Source: Neoroseomonas rubea
Lineage (GTDB): Bacteria; Pseudomonadota; Alphaproteobacteria; Acetobacterales; Acetobacteraceae
Length of the DNA: 53,414 nucleotides
Assembly (NCBI RefSeq): GCF_016106015.1
Contig: NZ_JACADQ010000006.1
Span: 1 to 53,414 of the forward strand
Direction: 5' to 3'
In this document: positions 1-53,414 of the stretch, in pieces
How the letters are laid out: the number at the start of each line of letters is the position of its first letter
How positions within the stretch are numbered: the stretch's first letter is position 1
Translations under genes and position numbers: made by a program
Notes under the pieces: generated by a model
Databases searched by the model: none
Told to the model about the DNA's origin: nothing
What the model saw: the letters and a program-made list of their open reading frames with translations, nothing else

Positions 1-246
1 TCATCTGGTCGCTCCTGGCGAAGGGTGAGGAGTACCAGCGGCCAGCAGCCGCATAGGTCCTTGCCACCAGCGTTGCGAGCGTCACGAGGGAATGGGCAAC
101 AGGTCATCAAGCCGACGCGTGGAGAGCTTGGCTTCTATCGCGGCCAACCATAGGCCGGCCATCGGTTGAGGCCCGCGCGTGCGGATTTGCCATTCGGGCG
201 CCGGGGGCAACCTCGAGACGCCGGATACAGGTACGCAAACTGGCCG
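1..246. other. Degenerate non-coding left edge
   Basis: I see no intact gene here. Short open stretches on the minus strand are broken by stops and frame changes and match no family I can name. Because IS3-type transposase remnants follow immediately, this is probably decayed mobile-element DNA, but that is inference from position only. Confidence 0.35.
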
Positions 247-411
247 TCACACCCAGCCCACAGGACGCTTGCGCAAGGGGAGCAGTCCATACAGGTAGAA
301 CGTCGGCTCGGACACGCCGAGCTTGCGGCAGATCTCGGCCACCGCCGTGCCGCTCTCCGCCTGCCTCAAGGCAAAGGCGATCTGCTCATCCGTGGATCGT
401 TTTTGCTTCAT
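247..411 (-). pseudogene. IS3-family transposase OrfA fragment
   Basis: A 54-codon minus-strand frame starts at an ATG at 411 behind a strong GAGGAGG-type ribosome site. It begins MKQKRSTDEQIAFALRQAES and continues through a helix-turn-helix segment ending SEPTFY. This is the N-terminal DNA-binding part of an IS3-family OrfA, normally about 85-100 residues. After TFY (about residue 41) the residues no longer look like OrfA and a stop follows, so the copy is truncated. No OrfB integrase with a DDE domain is visible. It lies close to a second, oppositely oriented OrfA head. Confidence 0.7.
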
Positions 412-504
412 GGCACCACCCCCTCCTCAGGGGTTCACAGTGCCCAAAAACTTGCCCTCCCGCTGGACCAGTTTCGAGGGTCAGGACCAGGTCAGGACCA
501 AGCG

Positions 505-600
505 ATGGGAGGCGTGGCGATGGGGCGGAAGATGGCGCACACGCCTGAGGAGATCGTCGCGAAGCTGCGGCAGGCGGAGATGCTGATCGGCCACGGCGCG
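505..600 (+). pseudogene. Second IS3-type OrfA head fragment
   Basis: The plus strand reads MGRK, then HTPEEIVAKLRQAEMLI, the usual opening of a different IS3-group OrfA (the HTPEEIVAKLRQ type). The match ends at about 597, where the opposite strand becomes the reading frame of the livG-like gene. Only about 30 residues remain. The 10-bp unit GTCAGGACCA occurs twice just upstream (480-489 and 491-500) and may be part of the element end. The element is therefore a remnant abutting, and probably responsible for, the livG truncation. Confidence 0.6.
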
Positions 601-1104
601 CGCCAGGTCCACTCGCTTGCGCAAGCCGCAGGAGAGGGTTCCTGCGATCGCCTTGCGCACGTGCTGAATCTTTAGGAAATCAACGATCTCCTCGATTTCG
701 CGCCGATGCGCGAGTTCCTCACGCTGCGCGCCACCGAACCAATAGGCCATCCCGCGCAGAAAGCCCGTGCGCAGCAGGTGGTGTCGCCCAACCAAGATGT
801 TGTCGAGCACTGTCATGTGGCCAAAGAGAGCGAGGTTCTGGAAGGTGCGGCCGATGCCAAGCGCGGCACGCCGATTGGGGCGCAGCGGCGTGACGTCGCG
901 GCCCTCGAACAGGATTCGTCCTTCCGTCGGCCGGTAGCGTCCAGAGACGCAGTTGACCATGGAAGTCTTGCCTGCGCCGTTCGGACCGATGATCGAAAAG
1001 ATCTCGCCGCGCCGAACAGCGAAGGACACGTCGCTCAGCGCACGAACGCCGCCAAAGCTCAGGCTGACGCGGTCGGCCTCGAGAACAGCCGTCTCGACAC
1101 CCAA
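595..1104 (-). pseudogene. livG: Truncated branched-chain-type ABC ATPase (LivG-like)
   Basis: This is the ATPase of a LivFGHM-type importer for branched-chain amino acids or related compounds, which would act on the cytoplasmic face of the permease. The Walker A motif GPNGAGKT is at residues 40-47. The Q-loop region TFQNLALF and the LivG-typical insertion about FLRGMAYWF follow. The signature region is degenerate: LSCGLRKRVDLARA replaces the usual LPYGxQKRVELARA. The homology stops at about residue 172, before Walker B and the H-loop, so no working ATPase can be made. The apparent frame continues to 481 only by reading through IS DNA. The start is a TTG at 1104 behind AGAAGAAGAGGGG. The gene lies 75 nt downstream of the phosphodiesterase gene on the same strand. 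Confidence 0.8.
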
Positions 1105-1179
1105 TTTGCGCGCCCCTCTTCTTCTCGACGTCAGGTGAGGTGGAGGCCGCCCGCGGTTGCAACCTGGATGCGCAGGTCC

Positions 1180-1926
1180 TCAGCCGCGGAGCGCAATCGC
1201 GAGCGGCGGATCGTCCGTTGCGAGGAGGTCGATGCCGAGATCGAGCATGCGCTGGATCGACGGCGCGTGATTTGCGCCCCAGACGGATATGCCAAGCCCC
1301 GCCGATCGCAAGGTGGCGCAGGTCTCGGCGTCGAGCACTGATTCATGCACACCGATCTCGGGAAAGCCGTAGGACGTCGCGACGGCGATCGTACCGCGTA
1401 CGCCAAGCGCCCGGAACGTCGCTGATTCCAGCAGCCAAGCGACGCCCCCCAGGCCGCCGAGCGCCACAGCTTCAGCCATCGTCGGCGCGTCGAATCCGAT
1501 AACCCAGGCCTGCCGGCGGATGCCCGCCCGATCCAGTTCGGCCAGCACCCGGTTCACGAGCCCCGGATAGGGACGCCCCTGGCCATCATCCTTGATCTCG
1601 ACGCGCGGGGCGACCTTGGAGCCGACCAGCGTCACCAGCATGTCGGCCAGCATCGGCACAGTCTCGCCGCCGCCGCCCCGCAGCCGCAGTCGGCGGAGTT
1701 CATCGGCGGTCCTCGCGACGACACGACCGCGCCCCTCCGTGGTCCGCTCGAGTGTCGCGTCGTGAATGACCACTGCCTCCCCGTCCGATGAGGCGTGGAC
1801 GTCGCACTCGGCCTGTTCGAGTGCGAGGCCAGCGGTGGCGCGGAAAGCGGCCAAGCCATTCTCGGGCCAGAGGAAGGCTCCGCCGCGGTGGCTGGCGATC
1901 GCGGTTCGGCAAGGAGGCATCGTCAT
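1180..1926 (-). CDS. Glycerophosphodiester phosphodiesterase family protein
   Basis: This 248-residue, probably cytosolic enzyme would split glycerophosphodiesters into glycerol 3-phosphate and an alcohol. The GDPD TIM-barrel signatures are visible: SHRGG and PENGLAAF near residues 12-30, the acidic pair and HD in ECDVHASSDGEAVVIHDATLERTT (residues 39-62), and VEIKDD near 114. The C-terminal barrel strand ends in GIDLLATDDP. Length fits the short bacterial UgpQ type, with no signal peptide. The ATG at 1926 has no clear Shine-Dalgarno; the ATG two codons inside is an alternative. It is divergent from the DctP-type gene and sits upstream of the broken livG, which suggests the lost ABC system once served a glycerophosphodiester or related substrate (inference). 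Confidence 0.85.
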   Translation of the reverse strand: MTMPPCRTAIASHRGGAFLWPENGLAAFRATAGLALEQAECDVHASSDGEAVVIHDATLERTTEGRGRVVARTADELRRLRLRGGGGETVPMLADMLVTLVGSKVAPRVEIKDDGQGRPYPGLVNRVLAELDRAGIRRQAWVIGFDAPTMAEAVALGGLGGVAWLLESATFRALGVRGTIAVATSYGFPEIGVHESVLDAETCATLRSAGLGISVWGANHAPSIQRMLDLGIDLLATDDPPLAIALRG

Positions 1927-2057
1927 TTCAGTTGCGTCCCATCGGCAGATGGCCCCCCTCGGCCGGGTCGGGCCAGATGACGTTTCTTAATGGTGAGCGT
2001 GAGATAGTTCGCGTAAAGGTAGCAAGTCGCCTTCACAAATACCCGCAGGAGGCAGCA

Positions 2058-3131
2058 GTGGTTGGAGGGGCCTTGAGGCACCTGGCGATATGGGCGATTT
2101 GCGCGATCGGATTGCTGGGTAGCGCGGGCGTTGAGGCACAGCCCACCGCCGAGGCGCCCATCCGTATCAAGATTGTCGGCGGGCTCGCTGATGTGAGCCA
2201 GTACGTCCGGTATGAGGAACCGTTCTGGCGCCGGCGGCTGCCTGAGGTGTCCGGCAATCGGATCCAAGCCGAGATCGCCCCTTTCGATCGTAGCGGCATC
2301 CGCGCGCAGGAGATGCTCGCGCTCATGCGCCTTGGCGTCGTGCCGTTCGGGACGGCGTTGCTCGCGGTCGTCAGCGCCGACGAGCCCGAATTCAACGCGG
2401 TCGACCTGCCGACGGTGAACCCCGACATGGCGGCACTCAGGCGGACGGTCTCGCTCTACCGCCCGCATCTGGAGGCCGTGCTGGCCGATCGCTACGATGT
2501 CGAATTATTGGCCGTCTATACATACCCCGCTCAGGTCCTATTCTGCCGGAATGCCTTCGCGGGGCTATCGGACCTTGCAGGCCGCAGGATCCGGACATCC
2601 TCGGTCGGGCAATCCGAGATGTTTGCGGCACTCGGCGCCACGCCTGTCGTGATACCGTTCGGTGAGACCCTTGCCGCCATGCGCTCGGGCGTCGTCGAAT
2701 GCGCGGTAACGGGGACGCTCTCGGCGAATGCGATAGGGCTGCATGAGATCACGACGCACATGCATGGCATGGCCGTCACATGGGGGCTGTCGGTCTTCGG
2801 GGCGAACCGCGCGGCCTGGAATGCGTTGCCGGATTGGGCGCGGGCGATGATCCGACAGGAACTCGCCGGGCTCGAGCGTCAGATCTGGGAAGCGGCTGAA
2901 GTTGAGACCGGCGAGGGCATCGCCTGCAATTCGGGCCAGCCCGCCTGCGCAACCGGGCGGAGGGGTACAATGACGGTTGTCCCTGTGACCGCGGCCGACC
3001 AGCAGCGCCGCCTTCGCCTGTTGACGGAGACGGTCCTGCCCGGATGGGTTCGGCGCTGTGGGGAGCCCTGCGTCGACGCCTGGAACATGCGTCTCGCGCC
3101 AGAACTTGGCGTCACCGCCCGACCCGACTGA
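2058..3131 (+). CDS. DctP-type TRAP solute-binding protein, kinase-linked
   Basis: This is a 357-residue periplasmic protein of the DctP family, which normally hands organic acids to a TRAP permease. The start is GTG 2058, because a perfect AGGAGG at 2047-2052 sits 5 nt upstream; longer frames have no such site. A signal peptide (hydrophobic residues about 8-23, probable cut after VEA at 27) is clear. The DctP core includes DLAGRRIRTSS, ATPVVIPFGETLAAMRSGVVECA and a long C-terminal helix. Odd features are four extra cysteines in two close pairs (CNSGQPAC and CGEPC) near the C-terminus, possibly disulfides. No TRAP permease gene is present. The stop lies 2 nt before the kinase ATG, so the protein is probably a ligand receptor for that kinase rather than a transporter part. 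Confidence 0.82.
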   Translation: MVGGALRHLAIWAICAIGLLGSAGVEAQPTAEAPIRIKIVGGLADVSQYVRYEEPFWRRRLPEVSGNRIQAEIAPFDRSGIRAQEMLALMRLGVVPFGTALLAVVSADEPEFNAVDLPTVNPDMAALRRTVSLYRPHLEAVLADRYDVELLAVYTYPAQVLFCRNAFAGLSDLAGRRIRTSSVGQSEMFAALGATPVVIPFGETLAAMRSGVVECAVTGTLSANAIGLHEITTHMHGMAVTWGLSVFGANRAAWNALPDWARAMIRQELAGLERQIWEAAEVETGEGIACNSGQPACATGRRGTMTVVPVTAADQQRRLRLLTETVLPGWVRRCGEPCVDAWNMRLAPELGVTARPD

Positions 3132-3133
3132 CG

Positions 3134-6037
3134 ATGCAGAATACGGTCTTCCTTCGTCGCTCGATTTTCATTGCGGCCATGGTCCTTCTGCTTGCGCAGA
3201 CCGCGGCCACCTTGATGATCATCGGCCGGGCCAGGGAAGCGCAGATCCGCGCGGCGGAGGAGACCGTCGAACGCATCGGCCTGGCGACGGAAGCGTCCAT
3301 CAACCGCGCCTTCGTCCAGGTGGACGCAATGCTGGCCGGTCTGCCCGCGCTGCTCGCTCACTTCGCGCAGGACGGTCGCATGGACATCGCCGTCCTGAAC
3401 CGCGTCCTGCGGCAATTCAACAACCAGAACTTCACCTACCGCGATATCCTGCTGCTCGGCCCCAACGGACTTCCAGTCGCAACCGCCTTGCCGGTGTCAC
3501 GGCGCCGCCGACTTCCTTTGCCGGTCGAGACCGGCTTCTCGGAGCTCGCGGAGCGTGGGGGCGGCGTCTCGATCGGGGGTCCAGTGCAGAACCCGTCGAC
3601 CGGCGAGTGGACGCTTTTCTTCGCGCGCAACGTGACAGTCGTCGGCGTCGGGCCCGTGCTTGCCGTTGCAGAGGTGCCGGTGCCCTCTGTTCGTGCATTG
3701 CTCTCAGCCGCAGGCGAACCAGACGGCGTGCGCACGACGCTCGAGCGGGACGACGGCGTACTCCTTACATCGGTTCCTCATGACGAAACGCGCATAGGCC
3801 AACGACTTGAGCCGCCGGCACGGCAATTGGCGACCAGTCAGCGCGCGATCCTCACGACAAGCCGCTTTTCCGGTCGCTCCGTATTCGCGTCAGTCAGGCC
3901 CACTCTGTACCCGACCCTGTTCATCACAACGACCTTCGAGGTCGACGCTGCCCTGGCAAGTTGGTACCGCGACAGGGTCCGTGCGTTCGCCGTTTCCAGC
4001 ATTCTCGGTATCGTCATCATCGGTGTTGCGCTCGCGCTCATGGTGATCCTGCGCCAGCGCGACAAGGCGGAGGCCGAGCGCGCCCGCGCCCGCCTGACGC
4101 TGGAGAACGCGCTGGAATCGATGTCCGACGGCTTCGTCATGTTCGACGCCGACGACCGTCTGACTGCTTGCAACAGTCGCTACCGCGACTTCTACAAGAT
4201 CAGCGCGCCCTTCATCCAGGCCGGGGCCCGCTTTGAAGACATCATGCGGGAAGGAGCAAAGCGCGGGCAGTATCCACAGGCCGGCGACGACATCGAAGCC
4301 TTCGTCACGGAGAGCAAGGCCTTCCACCTCGGCAACCAGCCACCGATGGAGCGGCTGCTTCCGGACGGGCGTTGGGTTCTAATCACGGAGCGGCGCACGC
4401 CCGATGGCGGCACAGTCGGGATCCGGACCGACATCACCGCGCTCAAGCGGGCGATGCAAGACCTAGCCGCGGCTCGCGACTCGGCCGCTGCAGCAGGGGA
4501 GGCGAAAAGCCGCTTCCTTGCCAGAGTGTCGCATGAACTGCGGACGCCGCTCAACGGCGTGCTCGGCTTCGCGCAGGTGCTCCTGCAGGATCCCAGGCTG
4601 CAACCGGAGCAACGCGAGCAGGTCAAGACGTTGCACGAAGCCGGCCGACATCTGCTCGACCTTGTGAACGGCCTACTCGACCTGTCGAAGATCGAGGCCG
4701 GCCGCCTCGACCTCGCGCCGAGGCCTGTGGCACTCCAGCCGCTGCTCGATGGCTGTGCGACCCTCCTGGCACCGGAGGTGGCACGCAAGGCACTCTCCTT
4801 CCACCAGGATTTCGATCCCGCCCTGCCGGACGCAGCCGAACTTGATCCCACGCGGTTGCGCCAACTGCTGCTGAACCTCCTCTCCAACGCGGTCAAGTTT
4901 ACGCCACCGGGCGGCCGGGTGGACCTGCGCGTAAGGCGGCCGGAGGAGAAACTGCTGCGCATCGAGGTGCAGGACACCGGTCCCGGCGTTCCGGTAGACA
5001 AGCGCCACCTTCTGTTCGAGGATTTCGTCCAACTGACTCCGCAGGCCTCGGCGGAAGCCCAGGGCACCGGTCTCGGCCTCGCGATCTCAGCTCGGCTTGT
5101 CGCATTGATGGGCGGTCAGATTGGCTGCGACGCACCGGCTGCGGGCGGAGCGCTGTTCTGGATTGAGATCCCGCTACACGAGACGTCCCTCCCACTGCCG
5201 GAAGACAATGCTCGCCCGCCTTACGCGACGCAGGATGCGCAGGAAGGCGACCCGCTGCGCCTGCTCGTCGTCGATGACGTCGCCGCGAACCGCCAGATCG
5301 CCCAGGCCATGCTGGAAAGCGCTGGACACGAGGTGGAAACCGCGCCGGACGGCGCCGGCGCGATCTCGGCTCTCGCCCGGGGCGTTTTCGATGCCGTCCT
5401 AATGGACCTTCAAATGCCCGGAATGGACGGATTCGAGACGACCCGCCGCATTCGCGCCCTCGAACCGCCCGCCCGCGACGTTCCCATTATCGCGTTGACC
5501 GCATCGGCCCTGCCGGAGCAGGTCGAGACGACACGGCGCGCCGGCATGGATGCACATCTCTCTAAGCCGCTCGACCGGGCTGCGCTGCTTGGTCTTCTTC
5601 GCCGCCTGCCGGCACGGCGCACCGCTGAGGATCCGCCTATGCCCGAAGTCGCGCCCCCCTACCTCGACGGCACCGCGCTCGACGTGCTCGAGCGCGAACT
5701 CGGGCATGCGGCGCATGGCATTCTAGCCGAATTCGTCGGGGAGGTGCGGCGCGCCCTGTCGCTCCTGACCAATGCATCGCCGGCCGAGAAGGCAGATGCG
5801 GGCCATGTCCAGCACGCGGCGCATCGTCTGGTCGGCGCGGCACGGACGCTCGGCGCGACACGCCTCGCCGATTGCGCTCTTGCGCTGCAACGCGCAGCGA
5901 GTGGCGGAGACCCCTCTGCCGACCTCCAGGCGGAAGTGATCTCCATCGCGCGAGCGACACTCCCGGCACTGGAACAGCGCCTGGGCGTGGAGAGCGTCGC
6001 CGCAGCGGTGCCGCTGCAGACAGCTGGCGCGGCCTGA
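3134..6037 (+). CDS. Hybrid sensor histidine kinase with PAS, receiver and HPt
   Basis: This 967-residue inner-membrane kinase has TM1 at about 10-30, a periplasmic dCache-like sensor at about 31-283 and TM2 at about 285-306. A PAS-type domain follows at about 322-437, then HisKA with phospho-acceptor His467 in SHELRTPLNG. The ATPase has N-box NLLSNAVKFT (581-590), G1 DTGPGVP and G2 GTGLGLA. The receiver carries Asp758 in VLMDLQMPGMDG and Lys811. A C-terminal HPt has His897 in HRLVGAA. The layout predicts a His-Asp-His relay needing a separate regulator, and none lies next to it. The start is 2 nt after the DctP-type stop, implying coupled translation. In the HPt, the lysine usual in H-x-L-K-G is valine. 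Confidence 0.9.
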   Translation: MQNTVFLRRSIFIAAMVLLLAQTAATLMIIGRAREAQIRAAEETVERIGLATEASINRAFVQVDAMLAGLPALLAHFAQDGRMDIAVLNRVLRQFNNQNFTYRDILLLGPNGLPVATALPVSRRRRLPLPVETGFSELAERGGGVSIGGPVQNPSTGEWTLFFARNVTVVGVGPVLAVAEVPVPSVRALLSAAGEPDGVRTTLERDDGVLLTSVPHDETRIGQRLEPPARQLATSQRAILTTSRFSGRSVFASVRPTLYPTLFITTTFEVDAALASWYRDRVRAFAVSSILGIVIIGVALALMVILRQRDKAEAERARARLTLENALESMSDGFVMFDADDRLTACNSRYRDFYKISAPFIQAGARFEDIMREGAKRGQYPQAGDDIEAFVTESKAFHLGNQPPMERLLPDGRWVLITERRTPDGGTVGIRTDITALKRAMQDLAAARDSAAAAGEAKSRFLARVSHELRTPLNGVLGFAQVLLQDPRLQPEQREQVKTLHEAGRHLLDLVNGLLDLSKIEAGRLDLAPRPVALQPLLDGCATLLAPEVARKALSFHQDFDPALPDAAELDPTRLRQLLLNLLSNAVKFTPPGGRVDLRVRRPEEKLLRIEVQDTGPGVPVDKRHLLFEDFVQLTPQASAEAQGTGLGLAISARLVALMGGQIGCDAPAAGGALFWIEIPLHETSLPLPEDNARPPYATQDAQEGDPLRLLVVDDVAANRQIAQAMLESAGHEVETAPDGAGAISALARGVFDAVLMDLQMPGMDGFETTRRIRALEPPARDVPIIALTASALPEQVETTRRAGMDAHLSKPLDRAALLGLLRRLPARRTAEDPPMPEVAPPYLDGTALDVLERELGHAAHGILAEFVGEVRRALSLLTNASPAEKADAGHVQHAAHRLVGAARTLGATRLADCALALQRAASGGDPSADLQAEVISIARATLPALEQRLGVESVAAAVPLQTAGAA

Positions 6038-6115
6038 CACGTTCAGTCTGGGCGGGTGGACCGTCCCTGCGCAGTGACTAGGATGATCCGGGATGGCAGG
6101 GGAGTTCCGGACAGG

Positions 6116-6991
6116 ATGATCGACGGCCGTTGGCGCGCGAACGAGGCGCGCGAAGAACCCCATCCGGACTTGCGTGCGGTCGCCACGGAGGCCCTCGTCG
6201 CGGAATCCGCCTGCGGTGACGGCGCCATGATCTGGCGCGCATGGGGCATCGGCCGCCCGCTCGTAATGTTCCACGGCGGGTCGGGGTCCTGGCGGCATTG
6301 GGCCAGGAATATCCCGTTCTTCGCCGAAAACCGCCGGGTCATTTGTCCCGACCTGCCGGGTCTCGGCGACAGCGATTTGCCGACGATGCCGGCCACCCCT
6401 GACGGCATTGCCCTGATCCTACGGGACGGGCTCACCCGACTGCTCCCGGAGGGGGGATATGATCTTGTCGGCTTCTCCTTCGGCGCACTCTGCGCGGGAC
6501 ACCTCGCGGCGATCGATGTCGGTCGCTGCGCCTCGCTGACCATCGTCGGAGCCGGCGCGCTTGGTTTCGCACGCAGCCCAACGGAACTCGTCAAGGTCCG
6601 CAACCTCGAAGGCGCGGAGCGCGAGGCGGCGAACAGGCACAATCTCGCCGCCCTCATGTTCGCCGATGCGTCGAGGATAGACGAGGTCGCACTCGCGATG
6701 CAGGACCTCCATACGCGGCGCGCACGGTTCAAGAGCCGAGGCTGGGCAGGAACCGACTCGCTGCGCCAGGCCATCCTGAGAAGCCGGGCGCCACTCGCTG
6801 CGATATATGGGGAGGAGGATGCCATAGCCCGCCCGCATGTGGGGCTACGCATTGACCTGGTACGCGAGATGCGCGTCGGCGCGCAGACCGCGACCATCCC
6901 TGGCGCCGGGCACTGGGTCGCATACGAGGCCGCCGAGGCGTTCAATGCCGCCCTGTCACACATCCTGAAACGTGACGGCGCCGACGCGTGA
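6116..6991 (+). CDS. Alpha/beta-fold hydrolase
   Basis: This is a soluble serine hydrolase of about 291 residues and unknown substrate. The oxyanion loop is HGGSGSW. The nucleophile elbow is GFSFGA, with the catalytic acid probably in YGEEDA and the histidine in GAGHWVAYE, giving a full triad in the right order. I prefer ATG 6116, 11 nt after GGGGAG; ATG 6083 and GTG 6056 are in frame but have weaker sites. The stop overlaps the next start as GTGA, so it is co-translated with the DMT transporter. Ring-cleavage or lactone hydrolases of this fold often sit in catabolic clusters, but the function here is not shown. Confidence 0.8.
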   Translation: MIDGRWRANEAREEPHPDLRAVATEALVAESACGDGAMIWRAWGIGRPLVMFHGGSGSWRHWARNIPFFAENRRVICPDLPGLGDSDLPTMPATPDGIALILRDGLTRLLPEGGYDLVGFSFGALCAGHLAAIDVGRCASLTIVGAGALGFARSPTELVKVRNLEGAEREAANRHNLAALMFADASRIDEVALAMQDLHTRRARFKSRGWAGTDSLRQAILRSRAPLAAIYGEEDAIARPHVGLRIDLVREMRVGAQTATIPGAGHWVAYEAAEAFNAALSHILKRDGADA

Positions 6992-7872
6992 CGCCACACG
7001 AACCGCGCCCAACGCGAACGGCCACATTGCGCGGCATGGGCTATATGGCCCTGGCAGGACTTCTCTTCTGCGTGCTGAACACCATCGCCCGGAGCCTCGC
7101 GCAGGATCTTGATCCGTTTCAGACACAGTTCCTCCGCTACCTCGCTGGATTTGTCGTCCTGTTGCCACTCATGGTTCGGACGGGACTCGCCGCATGGCGG
7201 CCCCACGACCTCAAGGGGCAGGGATGGCGAGGCTTGGTACACACCGCCGGCCTGCTGATGTGGTTCTGGGCCCTGCCGCATGTCCCGCTGGCAGACATGA
7301 CAGCAATCGGCTTCACGGGGCCGATCTTCATCATGGCAGGCGCCGTCCTGTTCCTAGGCGAGCCGATGGTCCGGGCACGCTGGGTCGCCGCGGGCATCGG
7401 ATTCGTCGGGGTCGGCATCGTGGTCGCGCCGCAATTCACCGGGACCGCTGGCGGCACGTGGACGCTCGTGATGCTCGCCTCCGCGCCGCTCTTCGCAGCG
7501 TCCTTCCTGATCACGAAGGCACTGACGCGGCGCGACCGGCCGGAAGTGATCGTCGCGTGGCAGGCCATCACGGTGTCCGTCTTCACGCTGCCATTCGCGC
7601 TTGCGGGCTGGACCTCCCCGACGGCAGCGCAGTGGGGCTGGTTCCTGCTGACCGGACTGCTCGGCAGCGCAGGGCACTGGTGCCTGACCGAGGCCTTCCG
7701 GCTGGCCGACATGTCCGCGACGCAGCCGGTCAAGTTCATTGACATGGTGTGGGCCTCCTTCCTCGGATGGGTCGTCTTTGCCGAAGTGCCCGCGACAACG
7801 ACCTTCGCCGGCGCGGCGGTCATCTTCGCCGCGACGACTTGGATCGCCCGCCGCGAAGCCCGTGCCCGCTGA
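6988..7872 (+). CDS. EamA-family DMT transporter
   Basis: This 294-residue membrane protein has about ten hydrophobic segments and the two EamA repeats typical of drug/metabolite exporters (residues about 17-146 and 157-288). Repeat landmarks are PFQTQFLRY early in repeat one, ALPHVPLADMTAIGFTGPIF, and in repeat two LTEAFRLADMSATQPVKFIDMVWA. The start is GTG 6988, whose last two bases are shared with the TGA of the hydrolase gene. The substrate cannot be read from sequence. A 78-nt gap separates it from the aldolase gene, so the downstream genes may be in the same transcript. Confidence 0.88.
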   Translation: MTPHEPRPTRTATLRGMGYMALAGLLFCVLNTIARSLAQDLDPFQTQFLRYLAGFVVLLPLMVRTGLAAWRPHDLKGQGWRGLVHTAGLLMWFWALPHVPLADMTAIGFTGPIFIMAGAVLFLGEPMVRARWVAAGIGFVGVGIVVAPQFTGTAGGTWTLVMLASAPLFAASFLITKALTRRDRPEVIVAWQAITVSVFTLPFALAGWTSPTAAQWGWFLLTGLLGSAGHWCLTEAFRLADMSATQPVKFIDMVWASFLGWVVFAEVPATTTFAGAAVIFAATTWIARREARAR

Positions 7873-7950
7873 GCGAGGCTTGCGCATCGCAGGCGTCCGT
7901 CGGATCGTTCCCGGTAAGCCGCCGGTGCGAAGGGCGGCGCGGAGGGACCC

Positions 7951-8733
7951 ATGACCACCATCGGACCGCTGAGGATCGCCCCGATCCGTGGCTCGGTGAG
8001 CGAGGCGGAATGGCAGGCGCGGCTTGACCTGGCGGCCTGTTACCGGCTCTGCGAGCATTTCGGCATGTCGGACATGATCTACACGCACATCAGCGCGCGC
8101 ATACCCGACAGCCCCAACCACTTCCTGATCAACCCGAACGGACTCTTCTTCGGGGAGATCACCGCTTCCTCCCTGCTCAAGGTGAGCATGGAGGGCGAGA
8201 TCGTCTATCGCCCCGACCTGCCCTACGGGCTGCATCCGGCCGGCTTCACGATCCACAGCGCGCTATATCGTGCCCGCACCGACGTGATGGCGGCGATGCA
8301 CACCCACACCATCGCGGGCATGGCCGTCAGCGCACTGAAGTGTGGACTGTTGCCGCTGACGCAGACGGCGACCCGCTTCTACGGGCGCATCGCCTACCAC
8401 GACTTCCGCGGCCCCGAACGAGACCCGGCGGAGCGGGACGCGCTGGCAACCTCCCTCGGCGGCCTGAACTACTGCATCCTACGCAACCACGGCCTGCTGA
8501 CCGTCGGCGAAAGCATGGCCGAGGCCTTCATTGCGATGTGGGGCCTGGAGCGCGCCTGCCAAGCGCAACTGCAGGCCATGGCCTGCAACACCGAACTCGA
8601 GATGCCGAGCCCCGAAGTGGTTACGAAGTCATGTGCAATGTACGCACCAGGCGCGTCCCGCCGCTACGGCCCGCTTGAATGGCAAGGGCTGCTGCGGCGG
8701 ATCGACGCCATCGATCCGTCCTGGAGGGAGTGA
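7951..8733 (+). CDS. Class II aldolase/adducin-family protein
   Basis: This 260-residue cytosolic metal enzyme belongs to the fold shared by fuculose-phosphate aldolase and adducin heads. It starts at ATG 7951 behind GGAGGG. Zinc ligands are visible as HTH in AAMHTHTIAGM and a later histidine in RNHGLLT. The N-terminal fold signature LAACYRLCEHFGMSD and THISARIP are clear. Family members cleave or decarboxylate small hydroxy-acids and sugar phosphates, but many in catabolic operons have unknown substrates. The gene is 1 nt upstream of the Bug binding-protein ATG, so the pair probably handles one compound. Confidence 0.85.
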   Translation: MTTIGPLRIAPIRGSVSEAEWQARLDLAACYRLCEHFGMSDMIYTHISARIPDSPNHFLINPNGLFFGEITASSLLKVSMEGEIVYRPDLPYGLHPAGFTIHSALYRARTDVMAAMHTHTIAGMAVSALKCGLLPLTQTATRFYGRIAYHDFRGPERDPAERDALATSLGGLNYCILRNHGLLTVGESMAEAFIAMWGLERACQAQLQAMACNTELEMPSPEVVTKSCAMYAPGASRRYGPLEWQGLLRRIDAIDPSWRE

Positions 8734-8734
8734 C

Positions 8735-9697
8735 ATGCGCCGCCGCGATCTTGCCGCGCTTGGCCTCGCGAGCATCGCGCCTCGGATCGCACGCGCCCAG
8801 GATCCCTGGCCGAACCGTCCGATCCGCCTCGTCATTCCCTTCGCCGCCGGTGGACCGATCGACACGGTAGGCCGGCTCATCGGCGAACGGCTTCGGGACA
8901 GGCTCGGCCAGCCTTTCGTCATCGAGAACCGCACAGGTGCGGGCGGGTCGATCGGGCTGCGCAGTGTCGTCCAGTCGCCGCCCGACGGCTATGCCTTCGT
9001 GCTCACCTCCTCCTCCCTGGCGATTCTGCCGGCGATCTACGCCAATCTCGGCTTCGATCCGCGAAGCGACCTCACGCCCGTTTCGCTGGTGGCCGAGATC
9101 GCGACGACGATCGTTGTCCGCGCCGACCACCGCTTTGCGTCGCTTCAGGCGTTGGTCGAGGAAGCACGCGCGAGGCCCGGCACTGTCACCTACGGAACGT
9201 CGGGAATCGGATCCTCGAACCACCTCTCTGGCGCGATGCTGGCGGCGACCGCGCAGATCGACATCGTGCACGTTCCCTATCGCGGCGCGGCACAGGCAAT
9301 GAACGCGCTCTATTCGAGGGATATCGACCTCGTCTTCGCCAGCACCGTGGAAACGCTGTCTCATGCGCGGGAGGGCCGCGCGCGCATCCTCGCCATCACA
9401 ACCGCGCAGCGCATCCCGGCATTGCCCGACGTACCCGCCGCCATGGAGACCGTCCCAGGCTACATCGCCCCGAACTGGTTCGCCATCGCCGCGCCCAAAG
9501 GGCTGCCGACGCCAATCCTCGATCGCGTGTCGGCAGAACTCGCCGCGCTGCGAACCGATCCGGATTTCCGGTCACGCTTCGAGCGGCTGGGCGCGGAGCC
9601 GTTGATGAGCGCGCCCGGCATCCTTACCGCACGCCTCGCGGAGGACGTGCCGACCTGGCAGCGCGTCGCAGCCGCCGCCGGCATCCGCCCCGAATGA
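8735..9697 (+). CDS. Bug/TctC-family solute-binding protein (copy 1)
   Basis: This 320-residue periplasmic binding protein of the tripartite tricarboxylate family would bind a carboxylate-type ligand. The start ATG 8735 follows the aldolase TGA by 1 nt, with GGAGGGAG at 8723-8730. The leader MRRRDLAALG ending ARAQ is short and Tat-like, cut near residue 21. Bug landmarks are WPNRPIRLVIPFAAGGPID, a VIENRTGAGGSIG loop, SPPDGY, YGTSGIGSSNHL and HVPYRGAAQAM. No TctA or TctB permease gene accompanies it anywhere in the window, as is common for the expanded Bug families. Confidence 0.92.
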   Translation: MRRRDLAALGLASIAPRIARAQDPWPNRPIRLVIPFAAGGPIDTVGRLIGERLRDRLGQPFVIENRTGAGGSIGLRSVVQSPPDGYAFVLTSSSLAILPAIYANLGFDPRSDLTPVSLVAEIATTIVVRADHRFASLQALVEEARARPGTVTYGTSGIGSSNHLSGAMLAATAQIDIVHVPYRGAAQAMNALYSRDIDLVFASTVETLSHAREGRARILAITTAQRIPALPDVPAAMETVPGYIAPNWFAIAAPKGLPTPILDRVSAELAALRTDPDFRSRFERLGAEPLMSAPGILTARLAEDVPTWQRVAAAAGIRPE

Positions 9698-9722
9698 CCA
9701 TCCCGACCTGAACGGACAAGAC

Positions 9723-10607
9723 ATGCGCAAGCTCACCATCGGCGACGTCACCATCACCAGCATCATCGAGCGCGACGGCCCCTGGCGCGCTCCCGAGGCG
9801 ATGTTCCCCAAGGCCGCGGCGTCGCCCGGCCTCTTGGCCGAGCGGCTGAAGGAGGTGGAACCCGAGACCTTCGACGCCACCTCCGGCAAGATGGTGATCA
9901 CATATCAGACCTATGTCGTGCGCACGCCGCACCACACCATCCTGGTCGATACCTGCACGGGCGAGGACAAGGGCTATCCCGCACCGATGGATTTCCCAAA
10001 GCAGCCCTGGCTGGATGGTCTGAAGGCGGAGGGGCTCGCCTTCGAGGACATCGACTACGTCCTCTGTACCCATCTCCACATCGACCATTCCGGCTGGAAC
10101 ACGGTGCTGCGGGACGGGCGCTGGGTACCGACCTTCCCGCGCGCGAAGTACGTCTTCCACAAGCGCGAATACGCAGCCTGGGAGGAGACGACCAAGGCCG
10201 CGGTCGAGCGCCCCGGGGGCGGCGGCAACGTCTTCCGCTTCAACTGCGAACCTGTCGTCGCGGCAGGCCAGGCGCTGCTGGTTGACAACGACTTCCAGCT
10301 CGACGACCGCATCACCCTGGAGCCGACCCCTGGGCATTCGCCCTGCCATTGCTGCGTGCATATCCGCAGCGGCGGCCAGCACGCGGTCATCACCGGCGAC
10401 CTGATGCATCACGCGCTGCAGGTGCACCAGCCTGACTGGTCAACGGTTTTCTGTTGGGATCCGGCCGAAGCCGAAACCAGCCGTCGCCGCTTCTTCGGTG
10501 CGGTGGCGGACACGGACACGCGGGTGCTGCCGATCCACTTCCCGGACCCGTCCGTGGGCCGCGTCGAGGCCCAGGGTGACCGGTTCCGCTGGCGCTACAT
10601 GCGCTGA
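9723..10607 (+). CDS. MBL-fold metallo-hydrolase
   Basis: This 294-residue cytosolic enzyme has the metallo-beta-lactamase fold. The zinc motif THLHIDHSGWN (H-x-H-x-D-H) is at about residues 117-127. A further ligand histidine is in PTPGHSPCH, the metal aspartate in ITGDLMHH, and a terminal histidine in LPIHFPDP. This pattern fits the lactonase/glyoxalase-like group, not an antibiotic-resistance enzyme. It is in the plus-strand catabolic run, 25 nt after the Bug gene and 65 nt before the acyl-CoA dehydrogenase, so lactone or thioester hydrolysis is a reasonable guess. Confidence 0.87.
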   Translation: MRKLTIGDVTITSIIERDGPWRAPEAMFPKAAASPGLLAERLKEVEPETFDATSGKMVITYQTYVVRTPHHTILVDTCTGEDKGYPAPMDFPKQPWLDGLKAEGLAFEDIDYVLCTHLHIDHSGWNTVLRDGRWVPTFPRAKYVFHKREYAAWEETTKAAVERPGGGGNVFRFNCEPVVAAGQALLVDNDFQLDDRITLEPTPGHSPCHCCVHIRSGGQHAVITGDLMHHALQVHQPDWSTVFCWDPAEAETSRRRFFGAVADTDTRVLPIHFPDPSVGRVEAQGDRFRWRYMR

Positions 10608-10672
10608 CGCCGGACCTGCTTGACGCCGCCCGCCACGGGTGGTGGGTATCCGCCAGACCGGAGGATCGCATC

Positions 10673-11848
10673 ATGGACCACAACCAGCCCCTCGCCACCA
10701 GCGAGGAAACCCGCATGCTGCAGGACCTGGTGGCGAAGTTCGTGGAACGCGACCTCATGCCGCTCGAGCCTGCCGTGCTGAAGCGGGAAGCAGCGGGCGG
10801 TGGCTTCAAGCTGAGCGAGGAAGAGGAAGCGAAGCTGCTGGCACGCTGCCGGGAGCTCGGCCTCTGGGGCCTGGACGTGCCCGAGGAGTTCGGCGGCGCG
10901 AACCTGCCGCTGATTTCCCTGGCCGTGGCGGAGGAGGAGATGGCGCGGGCCTGCGTCCCCTTCACCATCCCGCCTGACAGCCCGAACCTCCACATGATGC
11001 TCTCGGTGGCAAGCCCGATGCAGAGGGCGAAGTATCTCGACCCCTACGCGCGCGGCGAGCAGCGGTCCGCGATGGCGATCAGCGAGCCCGGCGCTGGCGG
11101 CGACCCCGCTGGGATGACGACGCGCGCGGTCCGCGACGGCGACGACTGGGTCATCAACGGGCGCAAGATCTGGGTATCCAACGTCCCGCGCGCCGACTTC
11201 ATCATCCTCATGGCGCGCACCGGGGACGGTAAGCGCCAGGACGGCATCACAGCCTTCATCGTCGAGAAGGGCACGCCCGGCTTCGTCATCGAGCGCGAAA
11301 TCCCGATGCTCGGCGGCCGGCGGACCTATGAGCTGGTCTTCGAGGAGTGTCGCGTGCCGCACGAGAACGTGCTCGGCGAGCTCGGCCGAGGCTATGCGCC
11401 GATGCAGCTGCGGCTGAACGTACGCCGCATGCAGATGGGTGCACGCTGCGTCGGCATGGCGCGCCGGGCGCTCGAGATGATGACCGAGCAGGCGCAGAAC
11501 CGCGTGACCTGGGGCGTGCGCCTTGCCGACCGGCAGGCGATCCAATGGTTCGCGGCCGATGCGGCGATGGAGATGCATGCCTGCCGGCTGATGGTCCAGG
11601 ACCTCGCCGCGAAGCTCGACGCGGGCGCGGATGTCCGCATGGAAGCCTCTATCCTGAAGGTGCGGGCGACGGAAATGGCGCAGACCGTGCTGGACAACGC
11701 CATGCAGACCTGGGGTGCGATGGGCGTCACGAAGGAACTGCCGCTGCAGCTGATGCACCAGCAAGTCCGCCTGATGCGCGTCTATGAAGGTCCGTCCGAG
11801 GTGCACCGGAGCGCCATCGGCCGACGCATCCTGGGCGGGAAGGTCTAG
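10673..11848 (+). CDS. Acyl-CoA dehydrogenase
   Basis: This 391-residue flavoenzyme would desaturate an acyl-CoA, passing electrons to ETF. All three domains are present. The FAD/substrate loop is AISEPGAGGDPA with NGRKIWVSN. The helical C-terminal domain ends with TWGAMGVTKELPLQLMHQQVR and RVYEGPSEVHR, in which Glu372 is at the usual catalytic-base position. The start ATG 10673 is preceded by GGAGG. It is 4 nt upstream of a CoA-transferase gene, so the CoA ester it oxidises may be made by that enzyme. Chain specificity cannot be read. Confidence 0.92.
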   Translation: MDHNQPLATSEETRMLQDLVAKFVERDLMPLEPAVLKREAAGGGFKLSEEEEAKLLARCRELGLWGLDVPEEFGGANLPLISLAVAEEEMARACVPFTIPPDSPNLHMMLSVASPMQRAKYLDPYARGEQRSAMAISEPGAGGDPAGMTTRAVRDGDDWVINGRKIWVSNVPRADFIILMARTGDGKRQDGITAFIVEKGTPGFVIEREIPMLGGRRTYELVFEECRVPHENVLGELGRGYAPMQLRLNVRRMQMGARCVGMARRALEMMTEQAQNRVTWGVRLADRQAIQWFAADAAMEMHACRLMVQDLAAKLDAGADVRMEASILKVRATEMAQTVLDNAMQTWGAMGVTKELPLQLMHQQVRLMRVYEGPSEVHRSAIGRRILGGKV

Positions 11849-11852
11849 CGCC

Positions 11853-13067
11853 ATGGCCCGGCCGCTCGAGGGCATCCTCGTCCTCGACCTCGGGCACATC
11901 TACCAGGCGCCCTATGCCGGCTTTCTGATGGCCATGGCGGGTGCGACCGTCATCAAGGTCGAGCCGCCGACCGGGGAGCCGCTGCGTCGCCGCGCCATGG
12001 TTGCGGGCGGATCGGTGCCGATGGCGATGCTCAATTCGAACAAGAAAGGTCTCTCGCTCGACCTCAAGACCCCGGCCGGTCGCGACGTATTCCTGAGGCT
12101 GGTCGACCGCGCCGACGTGGTGATCGAGAATTTTTCGCCTGGCGTGATGGACCGGCTCGGGCTCGGCCATGACGGGCTGCGCGCGCGCAATCCGCGACTG
12201 ATCTACGCGGCGGGATCCGGCTACGGCCAAACGGGGCCGGACAAGGATCGTCTGGCGATGGACCTCACCGTCCAGGCTGCGGTCGGGATCATGCACACCA
12301 CTGGCTATCCGGACGGCCCGCCCACCAAGGCCGGCCCGACTGTCTGCGACTTCCTCGGCGGCACGCATCTCTACGGCGCGATCATGACGGCGCTGTTCGC
12401 GCGGGAACGCAGCGGCAAGGGGGCCTTCGTCGAAGTGGCGATGCAGGACGCTGCCTATTCGACGCTCGCCTCGGCGCTTGGCATGCATTTCGGCGGCATG
12501 CTCAAGGATGTCCCGCCGCGCACGGGCAATAGCCACGCTGGCCTCGCCATGGCGCCCTACAACGTCTATCCGGCCTCCGACGGCTGGATCGCCATCATCG
12601 TCGTCACCGAAGGCCATTGGGACAGGCTGCTGCGCGCCATGGATCAGGAGGCGCTCATCGGCGACGCCCGCTTCCGCAGCAACCCGGACCGCGTGACCCA
12701 CATGGCCGAGGTGGATCGGCTCGTCACCGCCTGGACCTCTGCACACACGCGCGCGGAGCTCGAAACCCTGACGCGCGAGCACGGCGTCCCGGCAGCACCC
12801 GTCCGGACGCTCGAGGAAGTGCTGAACGATCCGGGCATGCACGAACGCGGCATGTTGCGCTGGGTCGATCATCCGGAGGTCGGCCGCGTCGTACTGCCCG
12901 CGACGCCGTTGCGGATCGAGGACGCGCTACCACCACCCTTTGAGGCGAGCCCGTTCCTCAACCAGCATGAGGCCGAGATCCTCGGCGGCATCCTGGGCAT
13001 GGACGAGGCGGAACGCGAAGCGGCCCGCGCTGCTGGCGGGCTTGGTCCGCGCTTCAGCGGCCGGTGA
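11853..13067 (+). CDS. CaiB/BaiF-type (class III) CoA-transferase
   Basis: This 404-residue enzyme would move CoA between carboxylic acids. It starts at ATG 11853, 4 nt after the dehydrogenase stop. Family landmarks are EGILVLDLGHIYQAPYAGFL, GATVIKVEPP, NKKGLSLDLKTPAGRD and VVIENFSPGVMDRLG. The expected nucleophile Asp167 lies in CDFLGG, followed by VEVAMQDA and a C-terminal PAAPVRTLEEV segment. It ends the plus-strand catabolic run and overlaps the convergent enoyl-CoA hydratase gene by 14 nt. Likely role: activating the imported acid for the dehydrogenase. Confidence 0.92.
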   Translation: MARPLEGILVLDLGHIYQAPYAGFLMAMAGATVIKVEPPTGEPLRRRAMVAGGSVPMAMLNSNKKGLSLDLKTPAGRDVFLRLVDRADVVIENFSPGVMDRLGLGHDGLRARNPRLIYAAGSGYGQTGPDKDRLAMDLTVQAAVGIMHTTGYPDGPPTKAGPTVCDFLGGTHLYGAIMTALFARERSGKGAFVEVAMQDAAYSTLASALGMHFGGMLKDVPPRTGNSHAGLAMAPYNVYPASDGWIAIIVVTEGHWDRLLRAMDQEALIGDARFRSNPDRVTHMAEVDRLVTAWTSAHTRAELETLTREHGVPAAPVRTLEEVLNDPGMHERGMLRWVDHPEVGRVVLPATPLRIEDALPPPFEASPFLNQHEAEILGGILGMDEAEREAARAAGGLGPRFSGR

Positions 13068-13866
13068 AGTTGGGTCGGCGCTTCTCCAAGAACGCTGTCG
13101 CGCCTTCGCGCCGGTCCTCGGTGCCGATCGTCGCCGCCTGCTCCTGCTCGGCCATCTCGATCGCCTCCGACAGCGTCTGAAGGGGGGCAAGCGCGAGCTG
13201 GCGGCGGATGATGCGGAGCGACCGCGGCGAGCAGTTGTCCGCGATGTCCGCGGCATAGGCCCGAACAGCGGGCATGAATCGCTCGGCTGGCAGCACGCGC
13301 ACCAGGCCCATCGACGCCGCCTCCTCCGCCGTCACCGTCCTGCCGGACAGGAGGAGATCGGCCGCATTCATGGGCCCGACGAGACGCGGCAGCAGCCAGG
13401 CGGAACCATGTTCCGCGATCAATCCCCGGCGCGGGAAGGCACAGGCCAGCCGCGTGCCCGCGGCCATGAAGCGCAGGTCGCAGTACAGCGTCACCGCAAG
13501 CCCGACGCCCGCCACCGCGCCATTGATCGCCGCGATCACCGGTTTGCCGATGTTCAGGATGTAGGAGTAACGGCGCGACAGATCCTCGACGGGCGGCGGA
13601 TCCCCTGGCGGTGGCGTGACACCGGCGAAGCGCGGCCGATCGGGTCTGCGTCCCGCGATTCCGGTCACGTCGGCGCCGACGCAGAAAGTACCACCTGCCC
13701 CGGTCAGGATAATGACCCGCGCGGACGCGTCGGCGGCGGCGAGGCCGAAGGCGTCGCGGACCTCCGCCTCGGTTTCCGGCGACCAGGCGTTGCGCTTCTC
13801 AGGTCGGTTCAACGTGACGGTCGCGATCGCGTCGGTGACGTCATAGGTGATCTCAGCGAAGGCCAT
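13054..13866 (-). CDS. Enoyl-CoA hydratase/isomerase family protein (A)
   Basis: This 270-residue crotonase-fold enzyme is last in the long minus-strand operon. The crotonase core is seen in TVTLNRPEKRNAWSPE, GAGGTFCVGADV (oxyanion loop), AINGAVAGVGLAVTLYCDLR and RRGLIAEHGSAWLLPRLVG. The start chosen is ATG 13866, 8 nt after AGGAGG at 13876-13881; ATG 13872 is only 2-3 nt from it. An unusual proline-rich insert (PPPGDPPP) follows the first oxyanion loop. Exact activity (hydratase, isomerase or hydrolase) is open. Confidence 0.88.
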   Translation of the reverse strand: MAFAEITYDVTDAIATVTLNRPEKRNAWSPETEAEVRDAFGLAAADASARVIILTGAGGTFCVGADVTGIAGRRPDRPRFAGVTPPPGDPPPVEDLSRRYSYILNIGKPVIAAINGAVAGVGLAVTLYCDLRFMAAGTRLACAFPRRGLIAEHGSAWLLPRLVGPMNAADLLLSGRTVTAEEAASMGLVRVLPAERFMPAVRAYAADIADNCSPRSLRIIRRQLALAPLQTLSEAIEMAEQEQAATIGTEDRREGATAFLEKRRPNFTGR

Positions 13867-13879
13867 CGCCATGCCCTCC

Positions 13880-14725
13880 TCAGCGCGCCGGCGTGCGCGC
13901 ACGCTGCGCGGCCCATTGCTCGTCAGTCCAGTCCAGCAGCTCCTGCGCGCCCGCGCGCGCACCGCCAAGCAGCCGCCGCCCGCCATCCGCGACGACACAT
14001 TCGCCAGTGATGTAGCCGGCATGGTCTGAGACGAGAAAGGCGGCGAGGTCGGTGAGTTCGTCGTGCCGCCCCGCGCGCCGCAGCGGCACGCCGCCATGCT
14101 CGACGCCGCCCGGACGCAGGCGCGCGACGGCAGCCTCGGTCGGAAAGGTGCCGGGCGCGATCGCCACCAGCCGGATGCCGTGTGGCCCCCATTCGACAGC
14201 GAGGCTCTGCGTCATTGCGAGCAATCCAGCCTTCGCCATGGCGGAAGGCGCGGTGAAGGCACCGCCCTGCAGCGCGGAAAGCGTCAGCATCGACAATACG
14301 ACACCGGGCGTGCCGGCATCGATCCACCGTCGACCGCAGCCGATCGTGCAATACGCCGCGCCGTGCAGCGTGGTTCCGAGCACCGCATCGACCGCGCGCG
14401 ACGAGAGTCGATGCGTCTGCGCCAGGAAATTGGCCGCCGCATTGTTGACGAGGATGTCCGCCGCACCGTCACGCCAGACATCGTCCAGCATCGCCTCGAC
14501 GGCGACAGCATCCCGGATGTCGCAAGGATGGGTCGTGACCTGCGCTCCCGGGACTTCAGCGCGGAACGCGTCCGCGGTCGTATCAAGCACTGCCGCACGC
14601 CGGCCGCAGATCGCGAGCGACGCGCCGAGGTCGAGGAAGCGCTTGCCGATGCTGCGACCGAGCCCGGTGCCGCCGCCGGTCACCAGCGCGCGTCGCCCTG
14701 CGAGCAGGCCGGGCGCGAAGGCCAT
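13880..14725 (-). CDS. SDR oxidoreductase, 2,4-dienoyl-CoA reductase-like
   Basis: This 281-residue Rossmann enzyme carries the cofactor motif TGGGTGLGRSIG near residue 17 and the structural motif NNAAANF. At the canonical Tyr-x-x-x-Lys site it reads S-A-M-A-K, so serine stands where Tyr is usual. That is the pattern of dienoyl-CoA reductases, which take their Tyr from elsewhere, rather than of FabG. SLAVEWGPHGIRLVAIAPG also fits that group. A tail of about 25 residues follows VVADGGRRLLGG. The start ATG 14725 lies 1 nt after the preceding stop, so translation is coupled to the crotonase gene. Role: reducing an unsaturated CoA intermediate (inference). Confidence 0.85.
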   Translation of the reverse strand: MAFAPGLLAGRRALVTGGGTGLGRSIGKRFLDLGASLAICGRRAAVLDTTADAFRAEVPGAQVTTHPCDIRDAVAVEAMLDDVWRDGAADILVNNAAANFLAQTHRLSSRAVDAVLGTTLHGAAYCTIGCGRRWIDAGTPGVVLSMLTLSALQGGAFTAPSAMAKAGLLAMTQSLAVEWGPHGIRLVAIAPGTFPTEAAVARLRPGGVEHGGVPLRRAGRHDELTDLAAFLVSDHAGYITGECVVADGGRRLLGGARAGAQELLDWTDEQWAAQRARTPAR

Positions 14726-14726
14726 G

Positions 14727-15527
14727 TCAGGCGCCCTTGTAGGTCGGCTTGCGCTTCTCCCGCATCGCCGCGAGCGCTTCCTTGTGATCATCCGTGGTGT
14801 GTGCCACGGCCTGCATGGCGGACGACATCTCGAGCACCGTGTCGAGCCGGTTGTTCCATGCCTCCCGCAGCAGGCGCCGCGCCATGCGCACGGCCTGCGG
14901 CGGATTGGCGGCAATGCGGGCGGCGAGCGCCCTCGCCGCCGGGATCAACTCGGCATCGGGCACGACGCGGGAGACAAGCCCCGCAGCGAGTGCCTCCTGT
15001 GCGGTGAGGGAATCGCCCGTCAACGCCATTTCCGACGCGCGGGCAAAGCCGACGATGCGCGGCAGCAGCCAGGCGCCACCGTCGCCCGGGATGATGCCGA
15101 GCTTCACGAAGGACTCGGCGAAGCGCGCGCTCTCGGCCGCGATGCGCAGGTCGCACATGCAGGTCAGATCGAGCCCGGCGCCCATCGCTGGGCCGTTGAC
15201 CGCCGCGATCACCGGCATTTCGAGCTGCTCGAGCAGGCGCGGAATGCGCTGGATGCCCCAGCGATAATACCCGCGCGCCTGGGCCGGCGTCCGTTCCTTT
15301 GGACCGCTCGCCGCCTCGCCCATCCGGCGCACATTTCCGCCGGCGCAGAATGCAGTGCCCGCGCCGGTCAGGATGGCGACGCGCACCTCCTGGCCGGCAT
15401 CGAGTTCCGACAGTGTATCGAGCAGCGCGTCCTGCATCTCCGGATCAAGTGGGTTGCGCGACTCGGCACGATTCATGGTGAGGAGGGCGATGCCCTCCTC
15501 GATCTCGACCTTCAGCGGCGTGTCCAT
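14727..15527 (-). CDS. Enoyl-CoA hydratase/isomerase family protein (B)
   Basis: This 266-residue crotonase-fold enzyme shows LLTMNRAESRNPLDPE, GAGTAFCAGGNVRRMGE (first oxyanion loop), AAVNGPAMGAGLDLTCMCDLR and KLGIIPGDGGAWLLPR. The aspartate in PGDGG falls where PaaG-type isomerases have a catalytic Asp, and the usual hydratase Glu pair is not obvious, so an isomerase is as likely as a hydratase. The start ATG 15527 sits in GATGGACACG with a weak Shine-Dalgarno. It is between the Bug gene (63 nt upstream) and the DECR-like reductase (1 nt downstream). Confidence 0.88.
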   Translation of the reverse strand: MDTPLKVEIEEGIALLTMNRAESRNPLDPEMQDALLDTLSELDAGQEVRVAILTGAGTAFCAGGNVRRMGEAASGPKERTPAQARGYYRWGIQRIPRLLEQLEMPVIAAVNGPAMGAGLDLTCMCDLRIAAESARFAESFVKLGIIPGDGGAWLLPRIVGFARASEMALTGDSLTAQEALAAGLVSRVVPDAELIPAARALAARIAANPPQAVRMARRLLREAWNNRLDTVLEMSSAMQAVAHTTDDHKEALAAMREKRKPTYKGA

Positions 15528-15590
15528 CGGCGTATCCCCCGTATCAGGCGGCGGAGGATGGAGCGCCGGACCGGTAGCGTCCAGACGGGA

Positions 15591-16559
15591 TCAGGACGCC
15601 TCGATGCCCAGGCGCCGGATCAGCGCGCCCCATTTCTCCGCATCGGCGACCAAGCGGCGACGGAACGCGTCCGTGTTCTCAACGGCGATCTCCACGCCCA
15701 TTCCGGCAAGCCGCTCCTTGACCGCAGGAAGCTCCATGATGCGGTTGAGATCGGCATTCAGTCGCTGCTGGAGCGTCGGGTCCATGCCCTTCGGGCCAAA
15801 GGCGCCGTACCAGACGGCCATCTCGTAGCCGGGCACGGTCTCGCCGACCGTCGGAATGGATGGTTGGCGGCTCCAGCGCGCGGCTTCCGTCACGCCGATC
15901 AGGCGCAGGCGACCGCCATCGACATGCGGCATGGTCTGCGTCGCGGCGCTGAACAGTAGCTGGGTCTGGCCGGCGACCGTGTCCGTCACGGCCGGCTGCC
16001 CGCCGCGATACGGGACATGGACCATGCGGATGCCGGTCATGCTCTCGAACAGCGCGGCGCAGAGATGGTTGGTCGAGCCTGGACCAGCCGAGGCATAAGC
16101 CACCTTCTCGGGGTTCGCACGGGCATGGGCGATGAACTCGGGCACGCTCCGGGCCGGCACGGATGGATGGATCACCATGGTGTTCACGGCGAAGCCGAGC
16201 ATCGCCAACGGCGTGAAGTCGGCGACCCCGTCGAACGGCATGGTGCGCATCAGGGCGTGGTTCATCGCATGCGTCGACATAGACCCAAACAGCAGCGTGT
16301 GCCCATCCGGCATCGCCTTGGCGACGAGATCGGACCCGACATTGCCGCTCGCACCCGATCGGTTCTCCACCAACACCGGCTGGCCGAGCGCGGCCGCGAG
16401 CGGTTCGGCGACGATGCGGGCGAGGATGTCCGTCGTGCCACCCGGCGCCCAGGGAACGATGAGGCGCACCGGACGCGTGAAGGCAGCCTGTGCGTGGGCC
16501 GGGGCGGCAGCCAGCAAGGAGGGCGCGGCGAGTAGGTGACGGCGAGCGATGCGGGTCAT
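15591..16559 (-). CDS. Bug/TctC-family solute-binding protein (copy 2)
   Basis: This 322-residue periplasmic receptor starts at ATG 16559, with GGAG 6 nt upstream; ATG 16565 overlaps that site and is less likely. The leader MTRIARRHLLAAPS to AHAQ is a typical short signal. The Bug core shows RPVRLIVPWAPGGTTDIL, VENRSGASGNVG, PDGHTLLFGS, ASAGPGSTNHL and VHVPYRGGQPAV. No permease subunits lie nearby. Its place between the GAF/D-aminopeptidase genes and three CoA-pathway genes links binding of a ligand to its breakdown in the same transcript. Confidence 0.92.
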   Translation of the reverse strand: MTRIARRHLLAAPSLLAAAPAHAQAAFTRPVRLIVPWAPGGTTDILARIVAEPLAAALGQPVLVENRSGASGNVGSDLVAKAMPDGHTLLFGSMSTHAMNHALMRTMPFDGVADFTPLAMLGFAVNTMVIHPSVPARSVPEFIAHARANPEKVAYASAGPGSTNHLCAALFESMTGIRMVHVPYRGGQPAVTDTVAGQTQLLFSAATQTMPHVDGGRLRLIGVTEAARWSRQPSIPTVGETVPGYEMAVWYGAFGPKGMDPTLQQRLNADLNRIMELPAVKERLAGMGVEIAVENTDAFRRRLVADAEKWGALIRRLGIEAS

Positions 16560-16575
16560 GTCCATCTCCGGCGGA

Positions 16576-17079
16576 TCAGGCTTCATCGATAGCGAGCAGG
16601 GCCGGCACCGCAAGAGCAGCGAAAACCATGCCGCGGATGGCGCTCTCCTCCGCGAAATGACCTTCGGCATCCAGTAGGTTGACGGTCCCCAGGACGACGC
16701 CATTCCAGCGCACCGGAAGGTTCATCGCGCTGCCAAGCCCCATGGCCGCTATCCGCTCATGGTCCGGATAGGCCCAGGCGATGTCGGCCGAAGTCTGCCC
16801 GATCCAGGGTTCGCCATGCCGCAGGACTCGCTGCGCCCAGGGGTGGGCCCAGTCCACGGGCTTATGGCCGGACACCGGATAGGCGACGGGATCGCTCGTG
16901 AAGATGCGGCGGTTTCGGCCCGCGATGGGATCGTGCCGCATCACGGTGAACAGGCGATGGCCGATCGTGGCGCGCGTCGCCACTTCCATCGCGTGGAAGA
17001 TCGCATCGGGTTGACCCGCCATCGCTCCGGCGGCGGCGACAGCCTCAAGCGCTGCAACCATGGCAGCAAGGTCACGCAT
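16576..17079 (-). CDS. Small GAF-domain protein
   Basis: This 167-residue soluble protein is made almost entirely of one GAF-like fold: an N-terminal helix, then IGHRLFTVMRHDP near residue 40, a central PWAQRVLRHGEPWIGQ stretch and the closing NLPVRWNGVVLGTVNLLDAEGHF. There is no output domain, so it is either a lone sensor of a small molecule or an enzyme of the GAF-like fold. ATG 17079 overlaps the D-aminopeptidase stop by one base (TGATG), giving strong translational coupling. Function unknown; a link to the peptide-derived substrate of its partner is inferred. Confidence 0.8.
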   Translation of the reverse strand: MRDLAAMVAALEAVAAAGAMAGQPDAIFHAMEVATRATIGHRLFTVMRHDPIAGRNRRIFTSDPVAYPVSGHKPVDWAHPWAQRVLRHGEPWIGQTSADIAWAYPDHERIAAMGLGSAMNLPVRWNGVVLGTVNLLDAEGHFAEESAIRGMVFAALAVPALLAIDEA

Positions 17080-18644
17080 CACGCGCCGACCTTCGCATAG
17101 GTCAGGCGTCGCGCGAGCCAGCAGCCCACCTCGACATCCGCGACCCTCCCATCCGTCGTGCGCAGTATGGCAAGCGTCCAATCTCCCGGAGGCGTGTGGT
17201 CCAAGGCCCGCGGACATGGCAGCGTCCAAAGATCCTGTCCGATCGGCTCAAGAAGCTCCATGCGCCCTCGTCCGAGAATGCCCTGGAAGGCGCCGTAGAT
17301 CTGACCGCCGGCGTCGGCGATCTCGAGTTCCGCGCCGAGTTCCGCGCAGCGATAGCGACCGGCGATGTCCGGTCGCGCTTCGCCCGACCATGGAACGAGC
17401 GTGCTGGCCTGATTCTCCTGCGGACGCTCCATGCGCAGGCCGCCCGCGTCGGCGCGGAGAAGCGTGCGGCCATTGCCAGCCGAGCCGTCGCGCCGGATGT
17501 CGAGCCGTTCCGCGACATGGCCGAAGCGCAGGCGGACACGCCCTGAGCCAGCAGCATCGATGCGCACGGACAGCCCGGTCTCGGGCTCTCGCCAGGTCCC
17601 GAGCCACGGCGGCACCGGCAGATCGGCGACCGGCACCGAACGTGACGCGTCCAGCACGGCGGCGAGCAGGTCGACCGCCGCGGCGTGAGCATCGGACAGG
17701 TGATTGAACATCACGACGATCGAGACCCGCTCCGCCGGCACGTACAGCCGATGGCTGCGCCAGCCCCGCAGCGCGCCGCCATGGCCGAAGACGGCTCGCC
17801 CGAATTCCGTGCCGCGGGACAGGCCGAAGCCGTAGCTCGCCGGCGCGCCATCCGCGAAGGCGACGGGTCCCGCGAGCCTGGCCGGCAGCGCCTGCGGGTC
17901 GTCGCGCGTCGCATCGATGTGCCGCTCCCAGGCGACCATGTCATCGAGTGAAGCGCCGAGCCCGGCATCGCCTGTCCAGAGGATGCGGTTCTCGGCGGCG
18001 CGGAAGCCGCTCGCCTGGCTTCCCTCATAGCCTTCCGTCCCGTCCGGCAGGGCGCGGGTATCGGCTGCGACAAAAGCGGTCTCCATGCCGCATCGCGCAA
18101 AGATGCGGCGTCGCAGGATGTCGGCGAAGGCTTCGCCTTCGCGATCCTCGAGCAGGTCGGACAGCAGACGGAAGTTCTGGTTCGCGTAGGAATAGCGTGT
18201 ACCTGGCGCGAAATGCAGGGTGCGCGTGCCGGACACGACGGCCTGCGCCTCATCCGTGCCGAAGGGCGCCTCCACCGGCGAACCGTGCAGCATGGCGACG
18301 GCCCAATAATCCCTGAGCCCCGACTGGTTGTGGCACAGATGCAGGACACCCGGCACGGGCCCCTCAAGCAGCGGCAGGCGAGCCCTCAGCGCGTCATCAA
18401 GGTCGGAAGGATCAGGCACGGCGTCGAGCAGCGCCGCACAGGTGAACTGCTTGGTGATGGAGCACATCCGGAACAACGTACGCGGCGTGAATGGCATGCG
18501 CCGTTCGGCATTGGCCCAGCCCCAGGCATGGCGCACCAGGACCTCCCCCTGCCGCAGGACGGCGACAGCGCCGCCGGGACCGGGATAGGCACGCGGCAGC
18601 GCGGCGATTGCGGCGTCAAGGCGCCGAGACACGGATCCATGCAT
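17079..18644 (-). CDS. dap: D-aminopeptidase (penicillin-recognising fold)
   Basis: This 521-residue serine hydrolase matches, from memory, the Ochrobactrum D-aminopeptidase in length and in motifs along its whole length. Nucleophile Ser62 and Lys65 are in CSITKQFTCAALLDAV. Tyr152-x-Asn154 is in YSYANQN, and the third motif is GHGGALRGWR. Two C-terminal lipocalin-like beta barrels follow, with AELEIADAGGQIYGAFQG and a final VGCWLARRLTY. The enzyme releases N-terminal D-residues from peptides, amides and esters. There is no signal peptide, so it is cytosolic. It lies 33 nt downstream of the M29 aminopeptidase gene and overlaps the GAF gene. Confidence 0.9.
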   Translation of the reverse strand: MHGSVSRRLDAAIAALPRAYPGPGGAVAVLRQGEVLVRHAWGWANAERRMPFTPRTLFRMCSITKQFTCAALLDAVPDPSDLDDALRARLPLLEGPVPGVLHLCHNQSGLRDYWAVAMLHGSPVEAPFGTDEAQAVVSGTRTLHFAPGTRYSYANQNFRLLSDLLEDREGEAFADILRRRIFARCGMETAFVAADTRALPDGTEGYEGSQASGFRAAENRILWTGDAGLGASLDDMVAWERHIDATRDDPQALPARLAGPVAFADGAPASYGFGLSRGTEFGRAVFGHGGALRGWRSHRLYVPAERVSIVVMFNHLSDAHAAAVDLLAAVLDASRSVPVADLPVPPWLGTWREPETGLSVRIDAAGSGRVRLRFGHVAERLDIRRDGSAGNGRTLLRADAGGLRMERPQENQASTLVPWSGEARPDIAGRYRCAELGAELEIADAGGQIYGAFQGILGRGRMELLEPIGQDLWTLPCPRALDHTPPGDWTLAILRTTDGRVADVEVGCWLARRLTYAKVGA

Positions 18645-18677
18645 GGACCGAACTGTCGCGCCCGGACACTGCTGCGT

Positions 18678-19937
18678 CTAGCGCACCCATTCACCCCGGC
18701 GCATGAGGGGTTCGGCGGTCCCGTCCGCGGCAATGCCATCCACATCCGTCTCGGCTGACCCGATCATCCAGTCGACATGGATCAGGCTGCGGTTGGCGCC
18801 GCGGGCGGCAAGCGCTTCATCCGACAAATCCTTGTCGAGGAAGCATTTGGAATAGGCCTGGCCGAGCGCGATGTGGCTCGCGGCATTCTCATCGAACAGC
18901 GTGTTCAGGAACAGCACGCCGCTCCGGGAGATCGGGTTGGAGTCGGGCACGAGCGCGACTTCACCGAGACGCCGCGCGCCTTCATCCGTGCCGATCATCC
19001 GCCGAAGCACCTCGCCCCCAGCACTGGCCTCCGCATCGACGATCACACCGTCCTCGAAGCGGACCCTGATGTCACGGATCAGGGTACCTTGGTAGGCCAG
19101 CGGTTTGGTCGCTGCGACAACCCCCTCGGTCCTTGCCGCGTGGGGTGTGGTGAAGACTTCCTCGGTCGGGATGTTGGGATTGCCGGTCAACCCGTTCTTC
19201 GCCGTGGTCAGCCCGCCCATCCACGCATGGCCATCCGCGAGCCCGACGCGCAGATCGGTGCCGGGCCCACGAAAATGCAGCGCGGCGTAGCGCCGCTCGT
19301 TCAGCATGTTCCGCCGCGTCATGAGGCCGCGATTATGCGCCGCCCATGCCGCGACGGGGTCGGCCGCATCGATGCGCGAGGCCGCGAAGATCGCATCCCA
19401 CAGACGTGCCATCGCCACCTCGTCCGTCGTGTCGGGGAAGACGGCCCTGGCCCAGGCCGGTGTCGCCGCCGCGACCAGCGCCCAGTTGATGGTGGAGGTG
19501 GAAATCAGGTCTAGCGCCGGTCGATAGGCCTGCGACCGGGCGCGATTGGCGCGGGCAATCTTGTCGGGGTCCTGACCCGCGAGCAGCGATGGGTCCTCAC
19601 CGACGATCGCCAACCGCGCGGCACCGCCCCGAAACGCTGCTGCCATGCCGTCGAACAGCCAGCCTGGCGCGGTGTCGAAACTCTCCTCAGGCGCAAGGCG
19701 GTAACGCGCCAGCGTGGCCCGATCATCGGAGAGCAGTGTCGTGACGAGCCGCGCCCCGGCCCGATACGCGTGCTCGGTGATGCGGCGCGATAGGTCGAGC
19801 GCGTCCACCGAGGCGGTCATCACCAGTTCCTGCCCCGGAGCCAGGCCAAGCCCGACCTTGACCGCCACCTCGGCCAGGCGATCGAGCCGTTCGGCATGCG
19901 TGATCGTGCCTGCGCTGTGCATCGCGTGGTCCATCAT
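18678..19937 (-). CDS. M29-family aminopeptidase
   Basis: This 419-residue cytosolic metallo-aminopeptidase is of the AmpS/PepS/AmpT type. The two-metal site is visible as a glutamate in SAGGEVLRRMIG, LGEVALVP, a histidine in ENAASHIALG, and H-x-D in IHVDWMIGS; TLFDENAASH is a family hallmark. The N-terminal domain shows GLGLAPGQELVMTASVDALDLSR. The start is ATG 19937 (or 19934) after GGGAGG. As first gene of the minus-strand operon, with the D-aminopeptidase next, it implies processing of peptides of mixed chirality or peptide-like amides. Confidence 0.9.
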   Translation of the reverse strand: MMDHAMHSAGTITHAERLDRLAEVAVKVGLGLAPGQELVMTASVDALDLSRRITEHAYRAGARLVTTLLSDDRATLARYRLAPEESFDTAPGWLFDGMAAAFRGGAARLAIVGEDPSLLAGQDPDKIARANRARSQAYRPALDLISTSTINWALVAAATPAWARAVFPDTTDEVAMARLWDAIFAASRIDAADPVAAWAAHNRGLMTRRNMLNERRYAALHFRGPGTDLRVGLADGHAWMGGLTTAKNGLTGNPNIPTEEVFTTPHAARTEGVVAATKPLAYQGTLIRDIRVRFEDGVIVDAEASAGGEVLRRMIGTDEGARRLGEVALVPDSNPISRSGVLFLNTLFDENAASHIALGQAYSKCFLDKDLSDEALAARGANRSLIHVDWMIGSAETDVDGIAADGTAEPLMRRGEWVR

Positions 19938-19963
19938 TGCCTCCCGTTCCTGTCCGAGATCGA

Positions 19964-21346
19964 TTAGGGGCGGCGCGACCCGCCCGCAAGCGCCGCGCCA
20001 TCGGCCTTGACCGCCGAAGGAAGCGCCAAGCGAACGAGAAGGCCAGGCGCCGCATCCTCCAGAGATATACGGATGCCGTGAAGGCCCGCGACGGCCCGCA
20101 CGAGTGCGAGCCCGAGCCCGCTGCCGGGTGTCGAACGCGCGGCGTCGAGCCGATGGAACCGGCGGAACACCGCCTCGCGCTCGGATGCCGGGATGCCGGG
20201 GCCGTCGTCGCTGACGCATGCCTCCGCCGGGCCGAGCACCAGCCGAACGCGCCCCCCCAAGCGGCCATGGCGGATCGCGTTCTCCAGAAGGTTCGCCAGC
20301 ATCTGCGTCAGCAGCGCCGGGTCGCCGTTCATCGTCACGCCGGGCGCGATGTCGGACTCCAGCACCTGACTGCGCTCCTCTGCTGCAGATGCGTAGACCT
20401 CGGCCACGGACTGCGCGACTGCCGAAAGGTCGACCCGCGTGAAGCCGGCGCGCCGCGCCCCCGATTCCACCTGCGCGATGCGCAGCAGCGCGGCGAACAT
20501 GTCGAGCAAGGCGTCGACTTCCTTCTCCGCCGCCGCGATCGCCTCCGGCTTCGGATCCAGCGCCACGGCCTCGAGCCGCTGCCGCAGTCGCGTGAGGGGC
20601 GTTCGCAGGTCGTGCGCGATGTCATCCGTCACCTCGCGCAAGGCGGTCATCAGCGCCTGAAGACGATCAAGCGTCGCGTTGATGCGCAGCGCAAGCCTGT
20701 CGAACTCGTCGCCGGCGCCGCCGACGAGAAGGCGCCGTTCGAGGGCGCCCGCCTGGATCTCGGCGAGGGCCGCTTCCATGCGTGCCGCACGCTTCGCAAC
20801 GCCGCGCCCGATCACGAGGCCCCCGGCGAGGCCGAGGACGAGGACGGCAAGGCCCACCCATAAGGCACCGGAAAGGAGGCGCTGTTCCAGCGCGCGCACA
20901 GCGGAAAGATCGCGCCCGACCACCAGGGCTCCGCCGCCCGGTAAAGGCGCGACCAGCAGGAGCACGGGCACCTCCGTCCCTTCGGTCTGGCGGACCCGAA
21001 CCTCATGCCACCCGGCCTGGCGCGGCATGGAGGCGAGATTTCCCGCGACACGCTGCCCGTCCGGCGCGGCCAGGAGGTAGTGCTCGGTGCCGGTCAGATC
21101 CGCGGCCAGCCGTGCCTCGATGGAAAGCGCGATGCCCCGCGCGCCGGACAGTGCACCGGACTGGAGCAGCACGCCCATGCCACGCTCGACCTCCTGCACC
21201 GCCTGCCGGCCGGCGAAGCCCGCGGTGAGCCACCACGCGACGCCGCCCGCCAGCGCAGTGCCTGCGAGGGTCAGCATCAGATGCAGGAGCGTCACGCGGA
21301 AGGCGGTGGTCCGCGCGAAGGCCCAGCGGGACGAAGCCTCAGCCAT
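19964..21346 (-). CDS. Sensor histidine kinase (OmpR-pair type)
   Basis: This 460-residue inner-membrane kinase has TM1 at about 20-43, a periplasmic sensor of about 115 residues and TM2 at about 160-182. A HAMP linker follows. His245 lies in DDIAHDLRTPLTRLRQ. The ATPase has N-box ANLLENAIRHG, G1 DDGPGIP and G2 GSGLGLAL. It overlaps the response-regulator stop by 8 bp, so the two form a co-translated pair. The divergent HtrA-type protease gene suggests an envelope-stress signal, by analogy with CpxAR-like units; this is inference. Confidence 0.9.
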   Translation of the reverse strand: MAEASSRWAFARTTAFRVTLLHLMLTLAGTALAGGVAWWLTAGFAGRQAVQEVERGMGVLLQSGALSGARGIALSIEARLAADLTGTEHYLLAAPDGQRVAGNLASMPRQAGWHEVRVRQTEGTEVPVLLLVAPLPGGGALVVGRDLSAVRALEQRLLSGALWVGLAVLVLGLAGGLVIGRGVAKRAARMEAALAEIQAGALERRLLVGGAGDEFDRLALRINATLDRLQALMTALREVTDDIAHDLRTPLTRLRQRLEAVALDPKPEAIAAAEKEVDALLDMFAALLRIAQVESGARRAGFTRVDLSAVAQSVAEVYASAAEERSQVLESDIAPGVTMNGDPALLTQMLANLLENAIRHGRLGGRVRLVLGPAEACVSDDGPGIPASEREAVFRRFHRLDAARSTPGSGLGLALVRAVAGLHGIRISLEDAAPGLLVRLALPSAVKADGAALAGGSRRP

Positions 21347-22016
21347 CGGCGCGTATGACGTAGCCGGCGCCGCGGACAGTGTGGATCAATTCGCCATCGA
21401 AGCCCTTGTCCACCTTGGCGCGCAGCCGGCTGACATGGGTCTCGACGACGCTGGTCTTGGGGTCGAAGTGGAAGTCCCAAACGCCCTCGAGCAGCATGGT
21501 GCGAGTGACCACGTGACCGGCCCGCCGCATCAGGAATTCCAGCAGGCGGAATTCGCGTGGCTGCAGGTCGATCCTACGCCCGGCACGCGAGACACTGCGA
21601 CGGATCAGGTCCATTTCCAGATCGCCAACACGGAGCAGCGTCACCTCCTGCTGCAGCGGCGGCCGACGCGCGAGCGCATTGATGCGCGCGACAAGCTCGG
21701 CGAAAGCGAATGGCTTGGCGAGGTAATCGTCGCCGCCGGCCTCGAGACCTTCCACCCTGTCGCCGACACCCGCACGCGCGGTCAGGAAGAGGACGGGCGC
21801 CGTGACGCCTGCCGCGCGCGCGGCCCGGACCATGGAAAGACCGTCGAGCTTCGGCAGCATGCGATCCACCACCATCACGTCATGGCCGCCACCTGTGGCC
21901 AGGAACAGGCCGTCCTGGCCGTCCGCCGCATGGTCGACGACGTGGCCCGCCTCCTCGAGTCCGCGCGCGACATAGGCCGCGGTTTCGGCGTCGTCCTCCA
22001 CGAGCAGGATACGCAC
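21339..22016 (-). CDS. OmpR-family response regulator
   Basis: This 225-residue transcription factor has an N-terminal receiver with acidic pocket EDD (residues 7-9), phospho-acceptor Asp51 in VVDRMLP, Thr in FLTARAG and Lys in YLAKPF. A winged-helix DNA-binding domain follows (about 128-225) with LQPREFRLLEFLMRRAG, VVETHVSRLRAKVD and HTVRGAGYVI. The start is GTG 22016, 7 nt after AGGAGG; the longer frame to 22076 lacks a site. The 241-nt region shared with the divergent protease gene is the obvious place for its operator, but I could not define a repeat there. Confidence 0.92.
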   Translation of the reverse strand: MRILLVEDDAETAAYVARGLEEAGHVVDHAADGQDGLFLATGGGHDVMVVDRMLPKLDGLSMVRAARAAGVTAPVLFLTARAGVGDRVEGLEAGGDDYLAKPFAFAELVARINALARRPPLQQEVTLLRVGDLEMDLIRRSVSRAGRRIDLQPREFRLLEFLMRRAGHVVTRTMLLEGVWDFHFDPKTSVVETHVSRLRAKVDKGFDGELIHTVRGAGYVIRADG

Positions 22017-22209
22017 GGGACCCCTCCTGGCTGGTCTTTGCCCCGACACCCACGGAAGCCGGGGGGCACAGCGCACAGGGCTGCTGTGGCGGCTGCGCGG
22101 CGAACACGCCGGACCCCACTCTCAAGCGGCACCCGGCCTTATCAACATACGGATCGGTAAGGGCTTCGACAGGGGCCGACGAGGGCGGCTGGCGCTTTCT
22201 GACCGGGAT

Positions 22210-22229
22210 GCCCCGTCGCCTGACGGGGC
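22210..22229. other. Hairpin in the leader of the Deg-type protease gene
   Basis: A perfect 8-bp inverted repeat (GCCCCGTC / GACGGGGC, loop GCCT) lies 28 nt before the protease ATG. No T-run follows, so it is not a standard terminator. It could shape the leader mRNA or serve as a binding site for the adjacent regulator. Confidence 0.45.
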
Positions 22230-22257
22230 GGCGAACCCCACGCTCCAGGAGAACGAC

Positions 22258-23679
22258 ATGCCTTCCCCCTCCACCGTACGCCGCTCGGCGCTTGCCGCGG
22301 GTGCCCTTGCCCTCGCGCTCGGCACCACTGCCCTGACCGCCCTGCCGGGCACGGCCCAGCCGACGCCCGCGCCGGTCGCCGCGCGCATCGCCGCCCCCGA
22401 CTTTGCTGAGGTCGCGGAGCGCGTCGGTCCGTCCGTCGTCCGTGTCCTGAGCGCCGAGCGCGCCCGCCCGCCGCGTGCCGAAGGCCAGCCCGAGCTTCGC
22501 GGCACACCCTTCGGCGAGATGCTCCGCCGCGATCGTGACCCGGGCGAGGCCCCGCGCCGCGCCGGCCAGGGTTCCGGCTTCGTCATCGATCCGGCCGGCT
22601 TCATCGTCACCAACGCGCATGTGGTAGGGGATGCTGCCGAGGTCCGCGTCGTCCTCACGGACGGGCGCGACCTGCAGGCGCGCGTCGTGGGCAGCGACCG
22701 CGCGACCGACATCGCGCTGCTGAAGGTCGAGGCCGGGGCGCCGCTGCCCGCCCTAGCCTTCGGCGACAGCGACCGCGCGCGCGTCGGCGAATGGGTGATG
22801 GCGATGGGCAATCCGTTCGGGCTCGGCGGCACGGTGACAGCGGGAATCGTCTCCGCGCGCGGCCGGCAGATCGGCGCCGGCCCGTATGACGACTTCATTC
22901 AAACGGATGCGCCCATCAACCCGGGCAACTCAGGTGGGCCGCTCTTCAACGCCGCCGGCGAGGTGGTCGGCGTCAACACGGCGATCTTCTCGCCCTCCGG
23001 TGGAAACATCGGCATCGGATTCGCTGTGCCGGCCCGCATGGCCCAACAGGTCGTTGCCCAGTTGCGGGACCATGGGAACGTCCGGCGCGGCTGGCTCGGC
23101 GTCTCGCTCCAGCCACTCGACCGCGACCTTGCGCAGGCGCTGCGCCTTGCGGACGCGAAGGGCGTCCTCGTGGCGGGCGTCGAACCAGGCAGCCCTGCGG
23201 CGCGCGCCGGCATCGAGGCGGGCGACGTGGTGACGGCGGTCGATGGCCGGGGCGTAGAGTCGCCGCGGGACCTCGCCGCCGGCATCGCGGAGCGCGCCCC
23301 CGGCAGCGGCGTGACGCTGGCGGTGCTGCGCGGTGGCTCCGCGGTCGAGCGCCGCGTCGAGCTCGGCACCCACCCGGCAAGTCAGGCGGCGGCCAAGCCG
23401 AGCGCGCCGGTGGCCCAGCCTTCCATCGGCCTCCGCCTTGCGCCGCGGGACGGCGGCGGCGTCGCGATCGTGCAGGTCGAGCCGGGCAGCGTGGCTGCAG
23501 CGCGCGGGCTAATGGCCGGCGATACGGTACTCAGGGCCGGTGAACGGGAGGCACGCGCCCCGCGCGACGTGGTGGAGGCAGTGACCGCCGCGCGCGCGGC
23601 AGGGCACGCCTCCATCGCCCTCCAGGTTGAACGCGATGGCGCCAGGCGCTTCGTGGCAGTTCCCCTGCAGGCTGGGTGA
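22258..23679 (+). CDS. HtrA/DegP-type periplasmic serine protease
   Basis: This 473-residue envelope protease/chaperone starts at ATG 22258 after CAGGAGAA. A signal peptide covers about residues 1-33. The catalytic triad is His121 in VTNAHVV, Asp151 in TDIALLK and Ser225 in GNSGGPLF. Two PDZ domains follow: the first around RRGWLGVSLQPL (about 285-375), the second around SIGLRLAPRDGG (about 395-470). It degrades misfolded periplasmic proteins. It diverges from the kinase/regulator pair, suggesting control by it. A GC-rich hairpin follows the stop. Confidence 0.93.
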   Translation: MPSPSTVRRSALAAGALALALGTTALTALPGTAQPTPAPVAARIAAPDFAEVAERVGPSVVRVLSAERARPPRAEGQPELRGTPFGEMLRRDRDPGEAPRRAGQGSGFVIDPAGFIVTNAHVVGDAAEVRVVLTDGRDLQARVVGSDRATDIALLKVEAGAPLPALAFGDSDRARVGEWVMAMGNPFGLGGTVTAGIVSARGRQIGAGPYDDFIQTDAPINPGNSGGPLFNAAGEVVGVNTAIFSPSGGNIGIGFAVPARMAQQVVAQLRDHGNVRRGWLGVSLQPLDRDLAQALRLADAKGVLVAGVEPGSPAARAGIEAGDVVTAVDGRGVESPRDLAAGIAERAPGSGVTLAVLRGGSAVERRVELGTHPASQAAAKPSAPVAQPSIGLRLAPRDGGGVAIVQVEPGSVAAARGLMAGDTVLRAGEREARAPRDVVEAVTAARAAGHASIALQVERDGARRFVAVPLQAG

Positions 23680-23688
23680 TCGCAAGGA

Positions 23689-23717
23689 CGGGCCTCGCCG
23701 GAGGGCGGCGAGGCCCG
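23689..23717 (+). terminator. Hairpin after the Deg-type protease gene
   Basis: A perfect 12-bp stem (CGGGCCTCGCCG / CGGCGAGGCCCG) with 5-nt loop GAGGG begins 10 nt after the protease stop. There is no T-tract, so it may be an mRNA 3' end stabiliser or a weak terminator. Confidence 0.6.
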
Positions 23718-23808
23718 CGATTGATCGCGTGACGGATTCACAACTCCGGATTTTCCGCCGCCACGGATCGGGCGCTAGACTGCGTCCGATCCACCCAACC
23801 GAGGCGAT

Positions 23809-25533
23809 ATGTCCTTCGTCGACCCGCGCGACGGCGACCTGGAGGATGACGCGTCGAGCACCGCGCACCATTCGCTGTTCGGCCACGCCTCCTCCATCCT
23901 GCTTGAGATCAGCCTGCCGAAGCTGGCGATTGCCGCGACACTCCTGCTGGTGGTCCCGGCGGCAATCATCGGGGTGGCGCCGAAGGCAGCGCTCTGGTTC
24001 GTCGGAACCGCTTGGGACCAGGTGTCGGGCGCAGAGCGGTGGCTGACACTGTTGGCCATCCTCGCTCTTGCCGCGCTGCTCGGCTGGCGCTGGGGCCAGG
24101 ACCTTTTCCGGGCAACCGAGCGGAATTTCTGGGCGTTGAACGCCGCGCTTGTCCTCCCCCTCTACATGGCGGTCCGCGAAATGGTTGCGCTCCTCGCCGA
24201 GCGGGTAGCGCCGACCGGTGTCTTTACGCGGGCGAGGCGCTACGCGGGCCTGGTGTCGGGCCTGCTGCTCGGCCAGCTAGCGGCGCTCGTTGCCTTGGGC
24301 GTGGGCCCCTTGCCGACGCTCATCATCGAGGATGCGAGCCCTTCGGGCCTGCTGCGCGCGGCCGGGGACTCCCTCCGCAACGGGATCTGGGCAGTCGCCG
24401 TCTATCTGACTGTCAGCGCTCCCGCCTGGAGCATCGCAGAGGTGCTGGCGGGAACGCCCGCGGACCTGGAGGCAGCCCCGCGTGGAGAGTCGGCCTGGCG
24501 TGTCGCGCATCTGTCGGACCTGCACGTCGTCGGCGATGCGCATGGTTTCCGCCTCGAATGCGGGCGTGCCGGACCGCGCGGTAACGACCTCCTGCATCGG
24601 ACGCTGGCTGCGCTTGCGCGAGAAGATGCGACCCGACGGCTAGACCGCATCATCGTCTCCGGCGACATCACGGATGCGGGCCGCAACGCCGAGTACATCG
24701 CCTTCGAGGACGGGATCGCGGCGTATCCTGGACTGCGGGAGCGGATGCTGGTCATTCCCGGCAACCACGATGTGAACATCGTCGACCGGGCGAACCCGGC
24801 GCGGCTGGAACTTCCCGTCGCGCCGGGCGGAGCGCTCCGCCGGATGCGCTTCCTCGCCGCGATGGCGCGACTGCAAGGGACCCGCGTGCATCTGGTCGAC
24901 CGGCGGGCCGGCCGGATCGGACCGACGCTCACAGCCTGGCTCGCCGAACATGGCCGCGGCGACGCACTGGCACGGTTCGTGGACCAGGGAGGCTGGCGCG
25001 CCGGTCGTGCAGCGCGCACCGCCTGGGATATGACCTTTCCGCTCATCGCGCCACCGCCGGCGCCGGACGGGCTGGGCGTCGTCCTGCTCGATTCGAATGC
25101 GGAGACGCATTTCTCCTTCACCAACGCACTCGGCATGGTCGGCATGGCGCAGCTCCGCGCAGCCGAGGCGGCGATGGGGGCGTACCCGAGCGCGCGGTGG
25201 TTGGTCGTGCTGCACCATCATGTGGTCGAGTATCCACGGCCCGGCACGCCGCTCGCGGATCGGATCGGGACCGCGCTCGTCAACGGTCACTGGGTGTTGC
25301 GTCGGCTGCGCCGGCTGGCACCACGCATCCTCGTGCTGCACGGACACCGCCATGTCGACTGGGCCGGTCAAAGCAGGGGGCTGCGGATCCTGTCCGCATC
25401 ATCGCCCGTCATGGGAACCAGGCCGACGGCCTGGATCCATCATCTGGCGCCGGCGAAGGATGGCGGCCTTTTGTTGCTACGGCCAACGCGGCTTGACCTC
25501 GCAATGGCCGTGCCCAGCCGCGAAAGACGTTGA
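23809..25533 (+). CDS. Membrane protein with C-terminal metallophosphoesterase
   Basis: This 574-residue protein joins an N-terminal membrane part to a calcineurin-like phosphoesterase. Hydrophobic segments lie at about 37-65, 79-95, 108-128, 148-172 and perhaps 193-211. The enzyme half (about 229-560) has every metal motif: HLSDLHVVGD (D-x-H), VSGDITDAG, IPGNHDVN (318-323), LHHHVVEYP and LHGHRHVDW. With four or five spans, the side on which the enzyme sits cannot be fixed. Family members cleave phosphomonoesters, phosphodiesters or lipid-linked pyrophosphates; a lipid substrate is plausible because of the anchor. It has its own gap on both sides, so it is probably monocistronic. Confidence 0.85.
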   Translation: MSFVDPRDGDLEDDASSTAHHSLFGHASSILLEISLPKLAIAATLLLVVPAAIIGVAPKAALWFVGTAWDQVSGAERWLTLLAILALAALLGWRWGQDLFRATERNFWALNAALVLPLYMAVREMVALLAERVAPTGVFTRARRYAGLVSGLLLGQLAALVALGVGPLPTLIIEDASPSGLLRAAGDSLRNGIWAVAVYLTVSAPAWSIAEVLAGTPADLEAAPRGESAWRVAHLSDLHVVGDAHGFRLECGRAGPRGNDLLHRTLAALAREDATRRLDRIIVSGDITDAGRNAEYIAFEDGIAAYPGLRERMLVIPGNHDVNIVDRANPARLELPVAPGGALRRMRFLAAMARLQGTRVHLVDRRAGRIGPTLTAWLAEHGRGDALARFVDQGGWRAGRAARTAWDMTFPLIAPPPAPDGLGVVLLDSNAETHFSFTNALGMVGMAQLRAAEAAMGAYPSARWLVVLHHHVVEYPRPGTPLADRIGTALVNGHWVLRRLRRLAPRILVLHGHRHVDWAGQSRGLRILSASSPVMGTRPTAWIHHLAPAKDGGLLLLRPTRLDLAMAVPSRERR

Positions 25534-25597
25534 GCAGGCCGTCGCGCCACGCGCCGCCATATTCCGCCGCATGCGTGTGCGGCTGCGAAAAACATAA

Positions 25598-25629
25598 GAG
25601 GCCCACCGGACGGGGATCCGGTGGGCCTC
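25598..25629 (-). terminator. Rho-independent terminator of nrdA
   Basis: A 13-bp perfect stem (GAGGCCCACCGGA / TCCGGTGGGCCTC) has a 6-nt loop. On the minus strand it is followed directly by TTATGTTTTT, a good T-tract, so it terminates nrdA. On the plus strand it could also stop reading from the phosphoesterase gene, though no T-run follows there. Confidence 0.85.
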
Positions 25630-25679
25630 GATCCGCAAGTCCTCGGCCTGCGCCGTAGCCGACGCCCCTTGGCGCCGAA

Positions 25680-27545
25680 CTACTGGCAGGCGAGGCACTC
25701 CTCGTAATTGTTCGAATTGCCTGCGGGCTGCGCCGCCGCAAGCGGCAGCGTCGCCTCGCGTTCCATCGGAACATGCGCTGCCATGATGTCGCCCTGGCCC
25801 ACGACCTTCTCGCTGATCGTGTCGGCGCGCTGGATCGACAGCGAGCGGCAGTAGTAGAGCGACTTCACGCCCTTCTTCCACGCCGTGATGTGGATCTGGT
25901 GCAGGTCGCGCTTGTGGACGTTCGCCGGCAGGAAGATGTTCACTGACTGCGACTGGCAGATGTAGGGCGTGCGGTCGGCCGCATGCTCCACCACCCAGCG
26001 CTGGTCGAGTTCGAAGGCCGTCTTGAAGATCGCCTTCTCGTGTTCGGTCAGGAAATCCAGGTGCTGGACCGATCCCTTGGTGACGGTGATCGTCGTCCAG
26101 GTCTCCTCATCGTCGCGCCCATGCTTTGCCAGCACCTTCTGCAGGTACGGGTTGCGCACGATGAAGGAGCCGGACAGCGTCTTGTGATTGTAGACATTCG
26201 CCGCGATCGGTTCGATCCCGGGACTGGCGCCGCCGCAGATGATGCTGATCGAGGCCGTCGGCGCGATCGCGATCTTGTTCGAGAACCGTTCCATGAAGCC
26301 GTATTCGGCCGCGTCGGGGCAAGGGCCACGCTCTTCCGCCAGCATGCGGGACGCGGCGTCCGCCTGCTCGCGGACGTGCTTGAACATCTTCTTGTTCCAC
26401 ACCTTCGCGACGACGGACTCGAAGGGCACGTTCATCTTCTGCAGGAAGGAGTGGAAGCCCATCACGCCGAGGCCGACGGAGCGTTCCCGCATCGCGCTGT
26501 ACTTCGCCCGCGCCATGGAATCGGGCGCAGTGTCGATGAAGGACTGCAGCACGTTGTCGAGGAACCGCATCACATCCGGGATGAACTGCGGTTCCTTGTG
26601 CCACTCGAACCAGGTCTCGCAGTTCAGCGAGGAGAGGCAGCAGACCGCCGTCCGCTCCTGCCCATGCTGGTCGATGCCCGTCGGCAGAGTGATCTCGGAG
26701 CAGAGGTTCGAGGTCTTCACCTCGAGCCCGGCGAGCTTGTGGTGTTCCGGCCGGGCGCGGTTCACGTGGTCGGAATAGATGATGTACGGCTCGCCCGTCT
26801 CGATCCGCGCCGTCAGGATGCGGATCCAGAGGCTGCGGGCGGAGACCTTCTTCATCAGGGCCCCGTCCTTGGGGGACACCAGCGCCCATTCCTCGTCGGC
26901 CTCGACCGCACGCATGAAGGCGTCGGGGATAAGCACGCCGTGATGGAGGTTGAGCGCCTTGCGGTTGGGGTCGCCGCCGGTCGGGCGACGCATCTCGAGG
27001 AATTCCTCGATCTCCGGATGGTTCACCGGCAGGTAGCAGGCGGCCGAGCCGCGACGGAGCGAGCCCTGGCTGATGGCCAGAGTCAGGCTATCCATCACCC
27101 GGATGAAGGGGATGACGCCGGAGGTCTTGCCGTTCCGGCCGACCTTCTCGCCGATGCCGCGGAGATTACCCCAGTAGGAGCCAATGCCGCCGCCCTTGGC
27201 CGCCAGCCACACGTTTTCGTTCCAGAGACCGACGATGCCGTCGAGGCTGTCGGATGCCTCGTTCAGGAAGCAGGAGATCGGCAGGCCGCGCGTCGTGCCG
27301 CCATTGGACAGGACCGGCGTCGCCGGCATGAACCACAGGCGCGATATGTAGTCGTAGATCCGCTGCGCATGGGCCGCATCGTCGCCATAGGCGCTCGCCA
27401 CCCGCGCAAAAAGATCCTGATAGGATTCGCCAGGCAGGAGATAACGGTCGTCGAGAGTTGCCTTACCGAAATCGGTCAGCAACGCATCGCGCGAGCGATC
27501 GACACGGACCTGCCCATGGCCCTCAAGCTGCACAGCGTCGAACAC
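25680..27545 (-). CDS. nrdA: Class I ribonucleotide reductase, large subunit
   Basis: This 621-residue catalytic subunit reduces ribonucleoside diphosphates to deoxy forms using a radical passed from NrdB. Active-site landmarks are PISCFLNE (first redox Cys), SNLCSEITLP (radical Cys plus Glu) and TAVCCLSS (second redox Cys). The C-terminal shuttle pair is in EECLACQ. The start GTG 27545 follows a G-rich stretch; an extra 21 codons upstream look non-coding. It is short for the family: there is no N-terminal ATP-cone, the first residues already leading into DDRYLLPGESYQDLF. nrdB is 2.3 kb away on the other strand. Confidence 0.93.
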   Translation of the reverse strand: MFDAVQLEGHGQVRVDRSRDALLTDFGKATLDDRYLLPGESYQDLFARVASAYGDDAAHAQRIYDYISRLWFMPATPVLSNGGTTRGLPISCFLNEASDSLDGIVGLWNENVWLAAKGGGIGSYWGNLRGIGEKVGRNGKTSGVIPFIRVMDSLTLAISQGSLRRGSAACYLPVNHPEIEEFLEMRRPTGGDPNRKALNLHHGVLIPDAFMRAVEADEEWALVSPKDGALMKKVSARSLWIRILTARIETGEPYIIYSDHVNRARPEHHKLAGLEVKTSNLCSEITLPTGIDQHGQERTAVCCLSSLNCETWFEWHKEPQFIPDVMRFLDNVLQSFIDTAPDSMARAKYSAMRERSVGLGVMGFHSFLQKMNVPFESVVAKVWNKKMFKHVREQADAASRMLAEERGPCPDAAEYGFMERFSNKIAIAPTASISIICGGASPGIEPIAANVYNHKTLSGSFIVRNPYLQKVLAKHGRDDEETWTTITVTKGSVQHLDFLTEHEKAIFKTAFELDQRWVVEHAADRTPYICQSQSVNIFLPANVHKRDLHQIHITAWKKGVKSLYYCRSLSIQRADTISEKVVGQGDIMAAHVPMEREATLPLAAAQPAGNSNNYEECLACQ

Positions 27546-27630
27546 GGATAACCCCCCCGGTAGAACGGCCCCCCCACGGGCCACGAGACTCCCGTCCCGC
27601 GAGCGCATTTAGGCGCGGAACCCCGCTCCG

Positions 27631-27678
27631 CCACAAGATGTAGTCTTGCAACACTGTTGTCACTACCAGATCGGGTGC
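27631..27678 (-). promoter_or_regulatory. Paired NrdR-like boxes upstream of nrdA
   Basis: Two 16-mers, CCACAAGATGTAGTCT (27631-27646) and CTACCAGATCGGGTGC (27663-27678), align on a central AGAT and start exactly 32 bp apart, three helical turns. The first read on the minus strand, ACTACATCTTGTGG, is close to the NrdR box. The second is weaker. NrdR represses nrd genes when dATP is high. The pair is 86-133 bp before the GTG, in the promoter zone. Confidence 0.65.
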
Positions 27679-27836
27679 CGCAGGAACCTCTTGCCAAGGA
27701 CCCGGGAGACGTAACAGGCCATCATGAGTTCTCGTTTCGTTCATCACTCCGTACACCTCGACCCTCCGCAAGCCCAGACTTTTCCACAGGCTCGATCCGC
27801 GGCACGCTTGGGCACAACCTGTCCGGAGCCACGCCG

Positions 27837-28814
27837 ATGACCCTTCGCCCGACCCGCCGTGCATTGTTCGCCGCGGGCCTGCTGCCGGCCCCGGCGCTCG
27901 CCCAGACGCCCTGGCCGACCCGCCCGGTGCGCATCGTCGTTCCCTTCGGGACCGGCGGCGGCACCGACATCACGACCCGCCTTCTTGCGCCCAAGCTGGC
28001 CGACATCCTGGGCCAGCCCGTGGTGATCGAGAATCGCCCGGGCGCGGGCGGCGTCGTCGGCACCGACTACGTCGCGAAGCAGCCGCCTAACGGGGAGGTC
28101 TTCGTCCTCTCGACCCTGTCGCCGATCGCCCTGGCACGCGGCCTCCCGGCGCCGGTGCCCTTCGATGCGCGGCGCGACCTGGTGGCGATCGCGCCGACGG
28201 TCTTCGTCCCGATCGCGCTCGCCATCACGACGCGCAATTTTTCACCGCGCACCGCGGCGGAGTTCGTCTCCGCCCTTCGCGCAGCACCCGGGCGCTTCCA
28301 GTACGGCTCGTCTGGCATCGGCACTTCCGGGCACATTGCCTCGGCCACTTTCTGCATCCGCACGCGCACGCAGGCGGTGCACGTCCCCTACCGGGGCGGC
28401 GGGCAGGTCTTCACCGCCCTGACTGCCGGGGAAATCCAGTTTTGTTCGGACATCCCCTCGCTCCTCAAGGGGATGCATGAAGGGGGGCAGGCACGCGTCG
28501 TCTTCGTCGCGACCGATCGCCGGTCCTCCCTGCTGCCCGACGTGCCGACCGCGGCCGAGGCAGGCATTCCCGACTACAAGGCATATTCCTGGTACGGCTT
28601 CTTCGCCCCGGCCGGCACGCCGGAGGCGGTCATCGCCCGAATGGCCGCAGCGACCGAACAGGCTCTGGCCGACCCGGCCATCGCGGGCCGGTTCGAGGAG
28701 ATGGGCACCCCAGCGATGCGCGGCTACACGCCCGCCCGCTTTGCACAGTATGTGCGGGATGAGATCGACTACTGGGAGCCGGAGGTCCGCGCCCTCGGCA
28801 TCCGGGCCGAGTAG
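27837..28814 (+). CDS. Bug/TctC-family solute-binding protein (copy 3)
   Basis: This 325-residue periplasmic receptor starts at ATG 27837 (CCGGAGCCACGCCG upstream). The leader MTLRPTRRALFAAG to ALAQ is cut near residue 22. Core motifs are RPVRIVVPFGTGGGTDI, VIENRPGAGGVVG, YGSSGIGTSGHIAS and VHVPYRGGGQVF. Two cysteines in the mature part (in ATFCIRT and IQFCSDI) are unusual for Bug proteins. It stands alone, without catabolic or permease genes, between the divergent nrdA and nrdB, and 158 nt after the NrdR-like pair, so it looks like an insertion into an ancestral nrd locus. Confidence 0.9.
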   Translation: MTLRPTRRALFAAGLLPAPALAQTPWPTRPVRIVVPFGTGGGTDITTRLLAPKLADILGQPVVIENRPGAGGVVGTDYVAKQPPNGEVFVLSTLSPIALARGLPAPVPFDARRDLVAIAPTVFVPIALAITTRNFSPRTAAEFVSALRAAPGRFQYGSSGIGTSGHIASATFCIRTRTQAVHVPYRGGGQVFTALTAGEIQFCSDIPSLLKGMHEGGQARVVFVATDRRSSLLPDVPTAAEAGIPDYKAYSWYGFFAPAGTPEAVIARMAAATEQALADPAIAGRFEEMGTPAMRGYTPARFAQYVRDEIDYWEPEVRALGIRAE

Positions 28815-28919
28815 CGCCCGGGGCCGGTCTCGCTTGCGGCGGATCAACGCCGCGCCTGGCTTTGCGCGGGATCCTCCCGCCCCGACGCCACGGCCCGGGG
28901 CCGGGCGCGGGAGGATGCG

Positions 28920-29765
28920 ATGCCATACCGGGACCTGCTCGTTCACCTCGACGCCAGCGCGCAATCGGCGCAGCGCCTTCACCTTGCGGTGGACCTCGCA
29001 CGGCGGCACGACGCGCATCTCGCGGCCATATTCGTGGTGGACATGGCCCTGCCGATGGTCGCGATGGCCGATGCGGGCGGCGGGGCAGCGCTCGGGGGCC
29101 TGATGGAGGAGATGCGCGCCGCGGCGCTCGAGGATGCGCGCCGGATCGAGGCCACCTTCCGCGAACGCGCAACACGCGAAGGCGTGAGCGGGGAGTGGCG
29201 ACTGGCCGAAGGCATGCTGCGGGAGGAGATCGCGCTTCATGCGCGCTACGCCGACCTCGCCATCATCGGGCAGGAGGACCCGGAGACAGCCGCTCCGGGC
29301 ACCACGGGCCTTGTCGGCGACGTGCTGTTCGGCGCCGGGCGACCGGTGCTGGTGGTGCCATACGCCGGCCACTACGCCTCGGTCGGGACTCGCGTTCTGG
29401 TCGGCTGGAATGCGAGCCGGGAGGCGGCACGCGCCGTCAACGACGCGCTGCCCATGATCGCCGGGGCCACGACGACCTGCATCCTGGCGGCCAACCCCGA
29501 GAAGGGTATCGCCGGCCATGGCGAGGAACCGGGCGCCGACATCGCGCTGCATCTGGCTCGCCACGGGCTTGCCGTGACGGTCGAGCACCGCGTCGCGCCG
29601 GACATACCGGATTCGGATCTATTGCTGAACCATGCCTCGGACATGTCAGCGGATCTGCTCGTGGTCGGCGCCTATGGTCATTCGCGGCTGCGCGAATTCG
29701 TCCTCGGCGGGGTCACGCGCACGCTGCTGCGGCAGATGACCGTCCCTGTCCTGATGTCTCACTGA
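28920..29765 (+). CDS. Tandem universal stress protein (UspA family)
   Basis: This 281-residue cytosolic protein consists of two Usp domains, about 1-148 and 154-281. The first lacks a good nucleotide loop (GTTGLVGDVLFGAGRPVLVVP). The second has the ATP-type signature GAYGHSRLREFVLGGVTRTLL ahead of VPVLMSH. Tandem Usp proteins respond to starvation, redox and envelope stress. The start ATG 28920 follows GGGAGG closely. Its position just before nrdB is not proof of shared control, since nrdB has its own box pair. Confidence 0.9.
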   Translation: MPYRDLLVHLDASAQSAQRLHLAVDLARRHDAHLAAIFVVDMALPMVAMADAGGGAALGGLMEEMRAAALEDARRIEATFRERATREGVSGEWRLAEGMLREEIALHARYADLAIIGQEDPETAAPGTTGLVGDVLFGAGRPVLVVPYAGHYASVGTRVLVGWNASREAARAVNDALPMIAGATTTCILAANPEKGIAGHGEEPGADIALHLARHGLAVTVEHRVAPDIPDSDLLLNHASDMSADLLVVGAYGHSRLREFVLGGVTRTLLRQMTVPVLMSH

Positions 29766-29811
29766 TGGTGGGGCGCGAGTCGGGATGGCGCTCTTGCGGC
29801 TACGCGGCCGC

Positions 29812-29859
29812 ACACCAGATGTTGCGGTGAACGATTGCCGAGGACACCAATTCTGGTAG
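29812..29859 (+). promoter_or_regulatory. Paired NrdR-like boxes upstream of nrdB
   Basis: ACACCAGATGTTGCGG (29812-29827) and ACACCAATTCTGGTAG (29844-29859) start exactly 32 bp apart, the same spacing as upstream of nrdA. Both open with ACACCA and resemble the NrdR operator. The second ends 27 nt before the nrdB ATG, as expected for repression by blocking transcription. Confidence 0.68.
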
Positions 29860-29886
29860 AAGCGGCGTCACTGCATCAAGCGGGGG

Positions 29887-30948
29887 ATGGCTCAGATGGC
29901 CGATGGGATCGCGACCGACGAACTGCCTGTAAAGTTCGACCTGCTCACCTCGAACCCGGTCTACAAGCCCTTCCGCTACCCCTGGGCCTATGATGCCTGG
30001 CTGACCCAGCAGCGAATCCATTGGCTGCCGGAGGAAGTTCCGCTCGCGGATGACGTGAAGGACTGGCAGAAGAACCTGACGGAATCCGAGCGGAATCTGC
30101 TGACGCAGATCTTCCGCTTCTTCACCCAGGCCGACGTCGAGGTGAACAACTGCTACATGAAGCACTACTCTCAGGTGTTCAAGCCGACGGAGGTGCTCAT
30201 GATGCTGAGCGCCTTCTCGAACATCGAGACAGTACACATCGCGGCCTATTCACACCTGCTCGACACCATCGGCATGCCGGAAATCGAGTACACGGCCTTC
30301 CTCAAGTACAAGGAGATGAAGGACAAGTACGACTACATGCAGACCTTCTCGGTCGAATCGAAGACCGAGATCGCCAAGACGCTTGCCGCCTTCGGCGCCT
30401 TCACGGAAGGCCTGCAGCTCTTTGCATCCTTCGCTATCCTCATGAACTTCCCGCGCTTCAACAAGATGAAGGGCATGGGACAGATCGTCTCCTGGTCGGT
30501 GCGCGACGAGACGCTGCACTGCCTGTCCGTCATCCGCCTGTTCCGGACCTTCGTGCAGGAGAACCCGGAGATCTGGACCGAGGAGTTCCGGCGCGACCTG
30601 TACCTCATCTGCGCCACCATCGTGGACCATGAGGACGCCTTCATCGACCTCGCCTTCGAGCTCGGTGGCGTACAGGGCCTCGATGCCGAGGCGACGAAAA
30701 AGTACATCCGCTTCATCGCTGACCGTCGCCTGCAGCAGCTCGGCCTCGACCCGCTCTACAACATCGAGAAGAACCCTCTGCCCTGGCTCGACGAAATGCT
30801 GAACGCGGTCGAGCACACGAACTTTTTCGAGAACCGCGCGACTGAGTATTCCAAGGCGAGCACGGCAGGGACCTGGGAAGAAGCCTTCGCCGACAGCGTG
30901 TTCTCCTCGCCCCAGCCGGAAGGCGCGATCGAGGGTGTCCGTCACTGA
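29887..30948 (+). CDS. nrdB: Class I ribonucleotide reductase, small subunit
   Basis: This 353-residue ferritin-fold subunit builds the metal/tyrosyl radical. By spacing with E. coli NrdB, ligands are Asp83, Glu114 and His117 (in NIETVHIAAY), a Glu in AFTEGLQLF, and Glu/His in RDETLHCL. Radical Tyr121 is retained. ATG 29887 follows GGGGG directly; ATG 29896 has better spacing and may be the true start. There is no N-terminal ATP-cone here either. A tail of about 20 residues (QPEGAIEGVRH) carries the NrdA-binding end. A GC-rich hairpin follows the gene. Confidence 0.93.
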   Translation: MAQMADGIATDELPVKFDLLTSNPVYKPFRYPWAYDAWLTQQRIHWLPEEVPLADDVKDWQKNLTESERNLLTQIFRFFTQADVEVNNCYMKHYSQVFKPTEVLMMLSAFSNIETVHIAAYSHLLDTIGMPEIEYTAFLKYKEMKDKYDYMQTFSVESKTEIAKTLAAFGAFTEGLQLFASFAILMNFPRFNKMKGMGQIVSWSVRDETLHCLSVIRLFRTFVQENPEIWTEEFRRDLYLICATIVDHEDAFIDLAFELGGVQGLDAEATKKYIRFIADRRLQQLGLDPLYNIEKNPLPWLDEMLNAVEHTNFFENRATEYSKASTAGTWEEAFADSVFSSPQPEGAIEGVRH

Positions 30949-30954
30949 GCGTTA

Positions 30955-30980
30955 CGCGGGGCGCCCTTGCGCGCCCCGCG
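30955..30980 (+). terminator. Hairpin after nrdB
   Basis: A perfect 10-bp stem (CGCGGGGCGC / GCGCCCCGCG) with a 6-nt loop begins 6 nt after the nrdB stop. No T-run follows, so termination strength is uncertain. Confidence 0.6.
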
Positions 30981-31002
30981 CCACGGTGCCTATCAGCCGC
31001 GC

Positions 31003-31677
31003 ATGATCCGCGCCGTTCGTCTCGCCTCTCTTGCCCTCGCACTCCTGCTCGCCGGTCTCTGGGCTGTCGCTTGGTTCGGGCGTGCGCCCGGCGAATCGCT
31101 TGCCGACGCCTTTCTTCGTCGCGTTGCCGTACTGACCGGCATGGACATGCCGGCACCGTCCGCCGGCGGCATCCAACTTGCGCAAGGCGTGGTACTTGGC
31201 GGCCCCTTCACGTTGACGGACCACACCGGCCGCGCCGTGACCGAGCGCGACTTCGCCGGTCGCGCAGTCCTGTTGTACTTTGGCTACACATATTGTCCGG
31301 ATGTTTGCCCGACCGAACTTGGCACCATCGCCGCCGCGCTGGATGCGATGGGCCCGGCTGGGGAACGCGTGACGCCGGTCTTCGTCACGATCGATCCCGA
31401 GCGGGATACCCAGGCGGCCCTTGCCGACTATGTGTCCCGATTCCATCCACGCATGGTTGGCCTGACCGGCACGGCCGAGCAGATCGCGCAGGCCGCGCGC
31501 GCCTATCGCGTGTACTACGCCAAGGTCCGTCCCCGCGACCTGGGTGACTACCTGATGGACCACTCGTCCTTCATCTATTTCGTCGGCCCGGATGGTCGCG
31601 TGAGAAGTCTCTTCCGTCCCGAGACCACACCCGAGGCGATTGCCGCCGCCGTGGCTGCGCAACTGCGCGCTTTATGA
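31003..31677 (+). CDS. SCO1/SenC-family copper chaperone
   Basis: This 224-residue protein has one N-terminal membrane anchor (about residues 8-24) and a thioredoxin-like domain facing the periplasm. Copper ligands are the two Cys in TYCPDVCPTEL and the His in LMDHSSFIYFVG. It delivers copper to the CuA site of cytochrome oxidase or keeps its cysteines reduced. I start at ATG 31003, just before MIRAVRLASLAL; the frame opens earlier but has no reason to be translated. No oxidase genes are in the window. Confidence 0.92.
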   Translation: MIRAVRLASLALALLLAGLWAVAWFGRAPGESLADAFLRRVAVLTGMDMPAPSAGGIQLAQGVVLGGPFTLTDHTGRAVTERDFAGRAVLLYFGYTYCPDVCPTELGTIAAALDAMGPAGERVTPVFVTIDPERDTQAALADYVSRFHPRMVGLTGTAEQIAQAARAYRVYYAKVRPRDLGDYLMDHSSFIYFVGPDGRVRSLFRPETTPEAIAAAVAAQLRAL

Positions 31678-31780
31678 GACGCGGGGTTCCGCAACCGGGC
31701 GGCAATGGCTATGTTCCCTTTGCCGTGTGTCCGAAGCCCCCCGAAGGGCGCGACGGCGGAACGACGAAGGGGCAGGCGCT

Positions 31781-32068
31781 ATGTCTTTTGAGGATTCAGA
31801 TGGCGCGCAGGGCGCCGAAGGTGGCCGTGGTGGCGGCTCCGCGCCGCGGCATACACGCCGCCTGTCGGACAAGATCCTCATCGCCTTTCACCATGCCTGC
31901 GACCAGGGCGACTTCGAGGTGGCGGAGGACCTGCTGCGCATCCTCGAAATGATGCTGACACGTCGACCGACCGCTCCGGATTCCAACCGACGCAAGAATC
32001 TCGAGAGCCTCGTCGCCGCGCATGAGCGCCTTTGGCTCCTCCGCCATCCGGAAGTGAAGGACCAGTAG
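31781..32068 (+). CDS. Conserved small alphaproteobacterial protein
   Basis: This is a 95-residue acidic-to-neutral soluble protein. After a disordered glycine-rich start (residues 1-27) comes a helical core, LSDKILIAFHHACDQGDFEV, then AEDLLRILEMMLTRRP and NLESLVAAHERLWLLRHPE. I recognise this helix pair as recurring in Rhodospirillales-type genomes, always unnamed. The repeat-like pattern of A-x-x-Q-G-D-F-E-V-A-E-D-L-L resembles a single TPR/Sel1 or ankyrin-like helix pair. The start ATG 31781 has AAGGGG 11 nt before. Function unknown. Confidence 0.75.
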   Translation: MSFEDSDGAQGAEGGRGGGSAPRHTRRLSDKILIAFHHACDQGDFEVAEDLLRILEMMLTRRPTAPDSNRRKNLESLVAAHERLWLLRHPEVKDQ

Positions 32069-32098
32069 GCCGGGGCTGACGCGGGCGTCACTCGACCA

Positions 32099-32830
32099 TC
32101 AGGCCGGCCCGAGCGAAGCGGCGCCTCGCAGCACTTGCTCCACGGCCATAGTGAAGGTCCCGTCAGGAAGGTGCAGGGCCAGGGGAGGCAGGATGCGTGC
32201 CGATCCATTTGCCCCCTTGCGGGCGCGCATAAGAACCCGTTTCGCCTCCATTCCCTCTCGCGGAGCGAGTGGCAAGAGTAGCGTGGCGCCCAACCCCGCC
32301 CCGCGCAGCGCGGCGACGCCGACATCGAAGCGCGCCGCGGGCAGAATCATGGATGCCGTGCCACCCGAGCGGAGTCCCGCCGCAAGGAACACGGCCCAGG
32401 CACCGAGCCCCACTTCGGACTCATGGGTCGCCGCACGGCGTATCGCGCCTGGCGGCGGCGTGCCGCCAGGCCAGAATGGCGGATTCGCAAGGGCGTGGTG
32501 AAACGGCCCAAGCGAGCGCGCCAGGGCCACGTCCGCGACATCGCCTTCCTCCACCCTCGCCGCGACGCCATTCACGGCCGCGTTTTCCCGTGCGAGCGCT
32601 GCCATGCTGGCCTCCCGCTCGACGGCGGCGACGTCCAAATCTGGGACACGCGCCGCGAGGCAAAGGAAGGCAGCACCGGTTCCGCAGCCGGCCTCGATCA
32701 TCCGCTCTCCGGGACGCGCCGGCACGAAGGCGGCGAGCAGCACCGCGTCAAGGCCCGCACGAAAGCCATCCCGCGGCTGGCGCAGACGGATGCGGCCGCC
32801 GAGCATCAGGTCTTCGGTGGTCTCGATCAC
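32099..32830 (-). CDS. TrmN6-like SAM-dependent N6-adenine methyltransferase
   Basis: This 243-residue cytosolic methyltransferase shows the SAM motif MIEAGCGTGAAFLCLA near residue 44, an acidic AVEREASMA and the catalytic NPPFW (residues about 115-119) typical of N6-adenine methylation. The whole resembles tRNA1(Val) A37 methyltransferase (TrmN6/YfiC). The start is GTG 32830, overlapping the DUF2007 stop as GTGA. The neighbourhood with DUF2007 and polyprenyl synthetase is a recurrent alphaproteobacterial arrangement. Confidence 0.87.
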   Translation of the reverse strand: MIETTEDLMLGGRIRLRQPRDGFRAGLDAVLLAAFVPARPGERMIEAGCGTGAAFLCLAARVPDLDVAAVEREASMAALARENAAVNGVAARVEEGDVADVALARSLGPFHHALANPPFWPGGTPPPGAIRRAATHESEVGLGAWAVFLAAGLRSGGTASMILPAARFDVGVAALRGAGLGATLLLPLAPREGMEAKRVLMRARKGANGSARILPPLALHLPDGTFTMAVEQVLRGAASLGPA

Positions 32831-33039
32831 GCCAGTGCCTCGCCTGCCTCGGCAAGGACGGCGCGCGCCCGCGCCTCGTCATCGGTCGCCACGGCCAGGC
32901 GGCGCGGGAAGGCGCCGATACCGCCTTCCACGGCGCTGATGTGCGCGTCGAGCACGATTGTCTCGATGCCGGCATCGGCCAGCAGGGCGCGGAGGAAACT
33001 CAGCCTGACCGGATCCGTCGTGGTAGCGACAACGCGCAT
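32827..33039 (-). CDS. DUF2007 domain small protein
   Basis: This 70-residue soluble protein is of the DUF2007 (putative prokaryotic signal-transducing) family. It starts at ATG 33039. The alpha-beta fold is readable: VVATTTDPVRLSFLRALLAD, then GIETIVLDAHI, a glycine-rich turn and RRLAVATDDEARARAVL. It is divergent from the polyprenyl synthetase gene and translationally joined to the methyltransferase by a GTGA overlap. No activity is known for the family. Confidence 0.85.
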   Translation of the reverse strand: MRVVATTTDPVRLSFLRALLADAGIETIVLDAHISAVEGGIGAFPRRLAVATDDEARARAVLAEAGEALA

Positions 33040-33126
33040 CGCAAGTCCATTTCCCTTGATTTTCCGCCGCTTGCCGCCCCGGCGGGCGGCGCCTATGGTG
33101 CCGCCCACACCAGGAGCAGAGCAAGG

Positions 33127-34152
33127 GTGAGCGCAACAGCATCGCCACGCGTCGCCCCGCCGGCCGCGCGGGGCGAGGACGCGCTGACCACATTGATCGC
33201 GCTGCTGCGCGACGATCTAGAAGCCTGCAACCGTGTGATTGTCGAGCGGATGCAGAGCGACGTGGCGCTCATCCCACAGCTCGCCGCGCACATCGTCGCA
33301 GCCGGCGGCAAGCGCCTGCGACCGCTGCTGACACTCGCCGCCGCGCGCATGTGCGGCTATCGCGGCGACCGGCATGTCGGCCTCGCCGCCTGCGTCGAGT
33401 TCATCCATACCGCGACGCTGCTGCACGACGATGTCGTCGACGAGAGCGCGCTGCGCCGCGGCCAGGCCTCGGCGAACGCCCTGTTCGGCAACAAGCCCTC
33501 GGTGCTCGTTGGCGATTTCCTGTTCTCCCGCGCCTTCCAGCTGATGGTGACGGATGGGTCGCTCGAGGTGCTTCGCATCCTGTCCGAGGCTTCCGCGACG
33601 ATCGCGGAAGGCGAAGTGCTGCAGTTGATGACGCAGAACGACACCACGACCACCGAGGCGCAGTATCTCGCGGTGATCGAAGGCAAGACCGCGGCGCTCT
33701 TCGCCGCGGCGACCGAGGTCGGTGCCGTCGTGGCCGGCCAGCCTCCGGCCGCGCAGGCGGCGCTTCGGGAATTTGGCATGGCGCTCGGCGTCGCCTTCCA
33801 GCTGGTGGACGATGCGCTCGACTACAGCGCGGACCAGGAAGCACTCGGCAAGACGGTCGGCGACGACTTCCGCGAGGGCAAGATCACGCTTCCCGTGCTG
33901 CTCGCCTTCGCGCGCGGCGATGATGCGGAACGCGCCTTCTGGCGCCGCACGCTCGAGGATCGCGACCAGGCGGAAGGCGACCTTGCCCAGGCCCAGGCGC
34001 TGATCACCAGGCATCGCGGCCTTGCCGATACGATCGACCGCGCGAGGGCCTATGGCGACCAAGCGCTGGCGGCGCTGGCGGGCTTTCCGGACGGCGCCGA
34101 GAAACGAGCGCTCGCCGACGTGGTCGATTTCTGCATCGAGCGCGCGCGGTAG
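33127..34152 (+). CDS. ispB: Polyprenyl (octaprenyl-type) diphosphate synthase
   Basis: This 341-residue all-helical trans-prenyltransferase makes the long isoprenoid chain for ubiquinone. First aspartate-rich motif: LLHDDVVDE (residues 99-106). Second: LVDDALDYS. GGKRLRPLLTL binds the allylic pyrophosphate. The start is GTG 33127, with AGGAG about 11 nt upstream and AAGG directly before; longer frames run through divergent-gene DNA. Chain length (C40, C45 or C50) cannot be decided. It converges with trmJ, 2 nt apart. Confidence 0.9.
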   Translation: MSATASPRVAPPAARGEDALTTLIALLRDDLEACNRVIVERMQSDVALIPQLAAHIVAAGGKRLRPLLTLAAARMCGYRGDRHVGLAACVEFIHTATLLHDDVVDESALRRGQASANALFGNKPSVLVGDFLFSRAFQLMVTDGSLEVLRILSEASATIAEGEVLQLMTQNDTTTTEAQYLAVIEGKTAALFAAATEVGAVVAGQPPAAQAALREFGMALGVAFQLVDDALDYSADQEALGKTVGDDFREGKITLPVLLAFARGDDAERAFWRRTLEDRDQAEGDLAQAQALITRHRGLADTIDRARAYGDQALAALAGFPDGAEKRALADVVDFCIERAR

Positions 34153-34154
34153 CC

Positions 34155-34964
34155 TCAGCCCCAGGGCGGCGCCACGTCCGGCCGCCCGCGCCGCATCCGC
34201 CCGCGCGAGAGTTCCGTCACCACCCCGTGCAGGGTGCGGAGTTCCTGCTCCGTCACCTCGCCGCGCTGGAACCAGTGGCGAAGGTTGCGCACCATGCCCG
34301 GACGCTTTTCGGCATGGTCGAGGAAGCCGCTGGCATCCAGTTCCGCCACCAGACGTCCGAGAAAGGCTTCCAGTTCTCCCTTGGTGGCGATGCGCGTCTC
34401 GTTGGTCATCAGCACGCGCGGCGGCGTCGTCTCGGCCGCGGTCCACCATTCATAGGCCAGGATCATCACGGCCTGGGCGAGATTGAGCGACATGTGCTCG
34501 GGGTTCAGCGGATAACGCACCAGCGTATCGGCGCAGGCCGCGTCATCATTCTCGAGCCCCGCGCGCTCGGGTCCGAACAGCACGGCCGAGCGCAGCCCCC
34601 GCGCGGCGATGTCGCGCAGATCCTCCGCCGCCGCGCGCGCGGTGCGGACCGGGATGACGATGTGGCGTGGCCGTGGGCATGTGGCCATCACGCGGTGACA
34701 ATCGGCGACCGCCGCCGCGACGCTGTCGAAGACCTGCGCGTGGTCGAGGATCGCATCGGCACCGGAGGCTGCGGGATAGGCATCGGCCTGCGGCCAGCCG
34801 TCGCGCGGTGCGACCAGGCGCAGGTGGAACAGCCCGCCATTGGCCATGGCGCGCGCCGTGCTGCCGATGTTGCGCGCCATTTGCGGGCGTACCAGGACGA
34901 TGACGGGCGTCTCGCCCTCGGGCGCGGTGAGCCGCGCCCTGCCGTCCTTGCGCCCGCCGGTCAT
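34155..34964 (-). CDS. trmJ: TrmJ-like tRNA 2'-O-methyltransferase (SPOUT)
   Basis: This 269-residue SPOUT enzyme is predicted to methylate the ribose at position 32 of tRNAs. TrmJ features are [20 protein letters not shown], the knot strand [15 protein letters not shown] and [21 protein letters not shown]-terminal helical extension (about 180-269) is as in TrmJ rather than TrmL. The start ATG 34964 overlaps the DUF305 stop (ATGA). The first residues ([11 protein letters not shown]) are unique. Confidence 0.87.
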
Positions 34965-35323
34965 CGCGGCTGGCTTCGCGCGAGGAAGGCGCGCAGCTGC
35001 GCGATCTCGGCTTCCTGGGCACGGATGATGTTCTCGGCCAAGGCGCGCATCTCGGGATCGCGGCCGTGGCGTAGCACCACGCGCGCCATGTCGATCGCGC
35101 CCTGGTGGTGCGGGATCATGCCGGCGGCGAAGTCGCGATCGGCGTCGCCGGTGAAGCGGATCGCCATGTCGCGGTGCATCCGGTCGTTCGCGGCGCGGAA
35201 TTCGCGCGTGGAGGCTGCCTCCTGCGCGCCGCGCGCGGGAGCGCCATGGCCTTGGTGGCCCTGCTGAGCCGCAGCGGGTACCGCGATGAGCGCGGCGATG
35301 ATGGCGAGCGCGAAACGGGTCAT
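34961..35323 (-). CDS. DUF305 secreted protein
   Basis: This 120-residue protein has a clean signal peptide ([20 protein letters not shown], cut after residue 19). A histidine-rich linker GHQGHGAP and the DUF305 core follow: [20 protein letters not shown] and the signature [25 protein letters not shown]305 forms a ferritin-like four-helix bundle, and histidine/methionine placement suggests metal, perhaps copper, binding. The start ATG 35323 is 62 nt after cysS, and the gene overlaps trmJ by 4 nt. Confidence 0.87.
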
Positions 35324-35384
35324 GGGGGAGTCTCCCGGCTTGTTGCGTCCGGATGGGATGCTGCGGCTTCCCATCGTGGCAAGG

Positions 35385-36806
35385 TCAAGCACGACGCCAG
35401 GTCGTTCCGCCCGGCCCGTCTTCCAGCAGGATGCCCTGTGTCTTCAACTCATCGCGGATTCGGTCGGCCTCGCCGAAATTCCTCGACGCGCGCGCTGCCA
35501 GGCGGGCGGCAATGGCGGCTTCGATCATGGTGGCATCCTCGCCACCCTGCCGCCAGGCCGCCGGATCGCCGGCTCCAATGCCGAGGATCGACGCCGCCTC
35601 CCGGAACGCGGCCGCCGCGACACCCGGCGCCGGTGGTTCGGACAGGCCGGTTCGTTCCAGCACCACGGCGGGCGATCCACCGACGGTCACCGTATTCTCG
35701 AGCGTCCGCAGATCCCGCAGGCGGCCGAGGGCGAGCGGTGTGTTCAGGTCATCGAGCAGCGGCGCGATCACCCATTCGGCGAGTTGCCCCGCGAGCGGGC
35801 CACCCTGGGTAGCCGGCGCGCGCGAGAGCATGGCGTAGTGGTCGTCGAGCTCGGCCTTCGCCTCCCGCAGCCCGTCGATCGTGAAGTCGAGCGCGGCGCG
35901 GTAGTGGGTGCGCAGCAGCAGCAGGCGGAACGCCTCCCCCGCCCAGGCACCCTCGGACAGGATATCGCGCACCGTGCGGAAATTGCCGAGCGACTTCGAC
36001 ATCTTCTCGCCATCGACGAGCAGCATGCCGTTGTGCATCCAGTACTGCGCGAAGGCATGGCCGGGGAAGGCGCAGACGGACTGCGCGACCTCGTTCTCAT
36101 GGTGCGGGAAGATAAGGTCGTGCCCGCCGCCATGGATGTCGAATTCCTCCCCCAGATGCTTCCAGGACATGGCGGAGCATTCGATATGCCAGCCGGGCCG
36201 GCCACGGCCCCAGGGGCTGTCCCAGCCCGGCGTGTCGGCGTCGGAGGGCTTCCAAAGCACGAAATCGCCGGCATCGCGCTTGTAGGGCGCGACATCGACC
36301 CGCGCGCCGGCGACCAGTTCGTCCGGGCTGCGGCCCGAAAGCCGCCCGTACTCGGCGAAGGACGGCACGCTGAACAGCACATGCCCGTCGGCCGCATAGG
36401 CGTGGCCATTCGCGATCAGCCGCTCGATCAACGCGATCATCTCGGCGATGTGTCCCGTCGCGCGAGGCTCGACATCCGGCGGCAGGGCGCCGAGGGCTGC
36501 CATGTCGCGGTGGAAGTCGGCGGTGGTGCGGGCGGTGATAATGGCGATCGGCTCGCCGCTCTCGCGGCTCCGCGCGTTGATCTTGTCGTCCACGTCCGTG
36601 ATGTTCCGGACGTACGTCACCTTGGGGTAGAGCCGGCGCAGCAGGCGCGCGAGCACGTCGAACACCACGACAGGGCGGGCATTACCGAGATGCGCGAGGT
36701 CGTAGACCGTCGGTCCGCAGACATACATCCGCACATGGGTCGGATCGATCGGCACGAAGCGGCGCTTCGTGCGCGCCGCGCTGTCGTGGAGAAGAAGGTC
36801 GGTCAT
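35385..36806 (-). CDS. cysS: Cysteinyl-tRNA synthetase
   Basis: This 473-residue class I synthetase charges tRNA-Cys. The first zinc cysteine is in [10 protein letters not shown], and the HIGH equivalent is HLGN in [20 protein letters not shown] and [15 protein letters not shown] give further zinc ligands. EKMSKSLGN is the KMSKS loop. A C-terminal helical domain with [17 protein letters not shown] ends the protein. ATG 36806 lies 138 nt after gltX; the two are a likely co-transcribed pair on the minus strand, although a small GAAA-loop hairpin lies between them. Confidence 0.96.
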
Positions 36807-36924
36807 GGCGGTCCGGCGGGCTGGGGTAGCAGGCAGGCAAACGGGGAAAGGGCTTCCCCGGAGGAGCGGTTCAGCGACAGAGCGCGAGCGCGCAGGGCCT
36901 GGATGCGGACATGGACTATCTTGT

Positions 36925-36938
36925 GCGCCTTTCGGCGC
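36925..36938 (-). terminator. Small GAAA-loop hairpin between gltX and cysS
   Basis: On the minus strand GGCGC-type bases flank a GAAA loop (stem GCGCC/GGCGC), starting 7 nt after the gltX stop. The stem is only 5 bp and no T-run follows, so it is more likely a processing or stabilising hairpin than a terminator. Confidence 0.3.
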
Positions 36939-36944
36939 GCCGGT

Positions 36945-38279
36945 TCAAGCGCCAGCCGAAAGCCGCAGCCGGAAGGCCGCACGGTCCCGGCCGATCAGCG
37001 GCAGGAGCGTGGCGAGGTCGGGCCCATGTTCCTCCGCCGTCAGGGCGAGGCGCAGCGGCAGGAACAGCGACTTTCCCTTGCGCCCGGTGCCCTCCTTAAG
37101 CGCGCCGGTCCAGGCGGGCCAGGTGGTGGCGTCCCAGGGTTCGGGCGGCAGGGCGGCGAGCGCCGCCTTGAGGAAATCGTACTCCCCCTCCTGCACCGGC
37201 GGCACGATGCTGCCGCGCACCACGTCGAGCCAGGGCCGTGCCTCCCGCAGCAGGTCGAGATTGCCGCGCACGGCGAGCCAGAAGGCCTCGTCCGCTCCCT
37301 CGGGCAACCGCTCGCGCACCGCCTCGAAGCCCGCGCCGTGCAGCACGCGCCTGTTCAGCGCGAGCAACTGCCGCGTGTCGAACCGCGCCGTGGCATGGGA
37401 GGAGCGGGTGATGTCGAACCCTGGCGCGAGGTCCGCCGGCATCCCCGGCACAGGATCGGCCGAGGAGCCGAGCGCGGCCAGGTAGCCTGCGAGTGCAGCC
37501 GGCTCGATCCCATCCTTGCGCAGATGGCGCAGCGAGACCGAGCTGAGGCGCTTGGAGAGCGCCCCGCCCGTCTCATCCGTCAGCAGCGGCAGATGACCGA
37601 AGGCGAGCCGCGCGGGATCGCCGCCCAGCGCCTCATAGAGGTCGAGTTGGATGCCGGTGTTGGTGACATGGTCCTCGCCACGGATCACATGCGTGATCCC
37701 CATCTCAAGGTCATCCACCACCGAGGTGAAGGTATAGAGCGGCGAGGCATCGGCGCGGATCAGGACGGGGTCGGAGATGGCCTGAAGCTTCACGTTGCGT
37801 CCGCCGAGGATCAAGTCCGTCCAGCCAACGGAGCGGGAGGAGAGACGGAACCGCCAGTAGGGCTGCTTGCCATTGGCGATGGCGCGGTCGATCTGCTCCT
37901 GCGTCATGCGGAGTGCTTCGCGGTCATAGACCGGCGGGCGGCCCTCACGGCGCCGGCGCTCCCGCTTGAAGGCGAGTTCGTCCTCAGTCTCGAAGCACGG
38001 GTAGAGGCGGCCGGAGGCCTTCAACCGCTCTGCCGCCGCGGCGTAGCGGTCAAGCCGCTCGGACTGCGCCACGCGCCCGTCCCAGTCGAGCCCGAGCCAG
38101 CGCAGATCCTCCTCGATCGCCACCGCGAATTCGGGCTTCGAGCGTTCGAGGTCGGTGTCGTCCAGCCGCAGCAGGAACTCACCCCCAAGCCGCCGGGCAT
38201 GCAGCCAGTTGGCCAGCGCCACGCGGGCATTGCCGACATGCAGGAGGCCGGTCGGCGAGGGCGCGAAGCGGAGTTTCAT
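36945..38279 (-). CDS. gltX: Glutamyl-tRNA synthetase
   Basis: This 444-residue class I synthetase has FAPSPTGLLHVGNARVAL with the HVGN form of HIGH near residues 14-17. It has RLDDTDLERS, the catalytic-domain RGEDHVTNT and a KMSKS loop written LSKRLSS. It is shorter than E. coli GltX, with a compact anticodon domain, as in many alphaproteobacteria that carry two copies. Its tRNA specificity (Glu, or Glu plus Gln feeding GatCAB) cannot be told here. The start ATG 38279 overlaps the small upstream gene as ATGA. Confidence 0.93.
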   Translation of the reverse strand: MKLRFAPSPTGLLHVGNARVALANWLHARRLGGEFLLRLDDTDLERSKPEFAVAIEEDLRWLGLDWDGRVAQSERLDRYAAAAERLKASGRLYPCFETEDELAFKRERRRREGRPPVYDREALRMTQEQIDRAIANGKQPYWRFRLSSRSVGWTDLILGGRNVKLQAISDPVLIRADASPLYTFTSVVDDLEMGITHVIRGEDHVTNTGIQLDLYEALGGDPARLAFGHLPLLTDETGGALSKRLSSVSLRHLRKDGIEPAALAGYLAALGSSADPVPGMPADLAPGFDITRSSHATARFDTRQLLALNRRVLHGAGFEAVRERLPEGADEAFWLAVRGNLDLLREARPWLDVVRGSIVPPVQEGEYDFLKAALAALPPEPWDATTWPAWTGALKEGTGRKGKSLFLPLRLALTAEEHGPDLATLLPLIGRDRAAFRLRLSAGA

Positions 38280-38584
38280 CGGTTCGGATCAAGCGCCTGG
38301 TAGTCGGTGTCGGCCTTGCGCGCGGCCGGGTTGGCGATGCAGTGGTCGAGCCAGGACTTCAACTCGAAGCCGGGCGCGATCGCGTATTCGCCGAACATCA
38401 TGAAGGCGCTGCGCAGCGCCTCGGGGTCGTCGTACTCCGCGCGCAGGTGCTCCACCTGGTCGCGCACGAAGCGGCGGGCGTATTCGGCGGCGACCTCCTC
38501 GCTGCGGAAACCATCGACACTCCATTCCTCGTCGGGATCCTGGTAGTGCGCGAAGTCGCCGCACAGCACCTGGAAGGTACTCAT
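38276..38584 (-). CDS. Small acidic protein, paralogue Y
   Basis: This is a 102-residue soluble protein of unknown function. It begins MSTFQVLCGDFAHYQDPDEEW and holds a helix AAEYARRFVRDQVEHLRAEYDD, then ALRSAFMMFGEYAIAPG and a final ALDPNR. It clearly resembles the upstream 129-residue protein: YARRFVRDQVE against FARRYVRDSVE, the following MMFGE against AFGED, and the ALDP/VLDP ends. Both neighbours overlap it by 4 nt (ATGA), so it is translated as a link between its paralogue and gltX. Confidence 0.8.
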   Translation of the reverse strand: MSTFQVLCGDFAHYQDPDEEWSVDGFRSEEVAAEYARRFVRDQVEHLRAEYDDPEALRSAFMMFGEYAIAPGFELKSWLDHCIANPAARKADTDYQALDPNR

Positions 38585-38970
38585 GGCGCGTCCTCGTCGT
38601 CGTCATCATCCTCATCGCGGCGCGGATCGAGGACGCGCCAGTTCCGTTCCTCGGCATCGCGCACGGGCGTGTCTGCGAAGTCCTTCAACTCGGCGCGGCT
38701 GACCCAGGCATCGTTGCCGGCGCCGAGCACCTCGGCATCCTCGCCGAATGCGAACCAGGCATCGAGAACGGCCTTCGCATCCATGCCCGGGGCGCGGCAA
38801 CGCTCGACGGAATCGCGCACATAGCGGCGTGCGAAGGCGTTGGCGTGCTCGATGGTGATAAAGCCGGTGACGGTCTCGACCGGCTCGGAGCCGTTCGCGC
38901 CGGACAGGTCCATGATCTGCACGCCGTATTCCCCGCGCGGGAAGACCTCGGCCTCGAATTCTTCGCTCAT
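38581..38970 (-). CDS. Small acidic protein, paralogue X
   Basis: This 129-residue soluble protein is of unknown function. Order of parts: an N-terminal strand region (EVFPRGEYGVQIMDL), a helix AFARRYVRDSVERCRAPG, VLDAWFAFGEDAEVLG, then WRVLDPRRD and a run of nine consecutive Asp/Glu residues at the very end. It shares the helix and end motifs with the next gene, so the two arose by tandem duplication. ATG 38970 is joined to the nadE stop by ATGA. The acidic tail is a low-complexity extension that the sister lacks. Confidence 0.8.
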   Translation of the reverse strand: MSEEFEAEVFPRGEYGVQIMDLSGANGSEPVETVTGFITIEHANAFARRYVRDSVERCRAPGMDAKAVLDAWFAFGEDAEVLGAGNDAWVSRAELKDFADTPVRDAEERNWRVLDPRRDEDDDDDEDAP

Positions 38971-40637
38971 CGGACCAGCGCCGTGAAGCCGTTGGTGATC
39001 GGGTAGCGGCGGTCGCGGCCGAAGGCGCGGGCCGTGATCTTCACGCCTGGTGGCGCCTGGCGCCGCTTGTACTCCGCACGGTCCAACAATCGCCACACGC
39101 GTAGCACCAGCGCGCGGTCATGGCCTTCGGCGACCAGGGCATCGACCGACTTCTCGCCCTCCACCAGCCCTTCCAGGATGGCGTCCAGCACTTCATAGGG
39201 CGGCAGGCTGTCCTGGTCCTTCTGGTCCGGCCGCAGTTCCGCCGAGGGCGGCTTGGTGATGACGCGCTCCGGCATAACCGCTCCGGCGGGTCCGCGCGCG
39301 CCGGCGGGCACATTCACGTTGCGCCAGCGGCAAAGCGCGAAGACGGTCGTCTTATAGACATCCTTCAGCACGGAATAGCCGCCGGCCATGTCGCCATAAA
39401 TGGTCGCGTAGCCGGTCGACATCTCGCTTTTGTTGCCAGTGGTCAGCAGCATCTCGCCGAACTTGTTGGACAGCGCCATCAGCGTCACGCCGCGGATGCG
39501 CGACTGGATGTTCTCCTCGGTGATGTCGGGCGGACGGTTGCCGAAGGCCGGCGCGAGCATGGCGCCGAAGGCCTCCATCGCGGGCCCGATCCCGATCGTG
39601 TCGTAGCGGATGCCGAGAAGGCGGGCGCATTCCGCCGCATCCTCGAGGCTTTCGCCGCTGGTGTATGGCGATGGCATCATCACGGCACGGACGCGGTCCG
39701 ACCCCAGCGCATCGACGGCGACCGCGGCCGACAGTGCCGAATCGATCCCGCCCGACAGCCCCAGCACGACGCCGGGGAAGCCGTTCTTGCCGACATAGTC
39801 CGCAAGGCCCAGCACCATCGCGGCGTAGACCTGCCCGAGCCTGTCCGGCGGCGGCACCACCGCGCCCGGCGCGCAGACCAGCCTTTCGCCTTCCCGGTGC
39901 CATTCGGTCAGCCGCACTTCCTCGGCGAAGCTCGGCATCAGGTGGGTCAGGGAGCGATCCGGATTCAGCACGAAGGAGGCGCCGTCGAAGACGATCTCGT
40001 CCTGCCCGCCGACCTGGCCCAGGAAAACGAAGGGCAGGCCGGTCTCGACCACGCGCGTCACCGCGAGCGGCAGGCGCTGCCGTTCATGCTTGTCGGCCTC
40101 GAAGGGCGAGCCGTTGATCGACAGCAGGATCTCGGCGCCGGTCTCGCAGAGCGTCTCGGCAACGGTCGGCAGCCACCAATCTTCGCAGACCATCAGGCCG
40201 ATGCGAAACCCGCGGAAGACGATGGGGCCAGGCACGGGACCGGGATCGAAAACGCGCTTCTCGTCGAACACGCCGTAATTCGGCAACTCGTGCTTGGCGC
40301 GACGGGCGGCGATGCGCCCGCCTTCCAGCAGGAACGCCGCGTTGTGCAGTTTCTCCCCATCCTGCCAGGGACCGCCCACGATCATGCCGGGGCCGCCATC
40401 GGCCGTCTCGGCGGCCAGTGCGGCGATCACCTCGGCGCAGGCTTGGACATAGGCCGGCTTGCGGACGAGATCCTCGGGCAGGTAGCCGCCCACCGAGAAC
40501 TCCGGCGTGACGAGCAGGTCGGCGCCGAGGCGCGCCGCCTCCGCCCGCGCGGCGCGGATGCGGTCCGCATTCGCGGTCAGCGCACCCACATGGGTGGTGT
40601 TGATCTGCGCAAGCGCGATCTTCAGCGTTTCGGCCAT
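38967..40637 (-). CDS. nadE: Glutamine-dependent NAD+ synthetase
   Basis: This 556-residue two-domain enzyme makes NAD from deamido-NAD with ammonia from glutamine. The N-terminal nitrilase domain (about 1-260) has the triad Glu46 (TPEFSVGG), Lys115 (AKHELPN) and Cys151 (MVCEDWW). The C-terminal synthetase has the PP-loop LGLSGGIDSALSA and NKSEMSTGYATIYGDMAGG. It starts at ATG 40637. It ends the NAD-salvage part of the operon begun by the nicotinate phosphoribosyltransferase gene 1 kb upstream, with a DMT transporter gene between them. Confidence 0.95.
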   Translation of the reverse strand: MAETLKIALAQINTTHVGALTANADRIRAARAEAARLGADLLVTPEFSVGGYLPEDLVRKPAYVQACAEVIAALAAETADGGPGMIVGGPWQDGEKLHNAAFLLEGGRIAARRAKHELPNYGVFDEKRVFDPGPVPGPIVFRGFRIGLMVCEDWWLPTVAETLCETGAEILLSINGSPFEADKHERQRLPLAVTRVVETGLPFVFLGQVGGQDEIVFDGASFVLNPDRSLTHLMPSFAEEVRLTEWHREGERLVCAPGAVVPPPDRLGQVYAAMVLGLADYVGKNGFPGVVLGLSGGIDSALSAAVAVDALGSDRVRAVMMPSPYTSGESLEDAAECARLLGIRYDTIGIGPAMEAFGAMLAPAFGNRPPDITEENIQSRIRGVTLMALSNKFGEMLLTTGNKSEMSTGYATIYGDMAGGYSVLKDVYKTTVFALCRWRNVNVPAGARGPAGAVMPERVITKPPSAELRPDQKDQDSLPPYEVLDAILEGLVEGEKSVDALVAEGHDRALVLRVWRLLDRAEYKRRQAPPGVKITARAFGRDRRYPITNGFTALVR

Positions 40638-40671
40638 GATGGGCGGAACCTAGGTATGCCGGGGGTGGGGG

Positions 40672-41553
40672 TCAACGCGCGCCGCCCATGCCGAGCGCAA
40701 GTCCGGCCGAAACCGCGAGCACGGCGAGGATCCCAGCCGGGGCCAGCGCCTCCCCCAGCAGGGGCCAGGCGGCCGCGGCGACGATGCCAGGCACGGCTGC
40801 GCCGATCATGGTCGTAATCGTCGGTCCCAGCGCGGCGACCGAGCGGGTGTAGAGGATGCCCGCAACCACCGCCGCGCCGATGCCCTGAAAGGCCGCCTGG
40901 CCGAGGATCGCGCCCCAGGATGCCTCGGCGAGCCCCGAAGGCAGGAAGAGCCACCAGACCGGGAGGTAGATCGGCGCCGCCAGCAGGCCGATCGCAAGCG
41001 TCGTGTCGAGCGCCGGCAGAGCCCAGCGCTGCACAAGCAGCGTGTAGACCGCCCAGGACGAGACGGCGGCCAGGAACAGCAGGTCGCCGCGCCACGCCCC
41101 GGGCGCGGCGCCGCCGCCCGTCAACGCGAGCGCGAGGCTACCCAGCACGATTCCGAGGATGCCGAGCCACTGCCGCGTCGCCAGCCGGGCAACGCCGGTC
41201 GCGAGACCGAGCAGCGCCGTCACCGCCGGCAGGCCGGCGGCCATGATCGTGGCGCCATGCGCCGCCGGCGCGAAGGCGAAGCCGGCATAGGCGAGCACCG
41301 GGAAGCCGAAGCCCGCGAAGACGAGCACTGCCAGCAGGCGGCGCGGCGCGATCCGCGGCGGGCCGCGCAGCGCCAGGAAGGGCAGCACGCAGAGGAAGGC
41401 CCCGCCATAGCGCAGCGCAGCGATGTCCCAGGGCGTCAGCGCATCGCGCGCCACATGGCGGGAGACAAGGTGGAAGCTGGCCCAGACGACCAGCAGCAGC
41501 ATGGCGCAGGCCCAGCCGATGCGGCGTTCCCGCGCCGCAGCCGCGCCATTCAC
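40672..41553 (-). CDS. EamA-family DMT transporter (second)
   Basis: This 293-residue membrane protein has about ten hydrophobic segments forming two EamA repeats. Landmarks are ASFHLVSRHVARDALTPWDIAALRYG in repeat one and GILYTRSVAALGPTITTMIGAAVPGIVA in repeat two. The start is GTG 41553, whose bases overlap the preceding stop (GTGA). It is enclosed by NAD-salvage genes, so moving a pyridine compound or amino acid is a fair hypothesis, but the fold says nothing about substrate. Confidence 0.87.
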   Translation of the reverse strand: MNGAAAARERRIGWACAMLLLVVWASFHLVSRHVARDALTPWDIAALRYGGAFLCVLPFLALRGPPRIAPRRLLAVLVFAGFGFPVLAYAGFAFAPAAHGATIMAAGLPAVTALLGLATGVARLATRQWLGILGIVLGSLALALTGGGAAPGAWRGDLLFLAAVSSWAVYTLLVQRWALPALDTTLAIGLLAAPIYLPVWWLFLPSGLAEASWGAILGQAAFQGIGAAVVAGILYTRSVAALGPTITTMIGAAVPGIVAAAAWPLLGEALAPAGILAVLAVSAGLALGMGGAR

Positions 41554-42788
41554 CCGTGGCCGCCGTTCTTCTTCCGCGCCTCGCCGTGCCGCAGCAGGAA
41601 TTCCCGCCCCACCTTCACGCGCGGCACGCCGTCGTACTCGACGATATCGGCAGTGGCGTAGGTCTCGTTCCAGGCGTCCGGAATGAAGGATCCGGTGCCG
41701 ACCACGTCGATCGGGGCCTTTGCCTCGGCCATGACGCGGCATTTGCCGACGCCGAAGCCGGAGGAGGCAACGATGCGCACCTTCGGGAAGCCAGCCTGGT
41801 CGAGCGCCTCCCGCATTTTCCAGACGGCGGCGGCGGAGACGCCGGTGCCGACCAGATGGCGGAGCTCCGTCTCGCTACGATAGCGGCGGATCGCGCCGGG
41901 CGCGTGACGTTCCAGCACGGCGTAGGATTCCGCGGGGTCGAGCCCCTCGAGAAAGCGACCGCCATGCGTGTCGAGCCGCATCGCGAGCTGTCCCCCGGCG
42001 GCGAGGTCAGGGAAGCGGCGCGCGACCGCGAGCCCGTCCGTCACCTCCCGTCCGAAATAGTCGACCAGCACGGTCAGCGCTTGGTCCGGGAACGTCTCGT
42101 GGAACATCTCCGCGGCGCGCACCGTAGTGCCCGCGTAGCCGATCAAGGCATGCGGCATCGTGCCGTAGCCGGATGTCTGGCCGAACCAGTGCGCGGTCGC
42201 GTCATTCGCGTTGCCGATGAAGCCCTTCGCCCCTTCCCGCTGTGCTGCGCGGCTGCCGACGGAGGCGGCGTAGGCCATCATCTCCTGCATCTCGGCGCCG
42301 GCGCAGTGCCGGGCTTCCATGGCGAGGAACGCAACCTGGGGAAGCTCCAGGCACATCTGGTACGCATTGTGCGCGGCAACGCAGGCCGCGCCCAGCTTCT
42401 GCAGCAGGATCGTCTCGAGGTCCGACAGTGCGACGAGGGACCCGGTGAGGTAGAGCAGCGGATCGCCCGCACCGACCCATTGGCCTTCCTCGTGCATCAC
42501 CTCGATCTTGATCTCCATGCCGCGCGCCGCGGCCACGGCACGCAGCCAGTCGAGCATCAGGCGCGGCGCCGAGACCACCGGCCGCCGGAGAAACACCGCA
42601 TAGGTCACGCGCGTATCGCCGAAGCGGGCCACGATCGCCTTGGTGCGGTTGAAGTAGCTGTCGGTGCGCGCGGCGATGGCAGCATCCGTCGTATCAGACG
42701 GAGCGGAAGCGGGTCCGCCCCGTTTCGGCACGCCGATGGTCAGCGCGGCGCCGAGCGAGCCGGCGCCGAGCGCGGGTGGCTTGTTCAC
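41550..42788 (-). CDS. Nicotinate phosphoribosyltransferase-like enzyme
   Basis: This 412-residue cytosolic enzyme is expected to join nicotinate to PRPP, giving nicotinate mononucleotide. Family features are [18 protein letters not shown] (the TD-x-Y-x-x-T substrate segment), [34 protein letters not shown] and [10 protein letters not shown], close to the archaeal-type short form rather than the classic long PncB. The start is GTG 42788 (GTGA overlap with the DAHP synthase stop). With nadE downstream, the operon can convert nicotinate to NAD if NadD is supplied elsewhere. Confidence 0.85.
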
Positions 42789-44164
42789 TGCGCAGCCTGG
42801 GCCGGCGCGGCCTGCGCGGCGGCCTTGCGCGCCTTCAGTTCCTCGGCGATCAGGAAGGCCAGTTCCAGCGACTGTTCGGCATTCAGCCGCGGGTCGCAGG
42901 TGGTGGCGTAGTTGGCCGAGAGGTCGGCCTCGGACAGGCGGTGCGCACCGCCGAGGCACTCCGTCACCTCCTGCCCCGTCATCTCCACATGGACGCCACC
43001 GGCGACCGTGCCCTCGGCCTCATGCACGTCGAAGAAGCGGCGCACCTCCTCGAGGATCGCGTCGAAGGCACGCGTCTTGTAGCCGGCGACGGTGGTGGTG
43101 TTGCCGTGCATCGGGTCGCACAGCCAGACGACGTTGCGCCCGGCGTCGCGAACGGCGCGGACGAGCGCCGGCAGCTTCGCTTCCACCTTTTCCGCCCCCA
43201 TGCGGGAGATGAGCGTCAGCCGCCCCTTCTCGTTCGCCGGGTTCAGGATCTCGGTCAGGCGGACCAGTTCGCCCGCCTCCATCGTCGGCCCGACCTTCAT
43301 GCCGATCGGGTTCTTCACGCCGCGGAGGAATTCCACATGCGCCCCGTCCGGCTGGCGCGTGCGGTCGCCGATCCAGAGGAAATGGGCCGAGCAGGCATAG
43401 GCGTCGCCCGTGGTGGAATCGATGCGCGTGAGCGCCTGCTCATAGGGCAGCAGCAGGCTTTCGTGGCTCGTGTAGAAGTCCGTCTCGCGCACCTGGGGCA
43501 GGTCCGACATTCCGCAGGCCTGCATGAAGTTCAGCGTCTGGTCGATGCGCGTCGCGAGGTCCGCGTAGCGCTCGGCCAGCGGGCTGCGGGCGACGAAGCC
43601 GAGGTTCCACCGATGGACATGGTGCAGGTCGGCGTAGCCGCCGGTCGCGAAGGCACGCAGCAGGTTCATCGTGCCGGCGGACTGCATGTAGGCGAATTCC
43701 ATGCGCGCCGGATCGGGGATACGGGCCTCGGCGGTGAAGTCGGGCCCGTTGACGATGTCCCCGCGATACGACGGGAGCGAGACGCCGTCGCGCGTCTCGG
43801 TGTCGGACGACCTCGGCTTGGCAAACTGCCCGGCCATGCGACCAAGCTTCACCACGGGCACCTGCCCGCCGAAGGTCAGGACCACCGCCATCTGCAGAAG
43901 CACCCGGAAGGTGTCGCGGATAACGTTGGCGGTGAAGTCGGAGAAGCTTTCCGCGCAATCCCCGCCCTGCAGCACGAAGGCTTCGCCATCGCCGGCACGC
44001 GCGAGCGCCGCCCGGAGGCGCCGGGCCTCGCCTGCAAACACCAGCGGGGGAAATCGCGCGATCTTCCCTTCCATCGCGGCAAGCGCCGCCTGGTCGGGAT
44101 AGTCCGGCACTTGCCGGATCGGCATCGCCCGCCAGGACTCCGGGCTCCAGCCTCGCGCGATCAT
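42785..44164 (-). CDS. Class II DAHP synthase
   Basis: This 459-residue enzyme joins PEP and erythrose 4-phosphate, the first step of aromatic amino acid synthesis. Metal and substrate motifs are a Cys in [17 protein letters not shown], the His in LCDPMHGNT, the Glu in [13 protein letters not shown] and the Asp in TTCDPRLN. The plant/Mycobacterium type II architecture is clear. I start at ATG 44164, 10 nt after GGAGGAGAG; the frame runs 40 codons further but has no better site. It is first in the operon with NAD-salvage genes. Confidence 0.93.
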
Positions 44165-44276
44165 TGTCTGGCACTCTCCTCCAAGAAGATCCCCCAGCAT
44201 AGCCGCCCCGCCGGGGATGGGGGAAGCGCCGGGGCCATGCGATGCTGGCGGGGCAAATGGGCCTGGGAGGCGCGGC

Positions 44277-45443
44277 ATGGGCATGGCGGATGCGATCGGG
44301 ATCCTGATGCAGGGGGCCGTGCAGGCGGGGAAAGTGCCCGGCGTCGCGGTCGCGCTCGGCGGGCGGGAGGAGGAGGGCTTCGCCGCCGGCTACGGCCTGC
44401 GCCGCCTCGGCGCGCCGGAACCGATGGCCGCGGACAGCGTCGCCTGGATCGCCTCCATGACCAAGGCGGTCACCGCGACGGCGGCGATGCGCCTGGTCGA
44501 GCAGGGGCGCCTGTCGCTCGATGCGCCGGCATCGGATGTGGCGACCGACCTCGCGAAGGTGCAGGTCCTGGAAGGCTTCGCCGAGGACGGGACGCCGCGC
44601 ACCCGCCCGCCCAGGCGCCCGGTCACGCTGCGCCACCTGCTGACCCACACCTCCGGCTTCGCCTACGACATGTGGAGCCCGGCCATCGGGCGCTTCCGAA
44701 AAGTGACTGGCACGCCCTCCGTCACCACGTGCCGGAATGCCGCGCTGGCCCTGCCCCTGCTGTTCGACCCAGGTGAGGCCTGGACCTACGGCATCGGCAT
44801 CGACTGGGCGGGGAAGATGGTTGAGGCGGCGAGCGGCGAGCGGCTCGGCGCGCATCTGGAGCGCACGCTGTTCGCGCCGCTCGGCATGGCGGATACGGCG
44901 TTCCGGTTGAGTGACGAGATGCGTGCACGGCTGGCCTCCGTCCACAGCCGCGCACCGGACGGCGCGCTCGCCCCGACGGATTTCGAGGTGGTGCAGGCGC
45001 CGGAATTCGAGATGGGTGGCGGCGGGCTCTATTCGACGGTGCGCGACTATCTGCGCTTCGCGCGCATGCTGCTGAACGGGGGGCGGTTTGGCCGCGACCG
45101 CTTCCTGAAGGCGGAGACGCTCGCCGAGATGGCGCGGGACCAGATCGCGCCGCTGTCCGTCACGCCCATGGTCTCGGCGGCTCCGGCGGCGACGAACGAT
45201 GTGGATTTCTTCCCCGGCCTGCCCTGCGGCTGGAGCCTGACGCATCTCGTCAACCGCGCGACGACGCCGCAGGGGCGGTCGAAGGGCTCGCTCGCCTGGG
45301 CGGGGCTCGCGAATACCTATTGCTGGATCGATTTCGGGCGCGGCACGGCGGGCGTCTTCGTCAGTCAGATCATGCCCTTTTTCGACGCCGAGGCGGTCGC
45401 GCTGTTCCGCGGCTTCGAGGCGCGGGCAAACGGGCTGGCCTAG
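44277..45443 (+). CDS. EstB-like serine hydrolase (beta-lactamase fold)
   Basis: This is a 388-residue enzyme. The nucleophile is Ser60 with Lys63 in [10 protein letters not shown]. Tyr in WTYGIGID stands in the second motif, and a third is probably WAGLANTYC, giving the class C esterase pattern (EstB family) rather than a true beta-lactamase. No signal peptide is seen. ATG 44277 follows GGGAGG by 6 nt. It diverges from the DAHP synthase gene and converges with the MFS gene 3 nt away. Substrate unknown. Confidence 0.88.
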
Positions 45444-45446
45444 GTC

Positions 45447-46661
45447 TCACTCCGCCGGCGCGAATGCCCGTGGCCGCGCCGCCTCCTCCCGCGGCAACAG
45501 CAGCGCCGCGGCGAGCATCGCCGCCGTCAGGGCGGCGAGGATCGCGAACAGCGTCGGCGCGCCCGAAGCCCCTTCCGCGTAGGTCCAGGCGACCAGGTTC
45601 ACCCCGATCGGCGCCGCAGCGAAGCCCATGGCGAACTTCATCCCGAAGGCCAGGCCCCGCCGCCGTCCTGAGGAATAGCGCGCAAGAAGCAGGTTCTCGA
45701 CCGGCGCCGACATGTCGAAGGTGAAGCCGATGAGCGCGGCGGCCAGCACCGCGCCCGGCCCACCGATCATCCCGGCGAGCGCGAGCGGCACCAGCTTCAG
45801 CACGAAGGTCGCGACATAGAGCCACTTGAACGGCAGCCGGTCCGCCAGCCTGCCACCGACCAGTTGCCCGACACTGCCGAGCAGCAGCGTCGCGCCGACA
45901 ACCAGGCCGAGTTGCGCTGCCTCCCCCGCGTCGAGCGCCAGCGTGTCGCTCAGCCATTTCGGCAATGCTGTCTGGAAGGCCTGGTAGACGATGGAGCCCA
46001 GGGTGAAGGTCACGGCGAGCACGACCAGCACGCCGAGTGGCGCGCGACGGTCGGGCTCCGCGCCCATCGCTTGGGCGGCGCGCGCGGGGGCGGCGCTCGC
46101 GACGCGGCCGGTCAGGATCGCCATGACCAGCATCACACCGCCCGCGACGGTGAGCACGCCGGGCACGATCAGCGCTGCGCGCCAGCCGGCGAGGGAGACG
46201 AGGCCGCCCGCAATCGCAGCCGCCAGGGCGACGCCGAAGGATCCAGCGATGCCGAGCCAGCCCATCACCCGCCCGCGGATCTCCACCGGCGCGGCCATCG
46301 AGACCCAGGCCATGCCGACCGGATGATAGAGCGCGCCGAACAGGCCGATGGCGGCCAGTGCCGCAGCCATGCCGGACGGGCCGGCGACCAGCCCCGCCAC
46401 GACCGAGGACGCGCCGATGCCGACGTAGAAGACCGCCATCATGCGCGCATGGCCGAACCGGTCCGCCAGCCAACCCGCCGCCGGCGCGCCGAGGCCTATC
46501 AGCATCGCACCCAGGGTCCAGAGCGTGATGATCTCGGCATAGGGCTTCTCCCACACCCGCTCGAGCACGATGGCGAGCGTGAGAAAAATCCCGGTGAGCA
46601 CGTGGTGCGCGAAGTGGCCCGCCGCGGCGAACAGGACGATCAGCCGCGCGGCCGGGGCCAT
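45447..46661 (-). CDS. MFS transporter
   Basis: This 404-residue inner-membrane carrier has about 12 hydrophobic segments in two halves, separated by a loop at about 190-215. The MFS loop signature between TM2 and TM3 is AGWLADRFGHARMMA (about 63-77), and a second copy is GGRLADRLPFKWLYV in the other half. It starts directly after the glutathione reductase stop, with no gap. Substrate unknown; an exporter is as likely as an importer. Confidence 0.87.
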   Translation of the reverse strand: MAPAARLIVLFAAAGHFAHHVLTGIFLTLAIVLERVWEKPYAEIITLWTLGAMLIGLGAPAAGWLADRFGHARMMAVFYVGIGASSVVAGLVAGPSGMAAALAAIGLFGALYHPVGMAWVSMAAPVEIRGRVMGWLGIAGSFGVALAAAIAGGLVSLAGWRAALIVPGVLTVAGGVMLVMAILTGRVASAAPARAAQAMGAEPDRRAPLGVLVVLAVTFTLGSIVYQAFQTALPKWLSDTLALDAGEAAQLGLVVGATLLLGSVGQLVGGRLADRLPFKWLYVATFVLKLVPLALAGMIGGPGAVLAAALIGFTFDMSAPVENLLLARYSSGRRRGLAFGMKFAMGFAAAPIGVNLVAWTYAEGASGAPTLFAILAALTAAMLAAALLLPREEAARPRAFAPAE

Positions 46662-48038
46662 CTACTGCGCCGCGGCCTGGACGCCGGCGACGCGCGTGCG
46701 CGTGCGCAGCGTCACGAACTCCTCCGCCGCCGTCGGATGGATGCCGATGGTGCGGTCGAAATCCTGCTTGGTCGCGCCCATCACCACGGCGATGCCGATG
46801 CCCTGCATGATCTCCGCCGCATCCTCGCCCAGCATATGCGCGCCGAGGACCTTCTGCGTGCGCTGGCAGACCACCAGCTTCATCAGCGTCTTGCGGCCAT
46901 CGCGACGGCTGATCGTGTGGCGCATCGGCGTGAAGCGCGTGACGTAGATGTCCACCGGGCCGCGCGCCGCGGCCTCGGCCTCTGTCAGCCCGACCGTGCC
47001 GATCGGCGGCGACATGAAGACTGCGGTGGGCACGTTCTCATACGACGCGCGGCGGGGATTGTTGCCGTACAGCGTGTCCGCCAGCGCATGCCCGACCGCG
47101 GTCGCCATCGGCGTCAGATTCACCTGGTCGATCACGTCACCGATGGCGTGGATGTGGGGCTGGCTGGTGCGGTGTTCCTCGTCCACCGGGATCGCGCCCG
47201 TGGCGGTGATGGCGACGCCGGCCTTCTCCAGCCCGAGGCCGGCGGTTTTCGGCGCGCGCCCGGTGCAGAAGAAGACCGCGTCCGCCTCCTTCATGAAGCC
47301 GTTGGAGAGGGAGACCATCAGCCCCTCACCCACCTTGGCGATACGCGTCGGCGTCACATCCGGGTTGAGGCGGATGCCGTTCGCCGCCAGCGCTTCCGCC
47401 GCCGCGGCGCGCACATCCTCGTCGAAGCCGCGCAGCGGCAGGGCGGCGCGGTAGAGCAGGTCCACCTCCGCGCCGAGGCCATTCAGGATCGTCGCGAATT
47501 CGACGGCGATGTAGCCTGCGCCAATGACGATGGCGCGCTTCGGCAGCGCCTTCAGCGTGAATAAATCGTCGGAGACGAGGCCGAGTTCCGCCCCGGGGAT
47601 CGGCAGGCGCATCGCCGTGCCGCCCGTCGCGATGACGATCCGATCGGCCGTGACGCGCTTCCCGCCGACATCGAGCGTGTGCGCATCCACGAAGATCGCG
47701 CGCGCGTCGAAGGAGGTGACGCCCGCGCCGGCGAGCAGCCTTCCATAGATGCCTGACAGCCGCGCGACCTCTGCATCCCGCGCCGCGGCCAGCTTCGCCC
47801 AGTCATGGCCATGCGCCGCGATATCCCAGCCGAAGGCGGCGGCCTCCGAAGCCCAAGCGCCGTATTCGGCGGCGTTCACCATGATCTTCTTCGGCACGCA
47901 GCCGACATTGACGCAGGTGCCGCCCCAGAAGCGTTCCTCGGCGACGGCCACGCGCGCGCCATGCCCCGCGGCGATCCGCCCGCAGCGAACGCCGCCCGAG
48001 CCGCCGCCAATGACGAAAAGATCGAAGTCGTAGGCCAT
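46662..48038 (-). CDS. gor: Glutathione-disulfide reductase
   Basis: This 458-residue FAD enzyme reduces oxidised glutathione with NADPH. FAD motif IGGGSGGVRCGR; redox pair Cys42/Cys47 in GGTCVNVGCVPKK; second dinucleotide motif IGAGYIAVEFA; HAIGDV of the FAD domain; C-terminal IHPTAAEE with the catalytic His. The start ATG 48038 has GGAG 6 nt before; the frame runs 23 codons further without a site. Glutathione use points to oxidative-stress defence. Preceded by the gabD-like gene and its hairpin. Confidence 0.93.
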   Translation of the reverse strand: MAYDFDLFVIGGGSGGVRCGRIAAGHGARVAVAEERFWGGTCVNVGCVPKKIMVNAAEYGAWASEAAAFGWDIAAHGHDWAKLAAARDAEVARLSGIYGRLLAGAGVTSFDARAIFVDAHTLDVGGKRVTADRIVIATGGTAMRLPIPGAELGLVSDDLFTLKALPKRAIVIGAGYIAVEFATILNGLGAEVDLLYRAALPLRGFDEDVRAAAAEALAANGIRLNPDVTPTRIAKVGEGLMVSLSNGFMKEADAVFFCTGRAPKTAGLGLEKAGVAITATGAIPVDEEHRTSQPHIHAIGDVIDQVNLTPMATAVGHALADTLYGNNPRRASYENVPTAVFMSPPIGTVGLTEAEAAARGPVDIYVTRFTPMRHTISRRDGRKTLMKLVVCQRTQKVLGAHMLGEDAAEIMQGIGIAVVMGATKQDFDRTIGIHPTAAEEFVTLRTRTRVAGVQAAAQ

Positions 48039-48057
48039 GGAACGCTCCGCAAAGCTT

Positions 48058-48079
48058 CGGGGGGCCTCGCGGCCCCCCG
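48058..48079 (-). terminator. Hairpin between the gabD-like gene and gor
   Basis: A perfect 9-bp stem (CGGGGGGCC / GGCCCCCCG) with a 4-nt loop lies 9 nt after the gabD-like stop, followed on the minus strand by AAGCTTTGC. It is a plausible terminator or attenuator with a weak T-tract. The gor ATG is only 20 nt away, so part of the transcript must pass through or gor has an unusually close start. Confidence 0.6.
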
Positions 48080-48087
48080 GGTTCGAC

Positions 48088-49566
48088 TCAGGTACCGATG
48101 CCACCAAGGGCGAGATACTTCATCTCGAGATATTCCTCGATGCCGTGGCTCGACCCTTCGCGGCCGAGGCCGGACTGCTTGAAGCCGCCAAACGGCGCCT
48201 CCGCGGTCGAGATGATGCCCTCGTTGATGCCGATGATGCCGTATTCCAGCGCCTCCGCGACGCGGAAGATGCGGCCGACATCGCGCGCGTAGAAGTATGC
48301 GGCGAGGCCGAATTCCGTATCGTTCGCGAGGCGGATGGCCTCCTCCTCGGTCTTGAAGCGGAACAGCGGCGCGACCGGCCCGAAGGTCTCCTCCCCGAAG
48401 ATCTTCGCGGCGCGCGGCACGTTGGCGAGGATCGTCGGCTCGAAGAAATTGCCGCCGCGGGCGTGGCGCTTGCCGCCGGTGACGATGCTCGCCCCATGCG
48501 CCAGCGCGTCGGCGATGTGTTCCTCCACCTTCGCCACCGCATCGGCGTTGATGAGCGGCCCCTGTGTCATGCCGGGCTCCATGCCCGGGCCGACCTTCAG
48601 TTCCTCGACCGCCGCCTTCAGCTTCTGCGCGAAGGCGTCGTAGACGCCCTCCTGCACCAGGATGCGGTTGGCGCAGACGCAGGTCTGGCCGGTGTTGCGG
48701 TACTTCGACGCCATCGCGCCCTGCACCGCGGCGTCGAGATCGGCATCGTCGAAGACGATGAAGGGCGCGTTGCCGCCCAGTTCCATCGAGGTTTTCTTGA
48801 TGGTCGCCGCGCATTGCGCGAGCAGCACGCGCCCGACCTCTGTCGAACCGGTGAAGGACAGCTTGCGGATGATCGGATTGGCCGTCAGTTCCTTGCCCGT
48901 CTCCCCGCTCGGCCCGGTGATGACGTTGCAGACGCCGGCCGGCATGCCGGCACGCTCGGCAAGAACGGCGATGGCGATCGCGCTGAAGGGCGTCTGCGAC
49001 GCGGGGCGAATCACGCCCGTGCAGCCCGCGGCCCAACCGGGGCCCGCCTTGCGGGTGATCATCGCACTTGGAAAATTCCAGGGCGTGATGGCGGCGAAGA
49101 CGCCAATCGGCTCCTTCGTCACCAGAATGCGCCGTCCCTTTGCGTTCTGCGGGATGGTCTCGCCATAGACGCGGCGGCCTTCATCGGCGAACCATTCGAT
49201 GAAGCTCGCCGAATAGACGACCTCCCCCTTCGCTTCCGCAAGCGGCTTGCCCTGCTCGGCCGTCATGATGGCGGCGAGGTCGTCGGCATTCTCATGCATC
49301 AGTCGCGCCAGGCGATGCAGGATCGCGGCACGGTCCTTCGCCAGCATCGCGCGCCAGGCGGGGTATGCGGCGTTCGCAGCCTCGATGGCGCGGCGCGTCT
49401 CGGCCTGGCCCATGGCGGGGACATTGCCAATCACCTCGCCGGTCGCGGGATTGCGCACGGCGATGATCTTGCCGCTGTCGGCCTGCACCCAGGCGCCGCC
49501 GATGCAATTGGCCTGGCGGAACAGGTCGGGGTCCTTCAGCGGCATTTTCGCGACGGCGTCGAGCAT
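48088..49566 (-). CDS. Succinate-semialdehyde dehydrogenase-like ALDH
   Basis: This 492-residue NAD(P)-dependent aldehyde dehydrogenase shows TPWNFPSAMITRKAGPGWAAG, SFTGSTEVGR (cofactor loop), MELGGNAPFIVFDDAD with the general-base Glu, and GQTCVCANRI with nucleophile Cys. The GabD-type end is PFGGFKQSGLGREGSSHGIEEYLEMKY. AggAGG sits 7 nt before ATG 49566. GabD-type activity on succinate semialdehyde is the best guess, but glutarate-semialdehyde forms look alike. It is divergent from the fumarylacetoacetase gene. Confidence 0.9.
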   Translation of the reverse strand: MLDAVAKMPLKDPDLFRQANCIGGAWVQADSGKIIAVRNPATGEVIGNVPAMGQAETRRAIEAANAAYPAWRAMLAKDRAAILHRLARLMHENADDLAAIMTAEQGKPLAEAKGEVVYSASFIEWFADEGRRVYGETIPQNAKGRRILVTKEPIGVFAAITPWNFPSAMITRKAGPGWAAGCTGVIRPASQTPFSAIAIAVLAERAGMPAGVCNVITGPSGETGKELTANPIIRKLSFTGSTEVGRVLLAQCAATIKKTSMELGGNAPFIVFDDADLDAAVQGAMASKYRNTGQTCVCANRILVQEGVYDAFAQKLKAAVEELKVGPGMEPGMTQGPLINADAVAKVEEHIADALAHGASIVTGGKRHARGGNFFEPTILANVPRAAKIFGEETFGPVAPLFRFKTEEEAIRLANDTEFGLAAYFYARDVGRIFRVAEALEYGIIGINEGIISTAEAPFGGFKQSGLGREGSSHGIEEYLEMKYLALGGIGT

Positions 49567-49685
49567 GGCGGTCCCTCCTCTTGATTCGCCGGAAGATAGG
49601 CGCGGCGGGGGCGCGTGTCAGCCTCATGGCCTTGCGCCGGGCAGATGCGCGGGCATGATCGCCGCAATGTCAGGAGGAAGTGCCG

Positions 49686-50984
<1,299 letters not shown>

Positions 50985-50989
50985 ACCCC

Positions 50990-51778
50990 ATGCCGCGCCG
51001 CATCGTCGACATCTCCTCCCCCCTCATGGCAGGCATCGCGAGCGACCCGCCGCACATGCTGCCGCAGATCGAGTATCTCGATCACCACATGACCGCGCCG
51101 GGCATGGCCAAGGAGTTCGGCATCGACGTCTCGCAGCTTCCGGAAGGCGAATACGCCGCGGTGGAGCGCGTGACGATCAGCACCCACAACGGCACGCATC
51201 TCGATGCGCCCTACCACTTCTTCTCCCGCATGAATGAGCGCAGCGTGCCGGGCGGGGAACCATCGTGGCGGATCGACGAGGTGCCGCTCGACTGGTGCTT
51301 CCAGCCAGGCGTGAAGCTCGACTTCCGCCACCTCCCCGATGGATACGTCGCGACGCCCGAGGACGTGCAGAAGGAACTCGAGCGCATCGGCCATGTTCTG
51401 AAGCCGCTCGAGATCGTGGTGGTGAACACGCGCGCGGGCAGCCGCTACGGGCAGGATGACTACATCCACACCGGCTGCGGCATGGGAAAGGCGGCGACGC
51501 TCTGGCTGATCGACCAGGGCGTGCGCGTCACCGGCACCGATGGCTGGTCATGGGACGCGCCCTTCTCCCTGACGAAGAAGAAGGTCGCCGAGACCGGCGA
51601 TGTCGGCCTGATCTGGGAAGGCCATCGCGCCGGGCGCGAAACCGCCTATTGCCACATGGAGAAGCTGAACAACCTCGAGGCCCTGCCGCCCGACGGATTC
51701 ATGATCTCCTGCTTCCCGGTGAAGGTGCACCGGGGCTCGGCAGGCTGGACGCGGGCGGTCGCGATCTTCGAGGAATAG
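50990..51778 (+). CDS. Cyclase-family metal hydrolase
   Basis: This 262-residue enzyme is of the cyclase / kynurenine-formamidase-like family. The HNGTHLDAPYHFF motif (His-x-Gly-Thr-His-x-Asp-x-Pro-x-His) supplies the metal ligands. VDISSPLMAG opens the fold, and TGTDGWSWDAPF and WEGHRAGRETAYCHMEKL follow. Lactone, imide or formamide bonds are usual targets. ATG 50990 lies 5 nt after fumarylacetoacetase, suggesting co-translation and a role in the same or a neighbouring aromatic route. The gene ends 6 nt before the convergent Bug gene. Confidence 0.88.
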   Translation: MPRRIVDISSPLMAGIASDPPHMLPQIEYLDHHMTAPGMAKEFGIDVSQLPEGEYAAVERVTISTHNGTHLDAPYHFFSRMNERSVPGGEPSWRIDEVPLDWCFQPGVKLDFRHLPDGYVATPEDVQKELERIGHVLKPLEIVVVNTRAGSRYGQDDYIHTGCGMGKAATLWLIDQGVRVTGTDGWSWDAPFSLTKKKVAETGDVGLIWEGHRAGRETAYCHMEKLNNLEALPPDGFMISCFPVKVHRGSAGWTRAVAIFEE

Positions 51779-51784
51779 GCCCTC

Positions 51785-52753
51785 TCAATCCGGTGTCGCG
51801 CCGGAAGCGCGCACCACCGGCGCCCACTTCGCCGCCTCGCTCCGGATGAAGGCGGCGCAGTCCTCGGGCGAGGACGGCGTCGCCTGGATGCCGCGCTGGG
51901 CGAGCGCCTGGACCACCTCCGGCTCGGCCAGCGCGGCCGTCGCCGCCCGGTTCAGCGTCGCGACGATCGGCGCAGGCAGTCCGCGCGGTGCCATCAGCGT
52001 CGACCAGTCCGCCATGTCGAAGCCCGTGAGGCCCGGCGTCTCGGCCATGGGCGGCAGCTCGGGCGCGAGCGGGCTGCGCGCCGCCGTCGTCACCGCCAGC
52101 AGGCGCACGCGCCCGGATTCGGCATGCGGCCGCGCGCCGGAAAAGGGCGTGAAGGCGATGTCCATCTTGCCGGTGATCAGGTCCGCGATCAGCGGCCCGC
52201 CGCCCCGATAGGGCACATGCGTATTGCGCACGCCAGCGATGGCGTTGAACTGTTCTCCGGCCAGATGCCCCGCGCCGCCGACGCCCGAGGTGCCGAAGGT
52301 CAGCGAATTGGCGCGCGATGCCGTGACCACCTCCGCCACGCTGCGCCACGGCCGATCCGACGGGACGGCGAGCACGTTGACGATCATCGCGACGCGCGTG
52401 ATGGCGGTCAGGTCGTTCTGCGGATCGAAGGGCAGGTTGCCATACAGCGTCGGGTTCACGGCGAGGCCGCCGATCGTGCCGAGCAGCAGCGTGTGCCCGT
52501 CCGCCGGCGAACGCACGGCCGCCTCGGTCGCGATGTTGCCGCCCGCGCCCGGCCGGTTCTCGACCACGACCGACTGGCCGAGCGCGGCCTGCAGACGCGG
52601 CGCGAGCAGTCGTGCCGCCACATCCGTCGTCCCGCCCGGCGCGAAGCCGACCAGCAGGCGGATGGTGCGCGTCGGAAAGGCGGGCTGCGCACGCAGCGCA
52701 GGCGCGGCCAGCAAGGCGGGAAGGGCTGCGATGATATGGCGGCGGTTCGTCAT
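51785..52753 (-). CDS. Bug/TctC-family solute-binding protein (copy 4)
   Basis: This 322-residue periplasmic receptor starts at ATG 52753, overlapping the amidase stop as ATGA. The leader MTNRRHIIAALPALL to ALRAQ is cut near residue 22. Core motifs are RTIRLLVGFAPGGTTDVAA, VVENRPGAGGNIA, PADGHTLLLGT, FGTSGVGGAGHLAG and THVPYRGGGPLI. It is directly coupled to an amidase, so the ligand may be an amide or the acid product of one. No permease genes are visible. Confidence 0.93.
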   Translation of the reverse strand: MTNRRHIIAALPALLAAPALRAQPAFPTRTIRLLVGFAPGGTTDVAARLLAPRLQAALGQSVVVENRPGAGGNIATEAAVRSPADGHTLLLGTIGGLAVNPTLYGNLPFDPQNDLTAITRVAMIVNVLAVPSDRPWRSVAEVVTASRANSLTFGTSGVGGAGHLAGEQFNAIAGVRNTHVPYRGGGPLIADLITGKMDIAFTPFSGARPHAESGRVRLLAVTTAARSPLAPELPPMAETPGLTGFDMADWSTLMAPRGLPAPIVATLNRAATAALAEPEVVQALAQRGIQATPSSPEDCAAFIRSEAAKWAPVVRASGATPD

Positions 52754-53414
52754 CTCTCTTCTTTCTCCGGCAGCAGCGTGTCGCGCAGCCAGCCCGCGAC
52801 GGCGCAGGCATCCGCGTCCTGGTCCATGAAGCCAGCAAGTTGCAGGCCAAGCGGCAGTTCGTCGACCGCCAGCAGGGGCAGTGCGAAGGCCGGGCCGCCC
52901 ACCAGCGTCCAGGGCATCGCGAAGTTGCGCGACCCGGTGAAGGCATGGTCGGCGATCGCCGGTCCGCTCGAGCAGAGCAGGATGAACCCATCCGCGCGCG
53001 GCGCGAGTGCGGCGACCGCCGCGCGCAGCCTCTCCCGCGCCGCAAGCGCCGCTCGGTAGCGCGCGGCATCCATCGTCGCCGCGCGTGCCAACAGGTCCTG
53101 GATCCGCTCCCCGACCATCTCCGCGCCATGCGCGCGATAGGTGGCGAGCGGCCAGCGTGCCTCCCAGGCGAGCAGGTCGGTCGCCCAATCGGCGATGCCG
53201 GCCAGCAGCGCCTCCAAGGCAGCGACCTCCGGATCGGTCGCCGCGTCCAGGATGCGCACGCCGGCGCGGTCCAGGCGCGCGACCGCGGCCTCGAAGGCGG
53301 CACGCGACCCCTCGGGCGTCTCGGCCCATCCGAGCGTGCCGAGCCGCACCAGCGCGCGCGGCGCCCTGGGCGCAGGCGCTTCCTCCGGCCCCGCCAGCCC
53401 GGGATGCGGCGGCG
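52750..53414 (-). CDS. Amidase-signature-family protein, C-terminal part (partial)
   Basis: The frame is open to the right window edge and gives about 221 C-terminal residues. The region shows RALVRLGTLGWAETPEG, helices with LLAWEARWPLATYRAHG, FILLCSSGPAIADHAFTGSRNFAMPWTLVGGPAFALPLL and a closing PLGLQLAGFMDQDADACAVAGWL, the typical end of amidase-signature enzymes. The Ser-cisSer-Lys core with its GGSSGG loop would lie beyond the edge, so catalytic competence cannot be checked. It lies directly upstream of the fourth Bug gene, with ATGA coupling. Confidence 0.8.
   Translation of the reverse strand, partial: PPHPGLAGPEEAPAPRAPRALVRLGTLGWAETPEGSRAAFEAAVARLDRAGVRILDAATDPEVAALEALLAGIADWATDLLAWEARWPLATYRAHGAEMVGERIQDLLARAATMDAARYRAALAARERLRAAVAALAPRADGFILLCSSGPAIADHAFTGSRNFAMPWTLVGGPAFALPLLAVDELPLGLQLAGFMDQDADACAVAGWLRDTLLPEKEER

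Follow-up and report, generated by a model that had tools for sequence, protein, structure and literature searches.

The window, by which we mean the whole 53,414-nt stretch of Neoroseomonas rubea DNA that was analysed, carries on its forward strand two adjoining genes encoding a DctP-family solute-binding protein (P0001) and a hybrid sensor histidine kinase (P0002), the features of which are collected in Table 1. The start of P0001 was taken as the GTG at 2058, the mechanical list of open reading frames placing it at 1788. The original prediction of a DctP-type protein 2 nt ahead of a hybrid kinase was confirmed from the stop and start codons (TGA 3131, ATG 3134) and from Pfam, and the AGGAGG it had pointed out is present 5 nt before the GTG of the binding protein gene; no Shine-Dalgarno-like stretch was seen upstream of the P0002 ATG when the junction was read by eye. 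Short junctions recur, the nearest start codon lying −11 to +15 nt from the binding-protein stop in 79 of 83 paired loci, a count that the choice of the nearest start biases towards short gaps and in which some contigs appear twice. A promoter and terminator scan of positions 1850-6200 gave no excess over shuffled sequences, an Rfam search of the window at gathering scores gave no match, and no response regulator gene adjoining the pair was identified.

Table 1. Positions of the genes, domains and residues discussed, in window coordinates.
Feature	Position	Strand	Description
AGGAGG ribosome-binding site	2047..2052	+	5 nt 5' of the P0001 GTG; sequence read directly
Binding protein gene P0001	2058..3131	+	DctP-family solute-binding protein, 357 aa, GTG 2058 to TGA 3131; proposed periplasmic co-receptor
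Probable Sec signal peptide, P0001 residues 1-27	2058..2138	+	Read by eye: hydrophobic stretch, VEA/Q
Arg179 of P0001	2592..2594	+	Invariant (1.00 and 1.00) in compared receptor-linked and TRAP-linked members
Leu228 of P0001	2739..2741	+	Position separating receptor-linked (Leu) from TRAP-linked (Trp) members
Hybrid sensor histidine kinase gene P0002	3134..6037	+	967 aa, ATG 3134; Pfam
Periplasmic sensor, P0002 residues 31-283	3224..3982	+	Predicted double PDC/dCache; AF2 and VIA
PAS_7 of P0002	4112..4453	+	Pfam, 92.4 bits
HisKA of P0002	4502..4702	+	Pfam, 75.7 bits
HATPase_c of P0002	4844..5179	+	Pfam, 93.6 bits
Receiver domain (Response_reg) of P0002	5264..5593	+	Pfam, 86.9 bits
Hpt of P0002	5720..5944	+	Pfam, 38.0 bits

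P0001 matched PF03480 (DctP; Pfam) with 61.1 bits (cut-off 23.4) and NCBIfam TRAP_S1 with 72.4 bits (cut-off 50), its 52.2 bits against TIGR00787 dctP falling below the cut-off of 175, and it had no match in the phage records compared. Its AF2 model (pLDDT 91.2) aligned with 2pfy in VIA at Z 33.6 (rmsd 2.8, 301 residues), predicting a TRAP binding-protein fold, and we take Arg179 to be the TRAP ligand-binding arginine. The closest solved binding proteins are DctP6 and DctP7 of Bordetella pertussis (Z 33.2 and 33.6; 17-19% identity), the ligands of which are pyroglutamate; a TRAP/TTT review classes both as TRAP proteins, the membrane components of one of them being apparently broken (PMC5812351). 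As a lead only, the ligand of P0001 might be a cyclic amide or ureide (hydantoin, dihydropyrimidine, allantoin, 5-oxoproline) or a related nucleobase product.

Residues 31-283 of P0002 gave no Pfam match at E 0.1, and P0002 as a whole no dCache_1 match; a distant relative, L186, scored 37.4 bits for dCache_1_like (cut-off 27). The AF2 model of this region (pLDDT 86.2, pTM 0.76) aligned in VIA with the dCache domain of rpHK1S-Z16 (3lif), its closest solved fold, at Z 19.7 with an rmsd of 3.5 over 234 residues at 17% identity, and many further dCache chains matched at Z 15-18. The dCache-like sensor claimed originally is borne out by this model as a predicted double PDC/dCache fold.

Permease context and ancestry of the binding protein

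P0001 is not encoded with a cognate TRAP permease, judged by a DctM search of its contig and of the 35 named orthologue loci. None of the 19 DctM matches of its own genome is on the window's contig, and DctM is absent from the flanks (up to 8 kb) of all the named loci (0/35), which upholds the earlier claim that the pair has no permease. A permease always found with orthologues was to count against the proposed sensing module; DctM occurred at none of the 35 named loci and, within about 5 kb, at 5 of 60 further sensor loci. As a positive contrast, DctM was found at 12/12 TRAP-type paralogue loci (L067-L078). In a phylum sample of 33 matches, 3 of which were left out as the sequence around them was not retrieved, it was present at 24 of the 29 non-window loci among the matches listed, the remaining five being two GGDEF-EAL loci, one hybrid kinase locus and two contig ends.

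The binding protein might nevertheless do double duty and also feed a DctQM permease encoded elsewhere, in the manner of BctC with BctA and BctE, a precedent from the TTT family (PMC5812351). The many DctM genes of the genome would allow this, as would the DctM close downstream of the pair at four loci (L131, L134, L139 and L145, the contig of the last ending about 0.5 kb further on). We nonetheless think it improbable, as each of the three extended loci has a second binding protein, of the Trp type, close to the permease, within 60 nt of DctM in L177 and L178 and about 2 kb away in L176, and as the receptor-linked proteins lack the Trp retained by all 29 compared permease-linked ones. These second binding proteins at the three loci also led us to reject the idea that the pair shares the permease of a nearby TRAP operon. 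At L180, another of the five sensor loci with DctM, a weak DctP match lies near DctM.

On the tree, the receptor-linked binding proteins (37 rows) fall on one side of a branch with an SH-aLRT of 99, and a single change separates them from the 29 relatives with TRAP permeases nearby. Position 228 is Leu in 37/37 of the former versus Trp in 29/29 of the latter, a pattern that further loci extended. We infer from this that a TRAP binding-protein subfamily left transport, once on the present tree, to become a dedicated co-receptor, the change running in that direction.

Persistence of the pair through changes of neighbours and output

A P0001 orthologue was found in 34/34 sampled same-genus relatives, and the sensor follows the binding protein in 33 of the 35 named loci, with contig ends truncating the remaining two, so that the gene pair the original prediction had proposed to look for in relatives is indeed conserved. 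Across the order, a binding protein lies beside the sensor in 74 of 84 examined sensor matches among the matches listed; match counts from the genome searches are lower bounds because scoring was confined to the top few candidates (5 to 7) in each genome. The surroundings of the pair are mostly syntenic within Neoroseomonas, as would be expected were the pairing conserved synteny alone and functionally meaningless. Beyond the genus, however, the pair is retained whilst most neighbours differ, and it recurs in Comamonadaceae joined to another output domain, on which grounds we rejected simple synteny as very unlikely indeed.

The outputs joined to the binding protein and sensor are a hybrid kinase, a plain kinase or GGDEF-EAL, the last at six loci (L064, L190, L191, L251, L252 and L253), four of them in Comamonadaceae. 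In sequence comparisons across 74 pairs, binding-protein divergence tracked the sensor domain rather than the kinase core, with a partial rank correlation of 0.73 with the sensor given the core and 0.18 with the core given the sensor (tree distances gave 0.68 and 0.10, and a reduced set of 60 sensor columns 0.60 and 0.37), a comparison in which the core divergence may be affected by domain exchange.

These two observations bear on a further explanation, in which the ligand binds directly to the dCache sensor and the coupled protein serves as a buffer or scavenger, or is co-regulated on other grounds, with no contact with the kinase. The closest solved dCache, that of rpHK1S-Z16, is reported to bind AI-2 directly (PMC7584622), and sensor homologues with no adjacent binding protein become more common with distance, at 10 of 84 in the order (among the matches listed; the contig of L133 is 4.4 kb long), 14 of 20 at class and phylum level (among the matches listed; in L199 and L201 the contig starts less than 0.6 kb upstream) and all 12 of the 12 remote GGDEF or GGDEF-EAL relatives. 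They include L183, the sensor of which is 71% identical to that of the SBP-linked L186, and therefore such sensors, close homologues included, can occur with no binding protein next to them. Adjacency of binding protein and kinase has also failed as a predictor elsewhere, neighbouring SBPs reportedly not activating AgtS or AruS (PMC11113362). Against direct binding, the binding protein remains paired with the sensor when outputs are exchanged and its divergence follows the sensor and not the kinase core, and we regard this explanation as unlikely. Candidate sensor residues lost in the SBP-less relatives are D217, L258, D64, D104 and Q98, from 13 SBP-less rows that are few and clustered.

A proposed co-receptor and its place among known systems

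We propose, with a probability of roughly 70%, that the two genes encode one receptor, in which a dedicated periplasmic co-receptor, itself derived from a TRAP binding protein, engages the coupled kinase at its dCache sensor. The DctP-type protein would be exported to the periplasm and close on a small ligand; once loaded, it would dock on the sensor of the translationally coupled kinase and alter kinase phosphorylation in one direction or the other, phosphate then being relayed by the receiver and Hpt domains of the kinase itself to a response regulator presumably encoded elsewhere. This unit of binding protein and dCache sensor would since have been joined to the different outputs. A broader version, for which we put the odds at about even, holds that the lineage left transport a single time, probably with a Trp-to-Leu change at 228, and that co-receptor and dCache together form a plug-in input for two-component and c-di-GMP systems in Acetobacteraceae and relatives and in Comamonadaceae, sensing cyclic-amide, ureide or nucleobase-type compounds.

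In one bacterial lineage, a protein of the kind that normally supplies a TRAP uptake pump with nutrients appears to have become a detachable 'nose' for a signalling protein in the membrane, and would as such offer bacterial sensing a new source of parts. If confirmed, permease-less genes of this subfamily annotated as 'TRAP transporter substrate-binding protein' could be re-read from residue 228 (Leu or Trp) and the neighbouring gene, and many orphan receptors would gain a ligand-binding subunit that can be tested. With the transport and signalling branches so cleanly separated, one can also ask how a subunit of a transporter becomes part of a receptor.

Sensing via binding proteins has been described as widespread (PMC9602780), and a TTT (TctC) example already exists in BctC of Bordetella, which is the binding protein of a secondary transporter and acts on the sensor kinase BctE as well (PMC5812351). 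The BctC-BctE-BctA system is unlike the window pair in that BctC belongs to the TctC family, has a cognate permease and acts in both roles. In the parts of the open-access literature searched, we found no TRAP/DctP-type protein with a demonstrated co-receptor role for a kinase or c-di-GMP enzyme. Control of a GGDEF-EAL protein by a binding protein is known from NspS-MbaA of Vibrio cholerae, NspS being a polyamine (ABC-type) binding protein.

TorT-TorS, the analogy first drawn for this locus, shares the combination of binding protein and hybrid kinase, and TIGR02956 matches P0002 with 337.4 bits, below the TorS cut-off of 676.5 and confined to the similar kinase-receiver region. We rejected it as the model, and LuxP-LuxQ is the closer one, because the TorS sensor is described as all-helical (PMC8534201) whilst that of P0002 is predicted to be a double PDC/dCache, as in LuxQ. 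In LuxP-LuxQ, which senses AI-2 in Vibrio, the tandem-PDC sensor of the kinase recognises its ligand via a periplasmic binding protein (PMC8534201). The window pair is alike, as known here from genes and models, in that a binding protein gene adjoins that of a hybrid kinase with a predicted tandem-PDC sensor, the LuxQ model scoring 257 bits on P0002 (cut-off 1200). LuxP is an ABC/ribose-type binding protein, whereas that of the window is TRAP/DctP-type.

The gene pair and its conservation in relatives

Both genes lie where the original prediction placed them, on contig C556 of a draft genome of 5.0 Mb, and the AGGAGG it described stands ahead of the binding-protein GTG (see table). Among the named relatives found, the closest is Neoroseomonas nitratireducens, with 96% identity in the binding protein. 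The window's own binding protein scores lowest (61.5 bits) among the 18 DctP matches of the draft genome. None of that genome's 19 matches to DctM, the TRAP permease subunit, is on C556, and none was found at the 35 named orthologue loci using two DctM queries at E 1e-3 plus a DctM profile, in agreement with the absence of permease genes first noted.

Features of the window at and around the gene pair
Feature	Coordinates	Strand	Basis or remark
Stretch matching plasmids	294-493		Aligns over about 200 bp with each of two Roseomonas plasmids, at 88-91% DNA identity
ABC ATPase	481-1104	-	166-172 of its 207 aa align to orthologues; end looks as if replaced near the contig edge
Glycerophosphodiester phosphodiesterase gene	1180-1926	-	Divergently upstream of binding protein; kept in many, not all, relatives
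Ribosome-binding AGGAGG	2047-2052	+	Read from sequence
Binding protein	2058-3131	+	Pfam DctP; GTG start at 2058
Hybrid kinase	3134-6037	+	Pfam PAS_7, HisKA, HATPase_c, receiver, Hpt; ATG start
TctC-type binding protein	8726-9694	+	Within a run of genes also holding class II aldolase, metallo-beta-lactamase-fold and, named by eye, acyl-CoA dehydrogenase-like and CaiB-like genes
tRNA-like gene (ARAGORN)	46225-46320	-	Odd four-base anticodon; probably spurious

The binding-protein orthologue was present in all 34 same-genus relatives of the sample; G013, G017 and G025 carry it cut or fragmented. A homologous sensor adjoins it at 33 of the 35 named loci, including one split into several frames (L063), with the remaining two (L047 and L065) reaching a contig edge. 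Within Neoroseomonas the surroundings are largely syntenic; genera such as Falsiroseomonas, Roseicella and Caldovatus keep the pair with changed downstream neighbours. The start codon nearest to the binding-protein stop lies at -11 to +15 nt in 79/83 paired loci, a total that includes some contigs counted under two handles.

Transport and signalling branches of the binding protein

Paralogues with 27-38% identity (loci L067-L078) have DctM nearby in 12/12 cases. Across the phylum sample, in which three out of 33 matches stand outside the count, DctM lay inside the 1.5 kb flank at 24 of 29 non-window binding-protein loci, the other five comprising two sensors with GGDEF output, one hybrid kinase (L206/L233) and two contig edges. 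A tree of 68 binding proteins, built by a quick method with no bootstrap and with L187 as a long branch, split off 37 receptor-linked rows (binding protein beside a receptor gene) at a branch with SH-aLRT 99, a single change away from 29 permease-linked rows (DctM nearby; about 2 kb off in L176). L206 was placed, tentatively, just outside the receptor-linked branch. The L206/L233 hybrid kinase contains a HAMP domain and is not matched by the sensor profile; L233 (7532-13764) combines it with a subfamily member and, downstream, a receiver-GGDEF gene, possibly an early or separate recruitment of the binding protein.

Position 228 is Leu in 37/37 receptor-linked versus Trp in 29/29 permease-linked rows. 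Leu228 also occurs in L206/L233, in the Comamonadaceae receptor loci L251-L253 (3/3) and in every one of the 119 matches that score above 300 bits at the orthologue and sensor loci, a set in which many are one genome repeated under several locus numbers, and the subfamily member of the permease-linked plasmid loci L254-L260 has Trp228 (7/7). Since more distant DctP proteins carry other residues at this position, the rule is limited to this subfamily. In a 40-row alignment spanning both branches, every row has Arg179 and the same six cysteines.

Sensor structure, co-divergence and outputs

The sensor model (kinase residues 31-283) is a double PDC (pLDDT 86.2, pTM 0.76) whose best structural match is 3lif (Z 19.7, rmsd 3.5, 234 residues), with numerous dCache chains next at Z 15-18, in agreement with the dCache-like domain originally proposed. 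The binding-protein model (pLDDT 91.2) resembles TRAP binding proteins, its top matches being pyroglutamate-binding DctP7 (Z 33.6) and DctP6 (Z 33.2), tied with 4n4u (Z 32.8), and pyroglutamate-specific 6wgm reaching Z 32.1.

Binding-protein distances correlated with those of the sensor at rho 0.90 versus 0.77 for the kinase core over 74 pairs (from 78 loci, four having no ORF that passed both sensor and kinase-core searches; at least two pairs of loci share a contig). Partial correlations were 0.73 for sensor given core and 0.18 for core given sensor, with corresponding values of 0.68 and 0.10 for tree distances, 0.78 and 0.03 for 46 near relatives, and 0.60 and 0.37 using only 60 random sensor columns. 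Linkage alone does not explain this tracking of the sensor, because sensor and core sit in one gene; domain exchange in the kinase core might be a partial explanation. Behind the same binding protein and sensor, six loci have a GGDEF-EAL output, four in named Comamonadaceae (L064, L251, L252 and L253) and two in two genomes from another class of the phylum (L190 and L191). The kinases of L186 and L187 have no receiver match, and in L130 a PAS-GGDEF-EAL gene follows the kinase. The Variovorax paradoxus VAI-C record annotates three genes that overlap at their ends, encoding in turn a GGDEF protein, a product named 'TRAP transporter substrate-binding protein' and an EAL protein; L252 (5013-10989) is such a gene set in this culturable species.

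Searching 299 genomes of the order with kinase residues 1-310 (best candidates, up to seven per genome) gave at least 90 sensor matches in 78 genomes; among the 84 examined, the binding protein was beside the sensor in 74 and absent there in 10, with one divergent pair (L156). Extending the search to class and phylum level, with a sensor alignment as query, yielded at least 79 distinct further matches, mainly weaker and partial, of which 32 loci were fetched. The first 20 had an adjacent binding protein in six cases and none in 14 (two with <0.6 kb of contig upstream), and the remaining 12, all with GGDEF or GGDEF-EAL outputs, had none beside the sensor. Above 130 bits, five of six among those 20 had one; the sixth, L183, had none, its sensor being 71% identical to that of SBP-linked L186. 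Homologues lacking an adjacent binding protein include L137, L140, L141, L153, L166-L170 and L183, with an IalB-like gene upstream in its stead in L140 and L153. Because such homologues exist, and the nearest solved sensor (3lif) takes AI-2 directly according to the available text of PMC7584622, dCache sensors of this type apparently need not always work through a binding protein.

A ligand lead and comparison with known systems

Neighbouring genes offer a tentative lead, that the ligand may be a cyclic amide or ureide. A PuuE-like gene follows the kinase on the same strand at eight loci (six independent, given two contig duplicates), the two tested scoring 303.8 and 314.6 bits, below the cut-off of 424.6. 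L132 (507 bits, above cut-off) and L136 have a dihydropyrimidinase close to the pair; a nucleoside-hydrolase-like gene occurs at 21 loci (duplicates among them; opposite strand where checked) and an adenine-deaminase-like gene at four, tested members of the last two scoring under their cut-offs. These ring-opening and nucleobase genes are absent from most loci of L031-L085 and L116-L260, and the window neighbours (alpha/beta hydrolase, EamA, class II aldolase and TctC) give no ligand hint. On the transport side, in the 7/29 plasmid records inspected, operon flanks hold PuuE (L255 and L256), hydantoinase/oxoprolinase (L257) and dihydropyrimidinase plus amidohydrolase (L260), with no comparable ring-opening enzyme near the L258 and L259 operons and no annotation in the L254 record. 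A PuuE-like gene occurs in one of the 12 paralogue loci (L071).

In the accessible portion of PMC11113362, genes were associated in 10/11 characterised SBP-activated kinases, and two kinases beside SBPs stayed unactivated. A 2022 survey (PMC9602780, in part) describes receptor activation by binding proteins as widespread, c-di-GMP enzymes included alongside kinases. The sections available of the TRAP/TTT review (PMC5812351) describe BctC-BctE for TTT and yielded no description of a TRAP protein as co-receptor, nor was one reported in the literature searched, from which subscription papers were mostly absent. Most probably the binding protein, once loaded, would dock on the dCache sensor in the way that LuxP does on LuxQ.
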